Made by a program: the position numbers and the translations under genes. Shown in pieces: positions 1 through 64,000 of a stretch of DNA of 64,000 bases. This stretch comes from Oceanipulchritudo coccoides (GTDB lineage: Bacteria; Verrucomicrobiota; Verrucomicrobiia; Opitutales; Oceanipulchritudinaceae). Below the pieces are notes generated by a model that was given only the letters and a program-made list of their open reading frames with translations, was not told the DNA's origin and ran no database searches. The stretch's first letter is position 1. The number at the start of each line of letters is the position of its first letter. The stretch lies in contig NZ_JAAGNX010000003.1 in NCBI RefSeq assembly GCF_010500615.1, positions 124,001 to 188,000 on the forward strand. Direction: 5' to 3'.

Positions 1-224
1 GTGAAATCCTGAAGGCGCTTGATATCAAGCCGCAGGTTGCTCCATCGACGAGCGAACTCTCCGTCCTTCTCGACAAGGACATTCCGTCACTGACGCTTGG
101 GCTCACCGAGGGTGACAACAAGCACAAGCTCGACGAAGCAATCCGGATCAAACCGATGTTCAGCGGGCTGGCCCAGCTGATCGCCACGCTGCAATGCATC
201 GATAACCAATTTGAAGATGAGTAA
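1..224 (+). CDS. M20-type metallopeptidase, C-terminal fragment
   Basis: The window opens inside this reading frame, which is open from base 3 and stops with TAA at 222-224, giving about 73 residues. The tail contains IPSLTLGLTEGDNKHKLDE followed by a helix-like FSGLAQLIATLQ, which resembles the C-terminal end of M20 family peptidases and deacetylases, where a Gly-rich turn, a His and a Glu close the catalytic domain and a last helix follows. The assignment rests on this short tail only, so the substrate is unknown. The last 8 bases overlap the likely start of gpgS, which suggests translational coupling. Confidence 0.5.
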   Translation, partial: EILKALDIKPQVAPSTSELSVLLDKDIPSLTLGLTEGDNKHKLDEAIRIKPMFSGLAQLIATLQCIDNQFEDE

Positions 225-1206
225 TATAGAAAAATGGCTTGAATCCAACACCTTCCATCACGGCGAGTTCTGGGATCTCCTCGAGCTCGTGAAGATGAAG
301 GAAAAGAAGGATCTGAAGATCTCCCTGTGCATTCCCACGCTCAATGAAGAAAAGACAATTGGTAAGGAAATTGTCATTTTCAAGAGTGAGCTGATGGATC
401 GCTACCCATTGATTGATGAAATTGCCGTGATTGATTCCGGGTCAACGGACAAGACGCGCGAGACCGCGGCCGCTTTTGGTGCGGATGTCTATCTCTCGTC
501 GGAAATCCTCCCCAGTGAGGGCTTTAAGCGCGGTAAGGGAGAAAACCTCTGGAAGGCGATCTATCAACTGGAAGGCGATATCATCTGCTATGTCGATGCG
601 GATATTAAGAACATTCACCCGCGCTTTGCCACCGGATTGATTGCCCCCTTGATCCAGCGGGATCAAATGCAGTACGTGAAGGCGTTTTATGACCGGCCAC
701 TTGCCTTCTCGCAAGGCGTACGCCCCTCAGGGGGTGGTCGGGTCACGGAAATTCTTGTCCGTCCACTCTTCTCACTCTTCTTTCCCGAGCTGACTTCGCT
801 GATCCAGCCACTGTCTGGGGAATACGCGGTCCGCCGGGAGGTCCTTGAGAGCATTCCTTTTCCCATTGGATACGGCGTGGAGACATCACACATCATTGAT
901 GTCTACATGAAGTATGGCCTCGACGCCTTCGGGCAGACCGACTTGGACCAGCGGGTCCACCGAAATCAATCAACTCTGGATCTGGGCAAGATGGCCTTTG
1001 GTATCCTGCAAAGTTTCCTCAACCGCATGGAAGCCTATGACCTGGTCGATAAACTACCGGAAATGTCGAACATCTTCCGGCAATTCCAGGCTGAGGGAAA
1101 CAGGTACGAGCAGGTCCTCAAGGAAATCATTGAAGAAGAGCGGCCACCGATGATTGAGATTGCTGAATACAGGGAAAAGTTCGGCCTCAAGAAACCAAAG
1201 AAGTAA
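217..1206 (+). CDS. gpgS: Glucosyl-3-phosphoglycerate synthase
   Basis: A GT-A fold glycosyltransferase (GT81/GT2-like) that by family transfers glucose from an NDP-glucose to 3-phosphoglycerate, the first step to the compatible solute glucosylglycerate. Visible motifs are IPTLNEE near residue 39, DSGSTD near 73, a GKG near 107, the metal-binding VDAD near 127, and the acceptor-side PLSGEYAVRR and GYGVETSHIID stretches typical of GpgS. Length (about 329 aa) matches the family. ATG 217 is preferred over TTG 211, because it gives the short overlap with the upstream stop codon. The matching phosphatase GpgP is not in the window. The next gene, six bases on, is another glycosyltransferase. Confidence 0.85.
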   Translation: MSNIEKWLESNTFHHGEFWDLLELVKMKEKKDLKISLCIPTLNEEKTIGKEIVIFKSELMDRYPLIDEIAVIDSGSTDKTRETAAAFGADVYLSSEILPSEGFKRGKGENLWKAIYQLEGDIICYVDADIKNIHPRFATGLIAPLIQRDQMQYVKAFYDRPLAFSQGVRPSGGGRVTEILVRPLFSLFFPELTSLIQPLSGEYAVRREVLESIPFPIGYGVETSHIIDVYMKYGLDAFGQTDLDQRVHRNQSTLDLGKMAFGILQSFLNRMEAYDLVDKLPEMSNIFRQFQAEGNRYEQVLKEIIEEERPPMIEIAEYREKFGLKKPKK

Positions 1207-1212
1207 TCGGCC

Positions 1213-2661
1213 ATGCGGCTGGCTATTATCCATTATCACTTGCGCAAGGGAGGCGTTACCCGCGTCATTTCTTCCGCGCTGGAAGCGCTTGGCGATCAGG
1301 TGGAAGCATCGGTTGTTCTTTCCTCAACTGAATCGGAGGAGGCCCTGCCATGCAGCGTGGGAGTGATTCCTCCCCTTGCCTATGATGATCAGGCCACAAC
1401 CGAAAAGGCAGATGCGCTTTACCAGGCAGTCCGCGAAACGGCACGCCAACATCTTGGAGGAGATCCCGATGTCTGGCACATCCACAACCATAGTCTTGGA
1501 AAGAACGCCTGTTTCCCCGAGGTCCTGCGGCGGTTGATTGATGACGGTGCCCGAGTCCTGCTACAGATTCATGACTTTGCCGAAGATGGACGGCCTGGAA
1601 ATTACAAGACCCGGCAAAAACCCTACGAGGACGGCACCTTTTCAGACGCGGACAAGGCACTGTATCCGGTTGCCCCGCAAATCGGCTATGCCGTTCTCAA
1701 TGGCCGCGATTTGGCAATTCTCAAGTCAGCAGGCATTCCAGAGAGCAATCTCTTCTGGTTGCCCAATGCGGTTTCCATTCCAGACTTTTCAGATGAGGAG
1801 ATGAAGCGGGAACGTCACCCGGATGAGGTGCCGCTGATCCTTTATCCAACCCGGGCTATCCGTCGGAAAAATGTAGGGGAATTGTTACTACTCGCTGCAA
1901 CCAATCCGGGATACCGCTTTGCGACGACACTATCCCCTAAAAATCCACAATGGACTCCCATCCATGATGATTGGGCAGCCCTTGCGAAAGAGTTGAACTT
2001 GCCGGTTGAGTTTGCCCTTGGCGAGCAAGCGGGTCACACCTATGCGTCTTTGATCAGTGAAGCCCATGCGATGGTCTCGACGAGCGTTGGGGAGGGCTTC
2101 GGCCTGGCCTTTCTCGAGCCATGGCTTCTGGGTAAACCGGTCACTGGTCGGGACCTTCCGGAAGTAACGGGTGACTTCAAGGAAAACGGGATTCACCTGC
2201 CAGATTTGTATCCGGAATGGCAAATCCCCTGCTCGCTCTTCGATGTAACGGGATTTAAGGAACGTTTTATCCAGTGCCTGAACGCCATCTACACAGCATA
2301 TGGAAGGTCCTTGAAAAGCGATTTGCTGGAAGATGTCTGGAACGAACTCATCAGCAATGACACGGTTGATTTTTCATGTCTCGACGAAACCGCCCAGGCA
2401 GAGGCGATCCGGGCGGTATGTGCGAGCAATGAGAGCCTTGTCACCTCGCCCGTTAACATGGACGCACTTGATCAGTCCGTGATCTCCTCAAATTCACAAC
2501 GGATCCGGGAGAATTATGGGCTCGATCACTACGGCAAATCCCTCGCGGAAATCTACCAAACGTTGGGGCAGGCAAAGCCCGCCAAGGCGGGATCGGTCAA
2601 CGCGGACCTTGTCCTGAACGCCTTCCTCGATCCGTCCCGGTTGCGTATGCTCAGGTCGTGA
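1213..2661 (+). CDS. GT4-like glycosyltransferase
   Basis: A 482-residue cytosolic glycosyltransferase of GT-B type. The N-terminus (MRLAIIHYHLRKGGVTRVI) has the Gly-rich acceptor loop of GT4 enzymes. A TRAIRRKNVGELL stretch near residue 214 matches the donor-phosphate-binding Arg/Lys region. GEGFGLAFLEPWLLGKPV near residue 294 is the E-x7-E donor motif. It starts six bases after gpgS and is probably co-transcribed. The pairing suggests a role in glucosylglycerate or a glycoside derived from it, but the acceptor cannot be read from the sequence. The C-terminal 100 residues are not typical of GT4 and I do not recognise them. Confidence 0.7.
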   Translation: MRLAIIHYHLRKGGVTRVISSALEALGDQVEASVVLSSTESEEALPCSVGVIPPLAYDDQATTEKADALYQAVRETARQHLGGDPDVWHIHNHSLGKNACFPEVLRRLIDDGARVLLQIHDFAEDGRPGNYKTRQKPYEDGTFSDADKALYPVAPQIGYAVLNGRDLAILKSAGIPESNLFWLPNAVSIPDFSDEEMKRERHPDEVPLILYPTRAIRRKNVGELLLLAATNPGYRFATTLSPKNPQWTPIHDDWAALAKELNLPVEFALGEQAGHTYASLISEAHAMVSTSVGEGFGLAFLEPWLLGKPVTGRDLPEVTGDFKENGIHLPDLYPEWQIPCSLFDVTGFKERFIQCLNAIYTAYGRSLKSDLLEDVWNELISNDTVDFSCLDETAQAEAIRAVCASNESLVTSPVNMDALDQSVISSNSQRIRENYGLDHYGKSLAEIYQTLGQAKPAKAGSVNADLVLNAFLDPSRLRMLRS

Positions 2662-2754
2662 GGAATTTTTTGTATAAATCGCGTGCGAGCAGGGTATAAA
2701 GATCAAATATAATCATTTGCCAATGGTCCCAATCTGCCAAACATCCTCAATCCT

Positions 2755-3669
2755 ATGAGCAACGCACCCACGCTTCTCGTTCTCGCTGCCGGAATGGGCA
2801 GCCGCTACGGCGGCCTCAAACAACTCGATCCGATGGGACCAAACAATGAGACCGTTTTGGATTACTCGGTCCATGATGCCATGCGCGCTGGTTTCGGAAA
2901 GGTCGTCTTTGTCATACGCCGCGACATTGAAGAGGCTTTTCGCGAATCAATTGGCAAGCGCTATGAGAAGCAAGTTGAAATTGGTTATGCCTTCCAGGAA
3001 TTAGATGACCTACCAGCTGGTTTCCTTGTCCCGGAGGGCCGGACCAAGCCATGGGGCACCGCGCACGCCCTCAGGGCAGCACGCGACCAAGTCATCGGAC
3101 CCTTCGCGGTCATCAACGCCGACGACTTTTACGGGGCCGATGCATACCGGGTCCTTGCGGATTACTTTTCTTCGAACAAGGGCTCGGGTAAGCTGCCCAT
3201 GTGTATGGTCGGCTACCCGTTGGTCAATACGCTCTCGGAGCATGGATCGGTCAACCGGGGCATTTGTGAGTCCCGAGACGACCAATTGCTCTCGGTCCGG
3301 GAAGTGACCGGAATTGCACGCAAGGAAAACGCTATCATCACTGGCGAGGAGGCCGATGGAAAGCCTGTCGAACTAGATCCAAAGAGCCTCGTCTCCATGA
3401 ACTTCTGGGGCTTCACCGCCGAAATATTTGATCCCTTGGAAAGTGCCTTCTCGGCATTCCTTGAAACTTATGGTGAAGAGCCCAAATCAGAGTTCTACAT
3501 CCCGGCCTTCATTGACGAGCTGATCCGTACGGGCAAGACGAGCTGTGATCTTCTGCAAACCTCCGCAAGCTGGTTTGGCGTCACTTATCCCGGTGACAAG
3601 CCGATCGTCCAGCAACGCTTGCGCGAATTGATCGCCGACGACGTCTATCCCAGCCCGCTAATGTCCTGA
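2755..3669 (+). CDS. Sugar-phosphate nucleotidyltransferase family protein
   Basis: A 304-residue protein that opens with the nucleotide-binding signature LVLAAGMGSRYGGLKQLDPM, close to the G-x-G-(T/S)-R-x8-K pattern of NTP-transferases. An INADDFYG motif near residue 120 supplies the metal-binding Asp pair. This subfamily is usually annotated only as nucleotidyltransferase, and its sugar substrate is not established. A 93-bp gap separates it from the glycosyltransferase upstream, and the next gene begins one base after its stop. A function in activating a sugar for gpgS or its neighbour is possible but is inference. Confidence 0.75.
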   Translation: MSNAPTLLVLAAGMGSRYGGLKQLDPMGPNNETVLDYSVHDAMRAGFGKVVFVIRRDIEEAFRESIGKRYEKQVEIGYAFQELDDLPAGFLVPEGRTKPWGTAHALRAARDQVIGPFAVINADDFYGADAYRVLADYFSSNKGSGKLPMCMVGYPLVNTLSEHGSVNRGICESRDDQLLSVREVTGIARKENAIITGEEADGKPVELDPKSLVSMNFWGFTAEIFDPLESAFSAFLETYGEEPKSEFYIPAFIDELIRTGKTSCDLLQTSASWFGVTYPGDKPIVQQRLRELIADDVYPSPLMS

Positions 3670-3670
3670 A

Positions 3671-4042
3671 ATGCCTCCTGAGCGGCAAGTTTACCTCATG
3701 CGGGGAATCCGGGGATGCTGTCCACGGTGCTCCGGAAAAAATGTATTCAAATCCCGCTACAGGCTGCACGAATATTGTCCGGCTTGCGGACTTCCCCTTG
3801 AGCATGAGGACGGATGGAGCCTCGGGGCCATTCCACTTAATTACAGCATTACCTGCCTCCTCTGGGTCCTGCCCGTGGGAATGGCCTTTCTGTTTGGATG
3901 GATTCCCATCAAGGTCGCCCTTCTTCTGGCCGGGCTCGGCGCGCTTATTTTGCCGTTTCTGACCTACCGGTTTTCCAAAGTCCTCTGGATCGGCATCTAT
4001 TATGCCGTTCTTCCGCATGAGGTTCGGCAGCGTGACACTTGA
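3671..4042 (+). CDS. DUF983 small membrane protein
   Basis: A 123-residue protein with an N-terminal zinc-ribbon-like pair of motifs (CPRC near 17-20 and CPAC near 36-39), followed by two hydrophobic segments at about 57-77 and 80-98. This arrangement is the DUF983 family, whose function is unknown. Translation may start at the ATG given, one base after the upstream stop, or at the internal ATG 3698 just before the zinc ribbon. It is likely in one transcript with the nucleotidyltransferase. Confidence 0.75.
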   Translation: MPPERQVYLMRGIRGCCPRCSGKNVFKSRYRLHEYCPACGLPLEHEDGWSLGAIPLNYSITCLLWVLPVGMAFLFGWIPIKVALLLAGLGALILPFLTYRFSKVLWIGIYYAVLPHEVRQRDT

Positions 4043-4073
4043 CCCTTTCTGTTCAGGTGTATAGGAACGGGTC

Positions 4074-4517
4074 ATGAAACTCTCACGATTAGTCACATTC
4101 ACCCTTCTCTGCCTCCTTGTTCATCTATCTGCCACGGCTGCTGGAATGACCGGCATCTGGAAGACGATTGATGATGCCACCGGCAAAACAAAATCGCTCG
4201 TGGAGATCTACCGGACTCCTGAAGGACAACTGGAAGGCCGAATTATCGAAATTCTCCACAGTGACCGCGGACCGAATCCGCTTTGTGATGACTGCCCGGG
4301 CGACCGTAAGGGAAAGCCAATCAAGGGAATGGTCATTCTCTGGGACATGGACTCCGCATCCGAAACCAAGGCTGTGGGCGGGCGTATCCTCGATCCCAAG
4401 AACGGCAAGGTCTACAAGGCAAAACTCAGCCTGCGCGATGATGGCAAATTGGAGGTGCGTGGATTCATCGGCTTCTCGCTCCTGGGCCGGACACAGGTCT
4501 GGGAACCAGCCAGCTAA
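4074..4517 (+). CDS. DUF2147 secreted protein
   Basis: A 147-residue protein with a clear signal peptide (about residues 1-22, ending SATAAG). The mature part begins MTGIWKTIDDATGK and contains EGRIIEIL, a CDDCPGDRKGKPIKG loop with two Cys, and a C-terminal beta-rich segment ending VWEPAS. This matches DUF2147, a small periplasmic lipocalin-like family of unknown role. The stop codon directly abuts the 3' end of the convergent xth gene, leaving no room for a separate terminator. Confidence 0.75.
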   Translation: MKLSRLVTFTLLCLLVHLSATAAGMTGIWKTIDDATGKTKSLVEIYRTPEGQLEGRIIEILHSDRGPNPLCDDCPGDRKGKPIKGMVILWDMDSASETKAVGGRILDPKNGKVYKAKLSLRDDGKLEVRGFIGFSLLGRTQVWEPAS

Positions 4518-5276
4518 TCACACTTCCAGATCGATCCCGACCGGGCAATGATCCGAACCGGTCACCTCGGGCCGGATAAAGGCGCTTTGCATGCGCTCCT
4601 TGAACATATCGGAGACGCAGACGTAGTCTATCCGCCAACCCACGTTGCGCGCCCGTGCACCGGCCCGGTAACTCCACCAGGAATACTGCCCGGTCTGATC
4701 ATTGAAATGACGGAAGGAATCGATAAAGCCAGCCTCCAAGTGCTTCTCAAAAGCTTCCCGTTCCTCATCAGTGAACCCGGCACTGCCTCGGTTTGATTTG
4801 GGATTGGCCAAGTCAATCTCCTTGTGGGCGACGTTGAGGTCCCCACAAAACACAACAGGTTTTGTCCTCGCGAGTGTGGCACAATGTTCCCTGAAAGCCT
4901 CATCCCATACACTCGTGCGGAATCGTAAGCGGGAGAGGTCTCCCTTTGCGTTGGGCGTGTAGACATTGACCAGATGAAAAGAGGGAAATTCAAGGGTCTG
5001 GGCGCGCCCTTCGGCGTCCCCTTCCGGCTCCCCAATACCAGCATGATAGTTTGCCGGCTCGGACTTGGATAGAATCATCGTTCCGGAATAGCCCTTGCGC
5101 TGGGCCGGGTTCCAGAATGCGGTGTAACCGTCGGGCACTTGCCAGTCAACCTGCTCAGGATTTGCCTTGATTTCCTGAAAGCAGTAGACATCCGCCTGCT
5201 CCGTTTGCAGGTAATCCTGCAGGCCCTTACCAAGGACCGCACGCAGCCCATTCACATTCCATGAGACAATCCTCAT
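4518..5276 (-). CDS. xth: Exodeoxyribonuclease III
   Basis: A 252-residue endonuclease/exonuclease/phosphatase-fold enzyme for base-excision repair, cleaving at abasic sites. The N-terminus MRIVSWNVNGLRA, the metal-ligand Glu in CFQEIKA (near 35), GDLNVAHKEIDLANPKSN (near 143) and the C-terminal GSDHCPVGIDLEV are all classic ExoIII motifs, and the length is normal. The start overlaps the stop of the upstream SET gene by four bases (ATGA), so the two are very likely one operon. Confidence 0.92.
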   Translation of the reverse strand: MRIVSWNVNGLRAVLGKGLQDYLQTEQADVYCFQEIKANPEQVDWQVPDGYTAFWNPAQRKGYSGTMILSKSEPANYHAGIGEPEGDAEGRAQTLEFPSFHLVNVYTPNAKGDLSRLRFRTSVWDEAFREHCATLARTKPVVFCGDLNVAHKEIDLANPKSNRGSAGFTDEEREAFEKHLEAGFIDSFRHFNDQTGQYSWWSYRAGARARNVGWRIDYVCVSDMFKERMQSAFIRPEVTGSDHCPVGIDLEV

Positions 5277-5815
5277 GCTGTTTTTGTACTCTTCTTTCCA
5301 CTACGTTTCCGCAGGGTCCGCTTCAATTTGGGCCATTGCTCCCTCGACACGATAAAGCCGACACACTCATCCGTCCCGCAACGGCAAGGATGATCAAGGA
5401 AGTGCTCAATATCATAACCGTAATCGAAGGTGATCTCCTCGCCTGGAAGAATTTCGCGCAAGGCAAAGAGCCAGAGCTGGTCGTCCTCATTGACCATCTC
5501 CGCATTGGGCTCGCAAGAGTGATTGATCAGGCGGGCGTCATTGTAGGACTTATTCCCGTCCAAATCGTGCGTCTCGTTCAGGTCAAATATGTAAACAGAG
5601 GCCCCGCCGGTCTTCTTCGACTCTTCAAAAAGGTCCAAGCCACGCCGGTTGGATTCCTCCTTGTCGATGAGTTCCCCAACATACTCGATGATCCGCGTAC
5701 CCTTGCGAATGGTTCGGGACGCGAAAACACCCATTCCATGGATCGGTGAGCGGCGAATTTCGCAAAATGGATTCACCTGTTTGACCGGACTTGGTAGCTT
5801 TGGAAACTTTACCAT
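5273..5815 (-). CDS. SET-domain protein (putative lysine methyltransferase)
   Basis: A compact SET protein of about 180 residues. It shows the N-terminal PIHGMGVFA turn, the SAM-binding and pseudoknot motif INHSCEPNAE, GEEITFDYGYD, and a post-SET-like cysteine cluster (CRCGTDEC), so all elements of an active SET methyltransferase are present. The target protein in bacteria is unknown. ATG 5815 is chosen because the conserved part starts soon after. An in-frame ATG at 5836 with an upstream GGGAGG is an alternative, and the longest frame would overlap the divergent TPR gene. It overlaps xth by four bases. Confidence 0.78.
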   Translation of the reverse strand: MVKFPKLPSPVKQVNPFCEIRRSPIHGMGVFASRTIRKGTRIIEYVGELIDKEESNRRGLDLFEESKKTGGASVYIFDLNETHDLDGNKSYNDARLINHSCEPNAEMVNEDDQLWLFALREILPGEEITFDYGYDIEHFLDHPCRCGTDECVGFIVSREQWPKLKRTLRKRSGKKSTKTA

Positions 5816-5895
5816 GGAGAGAATCGAAATGCCCATCGCCTCCCATGCAATAAAAATTCCTTTCCAAATGGCAAAAGCTGCGATTCCCTCAAGAC

Positions 5896-6237
5896 ATGGA
5901 AGAGGAAAAGGCGCAAGCACTTGTGGACGATGCAACCTTTGATTTCACAATGGGTGAGCACGATGCAGCCCTGGAAAAGCTGGAAAAGGCGGTCAAGTTG
6001 GATCCGGCCTGCTTTTCCGCATGGCATGCCATGGCGGAGATCTACTTTGACCGGGATAACCTTGAAAAGGCCCTTGAGGCAGGAACGATCGCTGTTGGCC
6101 TGAAAGAGGACGATGTCCATATCCACACGACCCTTTCCCGCATATGGATGGAATCGGGCAATAAGGAAGAAGCTGAAAAACACGGGGCCCGGGCGCGTGT
6201 CCTCGGGTGGAAGGAACAACTGAAAGAGGACGAATGA
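5896..6237 (+). CDS. Small TPR-repeat protein
   Basis: A 113-residue helical protein with about two and a half tetratricopeptide repeats. The pattern is visible in GEHDAALEKLEKAVKLDP, ACFSAWHAMAEIYFDRDNLE and VHIHTTLSRIWMESGNKEEA. No signal peptide or membrane segment is present, so a cytosolic scaffold role is likely. It is divergent from the SET gene with about 80 bp between starts, and 126 bp upstream of accA. Partner proteins are not evident. Confidence 0.75.
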   Translation: MEEEKAQALVDDATFDFTMGEHDAALEKLEKAVKLDPACFSAWHAMAEIYFDRDNLEKALEAGTIAVGLKEDDVHIHTTLSRIWMESGNKEEAEKHGARARVLGWKEQLKEDE

Positions 6238-6363
6238 GCCGTTGAGAGCGTTTCCCCCGCGACTTCGCCGCATAAAGCCGCTCCCTACGTGCCTTGGATT
6301 TCCTCGAAACCGACGCCATTGACAGCCAGCCGCAATGTCATTTAGCCTACGCCTTTAAAATCT

Positions 6364-7335
6364 ATGGATAAGGCTGAATTTACTCTCGAGTTTGAAAAAC
6401 CGCTTCGCGATCTCCAGTTACGGCTGGAGGAGCTGTTGGCGGCTTCCAAGGAACAGAATTTTGATGTCTCGACCGAGGCAGAGGCCATCCGAACACGCCT
6501 TGAGGAAACAAAACGGGACATTTATACGCATCTTACCCCATGGCAGCGGGTCCAGCTGGCCCGCCACCCGAAGCGCCCTTATTCCCTCGATTACATCGGC
6601 CGAATCTTTACAGGGTTCCAGGAATTGCACGGGGACCGCAATTACGGCGACGATCAGGCCCTGATCGGCGGAACCGCCTTTTTCAATGGCAAACCTGTCA
6701 TGATCATCGCCCAGCAGAAGGGTCGTGACGTAAAGGAAAACCTTCGTCGCAATTTCGGCATGCCTCACCCCGAGGGATACCGCAAGGCCCTTCGCCTGAT
6801 GCAGTTGGCCGAATCCTTCAAGATGCCTGTCATCACCTTTATTGATACCAAGGCGGCCTACGCCGGTGTCGGTTCGGAGGAGCGTCACGTTTCGGAGGCG
6901 ATTGCACGGAATTTGCGTGAAATGTCTGTCCTCAAGGTACCGGTCATTGGAATTATCATTGGCGAAGGCGGCAGTGGCGGTGCTCTCGGAATTGCCGTCG
7001 TGGACAAGCTCCTTGTGCAACAGCATGCCTATTATTCTGTGATTCCGCCTGAAGGCTGCGCGGCCATTCTCTGGAGGGACCGTAAGTTTTCCGAAACAGC
7101 GGCCAATGCTCTCAAACTTGGCGCCAAGGAATTGATGGAACAAGGCATTGCCGACGAAGTGATCGAGGAACCCCTGGGCGGCGCCCATCGCGATCCTGAT
7201 GTGGCTTCCGATGCCATTCGCGAGGCCTTGGAACGCAACTTGAAGGAACTGGAAAAGCTCTCCCTGACCAAGCTTCTGGAGGCCCGTTACCAGAAATACC
7301 GCAATATGGGCGATTTCATCGACCCGCAGGCCTGA
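6364..7335 (+). CDS. accA: Acetyl-CoA carboxylase carboxyltransferase subunit alpha
   Basis: A 323-residue AccA, which transfers the carboxyl group from biotin to acetyl-CoA in the first step of fatty-acid synthesis, in a complex with AccD. Family hallmarks are the N-terminal coiled coil (about 1-55), the HLTPWQRVQLARHPKRP block, FTGFQELHGDR, the oxyanion-hole segment GEGGSGGALGIA (near 199), and YSVIPPEGCAAILW. Length is normal. accD is not in the window, as is common when the two are unlinked. It ends nine bases from the convergent oppA-like gene. Confidence 0.95.
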   Translation: MDKAEFTLEFEKPLRDLQLRLEELLAASKEQNFDVSTEAEAIRTRLEETKRDIYTHLTPWQRVQLARHPKRPYSLDYIGRIFTGFQELHGDRNYGDDQALIGGTAFFNGKPVMIIAQQKGRDVKENLRRNFGMPHPEGYRKALRLMQLAESFKMPVITFIDTKAAYAGVGSEERHVSEAIARNLREMSVLKVPVIGIIIGEGGSGGALGIAVVDKLLVQQHAYYSVIPPEGCAAILWRDRKFSETAANALKLGAKELMEQGIADEVIEEPLGGAHRDPDVASDAIREALERNLKELEKLSLTKLLEARYQKYRNMGDFIDPQA

Positions 7336-7344
7336 GCCCGGCGC

Positions 7345-8967
7345 TCACTGTGCCGCTTTCTCAAGGGAAAGATATTTCACCGGGTGCCAATCGAGAATAT
7401 TGCTGCTCCACCCCTTTAGCGAGGGATCCTTGAGATAAACCGTCACGTAATGGTACAGGGGAATTATTGCCTGTTCGCGTAAAAGAACTTGCTCGGCATC
7501 GGCGTAGAGCTGCATCCGACTAGCCGGATCGGTCGATTCATGCGCTGATTCCATACGGGCATCGTACTCCGCATTCACCCAGCCCGCCCAATTGTTGCCG
7601 CTATCAGCCGTCCAAAGATCAAGAAAGGTTGAGGGCTCCGCGTAATCGCCCATCCATGAGGCCCGGGCCAGTTCAAAATCCGCGCTTGCCCGCCGTTGCA
7701 GATAGGTCCGCCATTCCTGGTTAACGAGCTGGACCTCTATGCCGAGTTGCTTCTGCCACATGGCTTGAAGAGCTTCAGCAATCTTCCGGTGGCTTTCCGA
7801 ACTATTGAGCAGATACTCCAAGGCAGGAAAGCCTTCGCCACCGGGATAACCCGCTTCGGCCAGAATCTGGCGGGCCCTCGCCGGATCATACTCATCCGTA
7901 AAGGTGGCTTCGTAACCGGGCATGTTGGGCGGAACGAACCCGTAGGCCGGTAGTTGTCCAGCGCCAAGCAGTTTTTCAGAGATTGCCTTCCGGTTTATGG
8001 AAAGCGACAAGGCTTTCCGAACGCGGGAATCCGACAAGACGCCTTCACGGACATTGGGAAGGATGTAATAGGTCCCGAGAATCGGATCAATCCGGAGAAC
8101 CTGGGATTGTTCGCGCTGGTAAGCTGGCACTCGTGCCGGCGGCAAGGCATCCGTCACATGCAGCTGGCCCGATTGGAATGCCCGTTCCTCCGCGCCGGGC
8201 TCATCAATTGAATAATAGCGGATTCCATTCAGGGAAACTGTAGTGGAATCCCAATACAATGGGTTGCGCTCAACCTCGACATATTGGGCGGGAAGCCATT
8301 CCTTCAGGATGAAGGGACCGTTCCCGACAAACCCCTCCGCGCTGGCCCAGGCTCCGACTCGATTGGAAGCATCATCATCCGTATCCAAATGCGATGGAAT
8401 CGGATACCAGACGGGATGCATCAGCAACGATAGGAAATAGGGCACAGGCCGGGAAAGGCGGACTTCCAGCTGTGTTTCGGAGACGGCCTCAACACCAACC
8501 TCTGAAAAGTCGGTTGTCTCCGAGCGGTTGTAGGCCTCCGCTCCACCAATAACGTACAGCATCTGGGCGTACGGAGTTCCCTGGGTGGGATTCAGGGCGC
8601 GCTCCCATGCGGCAACAAAGTCCCCTGCCCTGACTGGTTTGCCATCCGACCATTTTGCATTCTTGCGTAAGGTGAAAGTCACCGTCATTCCATCATCAGC
8701 CTGGTTCCACGACTCCGCAACGGCAGGCAATGGCTCAAGGCTTTCCGGATGCGGGGAGACTAGCCCTTCATAGAGTGCCATCTGGATCGCAAGCTCGGGC
8801 AGGCCCGTTGTCACATGTGGATCAAGGGCCTGCGGTTCGGGCCCGTTTCCGATCAACAGCAATCCGTCCCTGGCAGCCTTCTCGACCAGTCTCTCACGGG
8901 CGCATCCACTGAAAGACAGAAGCAGGCAGCTTCCCGCGATCAGCGAGATAAAGGGCAGACCTCTCAC
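7345..8967 (-). CDS. oppA: Oligopeptide ABC transporter substrate-binding lipoprotein
   Basis: A 540-residue extracytoplasmic solute-binding protein of family 5. A lipoprotein signal (lipobox LSFSGC, Cys near residue 22) anchors it to a membrane. Downstream are the family signatures EPQALDPHVTTGLPE, WSDGKPVRAGDFVAAWERAL and the C-terminal VTVYLKDPSLKGW. The start is a GTG that overlaps the icd stop by one base, so the two genes are translationally linked, although no metabolic connection is obvious. No permease or ATPase genes are adjacent. Substrate is inferred to be peptides from family resemblance only. Confidence 0.85.
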   Translation of the reverse strand: MRGLPFISLIAGSCLLLSFSGCARERLVEKAARDGLLLIGNGPEPQALDPHVTTGLPELAIQMALYEGLVSPHPESLEPLPAVAESWNQADDGMTVTFTLRKNAKWSDGKPVRAGDFVAAWERALNPTQGTPYAQMLYVIGGAEAYNRSETTDFSEVGVEAVSETQLEVRLSRPVPYFLSLLMHPVWYPIPSHLDTDDDASNRVGAWASAEGFVGNGPFILKEWLPAQYVEVERNPLYWDSTTVSLNGIRYYSIDEPGAEERAFQSGQLHVTDALPPARVPAYQREQSQVLRIDPILGTYYILPNVREGVLSDSRVRKALSLSINRKAISEKLLGAGQLPAYGFVPPNMPGYEATFTDEYDPARARQILAEAGYPGGEGFPALEYLLNSSESHRKIAEALQAMWQKQLGIEVQLVNQEWRTYLQRRASADFELARASWMGDYAEPSTFLDLWTADSGNNWAGWVNAEYDARMESAHESTDPASRMQLYADAEQVLLREQAIIPLYHYVTVYLKDPSLKGWSSNILDWHPVKYLSLEKAAQ

Positions 8968-10421
8968 TACTCTCCCTGCGCAAGCGAGTATCCGCGTTCT
9001 CCGTTGAAGGTATACAGGTGTTCGGTCTTGATAAAATCAAAGCCGGCGTTGGCCACGCGAAGCATCAGACTGGAGATCTGGCTATGGGTGCAGGTGCCGT
9101 CTTCCGCGGTTCCGACAAAGCGGCAACGCCAGTGGTCGGTACAGAAGGTTTCCTCAAGCCCGTCTGGATACACTTTCACCCCACGGTTGGTGATCAGCTT
9201 CAGAAGCAGTCCGTCGCCGCTGAGCTTGGCAAGGCTGTCGCCGATGACATTAGGATCACGGTCGGCTTCCTCCCAATCAATGAAGACATCGATCCCAACG
9301 AGTTTCTTTTCCTTCGGGGGATGATCCGGCAACTCGATATGGATTCCCTGATTCGTAAAAGAGGCTGGCTTGAAGGTTTCAGGCATCTGGCCAAGTCGCT
9401 CGATGACCGCGTCGGCGAAAGCCTGGGTCCCGACCTTCTTCTTGGAAGTCTCTTCCTTGTAGATATCGACGGTGTGAATGCCGTCTTCAAGGGTCTTTAA
9501 CCAGGCATTGCGAATCTTCATTGCCACATCCCCTTGGTCGAGATGGACAAGCATCATGGTGGCGGCATTCAGTAGGCCCGAGGGGTTCGCGATATCCTTT
9601 CCGGCAATATCCGGGGCGGACCCATGCACGGCCTCGAACATGGCTGCATCAAATCCGATATTGGCGGAACCGGCCAGACCGACGGAACCCGCGACGAGGG
9701 CGGCAATGTCACTCACAATGTCACCGTAGAGGTTGAGCGTGACAATCACGTCAAGATCTTCCGGATGGGCAGCCACAAGGGCGGCCCCGATATCGATGAT
9801 CCGGTGCTCGGTCTCGATGTCCGCGTACTGGGGCTCTTTACAAATTTCCTCAAAGACGCGCTGAAAGAGCCCATCGGTGTGCTTCATGATGTTGGACTTC
9901 GTCAGGCAGGTCACCTTCCGGCGGCCATAGGCACGGGCATATTCCATGGCATAGCGGCAGATCGCCTCACAACCCGGCCGACTTACGAGCTTGAGGGTCT
10001 GCACCACTTCATCCGTCTGCTGGTGCTCAATTCCCGCGTAAAGATCCTCCTCATTCTCGCGGATGATGACCATGTCGATCTTCGGAAAATTGGTAGTCAC
10101 GTACGGTGCGTAGGCATTACAGGGACGCACATTGGAAAAGAGGCGCAGGCTCTTCCGGATAGTCACATTCAGGCTTTTGTAGCCTGAACCGAGCGGCGTC
10201 GTGATGGGAGCCTTCAGGAAAACCCGGTTTTTCAGCAAGGTCTTCCAGTCGGACGGGCTGATCCCGGAAGTCTGGCCGGAAAGGTACTGCTTTTCGCCAA
10301 TCTCGATTTCCTCGTACGAAAGGCGTGCGCCGGCGGCTTCAAGCACCTTCAAGGTGGCTTCCATGATTTCCGGGCCAATTCCATCGCCCCGGGCAACTGT
10401 AATACAGGTTTTTTCGCTCAT
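8967..10421 (-). CDS. icd: Isocitrate dehydrogenase, long Thermus-type
   Basis: A 484-residue beta-decarboxylating dehydrogenase of the TCA cycle. The catalytic isocitrate-binding Ser, Asn and Arg residues are seen in SLNVTIRKSLRLFSNVRP (near 85-103). The cofactor and metal site is seen in VTLNLYGDIVSDIAA and the loop EAVHGSAPDIAGKDIANP. The protein carries an extra C-terminal domain of about 130 residues, as in Thermus-type enzymes near 490 aa. ATG 10,421 (MSEKTCITVARGDG) is favoured over the GTG eight codons upstream. NAD versus NADP preference cannot be decided by eye. Confidence 0.88.
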   Translation of the reverse strand: MSEKTCITVARGDGIGPEIMEATLKVLEAAGARLSYEEIEIGEKQYLSGQTSGISPSDWKTLLKNRVFLKAPITTPLGSGYKSLNVTIRKSLRLFSNVRPCNAYAPYVTTNFPKIDMVIIRENEEDLYAGIEHQQTDEVVQTLKLVSRPGCEAICRYAMEYARAYGRRKVTCLTKSNIMKHTDGLFQRVFEEICKEPQYADIETEHRIIDIGAALVAAHPEDLDVIVTLNLYGDIVSDIAALVAGSVGLAGSANIGFDAAMFEAVHGSAPDIAGKDIANPSGLLNAATMMLVHLDQGDVAMKIRNAWLKTLEDGIHTVDIYKEETSKKKVGTQAFADAVIERLGQMPETFKPASFTNQGIHIELPDHPPKEKKLVGIDVFIDWEEADRDPNVIGDSLAKLSGDGLLLKLITNRGVKVYPDGLEETFCTDHWRCRFVGTAEDGTCTHSQISSLMLRVANAGFDFIKTEHLYTFNGERGYSLAQGE

Positions 10422-10541
10422 AATAATTGATAAACTCACTTTCACGAAAGCGAGTCTCAGTCAAAAGGCAACCGATGACATGCGCTTTTTGCCAATCATC
10501 CGGTAAATTAACCTTGCGAGGGGAAAAGGGGCTCCTTTCCT

Positions 10542-11612
10542 GTGGGAAGGATGTCTCAACTCTCTACAATAACGCAACACCTGCGCGATGGTCTGGACTT
10601 GAATGAGGCCGACTGTGCTGCCGCGGCGCAGGCCCTCACGGAATCAGGCGTCGAACCAGCCGGCAAGAAGGCCTTTCTTGATGCGCTCCATGCAAAGGGG
10701 GAATCCGTGGAGGAGGTGACCACCTTCGCCAAGGTCTTCCGCAAACTGGCCAAAGATCCGCAGTTGTCGGATATTGCCCCGGAGGCCATCGACATTGTCG
10801 GAACCGGCGGTAGCGGCTCGAGAGGCTATAACATCTCCTCGGTGACAGCGTTTATCGTGGCTGCCTCGGGGTCAAAGGTCCTCAAGCACGGGAACCGGGC
10901 CATCACTTCGCAGAGCGGCTCAGCGGACTTTCTTTCGGCGTGGGGAATCCGCATGGATACCGAACCCGAACTTTTGAGGAATGCCATCGAGGAATTGAAT
11001 TTCTGCTTTTTCTTCGCACCGGCCTTTCATCCGGCCTTCAAGGAGATCATGCCGGTCCGAAAAGAAATGGCAGCCGAGGGGAAGCGCTCAATTTTCAATA
11101 TTCTTGGCCCCCTCATCAATCCGGCCAAGCCGGCTTACCAGCTGCTTGGTGTATTTTCGCCATCATGGGTTCAGCCACTGGCCCAAGCCTTGCACAATCT
11201 CGGCCTGAAGCGCGGCTTGACGGTTTGCTGCCAGTTGCCCGGAGGGCTCAATATGGATGAATTTACCACAGCCGGGGATAATCTTATCTCCGGGTTTGGG
11301 TCGCTGGAATCCCTGCAGGACAGCTGGAATGCCTCCAGCCTCGGATTACCACCGACTGGCATGGACCAACTCCGCGGCGGCACAGCCATCGAGAACAAGG
11401 CCATTCTTGAGGACATCCTCGAGGGAGGTGGCCGATCCGGGCTGGTCGACACCTTGGTGCTGAATGCGGCGGCAGCCTTTCTGATTCTGGAAAAAGTGGA
11501 TTCACTCGCTGAAGGACAGTCCCTCGCAAGGGAAATCCTGCTCGGAGGTGCCCTGCGCTCATGGCTGGACAGGGCACAAGCCTTCTACAAGGCGACCAAT
11601 CCGGCAGAATGA
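10542..11612 (+). CDS. trpD: Anthranilate phosphoribosyltransferase
   Basis: A 356-residue TrpD, which couples anthranilate to PRPP in tryptophan synthesis. The PRPP-binding loop IVGTGGSGSRGYNIS (near 85), KHGNRAITSQSGSADFL (near 110) and FNILGPLINPA (near 185) are diagnostic. GTG 10,542 is used, with an AAAAGGGG element about ten bases upstream. The in-frame ATG 10,551 is a possible alternative but would leave a purine-rich stretch with no spacing. It overlaps glmM by four bases, and no other trp genes are nearby. It is divergent from icd across about 120 bp that must hold both promoters. Confidence 0.92.
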   Translation: MGRMSQLSTITQHLRDGLDLNEADCAAAAQALTESGVEPAGKKAFLDALHAKGESVEEVTTFAKVFRKLAKDPQLSDIAPEAIDIVGTGGSGSRGYNISSVTAFIVAASGSKVLKHGNRAITSQSGSADFLSAWGIRMDTEPELLRNAIEELNFCFFFAPAFHPAFKEIMPVRKEMAAEGKRSIFNILGPLINPAKPAYQLLGVFSPSWVQPLAQALHNLGLKRGLTVCCQLPGGLNMDEFTTAGDNLISGFGSLESLQDSWNASSLGLPPTGMDQLRGGTAIENKAILEDILEGGGRSGLVDTLVLNAAAAFLILEKVDSLAEGQSLAREILLGGALRSWLDRAQAFYKATNPAE

Positions 11613-12973
11613 AGTATTTTGGCACAGATGGCATTCGTGACCGGGTAACCGGTCCGCTGCTGGACCAGAAGTTTGTCTTCCGGTTGGGGCGGGCGGTCGG
11701 ACGCTGGATGCGCCAATCCCCTGCTTCAGCCTCCTACCATGTTGCCATTGGCCGGGATACCCGTTCCTCGGGCGGATACCTGTTTCTTTCACTGGCGCGA
11801 GGGCTGGATGCCGAAAAAATCAAGATATTTGATGCGGGTGTGTGCCCGACTCCGGCCGTGGCCACAACGGTCCGCGACCTCAACTTGAATATGGGGATTG
11901 TCATCACAGCCTCACACAATCCCGCCACCGACAACGGGATCAAGCTGTTCGGGCCATCAGGATTTAAGCTGCGCGAAGAACAGGAGGAGGAAATTGAGGC
12001 CATTCTGGATTCAATCCCTGAAGCCAGCAGTGAGGATTTTGAATTCACGCCCGCAGTGCGCTATTACGAGGCTCGCAGGCATTACCTCGACCATTACGAG
12101 GACATCCTCCCAGACGGCGCCCTGATGGGGATCCGGATTGTCCTGGACTGTTCGAACGGGGCCACTTACCGGACTTCGGGCGAGTTGCTGGGGCGTTTCG
12201 GGGCGCAGGTCATTCCTTTTGGGTGTGAACCGACGGGTGATAATATCAATGCCGATGTTGGAAGCGAGAATCCGCAGGTGATCAGCAAGGCCACCGTCGA
12301 GCTGAATGCCCATCTGGGGATTTCCCACGATGGTGATGGTGACCGGGTGATCCTCTGTGATCATCTGGGCCGGGTAATCGACGGGGATGCGGTCCTTGCC
12401 ATTCTTGGAAATGGATGGGCGGCCCGCAATGAATTGCCCGGAATGGCTGTTGTCGCCACAATCATGAGTAATCTCGGGCTGGACAAATGCCTGGCGGATG
12501 CCGGCGTCCGGCTTGAGCGGGTTGGCGTAGGTGACCGGCAGGTCTTTTACGCGATGCAGAAGGCGGGCTACGTCCTCGGCGGCGAAGCCAGCGGCCACTT
12601 TATTGCCATGAATCACTTGCCCACCGGAGACGGCTTGCTGGCAGCATTGCTGGTCCTACGGGAAATGATGAAGAGCGAGAAGACACTGGCCGATCTGGCC
12701 TCCATTTTCAGCCCGTTCCCACAATTGAAGAAAAACCTGAACGTGAAGCAGAAGCTACCGCTCGAGGAGCAAACCGCATTGCAGAACGCCCTCAACTCGC
12801 TCAATGGACGGCTCGGCCAGCGTGGGCGCATCCTGTTGCGCTACTCCGGGACAGAACCGAAGATCCGGTTACTGGCCGAGGCGGAAGATCCGGACCTTGC
12901 CACGAATACCATGGAGGAGCTTGAATCACTCGTTCACACACATCTTCCCGTCACTCAATCCACCCCCTTATGA
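11609..12973 (+). CDS. glmM: Phosphoglucosamine mutase
   Basis: A 454-residue phosphohexomutase that makes glucosamine-1-phosphate for peptidoglycan and LPS precursors. Seen motifs are MKYFGTDGIRD at the start, the phosphoserine loop TASHNP near residue 100, the metal loop DGDGDR near 245, the sugar-binding GEASGHF near 330 and the phosphate-binding RYSGTEPKIR near the C-terminus. The true start is ATG 11,609, overlapping the trpD stop as ATGA; the longer frame begins inside trpD. It in turn overlaps the next gene by four bases, so trpD, glmM and the phosphatase gene form one operon. Confidence 0.94.
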   Translation: MKYFGTDGIRDRVTGPLLDQKFVFRLGRAVGRWMRQSPASASYHVAIGRDTRSSGGYLFLSLARGLDAEKIKIFDAGVCPTPAVATTVRDLNLNMGIVITASHNPATDNGIKLFGPSGFKLREEQEEEIEAILDSIPEASSEDFEFTPAVRYYEARRHYLDHYEDILPDGALMGIRIVLDCSNGATYRTSGELLGRFGAQVIPFGCEPTGDNINADVGSENPQVISKATVELNAHLGISHDGDGDRVILCDHLGRVIDGDAVLAILGNGWAARNELPGMAVVATIMSNLGLDKCLADAGVRLERVGVGDRQVFYAMQKAGYVLGGEASGHFIAMNHLPTGDGLLAALLVLREMMKSEKTLADLASIFSPFPQLKKNLNVKQKLPLEEQTALQNALNSLNGRLGQRGRILLRYSGTEPKIRLLAEAEDPDLATNTMEELESLVHTHLPVTQSTPL

Positions 12974-13737
12974 AGGACGAAAAAGCCATCATCCCCTTCC
13001 TGAAATTACTCGCCGAGGAAAGCGCCAAAGTGATCAATCCGCTCTTTGCAAACCCCGGTTTGAAAGTTGAGCTCAAGGATGACGATACACCGGTCACTTA
13101 CGCCGACAAGAAGGCCGAGGAAGTCATGCGCGAACGGATTGCCCGGGAGTTTCCGGATCATGGGATTATCGGGGAGGAATTCGGATCGGATAATGCCGAT
13201 GCGGAATACACTTGGATTCTCGATCCAATTGACGGCACCCGTTCCTTCGCCGCCGGCTCACCCCACTTTGGCACCTTGATCTGCCTGCAGAAAAACAATC
13301 TTCCTATCTGGGGTGCCATTCATCTTCCGGCGATCGGGCAGCTCTTCATTGGCGACAACGAGATATGCCTGCGTAATGATCATCCCACTACACTTCGCGA
13401 ACCACCGCCCCTTAAGGATTGCTTTCTCCTCACAACCGACCCCAAGGCTCCGGAAGTTCATCAGGACGGCACCGGATGGAAGGCCCTTCTTGAGGCGACT
13501 GGACAATATCGCAGCTGGGGCGATTGCTTCGGATATACCCTGCTCGCCTCAGGCGGTGTGGATATCATGACGGATCCCATTCTCAATTTGTGGGACCTTG
13601 CCGCCTTGATTCCCGTCCTCAGGGGAGCCGGCGCCATTACTACAAGCTGGAAGGGCGATGATCCGTTCAAGGCGGAGAGCCTTGTCGCCTGCCATCCAAA
13701 GATTCATGCGGACGTGATTCGCCTCTTGAATCCGTAA
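12970..13737 (+). CDS. hisN: Inositol-monophosphatase-like histidinol-phosphatase
   Basis: A 255-residue IMPase-superfamily phosphatase. The Li-sensitive phosphatase metal ligands are seen in DDTPVTYADKKAEE (near 35), GEEFG (near 65), DPIDGTRSF (near 84) and the C-terminal WDLAALIPVLRGAGG-like block. The way the first motif is written and the F/T/S residues after DPIDGT resemble HisN-type histidinol phosphatases, and trpD in the same operon fits amino-acid biosynthesis. Other IMPase substrates remain possible, so the symbol is tentative. Start overlaps glmM by four bases. Confidence 0.75.
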   Translation: MKDEKAIIPFLKLLAEESAKVINPLFANPGLKVELKDDDTPVTYADKKAEEVMRERIAREFPDHGIIGEEFGSDNADAEYTWILDPIDGTRSFAAGSPHFGTLICLQKNNLPIWGAIHLPAIGQLFIGDNEICLRNDHPTTLREPPPLKDCFLLTTDPKAPEVHQDGTGWKALLEATGQYRSWGDCFGYTLLASGGVDIMTDPILNLWDLAALIPVLRGAGAITTSWKGDDPFKAESLVACHPKIHADVIRLLNP

Positions 13738-13752
13738 GGGGGATTATCAGCC

Positions 13753-13895
13753 CCAGGCATCCGTCCCCGCGTTGCGGGTTCGTCAGCCTGGGCTATTGAT
13801 TCCGGCCCGTTGGGCCATTTCTAGATCTGGCCGCCCGAAGGGCTGGCATATCTAGCCCAGGTTGAGGGTTCCGCAACGCGGGACCCGATGCCTGG
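13753..13895. repeat. Foldback repeat cluster beside the 39-bp array
   Basis: Downstream of the hisN-like gene the DNA is non-coding and palindromic. A CCCAGGCATCC..GCGTTGCGGG stretch at about 13,753-13,780 is a degenerate inverse copy of the sequence at about 13,870-13,894. Between them sit GGCCC-GTT-GGGCC (13,804-13,816) and a hairpin bounded by CTAGAT (13,821) and ATCTAG (13,850). With the tandem array it fills the 364-bp gap between the hisN-like gene and the convergent LbH gene. It may act as a bidirectional terminator, but no T-tract is obvious. Confidence 0.7.
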
Positions 13896-13901
13896 GTTGA
13901 A

Positions 13902-14096
13902 GATGATTCGACGAACGCGGGACCCGATGCCTGGGTTGATGATGATTCGACGAACGCGGGACCCGATGCCTGGGTTGATGATGATTCGACGAGCGCGAGA
14001 CCCGATGCCTGGGTTGATGATGATTCGACGAACGCGGGACCCGATGCCTGGGTTGATGATGATTCGACGAACGCGGGACCCGATGCCTGGGTTGTT
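13902..14096. repeat. 39-bp tandem repeat array, five copies
   Basis: Five consecutive units begin at 13,902, 13,941, 13,980, 14,019 and 14,058. Each is 39 bp and reads GATGATTCGACGAACGCGGG and then ACCCGATGCCTGGGTTGAT. A sixth, half-diverged unit precedes them at about 13,868-13,901. Units are nearly identical; copy three has two changes (GAGCGCGAGA) and the last ends GTT instead of GAT. Because 39 is a multiple of three, both strands stay open across the array, but the frames have no start context and no protein-like composition, so I treat it as non-coding. Confidence 0.95.
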
Positions 14097-14101
14097 TCGC
14101 C

Positions 14102-14785
14102 TCAGGCCTCCGGGCGTGGGAGGACGCGAAACCGGTTTTCCGGGAGGGCAATTTTCCCTGCCGGCAAATAGCCATTGAAGGGCATACTGATGACCGCTGC
14201 ATTTCGCCCGAGAATAGTTCCCGGTTGCAGGACGCTGTTGCATCCGGCTTCGGCCCCATCCCCCAAAAAAGCGCCCACTTTTCGCAAACCGGTTAAAAAA
14301 CGTTCCCGGTCAATCTTGATCACGACCTCATCACGTGCCAGGCGAAGGTTGGCGCAGATCGCCCCCGCACCGAGGTGGGCGCGGTTGCCGAGAATGCTGT
14401 CGCCCACGTAATTGTAGTGAGGCGTCTCGACCCGTTCCATCAGGAGGCAATTCTTAAACTCGCAGGCATTCCCAAGGACTGAACCAGCCCCGACAATGAC
14501 ATTTCCCCGAATGTAGGCTCCCGGACGGATTTCCACGCGTGGCCCAATCCAGGCAGGCCCTTTGATTGTGCAATACGCCGGCAGGGATACGCTGGGATCG
14601 ATGTAGACCGGTCCGCTTATATCCACACCGGACGGGATATCGTCGCGTCCTTCGACCGCTTCAAAATCAAAAGAGGCCAGCGCTTCCTGGATTTTTGGGA
14701 GCCATTCCCACGGATGCGCATCGAGATTGAAAAACTCCGAAAACGGGAGGCCGTCGGGCCAATCAAAAAGCTCTTGTGCCTTCAT
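14102..14785 (-). CDS. Left-handed beta-helix protein, GlmU C-domain-like
   Basis: A 227-residue protein with an N-terminal helical part (about 1-55) and then a hexapeptide-repeat beta helix, visible in GPVYIDPSVSLPAYCTIKG, GPRVEIRPGAYIRGNVIVG and GDGAEAGCNSVLQPGTILG. This resembles the acetyltransferase half of GlmU and related UDP-GlcNAc pyrophosphorylase-associated proteins. The LRLARDEVVIKID segment corresponds to the loop before the last coils. No uridylyltransferase domain is present. An acyl- or nucleotidyltransferase-related role is inferred, with substrate unknown. The stop lies six bases past the tandem array. Confidence 0.7.
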   Translation of the reverse strand: MKAQELFDWPDGLPFSEFFNLDAHPWEWLPKIQEALASFDFEAVEGRDDIPSGVDISGPVYIDPSVSLPAYCTIKGPAWIGPRVEIRPGAYIRGNVIVGAGSVLGNACEFKNCLLMERVETPHYNYVGDSILGNRAHLGAGAICANLRLARDEVVIKIDRERFLTGLRKVGAFLGDGAEAGCNSVLQPGTILGRNAAVISMPFNGYLPAGKIALPENRFRVLPRPEA

Positions 14786-14818
14786 AGGGCGGAAGAATCA
14801 AGGATAGCCGGCTTTTGG

Positions 14819-15793
14819 TCAATGGCTTTCAGCCACTGGATAGTTCTTGCGCAACAAGATCTGCAGGTCCTCAAAGTCCTCCGGCAAGGGTGTGGAGATT
14901 CGCATGATTTCGTTCGTGACGGGATGGGTAAATTCAATCTCGGTGGCGTGCAGCATGACCCGCGGGATATCGAGGGCCTTCGCCGTGTCTGGAAGAAGCG
15001 CTGGACGAAACCCGTAGAGCGTATCACCCAGTATCGGATGTCCGAGCCATTTCATGTGGACACGGATCTGGTGAGTCCGGCCCGTATGGATCTGCAGGCG
15101 GACAAGCGCTGCCGCCTTGCCATATGCCTCGATCACGGAGTAATCCGTCAGGGCGCTCCTCCCGTCGGCACGACAGGTCATCCGGGTCCGATGGACAGCA
15201 TGGCGGCCAATCGGCTGATCAATGGATCCATTGGCTGCGCCAGGTACCCGCGCGACAAGGGCCGTGTAATATTTCTTCACTTGTCGCTCGGCAAACTGCT
15301 CGGCAAGTGGATGAAAGGCTTGCTCGGACTTTGCGACGAGCATTACTCCGCTGGTCTCCTTGTCGAGGCGGTGGACGATTCCGGGGCGTTCCGTCCCGCC
15401 AATTCCGTGCAGGGAGCCTTTACAGTGATGCAACAAGCCGTGCACAAGGGTATCGGATCCGGTTCCTGCACCGGGGTGGACAACCACACCGGCGCGCTTG
15501 TTAAGCACGAGAAGGTTCTCATCCTCGAAGAGCACATCAAGATCCATATCCACCGGAACCAGCTCAAGGGGCTGAATAGGCGGAAGGCTCACCTGCACGG
15601 CATCACCGGCACGGAGCTTGTCCTTCTGGCGAAGCACCCGGTCATCCATCCAGACGCGTCCATCCTGAAAAAGTTTCTGCCACCGGGACCGGCTCAGGTC
15701 GGGATGCAAATTTGCCAGCATCCTATCCGCCCGGGCCATCCTGACATCGTCAGGGACCGTGAGGGACAAATCCTCTTCCCTCCCGGCTTTCAT
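14819..15793 (-). CDS. RluA-family pseudouridine synthase
   Basis: A 324-residue enzyme with an N-terminal S4 RNA-binding domain (about 15-75, SRSRWQKLFQDGRVWMDDRV) and a pseudouridine synthase domain whose catalytic Asp lies in HRLDKETSGVMLVAKS (near 145). The C-terminal RTHQIRVHMKWLGHPILGD is typical of RluD and RluC. RluD is most likely given S4 plus length, but the target rRNA position cannot be proven from sequence. The start overlaps the stop of the deaminase gene by one base (TGATG). Confidence 0.9.
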   Translation of the reverse strand: MKAGREEDLSLTVPDDVRMARADRMLANLHPDLSRSRWQKLFQDGRVWMDDRVLRQKDKLRAGDAVQVSLPPIQPLELVPVDMDLDVLFEDENLLVLNKRAGVVVHPGAGTGSDTLVHGLLHHCKGSLHGIGGTERPGIVHRLDKETSGVMLVAKSEQAFHPLAEQFAERQVKKYYTALVARVPGAANGSIDQPIGRHAVHRTRMTCRADGRSALTDYSVIEAYGKAAALVRLQIHTGRTHQIRVHMKWLGHPILGDTLYGFRPALLPDTAKALDIPRVMLHATEIEFTHPVTNEIMRISTPLPEDFEDLQILLRKNYPVAESH

Positions 15794-16815
15794 CAGCTCT
15801 CGGAGGGGTTGGAAAACCGGGAGACAGTGGCGGCAATGGTATCGAGATGTCCGGTAAACTGCTCCTTGCTGCCGATCGCGTGACGGAACCCATTGGCTGC
15901 CAGCTCACCAAGCTCGGCATAGCTGAATCCGAGCTCGTTGTAGAGGGCGGTATACTCCTCACCAAGGGTGTTACCGAAGGAAATGGGATCATCCGTACTC
16001 AGGGTGCATGTCACACCTGCCTCGAAGAGCTCACGGATCGGATGATCCTGCATCCGCTCAACGACGGCGAGTTTGACATTGCTGATCGGGCACACGTCAA
16101 GAATCGCCCCGATATCCGCCAAGTGGCGCAAAAGCCGCGGTGAATCCACTGAGCGCACCCCGTGTTGGATGCGCCGGACACCAAGTTCCTCCACCACCTG
16201 CCAAACAAATTCCGGCCCGCAGAATTCACCGGCATGTGCCTTTGTCCGCTTGCCTGACTCGCGGGCACGCTTCCAGACGTCGGCAGTCCACGGCTCAAGG
16301 GGCACCGTCTCCGTTCCGTGCAGGTCCAGTCCATCAAGTGCCTCCCAACGCAGGCTGTCCTCAATAAAGGGGCGGCTCTTTTCGGTATAGCCATTGTGAT
16401 GAATCCCCATGAAGACCCGAACCGGAACGCCTGCCGGAGCTGCGGCCTTGATAGCCTTGGCCACGGCCTCCCCGTCGAGGCCGAGATACTCGATCATGCC
16501 CGAAGCAAAACTGGTCTCAATGTACTGGACGTTCTCCTCGGTGTGCAGGCGATTGAAGATCTTCTTCGCAGCCTCATAATAGCGCTCTGGTGAAGTGAAC
16601 CACGCAAAAGCCATGCTGAGCAGCTCCTCCTCAAACTCCGCGAAGGACGAGAACTTGTAGTGATCATCCCATGACTTCGGAGGATGGGTGAATCGCCCGG
16701 GATCGAGCTGATTCAAAAGGTCCCACGGCAAGGCACCCTCGATGTGCAGGTGCGTTTCCGTCTTTGGAAGGCTTGCCAGGAAGGCCTTTAATTCAGGATC
16801 GGGCTGGTGTGGCAT
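15793..16815 (-). CDS. Adenosine deaminase family enzyme
   Basis: A 340-residue TIM-barrel amidohydrolase. Zinc ligands are seen in ETHLHIEGAL (near 21-28), HAGEFCG (near 200) and STDDPISFGN (near 280), and the catalytic region in VRRIQHGVRS (near 225). This is the Add/adenine deaminase/aminodeoxyfutalosine deaminase clade, and the precise purine substrate cannot be assigned. No menaquinone (mqn) genes are adjacent to favour futalosine metabolism. It sits five bases downstream of the M29 aminopeptidase on the same strand and overlaps the pseudouridine synthase start, so the group is one transcript. Confidence 0.82.
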   Translation of the reverse strand: MPHQPDPELKAFLASLPKTETHLHIEGALPWDLLNQLDPGRFTHPPKSWDDHYKFSSFAEFEEELLSMAFAWFTSPERYYEAAKKIFNRLHTEENVQYIETSFASGMIEYLGLDGEAVAKAIKAAAPAGVPVRVFMGIHHNGYTEKSRPFIEDSLRWEALDGLDLHGTETVPLEPWTADVWKRARESGKRTKAHAGEFCGPEFVWQVVEELGVRRIQHGVRSVDSPRLLRHLADIGAILDVCPISNVKLAVVERMQDHPIRELFEAGVTCTLSTDDPISFGNTLGEEYTALYNELGFSYAELGELAANGFRHAIGSKEQFTGHLDTIAATVSRFSNPSES

Positions 16816-16820
16816 CCGTA

Positions 16821-17942
16821 TTAGTCAGCGAGGAGGTAATCCGGGTTAAGCTTGTGCAGGGACTTGGGAATGAAAATGCCGTTTTTCCGGATGAGCTTAC
16901 CGTCAAAGTACATCTCGCCTCCGCCGTATTCCTTGCGTTGGATGTGGACCATGTCCCAGTGAACCTGCGAACGGTTGCCGTTGTCAGCCACGCCTTCATA
17001 TGCCTGGCCCGGCGTGAAGTGGAAGCTTCCGGCAATCTTCTCATCAAACAAGGTATCCCGCATCGGTTCGCGAATGTGCGGATGGAACCCGATGGCAAAC
17101 TCGCCAATGTAACGCGCCCCGGGATCACTATCGAGGATGGCCTTCAGCTTCCGGTTTTGTCCGGCACAGCTCGCCTTGACGATTTTCCCTTTTTCAAATT
17201 CGAGGCGGACATTGTCAAACGAGATGCCTTGGTAGACCGAGGGAACGTTATAGGTGAGGACACCTTCCACGCTGTCACGCACCGGGGCAGTGAAGACTTC
17301 CCCGTCGGGGATGTTTCGCAATCCGGCGCACATCACAGCCTCAAGTCCGGCAATGGAGAAACTCAAGTCCGTGCCGGGTCCCTTGATTTGAACGCGGTCG
17401 GTCTTGTCCATCAGCTTCTTCAAGGCACGCTGACCGGGTAACATGCGTGAATAATCCATGCAACAGACACGGAAGTAAAAGTCCTCGAATGATTCCGTAC
17501 TGGACAGGGATTGCTGCGCCATTGCCGGGGTTGGCCAGCGAAGAACCACCCATTTGGTCTTCCGGACGCGCCAGTTCTGGACTTGTCGCATGGCCTTCAT
17601 GGCCTTTGCCATCCGGGAACTGGGCACATCAGAATTTTCGAAAATGTTATTGGCCCCGCGCAGGGCGATGTAGGCGTCGATTCCCTTCATGCGCTGCAGC
17701 TCGTGCTTTGCCTGGAAATCGATTTGCTCGTCCGTCACCTCCATCAGCATCTCGCGCGATACCCGGGCGTGATGCAACTGGACGTGCGGAATTCCCTTTT
17801 TTTCACGGACGGCGCGGACAAGTGCCACGACCATTTCGTCCGGTACGTCGAAAGCATCGATCAGGACACGCTCCCCTTTCTTTACGGAGACCGAGTAGCC
17901 AACAAGGTTTTTAGCCAATGTGTTATAACGTGGATCCATCAT
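16821..17942 (-). CDS. M29-family aminopeptidase
   Basis: A 373-residue metallo-aminopeptidase of the thermophilic AmpS/AmpT type. Identifying segments are [15 protein letters not shown] at the N-terminus, [19 protein letters not shown] mid-protein, and the metal-binding [24 protein letters not shown] and VHWDMVHI (Glu, His, His, Asp ligands). ATG 17,942 (MMDPRYNTL) is chosen because the longer frame would begin inside hisA. The protein is cytosolic with no signal peptide, and it probably serves peptide turnover. Confidence 0.88.
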
Positions 17943-17988
17943 ATGATGGAATCTGAGCCGCCTTTTAGTAATTGGCAAGTCCTGCCAG

Positions 17989-18720
17989 CTATTCGCCGGA
18001 GAGGCTGACTGCTTGAGCAAGGTCGAGGCTACCATCGTAGATGGCCTTGCCTGTAATGACCCCGTTCAGGTTGTCATACTTGGCGGCAATTTCCTTGAAC
18101 CGGGCAATATCCTTGATTGAGGCGACTCCACCCGAGGCAATGACGTCAATTTCAAGGGAATCGAGCAGCTCGATCTGGGCCTCAAAGTTGGGACCGGTCA
18201 TCATCCCGTCCCGGCTGATGTCTGTGTAAATAATCGTATGAATACCAATCTCCTGAACGGAATGGCTGAACTCGATGGCCGACAGGTCGACTTTCTCAAT
18301 CCAGCCTTTGACAGCCACTTTTCCATCCATGGCGTCGATCCCCACAGCGATGCAGTCAGCGGAGAAATTATGTAGGCACTCGTGGAGGAAATTTGGGTCA
18401 GTCACGGCCTTGGTACCGATGACCACGCGCTGAACGCCCAGATTGAGCCATCGCTTGATGACTTCCAGGGAGCGAATTCCGCCGCCCAATTCCACTTTCA
18501 GGCCCGATTGGAGGATGTTCTCCACGGCTTCCGCGTTTTCCTGCTTGCCCGTAAAGGCTCCGTCCAGGTCAACCACGTGCACCCATTCTGCTCCGGCTGC
18601 CTTAAAGTCCGCCGCCGGGATGGAGGCGTCTTCGGCATACACTGTCTCGGCGTCTGCGCGGCCCTGTTCGAGACGAACAACGCGGCCGCCCTTTAGATCG
18701 ATTGCTGGGTAAAGGATCAT
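17989..18720 (-). CDS. hisA: Phosphoribosylformimino-AICAR-P isomerase
   Basis: A 243-residue HisA (EC 5.3.1.16), fourth step of histidine synthesis. The catalytic Asp pair lies in [12 protein letters not shown] (residue 8) and [12 protein letters not shown] (near 167). The two phosphate-binding loops are VELGGGIRS and [10 protein letters not shown]. It is the first gene of a minus-strand run that continues with the M29 aminopeptidase, deaminase and pseudouridine synthase. No other his genes are adjacent, apart from the possible hisN elsewhere in the window. Confidence 0.94.
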
Positions 18721-18862
18721 CTACCCAACAGGGATAGCAGGAATTCGGGTATCGACCAGTCGAATTTGCAGAAACCTGCCACTTAACAATTTTTTGGCAA
18801 TTTCCCACCGGAAGAAGTTTTCCTTTGACTGGAAGGATTTACAGGCATGGCTATACTACATT

Positions 18863-19933
18863 ATGAGTAAAATCACCAAAGCACCCGAATTTCTTGTTGA
18901 GCTTCTAAACGCCCGTTCCCCGTCAGGGTACGAATTCGAGGCCCAGGCCGTCGTTGATAAGTATGTTGAGTCGTCCGCTGATGAGTACCGTAAGGATGCC
19001 GTCGGAAACCGCATTGCCACCGTCAAGTCCGGCAAAGGGCCAACGGTCATGATGACAGGCCACATGGACGAGCTGGGACTGATTATCACCTATGTGGATG
19101 ATCAGGGCTTTCTGTACTTTGATACGATCGGCGGGATAGATCTCACAACGATCTCAGGCCGGCGTGTGGCAATCCTCACGGAGAAGGGAATTGTCAAGGG
19201 CGTCACTGGCCGGCGGGCGATCCACTTGCTCACGGCTGAAGAGCGTAAGAAGGTCCCGGAAAAGTTTAATTTGTGGATCGATATTGGTGCCAAGGACAAA
19301 AAGGATGCCTTGAAGCGGATCCAGATCGGTGATGTCGCGGTCTATGATCAAGCGTTTGAACTGATGACCGGCAGCATCGGGATTGCCCGCGCCTTTGACA
19401 ACAAGAGCGGCTGCTACGTGGTCTGCGAAGTGCTGCGTCGGCTTGCAAAGGATCGTGAAGGGCTCAAGGCAACCGTGGTCTCCGTGGCCACAAGCCAGGA
19501 AGAGATTGGTTGCCGGGGAGCGCGCGCTGTCGCAACAGGTGTCAAGGCGGACTTTGCCATTGCGGTGGATGTGGGCCATGCGACGGATCATCCGGAATGC
19601 GATAACCGGCGCTTTGGTGAAAACCTGCTCGGTAGTGGTCCGATCATTACACGCGGGGCTAACGTCAATCCGATCATGTTCAAGAAGCTGGTGGCGATTG
19701 CCAAGAAGGAGAAAATCCCGTACCAGATTGAAGCGGACCCGCGACCGACCGGAACGGATGGCCGTGAGCTCCAGATGGGCCAAGGTGGCATTCCCACAGC
19801 GGTGGTCTCTATCCCGCTGCGCTACATGCACACGCCGAGCGAGATAGTCGACCTGCAGGATGTCGAGAATACCATCCGCTTGCTGGTCGCCTACGCAAAA
19901 TCCCTCAAGCCGGGTGATTCTGGCGATTGGTAG
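18863..19933 (+). CDS. M42-family aminopeptidase
   Basis: A 356-residue dinuclear-zinc peptidase that forms a tetrahedral aminopeptidase in known members. Metal ligands are visible: His in GHMDELGLI (near 65), Asp in RAFDNKSG (near 178), Glu-Glu in SQEEIGCRGA (near 212), Asp in VDVGHATDHP (near 235) and His in MHTPSEIVDLQDV (near 325). ATG 18,863 (MSKITKAPEF) is selected; the TTG 23 codons upstream lacks family similarity. Three bases separate it from the aldehyde dehydrogenase gene, suggesting one operon for peptide and amino-acid catabolism. Confidence 0.9.
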   Translation: MSKITKAPEFLVELLNARSPSGYEFEAQAVVDKYVESSADEYRKDAVGNRIATVKSGKGPTVMMTGHMDELGLIITYVDDQGFLYFDTIGGIDLTTISGRRVAILTEKGIVKGVTGRRAIHLLTAEERKKVPEKFNLWIDIGAKDKKDALKRIQIGDVAVYDQAFELMTGSIGIARAFDNKSGCYVVCEVLRRLAKDREGLKATVVSVATSQEEIGCRGARAVATGVKADFAIAVDVGHATDHPECDNRRFGENLLGSGPIITRGANVNPIMFKKLVAIAKKEKIPYQIEADPRPTGTDGRELQMGQGGIPTAVVSIPLRYMHTPSEIVDLQDVENTIRLLVAYAKSLKPGDSGDW

Positions 19934-19936
19934 GAC

Positions 19937-21250
19937 ATGACCATCGACCCTACCCCGCTCTTTTCGAACGCACGCAAGGCCTTTCAAGCGTGGTCAATGA
20001 CCGCTTTTGAAGAGCGTTGTGCCATTCTTCGCCAATACGCCTCCGCGCTCGAATCCGCCAAGCAATCCCTTGCGGAGACAATTGCCCGGGAAATCGGCAA
20101 ACCGTTGCCGGAATCACTTGGAGAGGTCGGGGCGATGATCGGCAAGGTGGAAATCAGTATACATGCCTACGAACAGCGTTGTGCTGAGTTTACAGGCGGA
20201 CCGTCCGTAACGCGCTTCCGGCCGCACGGTGTCCTGGTCGTCCTCGGGCCGTACAACTTTCCCGGACACTTGCCAAACGGGCATATTGTTCCCGCATTGC
20301 TGGCGGGGAATACGGTCATCTTCAAACCGAGCGAATATGCCCCGAAGACCGCCGAGGCCATGCTCGCGATATGGCGGGAAACACCTTTGCCCAAGGGAGC
20401 GCTCCAGCTCATTCAAGGAGGGCCCGAAGTCGCAAAAACCCTCACCGCACACCCGGAGGTGGATGGCGTCCTGTTCACTGGCAGTGCCCGCACCGGCAAG
20501 CTCCTCGCGCGACAGTTTGCCGAGACACCAGGCAAGGTTCTCGCCCTCGAGATGGGAGGCAACAATCCCCTCATTGTCGATACCCCTAATATCGCCGACC
20601 TCGAACAAGCCGCAAAAACAACCGTGGAAAGTGCTTTCATCTCCGCTGGCCAGCGTTGTACCTGTGCCCGACGGCTCATTGTCATCAACTCCGAAAAAGC
20701 GAGTGACTTTTTCGATACACTGGTGTTACAGGCCTCCGGCCTGTCCATCGGTGATCCGTTCGCAGACCCTCCCCCTTTCATGGGACCCCTCGCCCATCCA
20801 ACGTTTGCGGAGGCTGTGCTCACGGCGCAAGCGGACCTGCTCAAGGCCGGGGCCACACCGCTCCTGCCGGCAAAGGCCCTTGATCTGGGCAAGGCCTACG
20901 TTTCCCCCGGAATCCTTGAGGTCACGGGTCTCACAAACCTTCCCGACGAGGAAGTGTTCGGTCCACTCCTGCAGGTCATCCGGGTTAATGGCCTTGATGA
21001 TGCCATTCGGATCGCCAACCAGACGCGCTACGGACTCGCCTCCGGGATCCTCACAGATTCCCGTGACCGCTACCAACATGCCTATCAGCGCCTGCGTGCC
21101 GGTATCATCAATTGGAACGCCCCGCTCACCGGCGCCTCCAGTGCCGCCCCCTTTGGCGGTATCGGCGACTCCGGCAACCTCCGCCCGTCCGCCTTCTTCG
21201 CCGCCGATTATTGCGCCTACCCCGTCGCCTCAATTGAGCGGGGGGAATAA
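19937..21250 (+). CDS. astD: Succinylglutamate-semialdehyde dehydrogenase-like ALDH
   Basis: A 437-residue aldehyde dehydrogenase. NAD-binding and catalytic motifs are PYNFPGHLPNGHIVPALLAGN (seen as PYNFPGHLPNGH near 94), FTGSARTGKLLARQF, the general-base Glu in LEMGGNNP (near 206) and the nucleophile Cys in SAGQRCTCARR (near 236). PYNFPGHLPNGH and GGNNP closely match AstD. It is about 50 residues shorter than the usual enzyme, with the shortfall mostly at the ends. No other ast genes are present, so the physiological substrate is uncertain. Confidence 0.78.
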   Translation: MTIDPTPLFSNARKAFQAWSMTAFEERCAILRQYASALESAKQSLAETIAREIGKPLPESLGEVGAMIGKVEISIHAYEQRCAEFTGGPSVTRFRPHGVLVVLGPYNFPGHLPNGHIVPALLAGNTVIFKPSEYAPKTAEAMLAIWRETPLPKGALQLIQGGPEVAKTLTAHPEVDGVLFTGSARTGKLLARQFAETPGKVLALEMGGNNPLIVDTPNIADLEQAAKTTVESAFISAGQRCTCARRLIVINSEKASDFFDTLVLQASGLSIGDPFADPPPFMGPLAHPTFAEAVLTAQADLLKAGATPLLPAKALDLGKAYVSPGILEVTGLTNLPDEEVFGPLLQVIRVNGLDDAIRIANQTRYGLASGILTDSRDRYQHAYQRLRAGIINWNAPLTGASSAAPFGGIGDSGNLRPSAFFAADYCAYPVASIERGE

Positions 21251-21349
21251 CCATTGGAGGGCGATTCGTAGTTCCAGTCCCCGCTCCACTAGACCGGAAT
21301 ACGCCCCTTCTCGTGGAGGAACTCAGGGGGAAGACCAGAATTCATTCGC

Positions 21350-21630
21350 GTGATCCGTAGTCCGCTGTACTCCCTACCTGAATTTGACCGTTTTTCGCAC
21401 TGGCAAAGCATGGGATCGATTTCATTCGTGCACAACGGCTCTGGCTGGACAAGAAAAGGGTTGAAACCACCGCCAGATCCATGGAGGGTGAATGCCGCTT
21501 GCGACTGATTGCACGAATTGACCAATCCCTTTGGGCCGCCATATTTACCAAGAGGAAACAGGCTGTCAGATTGATTTCCGTACGACGCGCCCGGAAAAAT
21601 GAGAAAGAACTTTATAATGAAATCACCTAA
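21350..21630 (+). pseudogene. BrnT-type toxin, frameshifted remnant
   Basis: In the frame ending at TAA 21,628-21,630 the DNA reads KHGIDFIRAQRLWLD, KKRVETTARSMEG, IARIDQSLWAAIFTKRKQAV and RLISVRRARKNEKELYN. These match the core and C-terminal half of BrnT ribonuclease toxins (AKHGIDF..W.D..R.E..AR, W.A.FT, R.IS.RRARK.E..LY). The expected N-terminal EFDR lies just upstream (21,380) but one frame away, with TGA stops at 21,379 and 21,385 in the core frame and no start codon. I read it as inactivated by a small indel near 21,392-21,408. The given 5' end is approximate. Confidence 0.72.
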
Positions 21631-21808
21631 GTCCAAAGGAACGCTATCCAATCGGGATGGCTCCGCTTCGATCACCGTGGAGGAATTCGACCGGCGCTTT
21701 GATGCGGGAGATCCTTCCATCGAGCAATTCCTTGATCCGGCCACGACTTGTCGCCCAGAATTGAAAAAAAAGAGTCCCAAAAATAAGCCTTCCCTTCTCA
21801 AGGATTAA
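21617..21808 (+). CDS. BrnA-like antitoxin, truncated
   Basis: A 63-residue reading frame starting 14 bases before the BrnT-remnant stop, as in brnTA pairs. SITVEEFDRRFDAGDPSIEQ followed by FLDPATTCRPEL matches the toxin-binding N-terminal part of BrnA-type antitoxins. The ribbon-helix-helix DNA-binding domain that normally follows is missing; instead the frame ends KKKSPKNKPSLLKD. An A8 run at about 21,763-21,770 is a plausible frameshift site. With its toxin broken, the gene is probably a relic. ATG 21,599 is an alternative start. Confidence 0.6.
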   Translation: MKSPKSKGTLSNRDGSASITVEEFDRRFDAGDPSIEQFLDPATTCRPELKKKSPKNKPSLLKD

Positions 21809-21882
21809 TGGGTTGTCCCATTCTCATTTGCAGTCGAAATTTTCGACCACAACATCTCGCTTGTCTCGCGACTCGTCCTGCG

Positions 21883-22002
21883 ACTTGTCCGGCGTAGCGC
21901 AGTGAAGACGGAAGCCTTGGCGGTGCGGGAAGCGCGCAGCGCGGAGGCGGGGCGAATCCCTGGTAACCGGCCACCCATTTATCCAGAACCCCAACGGGGT
22001 TC
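21883..22002. repeat. Degenerate palindromic repeats downstream of brnA remnant
   Basis: The 282-bp gap between the brnA remnant and hicA holds no gene. It contains TGTCCGGCGTAGCGCAGTGA then AGACGGAAG (21,885-21,914), which recurs with six changes at 22,973-23,001. It also contains a GCGAATCCCTGGTAACCGG stretch (about 21,952-21,977) matched at 22,706-22,731, and a hairpin GAACCCC-AAC-GGGGTTC (21,986-22,002). These look like short mobile palindromic units shared with other spacers in the window. Confidence 0.7.
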
Positions 22003-22090
22003 CACCGTCTCCAGGAATTTTCCGGACCCAGCGAAGGAGGGCATACTGGGAATTGGGCGCAAACATCCCTGACAAGAAGGTTCTCGCAGA

Positions 22091-22333
22091 CTACAGATCC
22101 AGATACTTTAAAAGTTCGTCTCTCTTCATCCCGTGGTGACAGGCGATACTCTTCAGAATTCCGTCCAGCGTCCCAGGCTTGAGGGGTTTATGTTTTGGAA
22201 TGACTTCGTGATGCTTCCCGCCCGTTTGGGTCGTCAGGCGCATATGAGATCCGCGCTGACGGGTAATGCGATATCCCAGGGCTTTCAGGCACCTCGCTAA
22301 TTTTTCCCCATCAATATCCCTTGGCAATCTCAT
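22091..22333 (-). CDS. hicA: HicA-type mRNA interferase toxin
   Basis: An 80-residue YcfA/HicA protein with a double-stranded-RNA-binding-like fold that cleaves mRNA. It shows the N-terminal DIDGEKLARCLKALGYRITR, the catalytic His in GSHMRLT (near residue 30) and VIPKHKPLKPGTLDGILK in the normal order, so it should be active. The start overlaps the hicB stop by four bases, giving the antitoxin-first arrangement. Confidence 0.9.
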   Translation of the reverse strand: MRLPRDIDGEKLARCLKALGYRITRQRGSHMRLTTQTGGKHHEVIPKHKPLKPGTLDGILKSIACHHGMKRDELLKYLDL

Positions 22334-22539
22334 ACCGCGAGGACCTCGTCCCGCACGAAATGCAGACGGATAATTGCGGGGCGATCATCCTCTTCATCGA
22401 AATAACAATTGACCGCCTCCCTGACATTGCATCGCAATTCCTCCAGGCTGTCTCCCTGTGTGTGAACCCCGTACCCCAAGGCGTTTGCTGAATATCCACC
22501 TGTCGCGTCTTCCAGAACCTCAAAAATAATCTCTTTCAT
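22330..22539 (-). CDS. hicB: HicB-like antitoxin (short form)
   Basis: A 69-residue protein with the HicB fold pattern: MKEIIFEVLEDATGGYSANA, then GYGVHTQGDSLEELRCNVRE and AVNCYFDEEDD. It is the short type without a C-terminal DNA-binding domain, ending IIRLHFVRDEVLAV. ATG 22,539 is chosen because it begins the conserved domain; the longer frame to 22,599 has no family resemblance. Translated just before hicA, it should neutralise the toxin by direct binding. Confidence 0.87.
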   Translation of the reverse strand: MKEIIFEVLEDATGGYSANALGYGVHTQGDSLEELRCNVREAVNCYFDEEDDRPAIIRLHFVRDEVLAV

Positions 22540-22705
22540 ACCCGTATTTTCGCCGTCACTCCCTTGAGGGCAAGTCCTGAAACTTTCCATGGAATCCATA
22601 TTGTCAGCTTTTCCAAGGATTCACAGCGACTCAAGTCTCCGCTCTACACGAAATTGATTGTTTTTCTTCCTTGCACAACATTCATCGAGGAGTTGCGCGT
22701 TCACG

Positions 22706-22917
22706 CGCGATCCCCGGCAACCGGCCACACATCATCCAACTACGAAATACCCGAAAAACACGAAATTATTTCAGGATATGGCTTAGCTATCAGGGTTATT
22801 TGTGTGATTTGTAGTTTCGCCTATTTCGCGTGTTTCGCTGTGCCCTGCCGAAGCTCGCTGAGCGTAGGCGGGTAGTTTCCCTTATTTATATACCGTTAGG
22901 TTTTTGGCCAAAAAAAC
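22706..22917. repeat. Foldback repeats between hicB and the SDR gene
   Basis: This part of the 380-bp gap is made of repeats. A GCGATCCCCGGCAACCGGCC stretch (22,707 on) is the partner of the copy at 21,952. AACTACGAAATACCCGAAAA (22,738 on) pairs loosely with GTAGTTTCGCCTATTTCGCG (about 22,811-22,830) and encloses TTCAGGATATGGCTTAGC. CTGCCGAAGCTCGCTGAGCG then TAGGCGGG (about 22,845-22,872) resembles the palindrome at 53,241. TTTTTGGCCAAAAA (22,901-22,914) is a perfect 14-bp palindrome next to the SDR stop. Confidence 0.65.
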
Positions 22918-22919
22918 GC

Positions 22920-23726
22920 CTAGCTCTGTGGCTTGGTGTCTCCGTGCTTGTCTTGCGAAGCCTTGGCGACCGTGTCCGACGTAGCACAGCGTAGACGGAA
23001 GCGGGATGAGAGGATACCCACCACCTCAGCCGCCACTTCCTCCGGTTCGACCATCTTCTCCATATGACCATCCTTCAATCCGCCAAAGGCTTGTACCAGC
23101 TTTTCCGTCATCGGCGTATTCACCGTCCCGGGCTCAAGGCAATGGACAGAGACATTCCTTCTTTGAAATTCCTTCCCCAGCACCCTTGCCGCGCTTGCCA
23201 GGCCGCCCTTGCTCGCCGCATACACGGAAAATCCTTCACCAGCATCATGTGCAGATTCCGACCCCAGCAAAACAATGCTCCCGCCCGACTGGATGATCCC
23301 CTTCCGGTAAAAGTGACTCAGCACCACCAGCGGCGCCTCGAGGTTCACCGACAGAGTCCGCCTGATCGCCTTCAGCCCGAGCATCTGCCCGGCTGCCAGC
23401 TCGCAAATCCCCGCGGACCAAACAATTGCTTGGACAGGCTCAATTTCCGGAATACTCTTCGGATCCTCCGCCCAGGCAACGACATCGCCGAGGAGGAGTT
23501 CAATCCCGGCGTCCGCATCCCCGGAGGATCGGGCTCCGTCCCGACTGCATTCGGACGCCACAGAGGACATCCCGCCATCTTTATCATTGAGACACCTTTT
23601 CCGCACCTCTTCCAACCGCTCCTCATCCCGTCCATGGAGAATGACGGCCCAGCCTTGCCCGGCACAGGCCCGGGCTACCGCTGCGCCGATGCCGCTCGAT
23701 GCGCCGATGATGAGGATGCGTTTCAT
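22920..23726 (-). CDS. Short-chain dehydrogenase with repeat-derived insert and tail
   Basis: A 268-residue Rossmann-fold SDR, last gene of the polysaccharide run. GASSGIGAAVARA (near 8-20) binds NAD(P), and the catalytic Tyr-Lys is in YAASKGGLASAARVLG. Two oddities are visible. About 25 residues near 46-73 (DKDGGMSSVASECSRDGARS) are encoded by a palindromic unit (GGCGTCCG/CGGACGCC arms at 23,508 and 23,552), placed where SDRs have a short loop after beta-2. The last 25 residues or so (RLRCATSDTVAKASQDKHG..) derive from a repeat also found at 21,885. The catalytic core looks intact, and the substrate is unknown. Confidence 0.82.
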   Translation of the reverse strand: MKRILIIGASSGIGAAVARACAGQGWAVILHGRDEERLEEVRKRCLNDKDGGMSSVASECSRDGARSSGDADAGIELLLGDVVAWAEDPKSIPEIEPVQAIVWSAGICELAAGQMLGLKAIRRTLSVNLEAPLVVLSHFYRKGIIQSGGSIVLLGSESAHDAGEGFSVYAASKGGLASAARVLGKEFQRRNVSVHCLEPGTVNTPMTEKLVQAFGGLKDGHMEKMVEPEEVAAEVVGILSSRFRLRCATSDTVAKASQDKHGDTKPQS

Positions 23727-23753
23727 TCCTGAAGAAGGTCTCTCATGTAGTTA

Positions 23754-24740
23754 TTATTCATTCCTAAAACTGGAAAGTGTCTTCCTCAACCCATCCTCCG
23801 CACGCACGGGCATCTGCTCAATCCCGAGGGCCTCTTTCAACTTTGTGTTCGAGGCCACATACGATTCGGTGAGTTTCTTCAGCCGCTCACTGTTCAGCGG
23901 CAGGTGCAGGACATCCCCCACCCGCGCCATGGCCCGTACACAACTTGGCGGCAATCCCCAGATCCGCGGCTTTCTTCCCACGGATTCTGCAATCAGCCTG
24001 ACAATGTCATTTGTCGACACAGCTTCGTCATCCGCCACTTGATACGTCCCAACGGGTCCACCGCTCTCCACCAGCCGACGCAATACGTGGATCATATTAT
24101 CGATAGAGACAAAGGTACGCCGATTCTCAAAAGCCCCCAATGGCCAGGGCACCCCGCGGCTGACAATCCCGTACAGCTCATTTAGGTTTCCCTTGTTCCC
24201 CGGACCATGAATCATGCAGGGCCGCAGGATGGTGATGATTTTTTCGGAACCCATGAGTCGGGCCTTTAGGCTCGGTTCCGCTTCTGCAAGCGTGTTTCCC
24301 CGCACATACTCCTCTGCCGCCAGTTTCGACTGCCCGTATGGCGTTTTCGGGTCGGGTTCGGCCTCCTCTGTCAATTCATCACCCGTTACCGTATCCGCCA
24401 CCGCCTTCACCGAACTAAAGAAAATAAAGTGCTTCGAGTCCGACTTCAGGAACCAATCGAAGATCGCTTGCGTCAGCCCGAGGTTGATGCGGAAGTACGA
24501 TTCCGGATCCGCCGCGTTGCTCGTGTCGTGCGCTTTCCCTGCCAGATGGATCACCGCGTCGACCGGTGGTACCCGCATGGCAGCCACGTCCTCCCATGAA
24601 AAAACCTGGTCCGGTGGATAGGCCCCATTGCCCGGAAGGTCCACACCCGAGAGCGCGAAGTCTCCTTCAAACGCCCGGTAGAGGTTTGTGCCGACAAAGC
24701 CGTTACAGCCGGTGATGAGGATGCGTTTTCCCTTTTCCAT
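23754..24740 (-). CDS. NAD-dependent sugar epimerase/dehydratase
   Basis: A 328-residue extended SDR with NAD-binding TGCNGFVGTNLYRA (near 10), HLAGKAHDTS (near 70), catalytic Ser/Tyr-Lys in FFSSVKAVADT and PYGQSKLAAEEYV, and the substrate-binding LRPCMIHGPGNKGN. It resembles the WbpV/Gne-like epimerases of O-antigen loci, which often act on UDP-HexNAc. It is 13 bases downstream of a glycosyltransferase in the same transcript. The exact substrate cannot be read from sequence. Confidence 0.8.
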   Translation of the reverse strand: MEKGKRILITGCNGFVGTNLYRAFEGDFALSGVDLPGNGAYPPDQVFSWEDVAAMRVPPVDAVIHLAGKAHDTSNAADPESYFRINLGLTQAIFDWFLKSDSKHFIFFSSVKAVADTVTGDELTEEAEPDPKTPYGQSKLAAEEYVRGNTLAEAEPSLKARLMGSEKIITILRPCMIHGPGNKGNLNELYGIVSRGVPWPLGAFENRRTFVSIDNMIHVLRRLVESGGPVGTYQVADDEAVSTNDIVRLIAESVGRKPRIWGLPPSCVRAMARVGDVLHLPLNSERLKKLTESYVASNTKLKEALGIEQMPVRAEDGLRKTLSSFRNE

Positions 24741-24753
24741 TCCGTGTTGTTAC

Positions 24754-25923
24754 TTAGACTGTCTTTTTCAAATACAAATCAGCAAGCTCACTCATTATAC
24801 TTGTCCGTTTGAATTTCTTAATGAATTCGCTTCTGTCAATTTGGGAATCCCTGAAGTTGAGCAACTTTTCAGTGAGTTGAGGGGAATCACATGGATCAAA
24901 CAGGATGGCATCGGGAAGATTATCCCGCACAAATTCGCGGGCATAGCCTGCAACTCCTGCAATAATCGGCAATCCAATCGCCCCGTATTCAAAAAACTTT
25001 GAAGGAAGCGCTTTTTCAAAGGCTTTCAACCGATTAAGGTGAACAAACAGAAAATCACTTTTTCGATACACATCCAGTAATTCATCACGTTTTACAGGAT
25101 CATGGAGGACAACGTTTGAAATATTCAGTTCTTCAATTCTTGATGTGAGTCGCTTGCGTGTGCCTCCATCCCCGTACAGGTGAAAGACATAATGGCTTTC
25201 AAGCGCTTTCGCTGCATCTGGGATAATTCTGTCAAGGCCTTGGCCCTCACCCATGTTTCCAGCGTAAGTAATTACTTTCCGACCATCTATCGATCGGGAT
25301 CCCTCAGGTGTCATTCCCATGAATTCAGTATCGATCCCATTGGGATGGAAGCTAAGCGGCTTTTTGAAAGGGAGGAAATCCTTCTCGAACCCTCTGGAGA
25401 CGAGGTTAATGTGGCAAGCCCGACCGAAGGCACGGCGCTCCACCAGTCTCAGACTAACGTCCAATGGCAGGCGAATTAACGGATTTTGAAGAATCTCAGT
25501 GATGTTTTCACGGAACAGGTCACGCATATCCAGAAAGAGAGGGACCTTTTGTTTCCTTGAAATCACCGATCCAAGATATGCAGTAAAAAGACGAGAAGAT
25601 GATGCATAAACTGAAGTGAATGACAATCCCTTGCTTGCCCGCAAGGCCTGACGGTAGAAAGCAGAGAAGGAATGAATCTGGTCACGAAACCCTCCAGCAT
25701 GGGGAGGAATTTCAAACCGATAAATGGAGAGATTTCCATCCTTCTCAACTTTTGGTGCTTCTACGCGATGAGTACTGTATCGATTTGGACAGGTTGTGAA
25801 AACGGTAATTTGATCATTCTCGCCGACCTTTTCCTTCAGGGCTTCGACAAATGCGGTATTCCTGAATGATCCGGCACAGAGGTCAGGCCTGTAATAAAAA
25901 GTCACTATAAGGTGGTGTCGCAT
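24754..25923 (-). CDS. GT4 glycosyltransferase (WbuB-like)
   Basis: A 389-residue GT-B enzyme. The N-terminal HLIVTFYYRPDLCAGSFRN and the C-terminal LPSKFFEYGAIGLPIIAGV (donor-site Glu and Tyr-Gly pattern near 320) are typical of the WbuB-like group that builds O-antigen repeat units. VITYAGNMGEGQGLDRII (near 215) marks the start of the C-terminal domain. It lies between the epimerase and the heparinase-like gene with gaps of 13 and 6 bp. Acceptor and sugar are unknown. Confidence 0.82.
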   Translation of the reverse strand: MRHHLIVTFYYRPDLCAGSFRNTAFVEALKEKVGENDQITVFTTCPNRYSTHRVEAPKVEKDGNLSIYRFEIPPHAGGFRDQIHSFSAFYRQALRASKGLSFTSVYASSSRLFTAYLGSVISRKQKVPLFLDMRDLFRENITEILQNPLIRLPLDVSLRLVERRAFGRACHINLVSRGFEKDFLPFKKPLSFHPNGIDTEFMGMTPEGSRSIDGRKVITYAGNMGEGQGLDRIIPDAAKALESHYVFHLYGDGGTRKRLTSRIEELNISNVVLHDPVKRDELLDVYRKSDFLFVHLNRLKAFEKALPSKFFEYGAIGLPIIAGVAGYAREFVRDNLPDAILFDPCDSPQLTEKLLNFRDSQIDRSEFIKKFKRTSIMSELADLYLKKTV

Positions 25924-25929
25924 TTTCTG

Positions 25930-28047
25930 TTATTCGATCGCGTCCAATTGTGTCGTCAACTCGTCAATTTTGTTGATATTATCAGAATCACTCAAAACCA
26001 AGAGTAGTTCATTGTTACTTGTTAGTTTACCTTGCAGAATAAACGATCCACATGCCGCATGGAAGCTTTCCCCACCGAATCGAAGGTAAAGGGGCTCTGG
26101 ACCGAAACAGCTGTAGAAATTGATGGTACTCGACCGGACACTGCTTAGGAGGCAATCCCGATGTTCCAAGCTGCCATAATGTTCAGAGGAAAAGCCTAAT
26201 CCGGTTTGTTGATCTCCATTGACGAGTTTCTGGGACAGCCCCTCCGCATCGCTTGTTACCGAGACATAGTAATCGCCCTTAGCCGTTTCCATTTTGAAGA
26301 CATTGTCCTCAAGAGTCCCGTTGTTGGAACACAGCAGCCAGTTCAGGGAAAACAAATACTCGTTCGAACTACTGGCTCGATCAATAACCAGAAAAAAATC
26401 CTCCATTATATGTATAAGTATTCGTGAATATCGAACCTTTCCAGGAAGATTATTGAAAGCAGTATGCGACCCAACCAAGACCGCGAGATTCCCTTTGGCA
26501 GATCGTAAAGTTCCGCTCGAATATCCATGAACCCGTGGATACTTAATAAATCGGGTAATCGATTCCATTTGATCGCGCTCATCCAGGCACAGGGAATTAT
26601 GAAAAGCCGATCCCGCAAAACCTCGATTTAAAGGAGGGGGAGCATTATAGGAATAGGTTCCAGCATCGATTGCGATAGGAATTCCCTGCCATGTAATGTG
26701 GCACGCAAGCATGTCAGAATGGGTGGCCCGATGAAGGGTCTTACCCGCTCTCATCATTGCAAAAGAATCACCGTTTCGAAGAATGCCGATCCCTGTTGGT
26801 TTCGAATACAAATCATCTTGGGTAGGAATTTTTTGATGCACTTTGGCAGCATTCCCATTTGTTATCCAGAAGGATAACTCATCCCACGGACCATCTTGCA
26901 AAACCTTTTCATTACCAATTACGGAAATTGCCTGCACAACAGGACGATAGTCGTTGAAGTCACAAGTTGTCAGGGGAAGGTTGAGGGATCCATCGTTAGA
27001 TCCATAATTCGGCAACCTGCCCTCCCCATCCATCGCCTGTAGCAGCAGGTTCATTGAGCACTGCATTCGCTCTACAACTACAGGAGCAAACTCATCACCA
27101 CTCGCTTCACTCACCCAATTCGCCCAAATCAGGACATCCAGCATGCAACGCAAGTAGTTGAATGAGTACATGCAGCAAAATCCATCCTCATAAATGAGTT
27201 CTTCGGTAAGGGAGTTAATGAGTTTAAGTCCTTTTTTCCTCCATCCCGAAGCTTCAGGCAAACCGGGAAACAAGGATCCTACTGTAAAGAGCCCAACACC
27301 TTCACTGTGCCCGTGGTTACTTTTCTGACTAAGAGCATAATCAAGATTTGCTTCCACGCGCCTGGCCGAAGCGGCAATCATTTCAATCAGTGACTTAAGC
27401 CGTTCCGCAGTAGAGGATTTGGCCTCTTGCAGCCCATTCAGAGCGAAGACCCATGCCATCAGGCGAATGGAGATTTCCTGGCCACACTTCCAATTTACAC
27501 CCAACTGCGGAGGATTGTTTTTCCTCCAATCTTCGAGAGCTGCCCAGAACCCTTCTGCATACTTTTCATTGTTTGTCGCGAGATAGGCACGGGTCAAATC
27601 GTAGGCGAAGGAAAACCGGCTGGCCTCCCAGATGACCTTTATATCACCAAAACCGAAATCCCCCAATTCACTCCAATGACACTCAGTGGGTGCGGATTCT
27701 CCCGTGAAAGGATTTTTGTGCCAATTGGGAGGAAAGCCGGTCTTTTGCCAATTGTGGAAAAAGTACTGAATCTCCCCACCGAGAATGCGATCAGCACGGG
27801 AAATAACTGTAGGCAACGTATCCTTGAATTGCTCCCTGTAAGCGGCCGCCATTTCGCCCGCATCAAAAAGGTGGACACTTTTACTGGTTTCATCCGATTC
27901 CAAAGAGAACGCCTCCCATGGACTTGCGGGGAGGCGCCTCTTGAAATAGCCAACTTTCAATTTGAGGGCATAAAGGGTCCTGAAAGCAATGAATCCGGGT
28001 CCAAGGAGCCGCAGCACCTTGAATAAGTTGTTCAACTTATTAATCAC
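25930..28047 (-). CDS. Heparinase II/III-like polysaccharide lyase family protein
   Basis: A 705-residue protein with an N-terminal alpha-toroid region (about 60-370) and a C-terminal heparinase II/III beta-sandwich (about 400-650). Probable catalytic-region motifs are QKSNHGHSEGVGLFTVG (near 240-255) and HSDMLACHITWQGIPIAIDA then GTYSY (near 440-462). Translation begins at GTG 28,047. No signal peptide is visible, although the N-terminus has a short hydrophobic stretch. It sits six bases after wecC. Such genes recur in surface-polysaccharide loci, where the lyase may trim or modify the organism's own uronate-rich chain; that role is inference. Confidence 0.82.
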   Translation of the reverse strand: MINKLNNLFKVLRLLGPGFIAFRTLYALKLKVGYFKRRLPASPWEAFSLESDETSKSVHLFDAGEMAAAYREQFKDTLPTVISRADRILGGEIQYFFHNWQKTGFPPNWHKNPFTGESAPTECHWSELGDFGFGDIKVIWEASRFSFAYDLTRAYLATNNEKYAEGFWAALEDWRKNNPPQLGVNWKCGQEISIRLMAWVFALNGLQEAKSSTAERLKSLIEMIAASARRVEANLDYALSQKSNHGHSEGVGLFTVGSLFPGLPEASGWRKKGLKLINSLTEELIYEDGFCCMYSFNYLRCMLDVLIWANWVSEASGDEFAPVVVERMQCSMNLLLQAMDGEGRLPNYGSNDGSLNLPLTTCDFNDYRPVVQAISVIGNEKVLQDGPWDELSFWITNGNAAKVHQKIPTQDDLYSKPTGIGILRNGDSFAMMRAGKTLHRATHSDMLACHITWQGIPIAIDAGTYSYNAPPPLNRGFAGSAFHNSLCLDERDQMESITRFIKYPRVHGYSSGTLRSAKGNLAVLVGSHTAFNNLPGKVRYSRILIHIMEDFFLVIDRASSSNEYLFSLNWLLCSNNGTLEDNVFKMETAKGDYYVSVTSDAEGLSQKLVNGDQQTGLGFSSEHYGSLEHRDCLLSSVRSSTINFYSCFGPEPLYLRFGGESFHAACGSFILQGKLTSNNELLLVLSDSDNINKIDELTTQLDAIE

Positions 28048-28052
28048 TGAGG

Positions 28053-29291
28053 TTAACGAAAAACACCCTTAGTGTCGATAAGCACCTTACCGCGCAGGCG
28101 CGTCTTGGGAATACTTTTGAATTGTCGGTGATCAACGAGAAGTACAACGATATCAGCCATTTTCAACGCATCATCCAAATCCTTAAGCTGCGCCTTTCCC
28201 TTCAGCCCTTTTGGCAATTCCCGAATGTAGGGCTCAACAATGAGAACTTTGTGGTCCTTTTCCTTCGCTAGTTCGCGGGCTATATCACAGGCTGGGCTCT
28301 CGCGCAGGTCATCAACATTCGCTTTGAATGCCAGTCCCAGACAGGCAATCACCGGCTTCTTGAAGCGTTCAGCCTTGGCTCGCACCTGCGAAATCACATG
28401 CTGTGGTTTTGAATCATTCACTTCCCTGGCTGTCCGAATCAATCTAGCCTTATCACCTGCCGCATCGACAATGAACCAGGGATCCACCGCGATACAATGC
28501 CCCCCTACCCCAGGACCGGGTTGAAGAATATTTACCCGCGGATGCCGATTGGCCAACTCAATCAACTCCCAGACATCGATATCCAACTGATCGCAGATAA
28601 GGGATAACTCGTTGGCGAAGGCAATGCTGACGTCCCGGGAAGCATTCTCAGTCAGCTTGGCCATCTCGGCGGTCCTGGCATTTGTTACAAAAATCTCAGC
28701 GGTACAAAATACCCTGTAGAGTTCCTTTGCAGCCTCTGAGGCCTCCGGTGTCAGTCCACCTGCAATCCGGTCGTTCGAGACGAGTTCTTTCAGCATCTGC
28801 CCGGGAAGAATGCGCTCAGGACAGTGTGCATAAAGAAGTTTCTTCGGGTTCACCTTTCTGTTCGTCCTTTTAAGTGCCGCCTCAAGCCAACCTTTGACCT
28901 TCTCTGTCGTACCTACCGGACTCGTCGACTCGAGGATAATTAATGCGCCATCTTTCACGACTGACGCGATGGATTCCGTCGCCTTTTGCACAAAATTCAG
29001 ATCAGGAATCTTTTCCCCGTTGTGTCCCTTTTCAAAAGGGGTCGGCACGGCTATGATATAGGTCCGTGCAGAGGCCGGCTCGGTAGCAGCAACTAGATTA
29101 CCTGACTGAACAGCAGCCTTAACAAGGATATCCAGATCCGGTTCCTCGATATGGATCCTTCCTTGATTGATGGTATCAACAACTCTCTGGACCACATCCA
29201 CCCCAAGGACCTGTTTGCCTTTGGTGGCAAAGATTGAGGCGGTCGGAAGGCCGATGTAGCCAAGTCCTAATACGCAGATATCGTAGTTCAT
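28053..29291 (-). CDS. wecC: UDP-N-acetyl-D-mannosaminuronate dehydrogenase
   Basis: A 412-residue nucleotide-sugar 6-dehydrogenase that oxidises UDP-ManNAc to UDP-ManNAcA with two NAD. N-terminal NAD site GLGYIGLPTASIFA, the ESTSPVGTTEKV block, the catalytic Cys in PGPGVGGHCIAVDPWF (near 260) and KANVDDLRESPAC are all present. WecC rather than a UDP-glucose dehydrogenase is supported by IAVDPWF and by adjacency to wecB, which makes the substrate. Start overlaps the wecB stop by four bases. Confidence 0.9.
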   Translation of the reverse strand: MNYDICVLGLGYIGLPTASIFATKGKQVLGVDVVQRVVDTINQGRIHIEEPDLDILVKAAVQSGNLVAATEPASARTYIIAVPTPFEKGHNGEKIPDLNFVQKATESIASVVKDGALIILESTSPVGTTEKVKGWLEAALKRTNRKVNPKKLLYAHCPERILPGQMLKELVSNDRIAGGLTPEASEAAKELYRVFCTAEIFVTNARTAEMAKLTENASRDVSIAFANELSLICDQLDIDVWELIELANRHPRVNILQPGPGVGGHCIAVDPWFIVDAAGDKARLIRTAREVNDSKPQHVISQVRAKAERFKKPVIACLGLAFKANVDDLRESPACDIARELAKEKDHKVLIVEPYIRELPKGLKGKAQLKDLDDALKMADIVVLLVDHRQFKSIPKTRLRGKVLIDTKGVFR

Positions 29292-30448
29292 ATTGTTTCC
29301 TCTAAAATTCTAGCAATCTGTGCAGCCGACTTGCCATCCCCATAGGGATTCTGCAGTGAGCTGCGGCGTTGATATTCCGCGTCATTTTCGAGAAGGAGTT
29401 TCGCTTCCGCGAGGATCGTATCCGGATCGGTCCCGACCAGGCGGCAAGTACCTGCTTCGACGCCCTCAGGTCGTTCCGTTGTTTCGCGCATGACGAGCAC
29501 GGGCTTTCCGAGACTTGGGGCCTCCTCCTGCACGCCACCTGAATCACTGAGAACAAAGAAACTCCGATCCATCAGCCAGATAAAGTCGCGATAACCAACC
29601 GGCTCGATTAAAGTCACATTTGCGTTTCCGCCGAGTATGCGGCGAACTGGCTCCTGCACCCGCGGGTTCAAGTGGACCGGGTAGAGAATGCCCACATCAG
29701 GATACTGCTTGGTCAATTCAGCAACTGAGTGGCAGATGTTTTCAAATCCATGCCCAAAGGATTCCCGGCGATGACCCGTCACCAGAATGAAGCGACCGTT
29801 CGTCTTACCGGACCGCATGAACTTTGTGCAAAACGTTTCTGGAATACCACAGCGCTCCGCTACCTCCAATGCCGGAATACCATCCTTGCGCAGGCGTTCC
29901 CGCATCCAGAGCAAAGCATCGATCACCGTGTTACCGGTAACGGAGATCGTCTTGGGATCAATACCTTCCTTTAAAAGGTTTTTCCGGCTGGTTTCCGTTG
30001 GACAAAAGTTCCATCGGGCAAGCGGAGTTGTCAGCTTGCGGTTCATTTCCTCAGGAAAGGGCGATCGCATATTGCCGGTGCGAAGGCCGGCCTCCACATG
30101 GCCAACCGGCACACTTGCATAAAAGGCGGCGATGGAAGAAGCCAATACAGTCGTCGTATCCCCCTGTACAAGCATCGCATCGGGATTTTCCTTCTCGATG
30201 AACTCAGTCACGGCGTTAATGACCCTTCCGGTTAATTCCGGTAGAGTCTGGCCATGTTGCATCAGGTCGAGGTCAAACTCCGGCTGGATGCCGAAAACCC
30301 CCACTGCCTGATCCAGCATCTGACGATGTTGGGCAGTGGATAAAAAGACGGGCTCAAGGGTTTTGCTCTTTTTCAGGGCAAAATAGACCGGGGCCATCTT
30401 GATGGCCTCCGGGCGCGTTCCGGCTACGACGGCAACTCGTTTCATCAT
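29288..30448 (-). CDS. wecB: UDP-N-acetylglucosamine 2-epimerase
   Basis: A 386-residue non-hydrolysing epimerase, interconverting UDP-GlcNAc and UDP-ManNAc. GTRPEAIKMAPVYFAL (near 9), VQGDTTTVLASS, HVEAGLRTGNMRSPFPEE (near 117), TGHRRESFGHGFENIC and SDSGGVQEEAPSLGKPVLVM are the canonical family blocks. It overlaps both neighbours by four bases, so translation of this part of the operon is coupled. Product feeds WecC. Confidence 0.95.
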   Translation of the reverse strand: MMKRVAVVAGTRPEAIKMAPVYFALKKSKTLEPVFLSTAQHRQMLDQAVGVFGIQPEFDLDLMQHGQTLPELTGRVINAVTEFIEKENPDAMLVQGDTTTVLASSIAAFYASVPVGHVEAGLRTGNMRSPFPEEMNRKLTTPLARWNFCPTETSRKNLLKEGIDPKTISVTGNTVIDALLWMRERLRKDGIPALEVAERCGIPETFCTKFMRSGKTNGRFILVTGHRRESFGHGFENICHSVAELTKQYPDVGILYPVHLNPRVQEPVRRILGGNANVTLIEPVGYRDFIWLMDRSFFVLSDSGGVQEEAPSLGKPVLVMRETTERPEGVEAGTCRLVGTDPDTILAEAKLLLENDAEYQRRSSLQNPYGDGKSAAQIARILEETI

Positions 30449-31629
30449 GTTTTTTGAAATTGTAGGATTAACTTTTCAAGTCGAGTGAAGAGATTGTCTC
30501 GATTAAATTCATTCTCTGCTAATTTTCGGGAATTTCTCCCCATGGTAGCACAACGAATGGGATCTTCGGCCAGTTTCTCGAGAGCATTGGCCAAAGACGC
30601 TGCATTGCCTGCATCGGAAACCAAGCCGCAGTCCCAATCTGCAATTAGCCCAGCCAGCCAACCGGGATAATTGCAGACGACTGGTAAACCGCAGCTGATA
30701 TAATCAAAGAACTTGTTGGGTGAGGTTCCAAATTGGAAGGCTTCTATATCTGCGAGGGACATCAAGCCGCAATCACATCGGCTTATCAGTTCGGCCAGTT
30801 GATTTTTTGGAAGAGGATCCATAAAGACAACATTGGACAAGGCTTCATTTTTGACCCTGTTCATTAAATGCGGTTTAAGGTGTCCATCGCCAACCAGGAG
30901 CACTTTTATCCCGTCACAGGCATGTTTTTTAAGATAGGCTGCTGCATCCAATACTGAATCCAAGCCATTTGCCCGGCCATGAGCACCGCAAAATACAGCT
31001 ACAAAATCCTCCGAGCCAATCTTGGGTGAAACAATTCGCTTTTCCCTACATGGCTTGAAGAGATCAAGGTCGCAGGAATTTGGAATCATTTCAATTAATG
31101 CATTTGGTCGTTTTTTCCGGATGCCCTTAACGATGCCAGGTGACAAACCAACCAAAGCGTCAGCAGATTGGTAGGCGAAGGATTCAAATATCTCCAGAAC
31201 ACCCAGAACAGAGCGGCTACGGATGATACCCATAGCCCTAGGCAATTCCGGCCAAAGGTCCCGTACCTCGAATACGAAAGCTTTATTACGCAGGTGCTTT
31301 CCTACCAATGCTGGAATTGCGACTGTCAGAGGGGTCGAGGTTGCATAAATGATATCGTACTCCAGTCGAAGGACCTCCCACGTCGAAAGGATGCTGAATT
31401 TCAGGAACCCGACAATCCGTCGAAAGTACGAGTCGTTATTTGAGGCTGAGGCCCCAACCCGGACGACATTGATGCCGTCCGCTCCCTTGATCGTGGTCCA
31501 CCTGGACCGTCCACAGAGCATTGTCACTTCATGGCCAGCGGCCACAAACCGCCTTGCAAATTCATAGGACCGTGTTCCAGCCGCTCCTTGTGGAGTGGAA
31601 AAATACTGATGGATATAGAGTATTTTCAC
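30445..31629 (-). CDS. GT4 glycosyltransferase
   Basis: A 394-residue GT-B enzyme starting at GTG 31,629. MKILYIHQYFSTPQGAAGTR is the N-terminal signature of WbuB-type GT4 enzymes, and SPNKFFDYISCGLPVVCNYP (near 310) is the donor-binding region. It overlaps the bi-domain dehydrogenase stop (GTGA) and wecB. Position next to wecB and wecC suggests transfer of ManNAcA or its acceptor, but this is inference from context. Confidence 0.84.
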   Translation of the reverse strand: MKILYIHQYFSTPQGAAGTRSYEFARRFVAAGHEVTMLCGRSRWTTIKGADGINVVRVGASASNNDSYFRRIVGFLKFSILSTWEVLRLEYDIIYATSTPLTVAIPALVGKHLRNKAFVFEVRDLWPELPRAMGIIRSRSVLGVLEIFESFAYQSADALVGLSPGIVKGIRKKRPNALIEMIPNSCDLDLFKPCREKRIVSPKIGSEDFVAVFCGAHGRANGLDSVLDAAAYLKKHACDGIKVLLVGDGHLKPHLMNRVKNEALSNVVFMDPLPKNQLAELISRCDCGLMSLADIEAFQFGTSPNKFFDYISCGLPVVCNYPGWLAGLIADWDCGLVSDAGNAASLANALEKLAEDPIRCATMGRNSRKLAENEFNRDNLFTRLEKLILQFQKT

Positions 31630-33761
31630 GCCTGCTCAGCGGCAATGAAACTTGCCTCTGTAACGTCCAGAATTTCTTCAATAGCTATGGGCGAGGATCC
31701 GCCACAATTAACTGCCTCGATGAATGCGGCAATTTCGGCAGAATGCCCCTTGTCCTGCCGGCGAAGTTTTTCCTTCTTGAACCCAGGCCAGCGGTAACCT
31801 GTCAATGTTCTGAAATTATTCATTCGCAGGATGCCGCCTCCGCAGTAGACATCCAGGCTCTCACGCTCCAAAGACTTGTTACCGTTCCCGAAATAGTGAA
31901 CAGTCCCCATTGATCCATCCTCAAATTCAAGATGGATTGAGACAATATCATCAATAGCGACACCACCTTTTTTGGCGAACGTGGTCTTTACATTGCTAAT
32001 TTCAGATCCGGCGATGTATCGGAGCGTATCAATAAAGTGGCAGGCCTCACCAAGAATACGACCACCGCCTTCATCCTTCAGTTGGGACCAATGGTCACGT
32101 GGAATCATTCCAGCGTTAACATTGAAGATCATCGCCATTGGCCCAGTCCGCTTTGCCGTAAGTTCCTTCATCTTCCGGATAAGTGGGGCAAACCTTCGAT
32201 TAAAACCGACCATAAGCAGTGGAGATGTGTCACTTGCCTCCTTTGTGTCACAGGCGTCCCCGCCTGTGAAAAAGCTCCTAATCTCCTCCATCTCCTCCTT
32301 CCGGATACACAACGGCTTTTCCACAAATACGTGCTTCCCCGCCTTTAACGCCTCCATCACCAGCCTGCCATGATTGGCATGCCGAGTTGTGATGAACACG
32401 GTATTGATCTCCTCATCCTCAAAGATCAGGCCATTATCTGTGACGGCGCTTTCAAAACCAAACTTCTTACCCAGATGGGAAGCAGTTACGCCGGTGCTTG
32501 AAGAAATTGCCTTGAGCCGTGCTTCAGTCTTTTTAAGCGCCGGCAGAATGACCAATCCGGTGAAGCTACCTGCCCCGATCACACCAACTACAGGTTCAGA
32601 GGCAGCAGTTTGAGCAGCACCAAGACGGACGGACCGCTTCAGGTTATCCCCCTCCGCCAAGCTATACTCGAGGACAATCCCCATTGCGTCACCGCTCCCG
32701 ACCTCTCCATAAGCCTCGAGTGCCCTGTCGAAGGAATAGCGGTGAGTCGTAAGAGGATCCGTCTGGACCTTTCCCGAAGCCATCAGTCCCAAAACTGCTT
32801 CAAAATTCCGCTGCTCAGTCCAGCGAACATGACCATAGGGATAGTCATTTCCTTTCTGCTCATATTCAGGATCGTAGCGACCCGGTCCATACGCGCAGGA
32901 AACCTGAAAACTCAACTCTTTCTCAAAAAAGTCAGCCCGGTTGAATTCCATTCCAACGACACCCACCAAAACGATTCGACCACGCTGGCGACACATTTGA
33001 GCAGCGTGATGAACGGGATCATTGCTTTTGGTTGAAGCGGTGATCAATACTCCATCGACGCCCTTCCCGTTCGTCAATGCCATTGCCGCCGCTACGGGAT
33101 CCTGCCCGCTGGAAAGATCAATCGACTTTGCACCAAATTCCTCCGCCAGTTGGCACTTCTTGGAATCAAAATCGATGCCGATCACCTTGCAGCCATTCGC
33201 CAACAGGATCTGAACCGACAACTGTCCAATCAGACCCAACCCGGTAACGACAATGGTTTCGCCTATTGTCGGCGCAATAAGCCGAATTCCCTGCAGGCCA
33301 ATCGCTCCGACGACCCCATAGATCGCACTGGACGGTTCGACCCCTTCAGGAACTTTCTCACACAGGTTCTTCGGGGCGCAGACAACTTCCGCATGGTTGC
33401 TGTTGGATAGGACTCGATCACCAACCTGAAAGTCCTCCACCCCCTGCCCGACTTCTATGACTCTTCCGACATTACAATATCCGAGCGGCAAAGGCGCATC
33501 CAGCTTGGCCCGGACCACCTCGATGGTTGGCATCAGCCCGTCCGTCTTGATCTTCTCTAGAACCTGCTTGACCTTCTCCGGCTGCTGGCGCGCCTTTTCC
33601 AACAAATTCGCCTTTCCAAAGTCGATCAGCATCTTCTCCGTCCCGAGGGAGACAAGGCTCGCCTCGGTGCGGATCAGTAGGTGTTTTGGTCGGACCTTGG
33701 GAGTCGGTACATCAGCGAGTAGGGTCTCGCCAGAAGAAAGGTTTTGTAGGATCTGTCTCAT
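31626..33761 (-). CDS. Fused Zn-alcohol dehydrogenase / Gfo-Idh-MocA oxidoreductase
   Basis: A 711-residue two-domain protein. Residues about 1-350 are a medium-chain dehydrogenase (GLGLIGQLSVQILLANGCKV near 172-191). Residues about 385-711 are a Gfo/Idh/MocA oxidoreductase (VIGAGSFTGLVILPALKK near 392, and VEKPLC near 478). This fusion is known from polysaccharide loci beside wecB/wecC and heparinase genes, with unproven chemistry. Near residues 494-510 the sequence FTGGDACDTKEASDTSP is an apparent in-frame insertion encoded by a palindromic repeat (32,249-32,268). It lies in a surface loop before MVGFNRRFAPL, so the fold may tolerate it. Confidence 0.87.
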   Translation of the reverse strand: MRQILQNLSSGETLLADVPTPKVRPKHLLIRTEASLVSLGTEKMLIDFGKANLLEKARQQPEKVKQVLEKIKTDGLMPTIEVVRAKLDAPLPLGYCNVGRVIEVGQGVEDFQVGDRVLSNSNHAEVVCAPKNLCEKVPEGVEPSSAIYGVVGAIGLQGIRLIAPTIGETIVVTGLGLIGQLSVQILLANGCKVIGIDFDSKKCQLAEEFGAKSIDLSSGQDPVAAAMALTNGKGVDGVLITASTKSNDPVHHAAQMCRQRGRIVLVGVVGMEFNRADFFEKELSFQVSCAYGPGRYDPEYEQKGNDYPYGHVRWTEQRNFEAVLGLMASGKVQTDPLTTHRYSFDRALEAYGEVGSGDAMGIVLEYSLAEGDNLKRSVRLGAAQTAASEPVVGVIGAGSFTGLVILPALKKTEARLKAISSSTGVTASHLGKKFGFESAVTDNGLIFEDEEINTVFITTRHANHGRLVMEALKAGKHVFVEKPLCIRKEEMEEIRSFFTGGDACDTKEASDTSPLLMVGFNRRFAPLIRKMKELTAKRTGPMAMIFNVNAGMIPRDHWSQLKDEGGGRILGEACHFIDTLRYIAGSEISNVKTTFAKKGGVAIDDIVSIHLEFEDGSMGTVHYFGNGNKSLERESLDVYCGGGILRMNNFRTLTGYRWPGFKKEKLRRQDKGHSAEIAAFIEAVNCGGSSPIAIEEILDVTEASFIAAEQA

Positions 33762-33773
33762 GAAAATTGCTTA

Positions 33774-34919
33774 TTAGTGTTTTGCCGACTGAGTAGCACA
33801 GGCACGCAGAAATTCAAAAGTTTCCTCGGCACAGCGTTCCCAAGTAAAGGTTTTAGCACGATCGTAAGCCTTCATTGCGTACTCCATACGCAAGGCCTTA
33901 TCCCGCAGCATCTTCTCAATCGCATGCGCCAACTCGGTTACATTCTCAGGATCAACCTTCAAACCAGTATCGCCTTGGATTTCCGGCAAGGCGCTCCTGT
34001 CAGAGCAAACTACCGGGAGCCCCGAGCCCATTGCCTCGAGTAACACCATCCCGAATGTTTCACAGGTTGAGGTACAAGTGTAAAGATCTGCCTGTTGCGT
34101 ATGTTCCCGGACTTCAAAATAAGGGATCTCACCGTGCCACTTGATCCATTTCTTTTCCGGATCCAACCTTGCGGCAAGTGGATCAAACATTCTCTTCGCG
34201 GCTGGAAGAGCCGGCCCGACAAGATGTATCTCCGCCGGAATTCCTCGCTCCCGGACTTTTGCAACGGCTTGGATCAACTTGTCCTGATGCTTGTAAAGAT
34301 TGATATGGGAAATGTAGAGCAGGCGGGCAGGAGTTTTCTCAGTAAAGTCTTCAACCTGCCGTTGTGGTCTTGGCAGCATCAGGAAGCGTTCGCTCAGGCC
34401 ATGATGGATGACGGTTTGGCGGACCTTGCTCAGGTCCGTCATTTCATTAAGCACATCATGGGCCTTCTGGCTGATATGGATCAGGCCAGTTGCCCGTTTG
34501 AAACTCTTTGTCTGGACATGCTTAAGATAAACCAGCCGAACATATGCCCACCGGTACTTGAATCGGGCCCGCTCCGGAAAATCAAACGGGAGGAAATTCC
34601 TGAGCATGGTCACATAGGGCCGGAAACTCCCTTGGTAGGTACCTCCCGGAGCCCATAGAAGGTTTACATCAGGCTCGATCTGGCGGTCGAGGAGATGCCG
34701 GCGGAAGATCACCCCGTGAATACGACCCTTGTCGATCAGAGGGTGGGTGCGCCGCTCGACAAGCGGAATATCACCGATACGCTCAAGTGTTCTCTTTGGA
34801 GCCCAAACGGTCACTTTGGAAAACCCGTGGCGTTTCAAATCGGCCACCTGAAGGATTTCCTGGAGGTGGGTCACTCCGCCGCCGCGGCGAAGATTGGAAG
34901 CATCAATAAAGAGGTGCAT
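33774..34919 (-). CDS. GT4 glycosyltransferase
   Basis: A 381-residue GT-B enzyme. MHLFIDASNLRRGGGVTHLQ is the acceptor-loop N-terminus, ARLLYISHINLYKHQDKLIQ (near 193) starts the donor domain, and TCETFGMVLLEAMGSGLPVV (near 285) is the E-x7-E motif. It is 12 bases upstream of the fused oxidoreductase gene and 30 bases downstream of the YdcF-like gene. The sugar transferred is unknown. Confidence 0.87.
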   Translation of the reverse strand: MHLFIDASNLRRGGGVTHLQEILQVADLKRHGFSKVTVWAPKRTLERIGDIPLVERRTHPLIDKGRIHGVIFRRHLLDRQIEPDVNLLWAPGGTYQGSFRPYVTMLRNFLPFDFPERARFKYRWAYVRLVYLKHVQTKSFKRATGLIHISQKAHDVLNEMTDLSKVRQTVIHHGLSERFLMLPRPQRQVEDFTEKTPARLLYISHINLYKHQDKLIQAVAKVRERGIPAEIHLVGPALPAAKRMFDPLAARLDPEKKWIKWHGEIPYFEVREHTQQADLYTCTSTCETFGMVLLEAMGSGLPVVCSDRSALPEIQGDTGLKVDPENVTELAHAIEKMLRDKALRMEYAMKAYDRAKTFTWERCAEETFEFLRACATQSAKH

Positions 34920-34949
34920 GTTTCAGTGTGAGGCGTCTCGAAGAAAATA

Positions 34950-35690
34950 TCATCTTGCCAGAAAGTAGTAAAGCCGGCCAACCCACTCACGGATATACAG
35001 GCTGCTTGCAGAAAATGCCGATTCACTCGGAAACCATTTCTCCCAAAGCGGGCCGGGTCGTGTGGTCCGCGTTGAACCGGAAAAGGCAAGGTGGTTGAAG
35101 TACCGAACAAATTCGGCCTTAGCGCGAGGCAGGTGCCAGTCGGAACTGACCACCAGAAGAAAGTCATCCGCCTCCACTCCATCGAGGGCCAGGACGCCTG
35201 GTGGATGCATTCGCGTATTCAGGGCCGTCGGTTCAATTCGGCACCGTTGAGGATCAACACCGCGTGCCAGGGCAAGTTCTTGCATCAGACGGGCACCGCC
35301 TCCCGCTCCAGTAAAGATGACACCGGCCTCCGGATACTTCCTTGCCAGGAATACGCCATGTGCCGTCCGGAGGGCGCTCTCCGTTGTGAGCACAATCTCA
35401 CCCGGCTTGCTCCCGACCGCGAAACCTCCGGAAAGGACGACGATCCAGTCAACTTGATTCAGTTGAGCATCGTCCGTAGAAGCCATAATCGGATACAATG
35501 TGCTACGAAGAGCCTCACTCCCAGCAGGTGTGGAAGAAAAATAGAGGATAATTGTCATGCAAAGTCCCGAATAAAGCCAAAGGCGGGTGAACCAAGCATG
35601 AGGATGTCGTTTAAAACGCCAGTGGGCAAGGGCCCAAGCAGCGGCCAGCAGGATAAACAGCACAAACAAAGGGGAAACAAGGGTTTTCAC
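34950..35690 (-). CDS. YdcF/ElyC-family (DUF218) membrane protein
   Basis: A 246-residue protein starting at GTG 35,690, with two N-terminal transmembrane helices (about 3-22 and 36-53) and a DUF218 domain. WIVVLSGGFAVGSKPGEIVL, GAGGGARLMQELALARGV and LLVVSSDWHLPRAKAEFVRY are typical. ElyC in this family affects undecaprenyl-phosphate use for envelope polymers, which fits the location in a polysaccharide locus, but the biochemical activity is not settled. Confidence 0.8.
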   Translation of the reverse strand: MKTLVSPLFVLFILLAAAWALAHWRFKRHPHAWFTRLWLYSGLCMTIILYFSSTPAGSEALRSTLYPIMASTDDAQLNQVDWIVVLSGGFAVGSKPGEIVLTTESALRTAHGVFLARKYPEAGVIFTGAGGGARLMQELALARGVDPQRCRIEPTALNTRMHPPGVLALDGVEADDFLLVVSSDWHLPRAKAEFVRYFNHLAFSGSTRTTRPGPLWEKWFPSESAFSASSLYIREWVGRLYYFLAR

Positions 35691-35723
35691 ACTTCCAGAT
35701 AGTGGAATTCAACGGATAGGTGG

Positions 35724-36719
35724 TCAGCCATTTCCAAGAGTTCGAAATACATCCATATACTTTTGCGCAATGGTCGCAGGTTCAAAGCGCTGAAGATTCA
35801 ACCTGCCTTTTTCGAATAATTCTTCCCGTAACCGGGGTTCATTTTTGAGTCTTTCAATGGCCGACCGGATCTCCTCCGGCGACTCCGGATCTACGAGCAG
35901 GGCGCCCTCCCCTGCCACACCGGGCATGCTTGAACAATTGGAGGTGATGCACGGGATTCCAAAGGCCTGTGCCTCGAGTATGGGCAGGCCAAAGCCCTCC
36001 AAACGGGAGGCAAAGAACAGGATGTCACACTCCTGGTAAATCTCCTGTATCCGCGAATCCGATACGGCGAATTCATTAGTATATTGAATCTTTCTCCGAT
36101 CAAGTTCGCGGCGATTTTCATCACTCAGCTTTCCGACAATCTTCAACTCGCATGGCAGGTCATCCACGGCCGTGATGAGCGTGTCGAGGTTCTTGTGCCT
36201 GCCGCTTCCAATCTGAAGGATTTTAGGGCAACCGGAATTAAAGGGGCTGTGGGCTGCCTGCGGTTCAAAAGTGAAGCAATTTTCGATGACAACGAGCTTG
36301 TCTCCCAAAGGGCCGATTTCCTTTTCCAAATCCTCCCGGGTCGCCTCGGAGATGACTGTGACCTTTTGCGCAAAACGGCACGGAAGTCTGAACCAAAGAA
36401 GCTTGTACAGGAACTTCTTGATCCCCCTAAGCCGCTTAAGATAGCCGCAGTCATGAATGGTGAGGACGGTCGCTCCCCTTTTCAAAAAAGGAACTATATA
36501 GTGCGCATCTCCAGTAATGTGAAGGACACCCTTTCCCTTTTTCCTCGCAAATTTGATATTCCCTGCCATCCCGGGGACACTCCCAGGACGGTTTGGCAAA
36601 TGAACCGTGTCCACCTCGAATACCTTCTCGAAGTGGACTGTGAGACTGCTGAACAGTCTCTCAATGCTCTGCTTGCCAGTACGGCTATCGCGGAAGAACA
36701 GGGTCAGGGCCGGTTTCAT
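35724..36719 (-). CDS. GT4 glycosyltransferase
   Basis: A 331-residue enzyme with a weaker N-terminal half but a clear GT4 C-terminal domain. PKILQIGSGRHKNLDTLITA (near 171) carries the R-x-K-type region, and FFASRLEGFGLPILEAQAFG (near 240) is the E-x7-E donor motif. It begins with MKPALTLFFRDSRTGKQSIE. A 33-bp gap separates it from the YdcF-like gene. Substrate unknown. Confidence 0.84.
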   Translation of the reverse strand: MKPALTLFFRDSRTGKQSIERLFSSLTVHFEKVFEVDTVHLPNRPGSVPGMAGNIKFARKKGKGVLHITGDAHYIVPFLKRGATVLTIHDCGYLKRLRGIKKFLYKLLWFRLPCRFAQKVTVISEATREDLEKEIGPLGDKLVVIENCFTFEPQAAHSPFNSGCPKILQIGSGRHKNLDTLITAVDDLPCELKIVGKLSDENRRELDRRKIQYTNEFAVSDSRIQEIYQECDILFFASRLEGFGLPILEAQAFGIPCITSNCSSMPGVAGEGALLVDPESPEEIRSAIERLKNEPRLREELFEKGRLNLQRFEPATIAQKYMDVFRTLGNG

Positions 36720-36761
36720 CTAATGAATGTTTTTCGGGGAGTTTTGAAATCAGGTTCCTGA

Positions 36762-37502
36762 TCAATCAGCTTTGCCCAGCACAGCTGTTGCAACGGGATC
36801 CAGCGGACGACGCTGGTTGAAAAACAAATACCCGACGACAATCTCGGTCAGGTCCCGCAGGCGAAACAAAATCCACTTGAACCATGCGGTCGACTTTCTC
36901 GCGGCTATTCGCTGGGCGTTTCTGTATGACAAGACGGTTAGTCCCGTTCCCAGACACATCTGGACAAGTTTGCTTTTGGCAATGGCATTCCGGTGTGTAT
37001 GATCGCCGTTTTGAATAGGCACCGAAAGGGGGCTGTCCCCATTCGGGAAGCGGAGCACGATCCTTCCTCCGGGATTTAAAAGCCCTGCCAGGCGCTTCAA
37101 AGCCAGCATGCCGTCCTTCGCGGTCAGGTGCTCGATCACGTCAAAGAGGATAATCCCGTCGTAACGTTTTCCGGCTAGGGGTCCGTCGTCGATTTCCATG
37201 TCCGCAATGTTGTAAAGATAAACATCCAGGCCGGATTCGCGACCACGCTCAACCAGCTCCGGAATAATCTCTGTCCCGGTAATCTGCTTGCCCTGTGACA
37301 GGGCCCAACGCATGAAATCCCCGTTGCCAAAGCCGACCTCCAGCAAGCTTTTCGCCTCCGTCAGGCCTGCCTGCCGGATCTCTCCCTCAAAGTATTCGAT
37401 GAACCATTTCTCCACAGACCGGTCCTTACTCCAGTTTTTCCATTGGCGGTAGTTGTCGTAAGTCGAGGGGGACTCTTTGGGTTTTGTCGTTGAGCTTTCC
37501 AT
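36762..37502 (-). CDS. Class I SAM-dependent methyltransferase
   Basis: A 246-residue Rossmann methyltransferase. LLEVGFGNGDFMRWALSQG (near 54-72) is the SAM-binding motif I, YDGIILFDVIEHLTAKDGML is motif II, and LNPGGRIVLRFPNGDSP follows. The C-terminal 60 residues are basic and may sit on the membrane. In this cluster a sugar O-methyltransferase is plausible. It is divergent from the acyltransferase gene with 82 bp between starts. Confidence 0.82.
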   Translation of the reverse strand: MESSTTKPKESPSTYDNYRQWKNWSKDRSVEKWFIEYFEGEIRQAGLTEAKSLLEVGFGNGDFMRWALSQGKQITGTEIIPELVERGRESGLDVYLYNIADMEIDDGPLAGKRYDGIILFDVIEHLTAKDGMLALKRLAGLLNPGGRIVLRFPNGDSPLSVPIQNGDHTHRNAIAKSKLVQMCLGTGLTVLSYRNAQRIAARKSTAWFKWILFRLRDLTEIVVGYLFFNQRRPLDPVATAVLGKAD

Positions 37503-37584
37503 TTTATATTAGCGATAATTTTCTTTTAAGAAGTTCCTTGTTAAGTCATTTAAATTTGAGGCCAAGCCTCTAACTTTTCGATCC

Positions 37585-38571
37585 ATGCAATCATCAACCA
37601 GGCAATTCGCACCCGACCTCCTCAAGGCGATAGCTATCTTCGGGGTCGTTTACATTCATTCCATTTGGATGGTTGGAGAAAATGCGACGGTTTACATCAC
37701 ATGGATATTCCGGGCGGCCGTGCCGTGCTTTCTCATGATGTTCTCCTATTTCATGGCCCGTTCCCTTAGCCGGCAAGAGCATCCATGGCGTTACATTGGA
37801 AAGCGTTTTCTGCATATCCTGACCGTCTTCATCGTCTGGAGTCTTGCATACAGCCTTTTTCGTGAGGAGTGGCTTATGCCAACTCTCCTGAAGTTCGCCA
37901 TCCGGCACTTTGGCGGGGGTTCCTGGCCGGGTCAGTTCTTTTTCTTTATCCTTCTCCAATTGATTCCGCTGTTTCCCGTTCTCGTCTGGGCATACAACCG
38001 GCCCGCATTGAGAATCGGTATTCTCGCCTTTTCCGCTGCCACCTATCTTGTTTTCGGATATGCCCACCATCTCGTTCCGGAAATTCTTCTTCAGTTAAAA
38101 ATGAGGCCTTTTTTTCACAGCATTCCGTATGTCTTCGCTGGAATTGCCTTGTCCCGTGGACAATTGCCAAGGCTGAGTGGCTGGTGGACGGCAGCGATCG
38201 TCCTAATTCCCCTAGAGTTTTTCATCCTTTCTTTGCTTGGTCGGGAGCATGACGCCTATGTCACACCGGGTGTTGCCATTGCCTCCATTCTAATTTCAAC
38301 AAGTGTGCTTCAGCTCCGCTTGAATCCACCCCGAAACCCTTTGGTTTCCGGGTTCATTTGCTTTGCAGGCGCTAATACTATGACAATATTTGTCGCAAAT
38401 CCACTGGCCGCCAGACTCTTGGCAAGGTTCACTCATGATTGGCGCCCCGTGGATCCGGCCCCCTGGCTCGAGATTCCCCTATCGTTTCTTTTTGCCTCAA
38501 TCGTCTTGGTAATGTGTTGCGGGATGGCTTGGCTCATAAAAAGGATTCGGTTGGAAGGAATCATCAATTAG
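37585..38571 (+). CDS. Acyltransferase family 3 membrane protein
   Basis: A 328-residue integral membrane protein with about ten hydrophobic helices. FAPDLLKAIAIFGVVYIHSI (residues 8-27) contains the D..K..A...V..IH pattern of acyltransferase-3 proteins, which O-acetylate or succinylate surface sugars. It is the only plus-strand gene inside the polysaccharide locus, with its own upstream region of 82 bp. That region contains a short hairpin GAGGC-CAA-GCCTC (37,558-37,570) shortly before the start. Its 3' end overlaps the convergent sulfotransferase by eight bases. Confidence 0.8.
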   Translation: MQSSTRQFAPDLLKAIAIFGVVYIHSIWMVGENATVYITWIFRAAVPCFLMMFSYFMARSLSRQEHPWRYIGKRFLHILTVFIVWSLAYSLFREEWLMPTLLKFAIRHFGGGSWPGQFFFFILLQLIPLFPVLVWAYNRPALRIGILAFSAATYLVFGYAHHLVPEILLQLKMRPFFHSIPYVFAGIALSRGQLPRLSGWWTAAIVLIPLEFFILSLLGREHDAYVTPGVAIASILISTSVLQLRLNPPRNPLVSGFICFAGANTMTIFVANPLAARLLARFTHDWRPVDPAPWLEIPLSFLFASIVLVMCCGMAWLIKRIRLEGIIN

Positions 38572-39502
38572 AGGGTTTGCGGAGCCTCATCCGGCTCGCC
38601 ACGGGGGAAACAATCGCCCGGATATTTTCCCTTTCCTGATCAGGAAGCCCGGCAAGGGGATCCCTTCCCGACGCCCTCTTGGATTGTACCGATTTGACAA
38701 TCCCTTTAAGGACTTCCAAGCGCATCTCTCCCCCCATCCAGTTCATAACTGCCTTCAGTTGCTCTTCGGGGTTTGTCATCAAATCCTCAAAAGACATTGT
38801 GTAAAGCCGGTCCGGACCAAGATCAGCCGTGTGATCCAGAACCCCTTCAACTTGCCAGCGCCATTGTTCCGCACAGGTTTCATGCAAGGTATGGGTACGC
38901 CTAAAGGCGCGCATTCCCGGAAACCGGGGTCCCCATGTGAAATCCTTGCCTGTCGTCCAATTCCGCATACAGAATCTAATAAATCTTGGCAGGTAGGCCG
39001 GCAATTCCAGCAGGTCGGTCATGTCTTCCACGCGCTCCCGGATTTTGAGGTATGCCCGCATTCCCTTACCCACGCGGACCGCGCGTCCTCCTTGCCGGAG
39101 TTCCTTGCTATCCAGAGCTTCATGTCCGTCTCCGCGCCACTCCTTGACGGTCGAGGCAATTGCGGCGGCCGGATCGCGGAAAAGGTGTATGAACCGGGCC
39201 TCAGGGAAGATTTCCCTAATGAAGGGAATTCGCAGACAATTACTTGGAGTCTTCTCAAGAAGAAACTCCTTGCCGCTCTTCGCTAGGCGTTCTTCGAGAC
39301 GCTTGCGGATATAGTGGGAGATTTCCGGTGTTGCGTCGTCCGCACCCAGAACATCGTCTTTCCTGTAGGCATGGCCATGCACCCAGACGTGATACGGTTC
39401 GCCCCAGTACTCGAGATTCGAGCAACGGGAAAGGGAGGTCCGCCCAAGAAAAGTTGTTCCAGAGCGGGCCGCTCCTAGAAGAACAATCAACTTTAAAGCC
39501 AT
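38564..39502 (-). CDS. Sulfotransferase family protein
   Basis: A 312-residue PAPS-dependent sulfotransferase-like protein. GAARSGTTFLGRTSLSR (near 10-26) is the 5'-phosphosulfate-binding loop, and FIHLFRDPAAAIASTVKEWR (near 103-122) is the 3'-phosphate-binding motif with Arg and Ser. No transmembrane segment is evident, so it acts in the cytosol, likely on a lipid-linked or nucleotide sugar. It is the first of two such genes in the locus and suggests the polymer carries sulfate esters. Confidence 0.83.
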   Translation of the reverse strand: MALKLIVLLGAARSGTTFLGRTSLSRCSNLEYWGEPYHVWVHGHAYRKDDVLGADDATPEISHYIRKRLEERLAKSGKEFLLEKTPSNCLRIPFIREIFPEARFIHLFRDPAAAIASTVKEWRGDGHEALDSKELRQGGRAVRVGKGMRAYLKIRERVEDMTDLLELPAYLPRFIRFCMRNWTTGKDFTWGPRFPGMRAFRRTHTLHETCAEQWRWQVEGVLDHTADLGPDRLYTMSFEDLMTNPEEQLKAVMNWMGGEMRLEVLKGIVKSVQSKRASGRDPLAGLPDQERENIRAIVSPVASRMRLRKPSN

Positions 39503-39529
39503 ATGGTAAACCTGAACATTGGGTAAGCG

Positions 39530-41116
39530 TCAGACAGGCAAACGTCGGGACCTTGGCGCACGGAGAGAGCTCCTTTGCCTGACTCCCAAAACATTCTTCA
39601 TGAAGTAGAAGAAGGCCAACAAGATTACCAAGGTAAAAGTACCTTCCAAGACCAATTGCCGCATGCTGTCCACAAAACTGGCTTTAGTGAACCGAACGGC
39701 GGCAATGTAACACAAGAATGTTATCATCATTAAATAAACCGGATAGTACTTGCGGATAAGATATTTTCTAAGCTTCTGATTCACTATATATACAACTACA
39801 AAAGCCAGTATCGTCATTGTAAATGCTGCTATCCAGCCGCCTCTGGTAAATGCGGCAACGTGTAAAGGAAATTCAACATTGGTGTATTTTCTGCCTGCTG
39901 CATCAACCCCAACCGAAAAGCCATAAGGCACAAGGAACAAATTATCAAAATAATAGGCTCCTCGAAAACCATCCGACAACATCGCCGTTATACCAAGGGT
40001 AAACGCAGATCTTACCTGGTATGGAAAGTCCCCAAACCCGCGGTAGGGAACATTCTCGGGTGTCATAGGTGGGATAGCATAGGCGGGCCAGCTTGTTAAT
40101 CGGCGAAAAGCCTTAAAAGCGACCGTTTCATCCGATTCCAGTTTCGCCTGAATGAATGACTCACCAGCCTCTCCCATGAGATTTTCCCCGCTCAAGGCCG
40201 CAACAATACTCCTTCTCCCGAGGACATCGCGGGCAGCACCGATATTCACTGCAGTCACAAAAAGGAAAATACAGATAGGAAAAACGGCAAAAATTCCCCA
40301 TCTAATTCTCGTCCGCCAGTTGGGCAAGCCAATGGCAAATCCCACAAGAAAATAAAGGATTGGATAAAAGGCCGTCCCGCGGCTACCGGTCAGGTAAGAA
40401 GCTACGACACCCAATCCAAGGACAATCAACCAAACAATGGTAGAGCGCTTATACTGAAACGCTGTCAAACCCACAAAAAAGGGAACAAAGTAGAGGGCCA
40501 TTCCGGCAATTCGAACAAAATAAAATATTGGATTATCCAGCCCGAGCACAGCGATATGCTGTAGGAACTTGATAACACCGGCAAAGATCAAAAAAGCCTC
40601 GAAATGGGGGCCAGCTCCCTGAAAGACCTGTCTGATAGACTGAATTTCGACACTCGATCTTCGAGGAATAAAATGCTGGGTTATCAAGTAAACAATTGCT
40701 ACGGAAACCGTGGGGATACTCTGGCCCAACGCCGATTCAACAGGTGAACCAAACAGTACATCCCAAAATGGGAATAAGTAGTCTTCCGATATCGGCAGGG
40801 AAAAGCAGAGGGCAAAAGGAAAAAACTTGTAGATCCAACAAAAGACAAAAGCAGCCTTCAAGGGAAGGCAGCGAGTATCTTTTGCAATCACGCTAAGCCA
40901 GAGAAAAGCATCCAGAAGGATTGTCATCAATAACGCTGAGGCAAAGCTCCAGCGACCATAGCCCGACATATTCAGACCAAAACTCAGGCAAAGAAAGAGA
41001 AACGTTCCAGCAAGCGATAATGAAATTCCCAAGGACTTGTCGTCCATCGAGGGGGAATGAAATCGACCAATGGGAGGACTTCCGTGATGGGAATGCTGTA
41101 CTCTGGAATAAGTCAT
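39530..41116 (-). CDS. O-antigen polymerase-like membrane protein (Wzy candidate)
   Basis: A 528-residue protein with roughly twelve hydrophobic helices and large loops, one after FIPRRSSVEIQSIRQVFQ and a longer periplasmic one around residues 290-400 (including RRLTSWPAYAIPPMTPENVP). Wzy proteins are recognised by this topology rather than by conserved sequence, and the location with a Wzx homologue supports the call. The start overlaps the upstream glycosyltransferase stop by four bases. No other candidate polymerase is in the window. Confidence 0.65.
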   Translation of the reverse strand: MTYSRVQHSHHGSPPIGRFHSPSMDDKSLGISLSLAGTFLFLCLSFGLNMSGYGRWSFASALLMTILLDAFLWLSVIAKDTRCLPLKAAFVFCWIYKFFPFALCFSLPISEDYLFPFWDVLFGSPVESALGQSIPTVSVAIVYLITQHFIPRRSSVEIQSIRQVFQGAGPHFEAFLIFAGVIKFLQHIAVLGLDNPIFYFVRIAGMALYFVPFFVGLTAFQYKRSTIVWLIVLGLGVVASYLTGSRGTAFYPILYFLVGFAIGLPNWRTRIRWGIFAVFPICIFLFVTAVNIGAARDVLGRRSIVAALSGENLMGEAGESFIQAKLESDETVAFKAFRRLTSWPAYAIPPMTPENVPYRGFGDFPYQVRSAFTLGITAMLSDGFRGAYYFDNLFLVPYGFSVGVDAAGRKYTNVEFPLHVAAFTRGGWIAAFTMTILAFVVVYIVNQKLRKYLIRKYYPVYLMMITFLCYIAAVRFTKASFVDSMRQLVLEGTFTLVILLAFFYFMKNVLGVRQRSSLRAPRSRRLPV

Positions 41117-42147
41117 TTTGTTTCTTCAATCAGTGAAATTAACCCCTTCATCCGGCAATCATGTGAATAGCCCGATTCCAAACAACGGCTCCGTCCTGCT
41201 TTGGCAATCTGCTGTCTGATATTTTCATGATTCATGTAAAAGTTCGTCTTTTCGAAAAGATCATCAAAATCATCAAAAAATACGGCCTCTTGTCCATCCC
41301 TGAAAAGGCGTTCGTGGTCGGGCGTCCTTTCGGCAAGCATAAAGGTCCCGCAGGCAGGAATCTCAAAGGTCCGGCTATCCTGCAAATCACGATTTTCACG
41401 ACGCAGAAAGTGCAGGGCAATTTCCATTCCACAAATGGCTTTCGTGTAGTCCTCTCCCAATCTGGGGGGGCCTCTCCAGTGCTCCTTTAGCTCATCCCAA
41501 TAGCGACCCTTCTCCCAGTTCTTCCCCCAAATTGCCACAGGAATTCCCTCCCTGACAAGGCGGGCAATCATTTCTTCCCGGTGAACCGCCCAGGATCCGA
41601 TGAAACCGACGGGGCACCCATACACTTCCTTGTCATCCGGACCCAACTCAACTGGCTTGTTCATCTCCAGGTCGAATGACCGGTCGAACGGATAAACCCG
41701 CTTACCCCCTCTACCCTCGTATTCCGTAACATTCTCGGCCTTGGGAACGAAATGGACGTCATAACAGGGAATCGTCTCGATGAAATGGCTCCATACAGCA
41801 GAGAATTCGCCAAAAGGGTCATCCGGGTTATAGTGGACGAGTTTCATCCCGTCCTTTCCCAACTTTCGCAGGGAGTCCAGATCAGCGGGAGTCATCCAAA
41901 GATTTTTCTCAAAGAAGACGAGGTCCGGCTGGAAATGGGCAAGAAGACGCCTGATTCTCCGGTTCAACACCCATCGGGTGACCGTCTGGGCAAGAAGCGG
42001 GGATATTCTCCTCAGCCGCATTCCACGGAAGGTGCTGTCGACCGATTCAACGGAATATCCCAATCTGGCAAATGCACGGGTGCGTAGAAGGGCATTGGAT
42101 GGCAACCGGTAGGAACCGATGCAAAGAATTCGTTGGATGTCCGTCAT
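41113..42147 (-). CDS. CgeB-like glycosyltransferase
   Basis: A 344-residue GT-B protein. The N-terminus reads LCIGSYRLPSNALLRTRAFA, and the C-terminal part has RTFEIPACGTFMLAERTPDH followed by an FFDDFDDL motif (near 270-310), the pattern of CgeB/YkvP-type glycosyltransferases. It is followed immediately by the wzy-like gene, with a four-base overlap, and preceded at three bases by the AsnB-like gene. Substrate unknown. Confidence 0.76.
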   Translation of the reverse strand: MTDIQRILCIGSYRLPSNALLRTRAFARLGYSVESVDSTFRGMRLRRISPLLAQTVTRWVLNRRIRRLLAHFQPDLVFFEKNLWMTPADLDSLRKLGKDGMKLVHYNPDDPFGEFSAVWSHFIETIPCYDVHFVPKAENVTEYEGRGGKRVYPFDRSFDLEMNKPVELGPDDKEVYGCPVGFIGSWAVHREEMIARLVREGIPVAIWGKNWEKGRYWDELKEHWRGPPRLGEDYTKAICGMEIALHFLRRENRDLQDSRTFEIPACGTFMLAERTPDHERLFRDGQEAVFFDDFDDLFEKTNFYMNHENIRQQIAKAGRSRCLESGYSHDCRMKGLISLIEETK

Positions 42148-42150
42148 CTT

Positions 42151-43704
42151 CTAGGCGGTAAGGTGTCCGAGTTTTTCCTCAACCTTTGCCAGTCCTGCTC
42201 CACCTTGGGCTTGCAGCGGAATCTGCTGGACCTGTTCGAGGTAGACCGTGCTGATGAAATCAGGCTGGTTATTGTTTCTGTTCAATACGCTTTGTCCTGC
42301 CCACTTGGCAAGTGTCGGGAAGCGACACCCAAGGCCGCTATATCCTCCTTGGAGAATATTCTTGAGGAGCAGAACTCTACGGCGCAGAGCAGATCCTTTC
42401 GTCATGCGTGGTGACATGGCATAAGGCAAACCTTTCAAGGCCGGGAACGCCGAGGAAATTGCTTCACTACGGGTCTCACCATAAGGTAACTCCACTCGCT
42501 CGGGAAGTCCCAGATAAAACATGAAAAGATCCCTGTCGAGATAGGGAACTAGAATATTCCTTACAAATGGATAGGTGCCCCATGTGGACATTGCGATCTC
42601 GCGCCGGCCTCTGCTGAATATGAAAAACTGGGTGATGGGATTGTGGTGATGCGTGAACTTGGAAAAGAATTGCGCGATGTGCTGACGGGTATGGTCCATA
42701 CTCAATTCTGGAGCTTCCCCAAAGATACGACCAAGAGTTTCATCCACATCCCAGCTTTGCCTGTTGAATTTCCGGATAATCGCATCTACTGCCCCGGTCG
42801 TTCCGCTTTTTTGGTAAGACTCAAGGAAGTCATCACATGTCGACCAATGGAATGCGCTGAGCACGTCTCCCAGAAACCCGTCATACAAGGCTTCAGGTTG
42901 TTCCTGAAGCACCTGCAGGGCCCCAAGCATCCATGTGCCCTCATTTGTTGTGAAATTTGTCAGAATGTTCTTCAAGGCTTCCCGCTCCAATTCGGATGAA
43001 ACAGGGTGATTCAAAACCTTGTGAGTGATGCCTAAACGACCAGAGACAGCAGCAGCAATGGCCTCATCACAGTTCGGTTGGCCTTTTCCGACAGTCTCAA
43101 TGGTGTAGGTGTACTGTGGCTTAACACCTTGGTGGACAAGCTCGGCCAGGATGTGCCGGGAATCACGCCCCCCGGACACGGGCTGGATGAAATCACCATG
43201 CAACGCTTTCCTTCGTCCGATCGACTGCCGGGTCAACTCGATGTAAGCGTCCTTTTCAGAATTCCTGGTTACCTCGCTATATTCGGGTTCGGGATATTTC
43301 TCAGTTACCGAGAGATTCCCATCTTCCCAGACAAGAGACCCACCCGGTGGGAATGATCTGATGAATTTGAAGGGTGTATCACAATCAACATAGAATCCCA
43401 AACGAAAGAACACCCCGATCGCCGCCAAATCAAGGGTTGCCGGAATACCCCCTTCCAATACCCGCATGACATTATTGGAAAGGACAAGCACCCCGTTGTG
43501 ATATCCATAGAAGAGCGGATGGACGCCAAGCCAGTCAACTTTAGCGATGAGCTTCCTTCCATCCCATTTCCACTCGGCAAACATTCCGTCATCATGGCCA
43601 TCGGCAAGGGGCAGGTGATATCCAAGGGAAACCTGGTAATCCCCGGAAACATTCCACCCTTGTGGAGTCTTACTTACAGTGATGCTTGGAAACAAACTGG
43701 TCAT
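42151..43704 (-). CDS. Asparagine-synthase-related amidotransferase
   Basis: A 517-residue protein with an AsnB-like architecture. Residues about 1-150 resemble the glutaminase domain (DWLGVHPLFYGYHNGVLVLS), and residues 160-500 the synthetase domain with the PP-loop QPVSGGRDSRHILAEL (near 178). The N-terminus (MTSLFPSITV) lacks the Cys-2 nucleophile needed for glutamine hydrolysis, so it may use free ammonia or do another ATP-dependent ligation. In O-antigen loci such proteins amidate uronic acids, which fits the uronate genes here. That function is inferred. Confidence 0.78.
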   Translation of the reverse strand: MTSLFPSITVSKTPQGWNVSGDYQVSLGYHLPLADGHDDGMFAEWKWDGRKLIAKVDWLGVHPLFYGYHNGVLVLSNNVMRVLEGGIPATLDLAAIGVFFRLGFYVDCDTPFKFIRSFPPGGSLVWEDGNLSVTEKYPEPEYSEVTRNSEKDAYIELTRQSIGRRKALHGDFIQPVSGGRDSRHILAELVHQGVKPQYTYTIETVGKGQPNCDEAIAAAVSGRLGITHKVLNHPVSSELEREALKNILTNFTTNEGTWMLGALQVLQEQPEALYDGFLGDVLSAFHWSTCDDFLESYQKSGTTGAVDAIIRKFNRQSWDVDETLGRIFGEAPELSMDHTRQHIAQFFSKFTHHHNPITQFFIFSRGRREIAMSTWGTYPFVRNILVPYLDRDLFMFYLGLPERVELPYGETRSEAISSAFPALKGLPYAMSPRMTKGSALRRRVLLLKNILQGGYSGLGCRFPTLAKWAGQSVLNRNNNQPDFISTVYLEQVQQIPLQAQGGAGLAKVEEKLGHLTA

Positions 43705-43741
43705 AGGTGCAGATGAGTAACCTCAATTTCTTGATTTAACT

Positions 43742-44599
43742 TTACTGGATTACTTCCCATTCCTCCGGAATGGTATTTGGATTGAGCCAGGAATTTGTAG
43801 GCGGTGCGATGACGCACTTGTCGGTAGCAGAACCCAGCCAGGCGGCCCACCAACTGAATGAGCTGTTGGCAATTATGAAATGCCGGCAATGGGTCATTAG
43901 CTGAAAGTCCTCCATTGCACTTCGGTTTCCGGCACTCATGAGCACGAATTCATTTCCACATTGGCCCTCCTCAATCCACCACTGAGGATCATCGCTGAAG
44001 ATGAAAAACCTGGCATTACCAAAGCGCTTCCGCATTTGCTCGATTGCAGATTTATAGTACCTCATTGTCAACTTGGTCCCAAAATCCAATCTCCGAAGGT
44101 GCACAGCAACAGAAGTGGATTCCTCAAGTTCTTCCACAAGTTTCGAGGACTCTCCGGATAGTGGTTCGACAAAACGCAAGTCTTCCCGCAATTGTGGTTC
44201 ACATTCGCGGAAATACTCGGGGCACTGCCAATATCCGGACAGACAGGCCGAACGGTCCAGTTTCCATGCTCCATACTCAGGATAGTAGCCGAGGGGACGG
44301 GGCTCGTCGACAAACCGTCGCCTTGAAAATGGCTGGCCTTTTTCGGCCTGCATCCAGCAGCGCCGATAGAAACGCCCAAAAGGGCCACTACCGCCGAATT
44401 TCCTGACGCTGCTGTCACAGGTGAAGGCATCAAGGGCATATTGGCGTTTATAACGATGATCGATCTTGAAAAAGGTCCCTGTATCCAGAATGAGTTTTGC
44501 ACCGCTGCGAAGGCTCAAGGAACGGGCAAAGGCATACTGGAAAAGTTGATTTCCCAACCCCCCGGAGAGAAGCATTCGGCAATTGAGTTCCCGTGACAT
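43742..44599 (-). CDS. Alpha-1,2-fucosyltransferase-like glycosyltransferase (GT11)
   Basis: A 285-residue GT11 enzyme. LLSGGLGNQLFQYAFARSLS (near 10-29) and VAVHLRRLDFG (HxRRxD motif near 168) bind the GDP-sugar, and FSDDPQWW and ANSSFSWWAAWLG are the further family motifs. By family it transfers fucose from GDP-fucose in alpha-1,2 linkage. No gmd or fcl genes are in the window, so the donor must come from elsewhere, or the enzyme uses another sugar. It is placed between the AsnB-like and GT2-like genes. Confidence 0.87.
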   Translation of the reverse strand: MSRELNCRMLLSGGLGNQLFQYAFARSLSLRSGAKLILDTGTFFKIDHRYKRQYALDAFTCDSSVRKFGGSGPFGRFYRRCWMQAEKGQPFSRRRFVDEPRPLGYYPEYGAWKLDRSACLSGYWQCPEYFRECEPQLREDLRFVEPLSGESSKLVEELEESTSVAVHLRRLDFGTKLTMRYYKSAIEQMRKRFGNARFFIFSDDPQWWIEEGQCGNEFVLMSAGNRSAMEDFQLMTHCRHFIIANSSFSWWAAWLGSATDKCVIAPPTNSWLNPNTIPEEWEVIQ

Positions 44600-44601
44600 T
44601 A

Positions 44602-45540
44602 CTATTTCGAGATACGGGCGATAGCCTGTGACTTTAATACCTTCAACCGCATCCGTATCAAATCCCCAAGGTCGATTATAAACTCCTTAGTTTTCTCAAG
44701 CCATGTGAGCGGAGTATACTGGTTTTCCACTTCAGGTAGATCCTCCAGTTCCTTTGGAAGAGGACCACCAAAAGGAACGGCCTTCAACCAGGCAGCTGGA
44801 TTCAAGGGGTGCAGGCAACGAGTGGAGGGTTGCCAACCGTACCACTTTCGGCGCAGCCATTGTGCATGCCGAATCTGATTGGTGTGTCCATATGTGCGTA
44901 TCTTACGCTCAACCTGATTATCGCTAAGAACATATGACAGGTGATAACAGGGACGATCAAGCATCAGGTAGTCGTCAACATGACTTGGGCGACGACAATG
45001 GTTGAAGCGTATGTCACTGTGCAGGTTCAAGGCGAACGCCATGCTGAATGCCAAGGTCGTATTCTTCAGTCGGGTTTCCACAAGACCTTTCCGGTAAGTC
45101 AAACTCTCCCGGCAAAGTATGACATGGCGCGTGTCTTTCCAGAATTGATACCAAGGGGTGCGGAAATAGGCAAAATCCCTGTTGCTTTCAATCTGAGCAA
45201 GGTTGGCCGCATAATCCTCACTCATGAAGAATTCATCTGCATCCTGCACAATAAGAATGTCGAACCCCTCTTCACGGGCGAGATCGAGGACTTCATTTCG
45301 CTGGTCCTCCTCGGTCGCCCAGTCGCCCTCGATCAATTGCAATTTATCAAGATGGGGAGACTCCTTCAAGATTCCCGGGTCACTCGGATTCCTGAACTTT
45401 TCGCGGGCCTCCGGATTGTAGGACCATGGATATGGACTGTAAGACACATAAATCTTCTCAACATGTGGTGCACTGTTGGCAATTGCCCGAAGTATCAATT
45501 GACTACAGTCATAAAACAAAATCAGTACAGCACTTCTCAT
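44602..45540 (-). CDS. GT2-like glycosyltransferase
   Basis: A 312-residue protein. LILFYDCSQLILRAIANSAP at the start and the DxD-like DILIVQDADEFFMSEDY near 95-111 indicate a GT-A fold. The C-terminal half (HADWLRRKWYGW-like region and PLNPAAWLKAVPFGGPLPKE) is not a classical GT2 and I do not recognise its family with certainty. It is spaced two bases from the fucosyltransferase-like gene. Sugar and acceptor unknown. Confidence 0.65.
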   Translation of the reverse strand: MRSAVLILFYDCSQLILRAIANSAPHVEKIYVSYSPYPWSYNPEAREKFRNPSDPGILKESPHLDKLQLIEGDWATEEDQRNEVLDLAREEGFDILIVQDADEFFMSEDYAANLAQIESNRDFAYFRTPWYQFWKDTRHVILCRESLTYRKGLVETRLKNTTLAFSMAFALNLHSDIRFNHCRRPSHVDDYLMLDRPCYHLSYVLSDNQVERKIRTYGHTNQIRHAQWLRRKWYGWQPSTRCLHPLNPAAWLKAVPFGGPLPKELEDLPEVENQYTPLTWLEKTKEFIIDLGDLIRMRLKVLKSQAIARISK

Positions 45541-45552
45541 AAAACAAAACTC

Positions 45553-46440
45553 CTAGGATTCACGTTTACGAGCCACAAGATAGATCAGCCTGCTCAGGTC
45601 TGCCGCCTTGCTTAGCGATTCAGGAAGTTCCTCAAACTCAAGGTGCTTCCGTGAATATTCCATTATCTCCCGACTGTAGGTCAGGTAGATGGCATCCACA
45701 TCGGGGCGAAAACTCTCTTCACAAAAACAAACAGGACTTAGGTTCACAAAAAATGCGGGTTTCTGATCAGCGATCCCTCGCAATCTCCTGCAAGCCGCCG
45801 GAATCCTCAAGCGAACATCAATTGCGGTCAGGAATGCATCGAGAATGCGACCCTTCCTGAGTTTTTGCATTCCCGAGCCGAGGGAAAACCCTGCGCGCTG
45901 GGATGTCATCCGGTTCTTCCCCAGAAAGTCTGGGCATAAGAGAATCCATGTCCCGCCAGGCTTTAATACCCGCATGCTTTCATCAATAAATCGATTGGGA
46001 TAGACCGCATGCTCCAGCACGAAAACCGAAAATACCGCTTCAAATGCCGCGTCGGGAAATGGGAGCATCCCCCCCTCTTCCAGTGTTTTGAATGTTCCGC
46101 CCGGAAAGGCCTTGGCGCTCTTCGACATGATTTCAGGCGAGAAATCACAGCCGGAATAATCTTCATAGTTGATTGCGCCTGTGCTCAGGATTTGCGAGGT
46201 TCCACATCCGATCTCCAACAAGCTCCTACCCTTAACCCGCTCAATTATATCCTGATGAAATGGGGCTTCACCGGGTTTGTTCCAAAGTGTGGTTCCTTGG
46301 ACAATATCCTCATAGTACTGGCCGCGCAAATAGTAGTCGCTCATTTTGGATTCCAAATTCGACAAGCTTGCCGAATTTCTTTCCTCGACGGAGGAAACCC
46401 AGTTGAGTTTCCGGGATGGTGCAGGTGCAATATTAGCCAT
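45553..46440 (-). CDS. Class I SAM-dependent methyltransferase
   Basis: A 295-residue methyltransferase. LLEIGCGTSQILSTGAINY (near 91-109) is the SAM-binding loop, AVFSVFVLEHAVYPNRFIDE is motif II, and VLKPGGTWILLCPDFLGKN follows. The region before residue 60 is variable. A role in sugar methylation is likely from context. It is 12 bases upstream of the GT2-like gene and 16 bases downstream of the flippase gene, in the same operon. Confidence 0.84.
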   Translation of the reverse strand: MANIAPAPSRKLNWVSSVEERNSASLSNLESKMSDYYLRGQYYEDIVQGTTLWNKPGEAPFHQDIIERVKGRSLLEIGCGTSQILSTGAINYEDYSGCDFSPEIMSKSAKAFPGGTFKTLEEGGMLPFPDAAFEAVFSVFVLEHAVYPNRFIDESMRVLKPGGTWILLCPDFLGKNRMTSQRAGFSLGSGMQKLRKGRILDAFLTAIDVRLRIPAACRRLRGIADQKPAFFVNLSPVCFCEESFRPDVDAIYLTYSREIMEYSRKHLEFEELPESLSKAADLSRLIYLVARKRES

Positions 46441-46456
46441 AAGTCTACATACTAGT

Positions 46457-48001
46457 CTATCGAGCTCTCGCGTGTTTGATTTCCCTGACCTTGGCTGCGA
46501 TAACAGTTAATAGGGAGGAAAACTCAACTCTTGCCTCTTTTGATACAGAACAAATCAAAAGTCCATAGGACAGAGCGTACGTTCCTGCAGCAAGACCAAA
46601 AAGCAGCCATTGAGCTGGTTGATAAAAGAAGAAAAAGAAAGAAAGAAGAATCGCGCAAGTGGCTGCTTTTATTACCTCAATTCCGAATTCAATCCAATCG
46701 GACTTAATCAAGCGTGCTCTCTTTGAAAGGGACTTGGGATAATACCAGAAGTATACAACGCTGTATCCAACCAGCGGAGCAATAATTGCGCCCAAGATTC
46801 CGAGGTAATAGATTCCAGCCAACAAAATCGCGAACACCAGTATGGAATAAGTGAATATCACAACTGAACTACGCTTGATATCGCCTAGTGAAACACAGAG
46901 TGAACTCATGACAGTTAGCATGACCCGCGAAACCAGATAAAAACATAGGAGACTTGAGATGAGGGTTCCTGCAAAGAACTCTTCTCCAACCCACAGGCTA
47001 ACAAATGTCTTGTTGAGGGAAAGAAATCCTCCAAAGGCCAATCCCAGCATCCATATGTTTAGCTTAATCAAGCGCCTTATAACGCTTCGGATTTTCACAT
47101 AATCCCCTTCGCCACTAAGATGGGAAATGCCAACACCAACAGCCTGACCAGTACGATTAAGAAGGGTTTCCCCGATGTTAAAACTTCGCTTGGTCAATAC
47201 ATAAACGGCAACCGTCTCTGGTCCGATAAAACGCGAGATTAGAAATGCGTCCATATGAGAACTGAAGGTTGTGCCGACCTTCCCGATGGAGGTGAAAGAC
47301 AGGAGACTCAAAACCTCGCCAAATTTTGAAATGCTGAATGCGGGCTTAATTCCCTCTTTGTGCAACCGCCAAAGAAGATATCCAGAATTTCCAAGCAGTA
47401 ATCCAGAACCCCGGAAAAGAAAACCGGCGGCAATCGCGTAAAGTCCGTAATCAGCAAATATCAAAACGGCGATAACTATTAATGAGCCGAAACTCGATAT
47501 CACTCCAACGATCCCCGGCCCTAGGCTACCAAGCATGCCATAATTAACGGCGCTTAAAGCATACGAAAGGATCATGATGGCTGTTCCCGAAATAGCCATC
47601 AGAAAGGCCTTTCTCAAAATGATTGATGTGCTTTCATTTGAAAGATTCACCCAATCGGGCAGATAGAAAGAGATGCCCCAACCAGTCCCCACAATAAACA
47701 CGCAAATGCCAAGGGTTATAAGCAGCCCAGCAGTGGTGTACCCCATCAGTGCAAGATTGTCTTTTTTCCCGTAGGCTACTCCTGCGCGTTGAGTGATAAC
47801 ACTGGCAATGCCTGGGTCGACGACAGTAAGCCAGACAAGTACATTGCCAGTGGCCAACCAGGCTCCGTAGAGGTCGAGAGGAATATGTCTAAGATAGAGC
47901 GGAACCAGAGCGATTCCTGAAATGATCGCGTAGACTATGCTTGAGTATGAAAACATGAGTCCCCACACAGCGGCTTTCCGGCGGCTTTTACGGGGGATCA
48001 T
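46457..48001 (-). CDS. Wzx-type polysaccharide flippase
   Basis: A 514-residue membrane protein with about 12-14 transmembrane helices and a basic N-terminus (MIPRKSRRKAAVWGL). The SSFGSLIVIAVLIFADYGLY and LYLRHIPLDLYGAWLATGNV segments fit the MOP-superfamily (PST) exporters that flip undecaprenyl-linked repeat units. With the wzy-like gene at 39,530 this indicates a Wzx/Wzy-dependent assembly route. The family is very divergent, so substrate is not predictable. Confidence 0.82.
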   Translation of the reverse strand: MIPRKSRRKAAVWGLMFSYSSIVYAIISGIALVPLYLRHIPLDLYGAWLATGNVLVWLTVVDPGIASVITQRAGVAYGKKDNLALMGYTTAGLLITLGICVFIVGTGWGISFYLPDWVNLSNESTSIILRKAFLMAISGTAIMILSYALSAVNYGMLGSLGPGIVGVISSFGSLIVIAVLIFADYGLYAIAAGFLFRGSGLLLGNSGYLLWRLHKEGIKPAFSISKFGEVLSLLSFTSIGKVGTTFSSHMDAFLISRFIGPETVAVYVLTKRSFNIGETLLNRTGQAVGVGISHLSGEGDYVKIRSVIRRLIKLNIWMLGLAFGGFLSLNKTFVSLWVGEEFFAGTLISSLLCFYLVSRVMLTVMSSLCVSLGDIKRSSVVIFTYSILVFAILLAGIYYLGILGAIIAPLVGYSVVYFWYYPKSLSKRARLIKSDWIEFGIEVIKAATCAILLSFFFFFYQPAQWLLFGLAAGTYALSYGLLICSVSKEARVEFSSLLTVIAAKVREIKHARAR

Positions 48002-48053
48002 AGTGAAATATCCTGCATGGATTTTTTAAGCGATTTTTGAATACTCTCGACTT

Positions 48054-49157
48054 TCAACCCTTTTGGCAGGAATCCAGAATTCCAAAGAACTTGTCTACCG
48101 TTACGGCTTCCCTGCGATATTTCCTCCGGGCCTTATATCCGCGTAGTCCAAAAAGATTTTTTAGCCAAAGTGACAAAGCCTGCCATATCCGGAGTTGCGC
48201 CCAAAATTCTGATTTTCCTCCTGATCGCTGGATAGTTCCTGCAAATTTTCGGAAACCGACTCTTTTATCTTGGATACAAACAAGAGACCACACCCCTGCA
48301 TTTTTCATGAAGCGCCTTCGTATAGGATCAAGTTCCCTGTTGGATTCAAGATCACCATTTTTCAAAACCGCGTATACGCATAACATCAGGAATCCGCTGT
48401 TCCATCCGGACGTCCCGAGATTCAGGTTTTCATATTCAGAAAGCTGCATGCCCCGCAATACGCAGACCTCAGGAAGGCCAGCGACTTTGGCCCCCACAAA
48501 TCGACCGGCCAAAGGCAGGTAAAACGGCAACATTAAACGTCTGGTGTAGCTGTCCAACCAGTCAAGTTGATCACACCATTCATATGCCTTTTGTAATGCC
48601 TTCCTGAATCCGGGGCCCATAGTATAAGCATGGCATCCGATGAACGAGGCATCCCACGCATTCATTTTCGTCCAATCAAGATTTTCAGGATCGGCCGCTG
48701 TCTTCCTCAGGGTCTTAAGATGCGGGCAAAATACATATGAACAATTGTCGAGAAAGAAATTACCGCTCAAGCTGTAGGTAAGAAGGATATCTGATCCCAA
48801 TTCTCGATATGCCTTGAAACGGGAAATCAAGGACCAGGGAGTAAAAATATCATCATCGCCATGTAGCAGAACAAGTTCATCCTCTTTCGCGAATTCCTCA
48901 ATGGCTGTATACCAGTTTTCGACCGGCTCGATTGTTTTCTCACGGTGATGTATGATCAAATCCCACTGGAGAGTTGCATCCTTATGGGATAAATAGTCAT
49001 CTGTGATAAGCTCCTGTATCAGCTCCCTGCTTGGAGGATGATTATTCACAACGAGTAATCGCATTTCCTCCCCCTCTGGTATCTCTGCGTCAAAAAGAGA
49101 CCTGAGAACGATGGGAAGTGTAGCGGTCCTTGTATATGTTGGAATTACAACAAGCAT
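48054..49157 (-). CDS. GT2 glycosyltransferase
   Basis: A 367-residue GT-A enzyme starting MLVVIPTYTRTATLPIVLRS, the standard N-terminal strand of GT2. ELVLLHGDDDIFTPWSLISR (near 92-111) contains the DxD metal site. The C-terminal region (residues 200-367) is helical and carries basic patches but no clear membrane helix. It is preceded by the CDP-dideoxyhexose genes, so it is a candidate for transferring that sugar. This is inference from position only. Confidence 0.77.
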   Translation of the reverse strand: MLVVIPTYTRTATLPIVLRSLFDAEIPEGEEMRLLVVNNHPPSRELIQELITDDYLSHKDATLQWDLIIHHREKTIEPVENWYTAIEEFAKEDELVLLHGDDDIFTPWSLISRFKAYRELGSDILLTYSLSGNFFLDNCSYVFCPHLKTLRKTAADPENLDWTKMNAWDASFIGCHAYTMGPGFRKALQKAYEWCDQLDWLDSYTRRLMLPFYLPLAGRFVGAKVAGLPEVCVLRGMQLSEYENLNLGTSGWNSGFLMLCVYAVLKNGDLESNRELDPIRRRFMKNAGVWSLVCIQDKRVGFRKFAGTIQRSGGKSEFWAQLRIWQALSLWLKNLFGLRGYKARRKYRREAVTVDKFFGILDSCQKG

Positions 49158-49169
49158 GAATCCTATCCG

Positions 49170-50099
49170 TCAGCACCTATAGTAGGCGGCAAGCCCATCC
49201 CAGAAGAGATCCTCAGACCAATCCGAGACAATTGAAGTGGCTTTAATGGAGTTTGTCCGGATTTTTGGTTCGCTGAAATCTTCCTGTGAGGCGAACCTGA
49301 CGCTGCATTCGCTTTCCAATCGCCCGTGCATTTGCATTGAAAACCTTTTTGCAAATTGGCCTTGAGGCTCATCGAAATACCCGGGATCCATTTTCTCATT
49401 TGCATGCGGATTGGCCTGTATTCGCTTGGAAAATTCAAGGTAGCAGAGAGCCATGAGTTCCACGGGCACATTGTCCCTCACATAATCAGGCGACTTTACC
49501 ACCGGCACCTCGCCCGCAAGCCAACTCTTTGCTAAATAAGTAGTAAAGCCGCCTTTCTCGTAAGGTCCAAAAGGATTAGCCACGACAAACTTTCCTAGAG
49601 GCATTTTTGCCTGATAGCACGCGAACCGAACAATATGCCACGTCAGGGTTTTGCTGAGTGCATAGGGTGAGAATGCCTCTAGCGGTTTTGTGCCCTTTCC
49701 GGTATCTGCCTCGAAGTATGAACTGGTATGAATGACCGATTTGACCCCTGCCCTTTTTGCGACCTTGAGCACCTCATCCAGATTCAGGGTATTCTGTTGG
49801 ACTGCGTCCATCACTGGGAAGTCAGGCGCCTTGTGATTTCCGACAACAGCCCCGTGCAAGCAGAGAAGATCATAGTCCTGCGCTCCCAGGGCCTCCAGCA
49901 TTTCCTCCGACCCCATTCGACAATTCCAAACCGGCTTGATCAGCGGCAACAATAGTTCTGTTCGCGTGTGATACAAATCCTTATACTCTCCAAGCCCTGC
50001 CCTGGTGAATGTGCCCGTTACTTCGTGGCCTGCTTCTGCCAGAGTCTTTGCAAACCAGAAACCGGTAAAAGAACTGGCCCCTGTGAAAAAGATCTTCAT
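49170..50099 (-). CDS. Dideoxyhexose 4-reductase-like SDR (AscF/AbeE-type)
   Basis: A 309-residue extended SDR. TGASSFTGFWFAKTLAEAGH (near 6) is the NAD(P) site, HTSSYFEADTG carries the catalytic Ser, and SPYALSKTLTWHIVR (near 148) gives Tyr-Lys. It closes the CDP-3,6-dideoxyhexose block (rfbF, rfbG, rfbH, C5-epimerase-like), the place of the 4-keto reductase that makes CDP-ascarylose (AscF) or, in other species, CDP-abequose or CDP-paratose. With an epimerase present, ascarylose is the best fit. The overlap with the epimerase-like gene is four bases. Confidence 0.72.
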   Translation of the reverse strand: MKIFFTGASSFTGFWFAKTLAEAGHEVTGTFTRAGLGEYKDLYHTRTELLLPLIKPVWNCRMGSEEMLEALGAQDYDLLCLHGAVVGNHKAPDFPVMDAVQQNTLNLDEVLKVAKRAGVKSVIHTSSYFEADTGKGTKPLEAFSPYALSKTLTWHIVRFACYQAKMPLGKFVVANPFGPYEKGGFTTYLAKSWLAGEVPVVKSPDYVRDNVPVELMALCYLEFSKRIQANPHANEKMDPGYFDEPQGQFAKRFSMQMHGRLESECSVRFASQEDFSEPKIRTNSIKATSIVSDWSEDLFWDGLAAYYRC

Positions 50100-50647
50100 C
50101 GTGTAAATAGGAACGGTGAATCGAACTCATTCATTTTAGCAAACCCCTGATCCCGGTCAGAAATCTCAAAAGAATCCCCCGGCCAGTTGAACCCGAAGCT
50201 GTCCCAGCGAATCCCGGTATCGTGTTCGGGCGCATATACCATGTCGGTCTTGTAAATCATGCAGGAGTCATCGCTGAGAGACAGAAACCCATGGGCGAAA
50301 CCAATAGGAATGAAAAATATCAGGCGGTTATCGCCGCTCAATTCAATCGAGGCGCTCTTTCCAAACGTAGGGGATCCTGTTCGCAGGTCTACAACGACAT
50401 CCAAAACTGAACCTGACACGCAATAGACCACCTTGTTATGCGCATGAGGCGGTAGTTGAAAGTGCATGCCTCGAAGCACATTCAATTTGGATACAGAGAA
50501 GAATTCTTCCTCTAAGGCAAAAGACAGTCCCAGCTTCTTCCAAAGACCAGAATGGAAAGTCTTGATAAATTCCCCACGGTCATCACAAAATTGTCGCGGC
50601 TTGACAATCTTAAGACCGGGAAGCGGTTCTTCGATTATTTCAAACAT
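50096..50647 (-). CDS. RmlC/AscE-like 5-epimerase
   Basis: A 183-residue cupin of the dTDP-4-dehydrorhamnose 3,5-epimerase superfamily. NVLRGMHFQLPPHAHNKVVY (near 57-76) contains the catalytic His, and CMIYKTDMVYAPEHDTGIRW carries the Tyr/Asp region. Its neighbours are CDP-sugar genes rather than rmlA/B/D, which argues for the 5-epimerase of CDP-3,6-dideoxy-4-hexulose (AscE) rather than RmlC. It lies five bases downstream of rfbH and overlaps the reductase by four. Confidence 0.75.
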   Translation of the reverse strand: MFEIIEEPLPGLKIVKPRQFCDDRGEFIKTFHSGLWKKLGLSFALEEEFFSVSKLNVLRGMHFQLPPHAHNKVVYCVSGSVLDVVVDLRTGSPTFGKSASIELSGDNRLIFFIPIGFAHGFLSLSDDSCMIYKTDMVYAPEHDTGIRWDSFGFNWPGDSFEISDRDQGFAKMNEFDSPFLFTR

Positions 50648-50652
50648 TGAGA

Positions 50653-52095
50653 TTACCTGCGGACAAATTCCTGGATACCGTCTATCATATATTCCATCTG
50701 CCCCTTGGTCAGTCCCGGATAGACTCCGATAAAGATCGCCTCATTCATGATACGATCAGCTCCGACCAAATCACCAACCACACGGAAAGCCTCAGGATAA
50801 TCCTTCTTCAATTGCACGAAGGCAGGCTGACGAACAAGATTACCGCCGAAGAGCATGCGGTTGCCGATTTTCTTCTGATCAAGATGCTTGGCGAAAGCTG
50901 ACTTGGTAAACGGCGCCTCTGGGCGAACCAGCAGCATGAATCCGAACCAGGAGCAATCCACCCGGCACCCGGATCCGTCCCAAGTAAATCCGTCTGGAGA
51001 CCATCCGGTGGCATGCGTTGGCAGGCAGAACTCAAAGAACTCATCCATGCCGGCCAGGCCCTTTCGCAGAAACTCCCAATTGTCCTTTCTGGCCTGAATA
51101 AACTTGGGAAGCTTTTTCACCTGCTGGCGACCAATGGCGGCCTGCGTGTCAAGGGGTTTGATATTGTAGCCGATGTGGGAGTAAATGTACTTGTGATCGT
51201 ATCCCTCCGGCAATTCCCCGAGCTGCCATCCGAAGCGCTTGTTGCAGGTGTTGTCGATACCACTGGCACACCAGCAATCGCGTCCCCAGTCGCGGAAACT
51301 TTCCACGAGTATCTTCAGTTTCATATCGCGGCGAATATTGACCGCTCCACCCTCGCCCATGGTCAAGTGGTGAGGAGGATAGAATGACTGAGTGGATAAG
51401 TCGCCCCATGTTCCCGTGTACTGAGTTGTGCCATCCGGCATCGTGTAGGAACAGCCCAAGGCATCGCAATTGTCCTCGATCAGCCAGAGATCGTGCTTCT
51501 TGCAAAAGTCAATGGCTGTCTTCAAATCAAACGGATTGCCCAGGGTATGGGCAAACATGAGGGCCTTGGTCTTGCCCGGAACAAATGCCTCTTCCAATCC
51601 GGAAAAATCCACATTCCCTGTTACCGGATTATTATCAAGAAAGACCGGTACCAGTTGGTTCTGTATCATCGGGGAAACTGTTGTCGGGAAGCCGGCCGCG
51701 CAGGTAATGACCTCATCACCCGGCCGCAGGCGCTTCTCCTTGGGCAGCTTGTGGGAGGTCAGGGATGAGACTGCCAGCAGGTTGGCCGACGATCCGGAGT
51801 TTGTCAGAATAGACTTCTTGATCCCGAGGAACTTCGCCAGCTCCTCCTGCAGGGCATCCCCCTCCTTGCCGAGTGTCAGCCAGAAATCGAGCGTAGAGGA
51901 AACGGCTGCTTCCACCTCATCCTCATCAAAGACCCGTCCGGCATAGGGAACCGAAAGGTTACCTGAATCATTCTTCTGGCCGTTTCCCGGATGCAGCGGA
52001 TCGTCTCCCGGGCGATTATTGGCGTGAACTAATCGGGAATATTCCCGGGTCAGTTTCAGGATTTCAGCTTTCAGCGCTTCTGGAGACTTAGACAT
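50653..52095 (-). CDS. rfbH: CDP-6-deoxy-4-hexulose 3-dehydrase (E1, PMP-dependent)
   Basis: A 480-residue fold-type I enzyme that removes the C3 hydroxyl of CDP-4-keto-6-deoxyglucose. The hallmark change is visible: SFYPPHHLTMGEGG has His where ordinary aminotransferases have the PLP lysine. RDCWCASGIDNTCNKRFG (near 273-290) holds the [2Fe-2S] cysteines C-x-C-x7-C plus an earlier Cys partner, as in RfbH/AscC/DdhC. The length is typical. The reductase partner E3 (AscD/DdhD) is not in the window. It overlaps rfbG by eight bases. Confidence 0.93.
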   Translation of the reverse strand: MSKSPEALKAEILKLTREYSRLVHANNRPGDDPLHPGNGQKNDSGNLSVPYAGRVFDEDEVEAAVSSTLDFWLTLGKEGDALQEELAKFLGIKKSILTNSGSSANLLAVSSLTSHKLPKEKRLRPGDEVITCAAGFPTTVSPMIQNQLVPVFLDNNPVTGNVDFSGLEEAFVPGKTKALMFAHTLGNPFDLKTAIDFCKKHDLWLIEDNCDALGCSYTMPDGTTQYTGTWGDLSTQSFYPPHHLTMGEGGAVNIRRDMKLKILVESFRDWGRDCWCASGIDNTCNKRFGWQLGELPEGYDHKYIYSHIGYNIKPLDTQAAIGRQQVKKLPKFIQARKDNWEFLRKGLAGMDEFFEFCLPTHATGWSPDGFTWDGSGCRVDCSWFGFMLLVRPEAPFTKSAFAKHLDQKKIGNRMLFGGNLVRQPAFVQLKKDYPEAFRVVGDLVGADRIMNEAIFIGVYPGLTKGQMEYMIDGIQEFVRR

Positions 52096-53203
52096 TATTT
52101 TTTGAATAAAGGGTGATTTGCTTTTCGGTCATTTCTAAGGTGTTCGAGGAATTGTCATGAACTTGCCGATACCAGTCGACTGTATTGGCAATTGTCTGCT
52201 CAAAATCCCAACGCGGTTCCCACCCCAAAACATGCCGGGCCTTATCAATGGCGAGATTCAGCAGCGATGCCTCGTGCAGGGCATTCGGATCTGACCGGTC
52301 ATCCCAACTGCCTGGCCAGTGTTTGAGGATTTCCTCAACTAATTCCGCCACCGGGCGGTTGGAGTCCAGCGTGGGTCCAAAATTGAAGGCAGAGCACAAT
52401 TGTGATTGTTCAAGCCGTGCTGAGATGAAGGATTCCTTGTTCAATCCCCTCCAGAGGTCGGCTCCCAACAACAGGTACCCTCCCAGAGGCTCAAGGACAT
52501 GTTGCCACGGACGGGTGGCGTGGCGATTGCGGACTGGGATCGCCTCTTCCCGCGAAAGCGCCCTTATACAATCCGGAACAATCCTGTCTTCCGCCCAGTC
52601 ACCACCACCAATGACATTTCCTGCACGGGCGGATGCAACAGCGATACCCCGGTCCAAGGGATTATGGAAAAATGATTTCCGAAATGATTGAATCGCGATC
52701 TCACACGCTCCCTTGCTGGAGCTGTAGGGATCGTGTCCGCCCATAGGATCTTCTTCCCGATAGCTATGCAGCCATTCCTTGTTCTCATAGCATTTGTCGG
52801 TCGTCACGAATACCGCTGCACAGGGCTTCTCCAGCTGACGCAATGCATTCAGCAAATGGACAGTCCCCATGACATTGGTGGCATAGGTTTCAACAGGAAT
52901 GTCGTAGCTCAAACGAACCAGCGGCTGGGCAGCCAGGTGCAGCAAAATATCTGGCTGAACCTCCCTTACCAATTTGCTGACCTTCTCTGCATCCCTAATA
53001 TCGAGTGTCTGGTGATCCATTTGCTTCTCCAAACCCAACTGGACAAACAGCGACGGATCCGTATCCGGCTCCAATCCAATCCCGACGATATCCGCCCCCA
53101 TCATGAGCAGCCACTCACACAGCCAGGATCCCTTGAAACCAGTATCTCCGGTCACAAGAACTCGCTTCCCCTTATAGGTCTTTGCTAGTTCTTTAAAATT
53201 CAT
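52088..53203 (-). CDS. rfbG: CDP-glucose 4,6-dehydratase
   Basis: A 371-residue extended SDR that converts CDP-glucose to CDP-4-keto-6-deoxyglucose. NAD-binding TGDTGFKGSWLCEWLLMMGA (near 18-37), HLAAQPLVRLSYDIPVETYA (near 91), and catalytic residues in DKCYENKEWLHSYREEDPMG with YSSSKGACE are the RfbG signatures. The upstream 83-bp gap holds a palindrome and a CTTTGTG repeat that reach close to the ATG. Confidence 0.92.
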   Translation of the reverse strand: MNFKELAKTYKGKRVLVTGDTGFKGSWLCEWLLMMGADIVGIGLEPDTDPSLFVQLGLEKQMDHQTLDIRDAEKVSKLVREVQPDILLHLAAQPLVRLSYDIPVETYATNVMGTVHLLNALRQLEKPCAAVFVTTDKCYENKEWLHSYREEDPMGGHDPYSSSKGACEIAIQSFRKSFFHNPLDRGIAVASARAGNVIGGGDWAEDRIVPDCIRALSREEAIPVRNRHATRPWQHVLEPLGGYLLLGADLWRGLNKESFISARLEQSQLCSAFNFGPTLDSNRPVAELVEEILKHWPGSWDDRSDPNALHEASLLNLAIDKARHVLGWEPRWDFEQTIANTVDWYRQVHDNSSNTLEMTEKQITLYSKNNV

Positions 53204-53286
53204 AGAAAGGAAATCTCTTTGTGCCTTTGTCTCTTTGTTTACCCGCCGAAGCTAGAAGCGAAGGCGGGTGCCTCTGTGCGAGAATC
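53204..53286. repeat. Palindrome and AAAG/CTTTGTG repeat between rfbF and rfbG
   Basis: The spacer contains CTCTTTGTGCCTTTGTCTCT (about 53,215-53,234) followed by a hairpin with arms ACCCGCC (53,241-53,247) and GGCGGGT (53,263-53,269) around GAAGCTAGAAGCGAA. The A-rich part, read on the minus strand, sits immediately upstream of the rfbG ATG. A similar CTTTGTG-type repeat lies just upstream of the glucuronokinase start at 59,195-59,229, and a related hairpin at about 22,845. Confidence 0.75.
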
Positions 53287-54057
53287 TTACTTCCACACCT
53301 TCCAGGGCGCCTTGGCAGCTTCCCACATTTCTTCCAGCTGCATCTTATCACGCAGCGTATCCATCGGCCGCCAGAAGCCCTTGTGCTTGTAAACCGAAAG
53401 CTGCTTTTCCGCGGCAAGGTTTTCCAGCGGATCACGTTCCCACGGCATCGAGTCGCCGGCAATGTAGTCAATCGCGGAAGGCTCCAAGACAAAGTATCCA
53501 CCGTTAATCCATGCTCCATCCCCCTCGGGTTTTTCCTGGAACTGGGTAATTCGATCGCCCTCAATTCCCAAGGCACCGTATCGGCCAGGCGGCTGGACAG
53601 CGGTCAGAGTAGCCTTGCGCTGCGCATTCCGGTGCAATTCAATCGTCTTGGATATATCGACATCCCCCACTCCATCACCGTAAGTGAAACAGAACGTTTC
53701 CTGGCCAATATATTCCTTTACGCGCCGCAGACGCCCACCGGTCATGGTTTCATCACCCGTGTCCACAATCGTCACCTTCCATGGCTCCGTTCTCTTTTTG
53801 TGAACCTCCATTGTGTTGTGCTCCATGTCAAAAGTCACATCCGACATGTGGAGAAAGTAATTTGCAAAGTATTCCTTGATCACATAGCTGCGATAGCCTG
53901 CACAGATGATGAACTCGTTGATCCCGTGATGGGAGTAGGTTTTCATGATGTGCCAGAGGACTGGGCGTCCCCCGATCTCCACCATCGGTTTCGGCTTGAG
54001 GTGTGTTTCCTCGGAGAGTCGGGTTCCAAGGCCTCCTGCAAGGATTACGGCTTTCAT
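53287..54057 (-). CDS. rfbF: Glucose-1-phosphate cytidylyltransferase
   Basis: A 256-residue nucleotidyltransferase making CDP-glucose, entry enzyme of CDP-dideoxyhexose pathways. AVILAGGLGTRLSEETHLKP (residues 3-22), KPMVEIGGRPVLWHIMKTYS and FCFTYGDGVGDVD (metal-binding Asp near 128) are diagnostic for RfbF. It heads the pathway block. A 46-bp gap separates it from the sulfotransferase-like gene upstream. Confidence 0.94.
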   Translation of the reverse strand: MKAVILAGGLGTRLSEETHLKPKPMVEIGGRPVLWHIMKTYSHHGINEFIICAGYRSYVIKEYFANYFLHMSDVTFDMEHNTMEVHKKRTEPWKVTIVDTGDETMTGGRLRRVKEYIGQETFCFTYGDGVGDVDISKTIELHRNAQRKATLTAVQPPGRYGALGIEGDRITQFQEKPEGDGAWINGGYFVLEPSAIDYIAGDSMPWERDPLENLAAEKQLSVYKHKGFWRPMDTLRDKMQLEEMWEAAKAPWKVWK

Positions 54058-54103
54058 TTCATCGCTTGGTTTGATTGTTTTCAGTCCAAATGGACTGTGT
54101 TCA

Positions 54104-54841
54104 TTAAATGTGATTTAACCGAAGAAAGGACTGGTAAGCTACTTCAGCTTTTTGACGGTTAACGGCATTCTCTTCCGAATGGTAAATCCCGCGAATCATC
54201 TCCTTGAAGTGGTCGCGGAGCTTCGAGGGGAAAAGGTGTTGGGAGCTGTCTTTGAAAATTTCCTGGTTGTTTTCATCTGTTGAATAGAACGGTTTGTAAT
54301 TTTTGCCATATCGATCATTCAGTTGGTTGATGATCGTCGGAAAATCTCTTGTTGTTGTCTCAAAGTTAGCGGCAACAAACTGGCCGGCCCAGGGTTCCAG
54401 GCGCTGATAAAACTGTGAGAAGCGTCGAGTCCAGTAAAGGGTGAGAAGCTTGAGGCCCTTGTCGGCAATTCCCTTTGAAGGGTCCAGGCCTTTTATTTCT
54501 TCGAATTCAAGGACCTTGGCGGGCTTAGAAAGAATGGCTTCCTCCGGTTCACGAATCAGGACCACTGTTGGAACCTTCCATTTGATCGCCATGATGATGT
54601 TTGCGGGCGAGTGGGTGTGCGTGCCTATGTGGAGCTTGTTCGAGGGGTCGTTGACCTGCCGGAACGCCTTGACGGCAAAGCTGTTCGCACATCGCGGATA
54701 CCCTTCGATGACCAACTCGGAATTCCGGCGTACCAGGCGGTTGATTGGACGATCTCCCAATCGGAAATTCTGGATCCTCCAGTAAAGGTGGGGCCACCTC
54801 TCGATAATGTCTGAGCAAACCCGACTGAAATACCATTTCAT
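54104..54841 (-). CDS. Sulfotransferase-like protein
   Basis: A 245-residue protein. ELVIEGYPRCANSFAVKAFR (near 42-61) has the P-loop-like 5'-phosphosulfate site with R-C-A-N-S, and TVVLIREPEEAILSKPAKVL (near 91-110) is the 3'-phosphate motif with Arg and Ser. The sequence is more distant from known sulfotransferases than the gene at 38,564, so activity is likely but not certain. It stands between rfbF and a methyltransferase gene. Two sulfotransferase genes in one locus suggest more than one sulfated position. Confidence 0.68.
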   Translation of the reverse strand: MKWYFSRVCSDIIERWPHLYWRIQNFRLGDRPINRLVRRNSELVIEGYPRCANSFAVKAFRQVNDPSNKLHIGTHTHSPANIIMAIKWKVPTVVLIREPEEAILSKPAKVLEFEEIKGLDPSKGIADKGLKLLTLYWTRRFSQFYQRLEPWAGQFVAANFETTTRDFPTIINQLNDRYGKNYKPFYSTDENNQEIFKDSSQHLFPSKLRDHFKEMIRGIYHSEENAVNRQKAEVAYQSFLRLNHI

Positions 54842-54883
54842 CTGCAGGAATTTCCAATCCTGAATCGCACAACGAAGAGGCGC

Positions 54884-55651
54884 TCAGCTCTTGATTCCCA
54901 CAAGATAAATATTGCTGCACAACTGCGGCCTCAACCTCAATGGCTTGTCCATCAGGCGGGTCAGGGATCTTTGTACCGAATTCCTCGAATGATACCCCAT
55001 CCAGTTTCTTCCAATTATCCGGAGATTTTTCAAGCCAAGGTCCCTGCCAATGTAGAGCAGGTCAGACACATCGGGCTCACGGACATGTCCGCGGAATTTC
55101 TCTGTCTCGTACCATCCGTCCATTGAGCTCCATTTGCTGTTTCCAAAAAGACCGGAAAAGCGCTTTTTCAAATTGGCACAATTTGGGCCGCTGAGGATGA
55201 AAGCCCCTCCCGGCTTGAGCAATTGTATCGCCTCGTGGAAGAGCTTCTTGGGGGAATTGTGCCAATGTTCCATGGTGTCATACGCAGTAATTACATCAAA
55301 AGGTCCTTGGACACCTTCCAACCCTTTCTCAATGACATCAAGGGTCACCACCTCAACGCCTTTGGACCGGTGCAGATTCAAAACGGAGGGCCCCAGTTCA
55401 TGGTTCACCGGGTCATCAAAGTCATCAATGAGAACAGAACGCTTGCACCCCAGTACGGCGCAACCGATGGAGAACAGGCCAATTCCCCCGCCTATGTCGC
55501 AAATTTCCAGATCCGAAGGCTGCTTTCCGGCACAAGCTTCAAGGGCAATCTCAACATTGAATGCCATACGTGCCACATCCTTTTGCTGCCCTTTCCTCAT
55601 CTCAGGTGGGTATTCACTGGCTATCTTCTGCAGTGTACTTGTGATATTCAT
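54884..55651 (-). CDS. Class I SAM-dependent methyltransferase
   Basis: A 255-residue methyltransferase. LEICDIGGGIGLFSIGCAVL (near 46-65) is motif I, GPFDVITAYDTMEHWHNSPK (near 116-135) is motif II and LLKPGGAFILSGPNCANLKK follows. A RSLTRLMDKPLRLRPQLCSN tail suggests a membrane-near helix. It sits 33 bases downstream of the UDP-sugar dehydrogenase gene. The substrate is probably a sugar or lipid-linked intermediate, by context. Confidence 0.84.
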   Translation of the reverse strand: MNITSTLQKIASEYPPEMRKGQQKDVARMAFNVEIALEACAGKQPSDLEICDIGGGIGLFSIGCAVLGCKRSVLIDDFDDPVNHELGPSVLNLHRSKGVEVVTLDVIEKGLEGVQGPFDVITAYDTMEHWHNSPKKLFHEAIQLLKPGGAFILSGPNCANLKKRFSGLFGNSKWSSMDGWYETEKFRGHVREPDVSDLLYIGRDLGLKNLRIIGRNWMGYHSRNSVQRSLTRLMDKPLRLRPQLCSNIYLVGIKS

Positions 55652-55684
55652 AGTTATTTCAGGGTTGATGGTGAAAGTGATGGA

Positions 55685-56950
55685 TCAAGCCTTCAAATAC
55701 TTCTGGGGCTTGTCATGGATCCAGTTCCGGGTGTCGACAACCGGGCAACGGAATCCCGAAAAATCAACCGCCTTGTAGGCTTCATGATTTGTCGCAAGCA
55801 GAATACAGTCATACTCATCCGAAATCTCCACACTCTTCCGCCCGGCAAAATGCGGATGTTCGCGCGTCAGCTTGATCTCAGGCACATACGGATCGTTGTA
55901 ATCGACAATCGCTCCCCTCGCCTCCAGTTTCTCCATGAGCACATAGCTCGGTGACTCCCGGTCATCGTCGACATTCGGCTTGTAGGCCAAGCCAAGAATA
56001 AGAATCCGGCTTCCCTTGATGGCTTTCCCGTCATTGTTGAGAGCCTCAGCAACCCGCCCGATCACGTAGTCCGGCATGTTTGTGTTTATTTCCCCGGCCA
56101 GCTCAATAAAGCGAGTATGTTGACCGTACTCACGAGCCTTCCAAGTCAGATAAAACGGGTCAATCGGGATGCAGTGTCCTCCAAGGCCGGGGCCCGGATA
56201 AAACGGCATGTAGCCGAACGGCTTTGTCGCGGCCGCATCAATGACGTCCCAGACGTCAATGCCCATCTCGTGGAAAACGACCTTAAGCTCGTTGACCAGG
56301 GCAATATTGACCGAGCGGAAAATATTCTCCGTGAGCTTGGTTGCTTCAGCCACCCGACAGGAACCGACTGGGTGTACCTTGTCGAGGGCCTTCGAATACA
56401 GCTCAACACATCGCTCCAGGCACTTTTCGGTATATCCACCCATTACCTTTGGGATTGTCTTGACCGAGTGGTCCTTCCTACCCGGATCCTCACGCTCGGG
56501 CGAGAATGCCAGATGGAAGTCGATGCCTGCCTTCAGCCCGCTAACCTTTTCCAGAACCTCCCGAAGATCCGTGTCCGTGGTTCCCGGATAGGTTGTTGAT
56601 TCAAGAACGATCAGCGTTCCCTTCTTCATGTGGGGAGCAATGGCTTCCCCAGACTTCAGGACATAACTGATGTCGGGCTCCCGGTATTTGCTAAGGGGTG
56701 TTGGCACACAAATGAGAACCGCCTCAACCTCGGCAACCCGGGAAAAGTCTGTGGAGGCCTCAAATAACCCACTCTCACGCGCAGCTTTTACGGTCGCCGA
56801 TTCAATATGCTTGATGTAGCTGCGCCCGGCGTTGAGGGAATCCACCTTCTTGGCATCTACATCCAGACCCAGGACTTCAACTCCAGACTCCGCGAACCGG
56901 AGACCGAGAGGAAGACCAACATATCCGAGTCCAATAATGGCAATTTTCAT
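55685..56950 (-). CDS. UDP-sugar 6-dehydrogenase (WbpA-type)
   Basis: A 421-residue nucleotide-sugar dehydrogenase. GLGYVGLPLGLRFAESGVEV is the NAD site, ESTTYPGTTDTDLREVLEK and FSPEREDPGRKDHSVKTIPK mark the WbpA (UDP-GlcNAc 6-dehydrogenase) group, and the catalytic Cys lies in GPGLGGHCIPIDPFYL (near 255). Oxidation of UDP-GlcNAc or UDP-Glc to the uronate is the expected reaction; which one is not certain. The true start is ATG 56,950, overlapping the 4-epimerase stop by four bases, so both act in sequence. Confidence 0.85.
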   Translation of the reverse strand: MKIAIIGLGYVGLPLGLRFAESGVEVLGLDVDAKKVDSLNAGRSYIKHIESATVKAARESGLFEASTDFSRVAEVEAVLICVPTPLSKYREPDISYVLKSGEAIAPHMKKGTLIVLESTTYPGTTDTDLREVLEKVSGLKAGIDFHLAFSPEREDPGRKDHSVKTIPKVMGGYTEKCLERCVELYSKALDKVHPVGSCRVAEATKLTENIFRSVNIALVNELKVVFHEMGIDVWDVIDAAATKPFGYMPFYPGPGLGGHCIPIDPFYLTWKAREYGQHTRFIELAGEINTNMPDYVIGRVAEALNNDGKAIKGSRILILGLAYKPNVDDDRESPSYVLMEKLEARGAIVDYNDPYVPEIKLTREHPHFAGRKSVEISDEYDCILLATNHEAYKAVDFSGFRCPVVDTRNWIHDKPQKYLKA

Positions 56951-57957
56951 AATTCGTAGATATCTGAATTCCTCCGAAACCACTCCACTGTCTTCTCAAA
57001 TCCTTCCTCCGGCCCAATCCGCGGGTCCCACCCCAGCAATTCTCTAGCCTTTGAATTGTCCGCCTGCGTGTCGACCATGTCAGCCTTGTTGAAAGGCAAA
57101 TAATCAATGATGGCCTTCTTTCCAAGATGCCGCTCAAAGGCCTCAATCATGGTGTTGATGGCGACCGGTTCATTACCCCCACCAAGGTTGAAAACCTCAT
57201 GCCCTACCCGCTTGAGCGCCCGCACCGTTCCGTCGGCAATGTCGTCGATGTAGGTAAAGTCCCTTCTTTGCGTCCCGTCGCCAAAAAGCTGGATTGGCTG
57301 ACCATTATCGATCCACTTCAGAAACCTCAGCGGTGACATATCAGGTCGGCCTGCCGGGCCGTAGACTGTGAAGTAGCGGCAAATGGAGACATCGATCCCA
57401 TAGAGATGATGCCACGTGTATCCTGCTGCCTCGGCCGCTTTCTTGGATGCTGCGTATGGGGAAATCGGGGTATTGACCGGCAGGTCCTCCTTGAACGGTA
57501 TTGGCTGGCCCGCATAGAGCGATGAGGTGGAAGCGAGGACATACTTTTCCACCCCGTTTTTGCGCATCGCTTCTAATAAATTAACCGTCCCATCCGAATT
57601 GGTCCGAAAATAAACATAGGGATCTTCTATGGAAGCACGCACGCCTGCCCGGGCGGCGAGATTGATCACCGCATCGAAGTTGTTTGCTTTGAATAACGCA
57701 TCCACTGCATCCCGGTTTTCAATATCGAGCAGGTGGAAGCGGGCATTCTCTGTTTCCAAATCAACCGGCTTGGACAAATTGGAGAGGACCGAATCCTCAA
57801 TGGAGAATCCGAGGTCACGCAAGCGCCAGAGCTTGAGGCGCTGATCGTAGTAGTCGTTAAGGTTATCCACCCCAACAACGGAGTGTCCCTGCTGCAGGAG
57901 CAACTGAGCTGTCTTCCAGCCGACAAAGCCGGCCATACCTGTGAGGAGAATATTCAT
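56947..57957 (-). CDS. UDP-glucuronate 4-epimerase-like protein (CapI type)
   Basis: A 336-residue extended SDR. LLTGMAGFVGWKTAQLLLQQ and GVDNLNDYYDQRLKLWRLRD (near 30-49) are the signature of CapI/GAE-type UDP-glucuronate 4-epimerases. Catalytic STSSLY and PYAASKKAAE (Tyr-Lys) are intact. By family it interconverts UDP-GlcA and UDP-GalA, and with the adjacent dehydrogenase it could also act on the HexNAc-uronate. Downstream translation is coupled to the dehydrogenase. Confidence 0.86.
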   Translation of the reverse strand: MNILLTGMAGFVGWKTAQLLLQQGHSVVGVDNLNDYYDQRLKLWRLRDLGFSIEDSVLSNLSKPVDLETENARFHLLDIENRDAVDALFKANNFDAVINLAARAGVRASIEDPYVYFRTNSDGTVNLLEAMRKNGVEKYVLASTSSLYAGQPIPFKEDLPVNTPISPYAASKKAAEAAGYTWHHLYGIDVSICRYFTVYGPAGRPDMSPLRFLKWIDNGQPIQLFGDGTQRRDFTYIDDIADGTVRALKRVGHEVFNLGGGNEPVAINTMIEAFERHLGKKAIIDYLPFNKADMVDTQADNSKARELLGWDPRIGPEEGFEKTVEWFRRNSDIYEL

Positions 57958-58016
57958 TATTTAACTACGAATCCGAAAAATAACACTAATGGAGGAGGGA
58001 CTATGGATGAAGAACT

Positions 58017-58095
58017 AAACACGGATTACACAGATCTCACAGATTTAGAGTCATTCAAAATTCCCTGATCCTTTAAATCCGTGCGATCCGTGGTG
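58017..58095. repeat. CACGGAT-type inverted repeat downstream of glucuronokinase
   Basis: In the 142-bp gap after the kinase stop, AACACGGATTACACAGATCT (from 58,018) and the opposing AAATCCGTGCGATCCGTGGTG-like arm (58,075-58,095) are inverted copies of a CACGGATNNCAC(A/G)GAT unit. It is one of three foldback elements that fill consecutive spacers at the promoter end of the locus. No gene is visible in the gap. Confidence 0.65.
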
Positions 58096-58099
58096 TATA

Positions 58100-59194
58100 T
58101 TACACCACCCTCGGCCTCAGCACCCGCACCCCCATCGTCTCAAACTTCGCCTTCATCGCCTCATACGGGTCATCATCCTCAATGAGGCCGACGATCGCGC
58201 CGCCTGATCCCGCGAACTTGGCGGAGGCCCCGAATGAGCGTGCGGTATTGACGAGCTCACGATTGCCGTCGCCGACATCAAAGAGAGCGGCGCGGAGGTC
58301 GAAGTTTTCGTTAAGGAGGGCGGAGAGGGAGGAGATGAGTCGGTCCTTTCCCACTTCGCCATTGCTTCGAGGGACAGGCAGGCCCGGTTGCAGAAACTCT
58401 TCAGTGCTGGGGTTTGCGCTGTTACCGGGCCTAAAGACCCGACTCATGGTGTCACGGAACTCCTCGGTAAGGTTGGCCCATTTTTGAATGGCCTCAAGGA
58501 CCTGTGGATCATGCTTCTTGAACCGCGTGCGGAGGTCGTTGTGGTAGACCTCCGTGCCCTGGGAGAGGTCCTCGCGATAGGCGATGTAGAGGGCGTTCGC
58601 GATGGGGGTTGGGTCAAGCAGCTCGTATGTGCCGTAGCCGCGTTCATCCATCAATTGCTTGTCAAAATCCATGTAGACCAATCCCCCGTATGCCTGGGCC
58701 ACGCGGTCCTGTAGACCGGCGGGAATGGCCAGCTCGCAATTCTCGACCGCGAGGACGAGGTTGGCGAGCGAGTGGCGTGAGATGGCGACATTGTAGAACC
58801 CCATCAATGCGCGTGCGCAGGCGGTGATGATGGCGGATGAGCCGGCGAGCCCGACCTGGTTGGGAATATTGGATTTATAGCGCAGGGTGAAGTTGCGGTC
58901 ATCGAGCGTGATCCCGCGCGACTGGCAGTAATCGAAAAACACCTTACACGTCGCCTTGAGGAGCCGGAACCCTCCGTAGTAGCCATGCTTCTGGACATCA
59001 CCGTGGAGGTCGTTGAGCCCCGCAAAGACCGAATGGTCGCGTCGGCTCGGGAGCAGCTCCAGCTCGGGGGATTCCCAGAGCTCGATGGACGCATGGAAAG
59101 CATCGAACGTGAAGGCGATCGTCTTGCCATTGTATCCATCGGACGGGTTACCGATGAGGCCCGCACGGGCATAGGCTTTTGTACGGATCAGCAT
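58100..59194 (-). CDS. Glucuronokinase-like GHMP kinase
   Basis: A 364-residue GHMP kinase. RAGLIGNPSDGYNGKTIAFT (near 10), HGYYGGFRLLKATCKVFFDY, the ATP-binding PNQVGLAGSSAIITAC (near 124), AIPAGLQDRVAQAYGGLVYM and FAGSGGAIVGLIE closely resemble plant glucuronokinase, which phosphorylates D-glucuronate at C1. The next upstream gene encodes a UDP-sugar pyrophosphorylase, so together they could convert glucuronate to UDP-glucuronate. ATG 59,194 is used; the longer frame begins with a TTG in a repeat. The repeat abuts the start codon. Confidence 0.78.
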   Translation of the reverse strand: MLIRTKAYARAGLIGNPSDGYNGKTIAFTFDAFHASIELWESPELELLPSRRDHSVFAGLNDLHGDVQKHGYYGGFRLLKATCKVFFDYCQSRGITLDDRNFTLRYKSNIPNQVGLAGSSAIITACARALMGFYNVAISRHSLANLVLAVENCELAIPAGLQDRVAQAYGGLVYMDFDKQLMDERGYGTYELLDPTPIANALYIAYREDLSQGTEVYHNDLRTRFKKHDPQVLEAIQKWANLTEEFRDTMSRVFRPGNSANPSTEEFLQPGLPVPRSNGEVGKDRLISSLSALLNENFDLRAALFDVGDGNRELVNTARSFGASAKFAGSGGAIVGLIEDDDPYEAMKAKFETMGVRVLRPRVV

Positions 59195-59229
59195 CTCACA
59201 AAGGCACAAAGAGGCAAAGGCACAAAGGG
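59195..59229. repeat. AAAGGCACAAAG repeat at the glucuronokinase start
   Basis: The 35 bp upstream of the kinase ATG (minus strand) consist of CTCACAAAGGCACAAAGAGG followed by CAAAGGCACAAAGGGG, two overlapping copies of an AAAGGCACAAAG unit. It occupies the usual ribosome-binding region, where no clear GGAGG is seen; only the CCTTTGTG-rich minus-strand sequence precedes the start. The same family appears, in opposite orientation, ahead of rfbG (53,215). Confidence 0.7.
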
Positions 59230-59233
59230 GAAG

Positions 59234-59375
59234 TAACTACGAATTTCACGAATCTCACGAATGGGTTGTTTGAGGGGATTTAATCACAATAAATAACTAA
59301 ACATTAGAATTTTCGTATGTTCCGCGTGTTTCGTAGTTAAAAAACCATTCGGATGATTCGTGAAATTCGTAGTTA
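59234..59375. repeat. Foldback element 1 (TAACTACGAA...)
   Basis: A 142-bp element with perfect 20-bp terminal inverted repeats: TAACTACGAATTTCACGAAT (59,234-59,253) and its complement ATTCGTGAAATTCGTAGTTA (59,356-59,375). Between them are TGAGGGGATTTAATCACAAT and a second internal CGTAGTTA (near 59,332). Its end is within a few bases of the pyrophosphorylase stop. A homologous element is on the other side of that gene. Confidence 0.93.
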
Positions 59376-59378
59376 CCC

Positions 59379-60176
59379 TCATTCCGGCGCACCAACATCC
59401 TTGCGCTTGCCGGGGATGCGGATTGCGCTGAACCCGGATTGCTTCATGACCGCTGCCATGGCATCGGTGAGCTGAATCTCGTTGTTGCGTCCAGGGGGCA
59501 CCGTTTTCAGTGCATTAAAAATCGAATTGGAGAGAACATACCGCGCAGCGAAAGCAAAAGCATCAGGAAGCGTGGCGCCGAAGGCCCCGCGTATGACCGG
59601 CACCTCGCCGGGGGCGGGTTTTTCAATCATCGCATCGAGGGAAAAAGATCCGTCCTTCTGGAGGGCTCCCCCACAGACCCCATAACGGGTGGCCTTCTCG
59701 GGCGTTACCGATTCCACGGCAACCTGGGACATCTTCGTCTCTTCAAACAATTTCACCATCTGCGGGAGGGGCGAACCGCCCTGCATGATCGTATCGCCAA
59801 GGAGGACGACAATCCCCTCCCCATCGGCAAAGTCTTCCCCGCAGGCAATCGCGTCACCAAGACCGCGCTGCTCCGGCTGATTGATCCACGTAAAAGTCAG
59901 CCCGTCCGTGAGGGCTTCCCATTCGGCCATGGCCTCGCGCTTCCCGGTTGAGTCGAGCCAGTCCATGAGCGGCTGGTCCCATGAAAAGTACTGCCGGATC
60001 GCTTCCTTCCCCGCGGAGAGGATAATCCCGATTTCCGTGCAGCCGGCATCCTTGGCCTCCTGAACCACATGATGGAGCACCGGAAACTTTCCCACGTGGA
60101 TGAGCTCCTTCGGCACAGCTTTGGTCAACGGAAGGTAACGTGTGCCGAGCCCGGCTGCTGGGATAAGGGCCTTCAT
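59379..60176 (-). CDS. galU: UTP-sugar-1-phosphate uridylyltransferase (GalU-like)
   Basis: A 265-residue nucleotidyltransferase. MKALIPAAGLGTRYLPLTKA then VPKELIHVGKFPVLHHVVQEA is the GalU signature. Further blocks are NQPEQRGLGDAIACGEDFAD and VVLLGDTIMQGG (metal Asp near 141). It is a little shorter than most GalU proteins. It normally makes UDP-glucose; here its position before the glucuronokinase-like gene raises the possibility that it also activates glucuronate-1-phosphate. It is bracketed by two foldback repeats. Confidence 0.82.
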   Translation of the reverse strand: MKALIPAAGLGTRYLPLTKAVPKELIHVGKFPVLHHVVQEAKDAGCTEIGIILSAGKEAIRQYFSWDQPLMDWLDSTGKREAMAEWEALTDGLTFTWINQPEQRGLGDAIACGEDFADGEGIVVLLGDTIMQGGSPLPQMVKLFEETKMSQVAVESVTPEKATRYGVCGGALQKDGSFSLDAMIEKPAPGEVPVIRGAFGATLPDAFAFAARYVLSNSIFNALKTVPPGRNNEIQLTDAMAAVMKQSGFSAIRIPGKRKDVGAPE

Positions 60177-60186
60177 TTTTGAATAT

Positions 60187-60298
60187 TAACTACGAATCGC
60201 GCGAATGGGATTTTTTGGGGGGATGTAATCACCATAAAAATTTCCGTATATTCCGTAGTTAAGAAAATCATTCGTACAATTCGTGCGATTCGTAGTTA
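60187..60298. repeat. Foldback element 2 (TAACTACGAA...)
   Basis: A 112-bp relative of the element at 59,234. The arms are TAACTACGAATCGCGCGAAT (60,187-60,206) and ATTCGTGCGATTCGTAGTTA (60,279-60,298), with one mismatch that could pair as G-U. The centre carries GGGGGGATGTAATCACCATA, matching GGGGATTTAATCACAATA of element 1, and CGTATATTCCGTAGTTAA. It fills the gap between the pyrophosphorylase start and the regulator stop. Confidence 0.92.
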
Positions 60299-60312
60299 AG
60301 AAAAATTCGTCG

Positions 60313-60798
60313 TTAATTCTTCCCCTTCAGCGGGCCGGCGAGGAATTTCTCGACCAGCGGGAAGAGCATGCGGCCCTTCTTGCCCCACCCCTCCATTGTG
60401 TTGAGCCGGTCCTCGAGGACTTCCCGGTGCGCCTCCGGCACGCCATCCAGTTGATCCCTGAGGCGCTTGACCGCGTCCCCGCTCTGCTGCAGGTGCGGGA
60501 CCACGTTCTCGTTAAGGATACCGATCAGCAGCCGCCTGAGGGAGGTCTCCGGCTCGTAGAGTGTACGCCGGTCATGCGGGGCATAGATAACCCTGACCGC
60601 TCCCATGCGCTGGAGAAACTTCAGTCCCTGGCTGGCTGAGCCCTTGGAGATTTCCAGTCGCTCGACAAAGTCGTCAAGGGCCAGCGGCTCCGGCGAGGCA
60701 AACGACAGCCCGAACATGGCCCCGACCGATTTCGGCAGGGAAAAGGCCGTCGCGGCGGAAATGCCCAAGGCAACAAGGGATTGCTCGAATTCAGTCAT
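60313..60798 (-). CDS. GbsR/MarR-type transcriptional regulator
   Basis: A 161-residue winged-helix protein. FSLPKSVGAMFGLSFASPEP then LALDDFVERLEISKGSASQG (near 41-60) and LKFLQRMGAVRVIYAPHDRR give the helix-turn-helix and wing of the GbsR/MarR family. The C-terminal half is a coiled, charged dimerisation region. It is the most upstream minus-strand gene of the polysaccharide run and may regulate it. A candidate operator lies 128-156 bp upstream of its start. The ligand is unknown. Confidence 0.8.
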   Translation of the reverse strand: MTEFEQSLVALGISAATAFSLPKSVGAMFGLSFASPEPLALDDFVERLEISKGSASQGLKFLQRMGAVRVIYAPHDRRTLYEPETSLRRLLIGILNENVVPHLQQSGDAVKRLRDQLDGVPEAHREVLEDRLNTMEGWGKKGRMLFPLVEKFLAGPLKGKN

Positions 60799-60925
60799 TG
60801 CAGTTTGTGGCTACGCTGCCGCCCTTGGTCGTAGTCCCACAGGGGGACAAACCAATCGGAAATAGGCGAAATGGGCTGCTTTGCACGTGGGTAGAACCAT
60901 GGCGCTCCCTATCCTTTTGAAGGAA

Positions 60926-60954
60926 AGTTCAGAGAGTTCAAGAAAAAATGAACT
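60926..60954. promoter_or_regulatory. Candidate operator: AGTTCA direct and inverted repeats
   Basis: In the 310-bp gap between the regulator and the IMPase gene, AGTTCA occurs at 60,926-60,931 and 60,935-60,940, and its complement TGAACT at 60,949-60,954. The last two form an inverted repeat with an 8-bp A-rich centre (20 bp overall), the shape expected for a dimeric winged-helix regulator. No clear -35/-10 pair could be placed beside it, so the call is tentative. Confidence 0.35.
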
Positions 60955-60976
60955 AAAGAGGGGTGTTACGGGCATG

Positions 60977-61030
60977 TGTGTCGCGGGCATCCTTGCCTGC
61001 GCTTACCACAGGCAAGGATGCCTGTGACAC
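60977..61030. repeat. Long CAGGCAAGGATGCC palindrome
   Basis: A hairpin with perfect 14-bp arms, GGCATCCTTGCCTG (60,986-60,999) and CAGGCAAGGATGCC (61,009-61,022), separated by nine bases. The outer flanks (TGTGTCGCG and TGTGACACG) extend the pairing with few mismatches to about 23 bp. The inner unit CACAGGCATCC-TTGCCTGTG is the same family as the in-frame palindrome at 32,249. It lies between the putative operator and the IMPase gene, and could also serve as a terminator-like or mRNA-end structure, but no T-run follows. Confidence 0.85.
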
Positions 61031-61108
61031 GACTCTCACCGTCTCAACCAGGGAAAACACAAAGAATAAAGGGTTGAGAACAGCCGAATTTGGGCCTTCC
61101 CTTGCGGT

Positions 61109-62119
61109 ATGTCATCCTCGAACGAGCTTGAGCGCATGCGCATCCTCCTTTGCGAGCTGCAGAACCACCTCCGGAAAATCATCTGCACCGCCCGGGATGC
61201 AGATACGGCGCAGGCACTTGCTGGCGTGGCAGAAGTGACCCCGGCGGATACGATTTATGAAATCGATAAAATCAGCGAATCAGCTATTGTGGCATGGTTT
61301 GCGGAGCACTGGCCGGCTGAACTTCCGGTTGAGTTGATCATGGAGGGCGCGGAGGCGCACGGAGCGATCACCATTCCAAAGGGCACGCCCATCGGAGAGA
61401 CCGCCTGGAAATGCATCCTCGATCCAATTGATGGTACGCGCAACATGATGTACGACAAGCGTGCGGCATGGGCACTTGCCGGGATTGCCCCGCAAAGAGG
61501 TGGGAAGAACACGCTGCAGGACATTGCCGTCGCGGCAATGACGGCCCTGCCAACTTCCCGCGAATGGCGCAGCGACCAACTCAGCGCAATCCGCGGTGAG
61601 GGGCTCTTCTGTACGGCCTGTGACATGCGCGATGGCACGTCCGGGCCGATTGAATTTCACCCAAGCAAAGCCAGCGATTGTCAGCATGGGTTTGCCTCGG
61701 TGGTGCGGTTTTTTCCAGATGGGTTGGGACTGCTCGGCGAGCTGGAGGAGCGGCTCTGGAAAAAGCTCTATCCGGACGCCCCCGGCGGAAGCCCGCTTGT
61801 ATTCAATGACCAATACATCACCACGGGGGGACAATTGTATGAACTGATCGCCGGCCATGACCGGTTCATCGCCGACCTGCGTCCGCTTGTCTTTAAGAAG
61901 CTTGGACTGGATGGCAGCCTGAGCACCCATCCATACGATCTGGCCGCCGCCCTTGTAGCCGAGGAAGCGGGGATTGTCCTTGTCGATCCGGTTTCAGGGA
62001 AAGCTCTCAATGCACCCTTGGACACAACGACACCCGTGGCATGGGTTGCCTTTGCCAACGAGGCCATTGCGGCGCATATTGGGCCTGTATTGAATAAGCT
62101 GATACAGGAGATGCTCTAG
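61109..62119 (+). CDS. Inositol-monophosphatase family protein
   Basis: A 336-residue IMPase-like protein, longer than the usual 250-270. The metal-binding loops are seen in ILDPIDGTRNMMYDKR (near 110-125) and, more weakly, VELIMEGAEA (near 78), which carries Glu. HPYDLAAALVAEEAGIVLVD near 271-290 supplies the last ligand in place of the common WDxAA. It therefore has the phosphatase core but a divergent C-terminal block, and the substrate is unknown. The 3' end overlaps the convergent anti-sigma-like gene by four bases. Confidence 0.75.
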   Translation: MSSSNELERMRILLCELQNHLRKIICTARDADTAQALAGVAEVTPADTIYEIDKISESAIVAWFAEHWPAELPVELIMEGAEAHGAITIPKGTPIGETAWKCILDPIDGTRNMMYDKRAAWALAGIAPQRGGKNTLQDIAVAAMTALPTSREWRSDQLSAIRGEGLFCTACDMRDGTSGPIEFHPSKASDCQHGFASVVRFFPDGLGLLGELEERLWKKLYPDAPGGSPLVFNDQYITTGGQLYELIAGHDRFIADLRPLVFKKLGLDGSLSTHPYDLAAALVAEEAGIVLVDPVSGKALNAPLDTTTPVAWVAFANEAIAAHIGPVLNKLIQEML

Positions 62120-62592
62120 ATGCCCACCGGATCCTCATCCTCAAGCACCCAGACAACGGTCCAGCCGCTGGGTTGGTCCAGATAGACGACCGGGGTCACG
62201 CCCTCCAAGTCGGTCTCCACCATTTCCACGGAATTGACCATGAGTTCAGGCTGCGCAGTGCTCTGGCTGATGCTGGCCTGCCGGAAAGGAATCCAGAGGG
62301 CCATTCCCAGAACCATGACAGCCGCCACTGCGCCGAGCGCGCGGGGGAAGGTCAATAGCCTGAAAGGCTTTTGTGACGCATCCTCATCCAGGCGGGCCTG
62401 CACACTCGCCCACTCCGGGACCGGATGGTTTGACTGCGTGTGTGCGCCCGCGAGGGCCTCGCGCATTTGTTGAAGCTCTTCAATGTAGGCACGCGCTTTG
62501 GGATCCTTTTCAAGAAGGGCCTCAATGCCAGCATCGGCGGGCAATTCCCCATCGAACCAGGCGGTCAAGCGATTGCGTGTCTCTTCATTCAT
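62116..62592 (-). CDS. Anti-sigma-factor-like membrane protein
   Basis: A 158-residue protein. The N-terminal 60 residues (NRLTAWFDGELPADAGIEAL) look like the sigma-binding part of anti-sigma factors, with the DGEL motif but no zinc-binding His-x3-Cys-x2-Cys. A single transmembrane helix lies at about 84-103 (LGAVAAVMVLGMALWIPF), and the rest would be periplasmic. It is the last gene of a minus-strand run whose first gene is an ECF sigma factor, which supports the assignment. Confidence 0.65.
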   Translation of the reverse strand: MNEETRNRLTAWFDGELPADAGIEALLEKDPKARAYIEELQQMREALAGAHTQSNHPVPEWASVQARLDEDASQKPFRLLTFPRALGAVAAVMVLGMALWIPFRQASISQSTAQPELMVNSVEMVETDLEGVTPVVYLDQPSGWTVVWVLEDEDPVGI

Positions 62593-62660
62593 CTGACTAT
62601 CCTCAAAGTAAGCAGAAAGAGGACGGGCCGTCCAGACCCGTCCTCGCTCCAGTCTAGTTT

Positions 62661-63149
62661 CTACCCACGAAACCAGCGTTCCTTGCGGCTTGAGTAATCC
62701 TTTTTATAATCCCGGTCCCGGTCGCGGCCATAATGGCGGCCATGATCACGGTCGTGCTTACCACATCCACGATCCCGGTAGCTGACCCAGACGCGGTCTT
62801 TCCGGTAAGTGTAGTGACCACTTTTCCAGATGCGGACCCGATCGCCGCAACGGCTTACCCGGACGTCCCAATACCCGGGGACCCAAACCTTGACCTTCCG
62901 GATTTCCCAGCGGCCGTGGTCGCGTCCGTGATGGATCGAGCAACTCTTACGGCATGAATGGTCATGTCCGTAACGGGCGCCCACGGAAACATGGACATTG
63001 TCACTATGGTCCTCGATAATTGCGCCGGTAATCATTCCGAGAACAAAGCCCCCGATGGCGGCTGCGGCATCGTCGCCAGCCGTCGCACGGCCGGTATTAA
63101 GCCCAATGGCAAGAACGGTGATAAGGGTGATTTTGATGATGTTTTTCAT
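62661..63149 (-). CDS. Secreted His/Arg-rich protein with glycine-zipper-like segment
   Basis: A 162-residue protein with a signal peptide (about 1-24, ending RATAG) followed by AAAAIGGFVLGMITGAIIED, a Gly-x3-Gly zipper-like stretch that may insert in a membrane. The remainder is rich in His, Arg, Asp and Tyr with VWVPGYWDVRVSRCGDRVRI and many Arg-Asp dipeptides. No domain is recognised, although VWVPGYW-type motifs occur in small periplasmic proteins. It lies between the sigma operon's second gene and the anti-sigma-like gene. Confidence 0.6.
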   Translation of the reverse strand: MKNIIKITLITVLAIGLNTGRATAGDDAAAAIGGFVLGMITGAIIEDHSDNVHVSVGARYGHDHSCRKSCSIHHGRDHGRWEIRKVKVWVPGYWDVRVSRCGDRVRIWKSGHYTYRKDRVWVSYRDRGCGKHDRDHGRHYGRDRDRDYKKDYSSRKERWFRG

Positions 63150-63208
63150 GTCGGTCTTTCGTTGAATTCACCCGTTCAACGAAGGGCCCCCGACATTTAT
63201 TCAAAAAA

Positions 63209-63664
63209 TTATTTCAACTGCAGGATCAGCAGCCATGTCCCGTCCTTGCTTCGCGGGCCACCCAGCACCGCCGGACTGCCCCTGCGGAGATTTATACGCG
63301 TATTGAGCAGGCTCTTTGATCCACGCTTCCAGCTGATCTCGGCCTTGAGCCCGCTTCCCGAGCCACCCCCTGAGCGAATGGTCAACTTCTGTCCACCGGC
63401 CAGGGAAACCGAGCCCTCGCCGGGCACGGAAAGTCGCAGCGTCTGGCGACTGCTTTGCTTGTAGCTTTTGAATCGAAACAGCCGCTCAAGGTTGCCCGCA
63501 TACTGCCGGAGCGCCTTGTCCACGCCTCCCTCACCGTTACCAGCCTGGACAAGAATCACCTGGACCCTCGCCTCGTCTTCGGCGGCCTCGGCGGTGCTCA
63601 ATCCCATGCAGGAAAGGCCGCAGAAAAGGACGAAAAGTAAATGCAGTTGTTTAGATGTTTTCAT
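63209..63664 (-). CDS. Small secreted protein downstream of ECF sigma
   Basis: A 151-residue protein with a signal peptide (about 1-27, cleavage after TAEA). The mature part is beta-rich with two blocks, EARVQVILVQAGNGEGGVDK followed by LEEL-like helix residues, and GQKLTIRSGGGSGSGLKAEI then SPAVLGGPRSKDGTWLLILQ. No known domain is assigned. The start codon overlaps the sigma gene stop by four bases (ATGA), so the two are translationally coupled. The longer frame is not used because it begins inside the sigma gene. Confidence 0.65.
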   Translation of the reverse strand: MKTSKQLHLLFVLFCGLSCMGLSTAEAAEDEARVQVILVQAGNGEGGVDKALRQYAGNLERLFRFKSYKQSSRQTLRLSVPGEGSVSLAGGQKLTIRSGGGSGSGLKAEISWKRGSKSLLNTRINLRRGSPAVLGGPRSKDGTWLLILQLK

Positions 63665-64000
63665 GACAATTCTTTCTTCAGTCGGACTTGTAGTTTCTGA
63701 CGGGCCAGATGCAGGCGTGACATAACCGTTCCAATTTTGCAATTAACGACTTGGGCGATTTCCTCGTAACTATACCCTTCATATTCCCGGAGGACAAGAA
63801 CGGTTCGCTGGTCTTCCGGCAGGTCGGCGACGGCTTGCTCGATAGTCTTTCCCAGCTCCTTGTCGCGCAGATGCTCCTTCGGGGTTCGCGCTGTATCAGC
63901 CGCCATGTCCAGTGTGCCCGATTCACTGGAGCCCGAAAAGACGCGCAGGAAGCGCTGTCCGAGCCGCTTGCGCTTCCGCAGGGCATCGAGAGCGCTATTG
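63661..64000 (-). CDS. ECF-type RNA polymerase sigma factor, 5' end outside window
   Basis: About 112 C-terminal residues are in view, reading in frame to the window edge. NSALDALRKRKRLGQRFLRV at the cut corresponds to the end of sigma region 2, and IEQAVADLPEDQRTVLVLRE followed by YEGYSYEEIAQVVNCKIGTV and MSRLHLARQKLQ is region 4 (the -35 recognition helix-turn-helix). The operon continues with a secreted protein and, further on, an anti-sigma-like gene. Full length and regulatory class cannot be judged from the fragment. Confidence 0.9.
   Translation of the reverse strand, partial: NSALDALRKRKRLGQRFLRVFSGSSESGTLDMAADTARTPKEHLRDKELGKTIEQAVADLPEDQRTVLVLREYEGYSYEEIAQVVNCKIGTVMSRLHLARQKLQVRLKKELS

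Follow-up and report, generated by a model that had tools for sequence, protein, structure and literature searches.

Two hairpin-forming sequences enclose an NTP-transferase gene in Oceanipulchritudo coccoides (Verrucomicrobiota, Opitutales), which raises the question of what these foldbacks are and how they came to lie there. The window analysed is the whole 64,000-nt stretch at positions 124,001–188,000 of contig NZ_JAAGNX010000003.1, part of a 3.52-Mb assembly. Element 1 (59,234–59,375) has the outer arms TAACTACGAATTTCACGAATCTCACGAATG, with a core running from AAC to GTT at 59,235–59,374, and element 2 (60,187–60,298) has the outer arms TAACTACGAATCGCGCGAAT; both are gene-less and were assigned no strand. 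Their arms are true inverted repeats, 38 nt long and 87% complementary in element 1 (59,233–59,270/59,339–59,376) and 21 nt long and 95% complementary in element 2 (60,186–60,206/60,279–60,299), and the two elements have the ends in common that had been described for them. The gene between them, on the minus strand at 59,379–60,176, is the pyrophosphorylase (NTP-transferase) gene of the original prediction; it lies outside the element proper, with its start 10 nt and its end 3 nt from the flanking elements. Folded as RNA, element 1 reached z-scores of −7.4 on the plus and −9.0 on the minus strand (0/200 shuffles folding as well on either), and element 2 reached −5.6 and −3.7 (0/200 and 1/200 shuffles, respectively).

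The two elements are about 70% identical. The first 20 nt of their left arms differ at three positions; at two of them the right arm carries the complementary substitution, and at the third a G-U pair remains, exactly as had been claimed. Both compensated changes fall within the spacer behind the first iteron, the 7-mer repeat unit of the arms. The centre described as conserved, GGGG.AT.TAATCAC.ATA, is present in both elements but occurs in no other locus of the genome that was examined, and it may mark a shared immediate parent. Each element also has, by eye, a one-sided arm in its interior, which is on the minus strand and belongs to a different iteron type (TAACTACGAAACACGCGGAACATACGAAAA at 59,310–59,339 in element 1 and TAACTACGGAATATACGGAAA at 60,241–60,261 in element 2). 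The pair of homologous foldbacks is real, and it belongs to a larger family.

A third foldback, of the iteron type CACGGAT/CACAGAT, occupies the adjoining gap of the same gene row (58,018–58,094, no strand, ends set by eye), so that three successive gaps in this row contain foldbacks. Close by are a one-sided arm relic at 59,197–59,227 (plus strand) of the CACAAAG type, which is found on either side of the GxxExxY gene in locus L045, an unpaired left arm beginning TTTAACTACGAATCC at 57,960–57,990 (plus strand) and a degenerate partial arm, AATTCGTCGTTAA, adjoining element 2 at 60,304–60,316 (minus strand). A further gene-less copy with AACTACGAAATACCCGAAA arms lies at 22,738–22,816 of the window (C3:146738–146816, no strand), and at 21,264–21,274 and 21,344–21,362 there are two relics of this family, each a right arm lacking its left counterpart. 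A hairpin at 60,976–61,032, formed by an inverted repeat resembling GTGTCGCGGGCATCCTTGCCTGCG..CGCAGGCAAGGATGCCTGTGACAC, gave a sub-threshold match to an Rfam miRNA model and looks like another dispersed repeat.

Dispersed copies and a copy with a GxxExxY gene

The arm consensus of the family is AAC followed by two to three iterons of the type CRCDRAD (CACGAAA, CACGAAT, CGCGAAA, CACAGAG, CGCAAAG and others), usually spaced at 9 nt and sometimes at 10 nt. Within one element the iterons are mostly alike, both in the same arm and between the two arms. At the extreme ends AAC...GTT or GCC...GGC predominate, a tally that includes named loci for which the search pattern itself required AAC/GTT- or GCC/GGC-type ends. 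Elements 1 and 2 carry iterons of the L044 type.

As a DNA query, element 1 retrieved little from its own genome besides the pair, but the end motif does find intergenic foldbacks, and at numerous positions; element 2 gave no match in 36 related genomes at E 0.001, because the elements have only their arms in common. In the genome, the 19-nt arm pattern AACTACGAATNNCNCGAAT (up to two mismatches) found 31 arms against two matches of the reversed control, more than expected by chance. Twenty-six of these arms form 13 inverted pairs, 12 of them gene-less (68–157 nt) and one of 436 nt with a gene; apart from elements 1 and 2, eleven pairs are spread across three contigs. Both neighbouring ORFs lie within 25 nt in 10 of the 13 paired copies. 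Element 1 itself is separated from its neighbours by 4 and 40 nt, an opposite-strand ORF overlaps the copy at C1:1457261, and the ORFs around the copy at 22,738 are farther away. The 436-nt copy (C3:829333–829768) has the same ends as the gene-less copies and encodes a GxxExxY protein, and the other two GxxExxY genes of this genome lie between arms of the iteron types CACAAAG and CACGGCG.

The 12 gene-less pairs are short, ORF-free and multicopy with terminal inverted repeats, and they resemble MITEs in that their inverted ends are common to a longer coding element and in their intergenic dispersal. Unlike MITEs, they have no target-site duplication and no known transposase family, and their arms consist of iterons. 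In several foldbacks, an inverted iteron pair of another type lies within the first (L281, L290–L293 and L297, and C2:573320 and C3:405993 in the own genome), an arrangement suggestive of one element having inserted into another's loop.

The coding form measures about 440 bp and holds a single gene, for a GxxExxY protein of roughly 120–140 residues. The protein of locus L044 matched TIGR04256 (E 6.4e-41) and PF13366 (PDDEXK_3; E 5.1e-40), and the coding copies score far above the cut-off. Eleven positions are invariant in 27 GxxExxY proteins, including D69, E79 and K81 of the D..ExK catalytic core. A structure model of the L125 protein, built from a 48-row alignment, had a pLDDT of 95.6; Foldseek placed 4ic1 (SSO0001; Cas4) and LHK-Exo below E 0.001, with lambda exonuclease next. 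The VIA-align Z-score was 10.1 for 4ic1 and at most 7.8 for the others, including a middling 6.8 for the Holliday-junction resolvase 1gef. These structural neighbours indicate only a common fold. We are confident that the protein, as modelled, has a PD-(D/E)XK nuclease fold with a complete core, and it is a predicted nuclease. A sequence match to T7 endonuclease I (E 0.9) is too weak to count as evidence, and the phage collection gave no match to the L044 protein. The literature searched, outside which lay most subscription papers and all preprints, yielded neither an account of these iteron arms nor the term ‘PDDEXK_3’. The family (TIGR04256; PF13366) is named for its motif, and in that literature the name ‘GxxExxY’ turned up in two papers, both of which mention it in passing.

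Iteron arms and GxxExxY genes across genomes

To score arms, one 150-nt flank of a gene was locally aligned to the reverse complement of the other, and a score of at least 15 was counted. In the order, inverted arms flank GxxExxY genes in 26 of 30 testable loci (six truncated loci, L052, L066, L082, L090, L091 and L097, being left out), compared to 0 of 32 for other ORFs of these loci. Among the best 80 matches from one scan of GTDB contigs with an L044-type query, a set of named loci that leans to that type, 76 were testable (L131, L139, L191 and L196 had too short flanks); arms were found in 55 of the 76, from many phyla, compared to 4 of 206 other ORFs, and the best-scoring of these four controls is itself an iteron pair. 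The remaining 4/30 loci of the order and 21/76 of the named loci did not reach this score. Two plasmid-borne genes for GxxExxY were also checked, one from a spirochaete and the other from a fusobacterium: just a 16-nt, 88% pair flanks one of the two, and the other has no convincing arms.

A strict triple-iteron pattern, CRCDRADNNCRCDRADNNCRCDRAD, was counted across 87 genomes of the order and matched 811 times, the reversed pattern eight times. It occurs in 45 of the 87 genomes, with just two matches in the own genome. Of the 43 genomes with GxxExxY 37 contain it, compared to 8 of the 44 that lack GxxExxY (Fisher p 1.1e-10); the latter 44 genomes account for 21 of the 811 arms. The exceptions are six GxxExxY genomes lacking a strict triple iteron and eight GxxExxY-free genomes that have some. 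Genome size is a partial confounder of this co-occurrence: among genomes of at least 2.5 Mb, triple iterons were found in 35 of 41 with GxxExxY and 3 of 11 without (p 4e-4).

The orientation of neighbouring arms was counted for 131 arms in four of the 45 arm-bearing genomes (G036, G054, G068 and G095). Within 600 nt, neighbours were inverted 31 times, everted never and on the same strand four times. No GxxExxY match was present in 28 of the 31 inverted pairs, and only six of the 131 arms lie within 400 nt of one; one of the 31 pairs joins different arm types (G036, 1,318,197), and another, of 523 nt (G054, C43), may hold another gene. Genome G047 has no excess of the arm pattern (7 compared to 10 for the control), but two pairs are nonetheless clear, and a gene-less pair there shares its arms with a gene-bearing one.

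We then compared iteron types with the proteins they flank, labelling 71 of 112 proteins by rule; the remainder have too few iterons. A quickly built tree of GxxExxY proteins (n = 73), whose loci come from 15 named phyla and mostly from MAGs, splits into two groups with a support of 97. The last base of the iteron is G in 12 members of one clade and A/T in one (n = 13), and A/T in 57 and G in three of the other (n = 60). The iteron type changes three times on the tree, compared to a mean of 13.9 after shuffling, and none of 500 shuffles was as low. The protein motif (YQ or YE) is associated with the iteron type at p 1.2e-7, or 0.0055 in the order alone. L123, a second fetch of the L071 place, was removed from the Fisher test and from the tree, and L043–L045 were added to the tree with iteron types read by hand. 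Both protein clades are present in the own genome, where each goes with a separate iteron type. The GxxExxY element of L126, on a contig titled as a Klebsiella pneumoniae MAG, has a Pedosphaera element as its tree neighbour, and this contig is probably misbinned.

As judged from these sequences, the agreement between iteron and protein types fits recognition of the arms by the protein. Joint inheritance without recognition could also produce such co-variation, and the coupling between protein and arms does not show that the gene-less copies depend on the GxxExxY protein.

Insertion sites, alternative explanations and rRNA intervening sequences

Related sites without the element were found in two settings. 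In G003, a genome of the same genus, the orthologous gap on the transferase/GHMP-kinase side of the gene, the side to which this comparison refers, is 18 nt long compared to 184 nt in the window, and the element is absent. The fabD–fabG gap of Sphingomonas parapaucimobilis (NZ_CP155749) holds a GxxExxY element of 437 nt, which has arms of 25 nt (92%); in four related alphaproteobacterial records this gap is 14–32 nt long and element-free. As the empty sites come from other species, the junctions are not exactly readable. We examined 58 distinct boundaries, drawn from 28 sites of the own genome or G068/G095 and from 31 of the 80 named loci with both arms fitting the pattern. None had a direct repeat of at least 3 nt (shuffled mean 1.2), and with slack allowed, 19 of the 58 had one compared to 16.3 ± 2.4, which is no excess. 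The bases that adjoin the elements tend to be T at the left end and A at the right. Two ideas about the target were rejected. A test for insertion into hairpin loops found flank-to-flank complementarity raised in the first 3 nt only (1.40 compared to 1.18 ± 0.10, with 6 of 500 shuffles reaching 1.40) and no excess farther out, and the long frames around GxxExxY and S23 matches, which might have indicated in-frame insertion into host genes, are spurious by eye.

The earlier suggestion that the arms are the ends of a mobile element gains support from the dispersed copies, the fixed ends, a gene-bearing relative whose ends are the same and the element-free related sites. The identity of the family, as iteron-armed foldbacks with a coding member that carries GxxExxY, is well supported. 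We consider it likely that elements 1 and 2 are gene-less, MITE-like members of this widespread family, moved by the GxxExxY protein. In such a mechanism, the protein would recognise the iterons of the arms and cut at or near the hairpin or cruciform ends, and by this cutting it could move its own element, and the gene-less copies in trans, into short intergenic gaps.

Several other explanations were weighed. GxxExxY may be a passenger, with the foldbacks moved by another enzyme or by replication template switching; movement by GxxExxY is an inference, most copies are gene-less, and in the order S23 genes, which encode an unrelated protein, have similar flanks in 24 of 26 loci. A mere passenger would not be expected to have iterons that track its protein tree, a complete nuclease core or iterons so scarce in genomes that lack it, and we give this reading a low, though appreciable, probability. 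Local duplication of one hairpin to both sides of the gene was to be assumed, according to the original prediction, if the genome held no further copies and covariation showed no excess. The 13 paired copies of the genome are dispersed, and although the roughly 70% identity and the private centre of elements 1 and 2 favour a duplication, the eleven further pairs over three contigs contradict it as a full explanation, leaving it next to no probability. It is very unlikely that the foldbacks are REP/BIME-like hairpins moved by a RAYT, a Y1 transposase. Y1 transposition produces no target duplication, which matches the boundaries here, and the element ends contain GTAG in TTCGTAGTTA; GTAG belongs to this subtype, however, and is not family-wide, with GTGG, GCGG and others in relatives. 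The RAYT (TnpA_REP-like) gene that had been proposed was looked for, and the genome does have three Y1-transposase matches, but none of these loci contains AACTACGAA (2.2–3.3 kb searched at each), and two of the genes have flanks of their own, with a different REP-like family at one and an unrelated 30-nt perfect inverted repeat at another. Verrucomicrobia are known to have REPs and RAYTs (PMC3733652), and REP/BIME sequences with RAYTs (REPtrons) and TIRtrons are likewise palindromes scattered between genes for which a dedicated enzyme has been proposed (PMC3733652); the present elements differ from REP/BIME-RAYT systems in their enzyme, in their much longer arms and in the lack of a conserved tetranucleotide tag.

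The hairpins could also be kept as RNA elements, that is, as processing or stability signals between genes without present mobility. The strong folds, the narrow intergenic gaps and the compensated changes in elements 1 and 2 agree with this, as does the cutting of Coxiella IVS hairpins by RNase III (PMC4990558). Selection for the folded form, as originally proposed, was nevertheless not demonstrated, since covariation is weak despite the two compensated changes: in the 13 own-genome copies, arms of the same copy pair at 266 positions compared to 257.5 ± 5.2 between copies (p 0.066). Spacers in four other genomes agree at 75 of 124 positions compared to 65 ± 6 after shuffling (reached by 1251 of 20,000 shuffles), and iterons, more clearly, at 591 of 651 compared to 552.5 ± 10.5, an agreement between arms that mirrors the subtypes. 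This weakness arises because a single iteron consensus accounts for most of both arms. A simple intrinsic terminator pattern of GC-rich stem, small loop and T run matched twice in 57,900–60,900, never inside elements 1 and 2 and once in the third foldback (58,079–58,093). In addition, the gap is element-free in the same-genus genome, the copies adjoin unrelated genes, and GxxExxY genes between the same arms would be left unexplained. We regard maintenance as RNA elements as improbable, and an RNA-level role may be a side effect of the foldbacks. Assignment to an Rfam family was rejected, as all matches, including a miRNA model over element 1, were below the gathering score. Of the Y1-transposase genes, that of L039 (G000:C3:202651–205938, outside the window) has its own REP-like repeats on both sides, GAGTCGGGCCTTTCAGGCCCGG ... 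CGGCGCTGAAGCGCCGACTC, and that of L038 lies between 30-nt perfect inverted repeats (1412–1441 and 2456–2485) unrelated to the foldbacks.

If GxxExxY, a common protein family named merely for a motif, is the motor or just a marker gene of these elements, many unexplained intergenic hairpins in many phyla gain an origin. In our best reading, the GxxExxY foldback elements are constructed like the S23 intervening sequences (IVS) of 23S rRNA. As described in PMC4990558, the IVS of Coxiella burnetii comprises a few hundred nucleotides with a foldback stem and one small ORF, likewise here, and has short tandem repeats (heptamers) beside the ORF that compare with the iterons; its hairpins are cut by RNase III, and IVS mobility has long been suspected. 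The window elements have the inverted ends folding to one stem. They differ from IVS in the GxxExxY protein, the intergenic place, an iteron period of 9 nt rather than 7–8 nt and the abundance of gene-less copies; the S23 ORF (PF05635) has no match in the own genome, and no rRNA match was found at 58,000–62,000.

A broader proposal, which we hold only tentatively and think somewhat less probable than its contrary, is that GxxExxY elements form a separate class of transposable element, in which a single PD-(D/E)XK nuclease encoded within about 440 bp would read the iteron arms and cut the hairpin, inserting without target duplication and moving many gene-less copies in trans, and that S23 IVS have the same architecture with another protein. 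Such a shared architecture would account for the origin of rRNA IVS, and the S23 parallel makes this long-open question testable, since it allows joint assays of arms, protein and hairpin. The S23 genes of the order (four-helix, PF05635; L075–L104) have arms with iterons of a shorter period, 7–8 nt by eye, at 24 of the 26 loci tested. Twenty of the 30 S23 loci were scanned for rRNA, with no match around any of these 20, and from their sequences, the S23 loci of the order appear to be IVS-like elements outside rRNA. One genome of 3.4 Mb (G023) has 182 triple-iteron arms, together with two GxxExxY and nine S23 matches.
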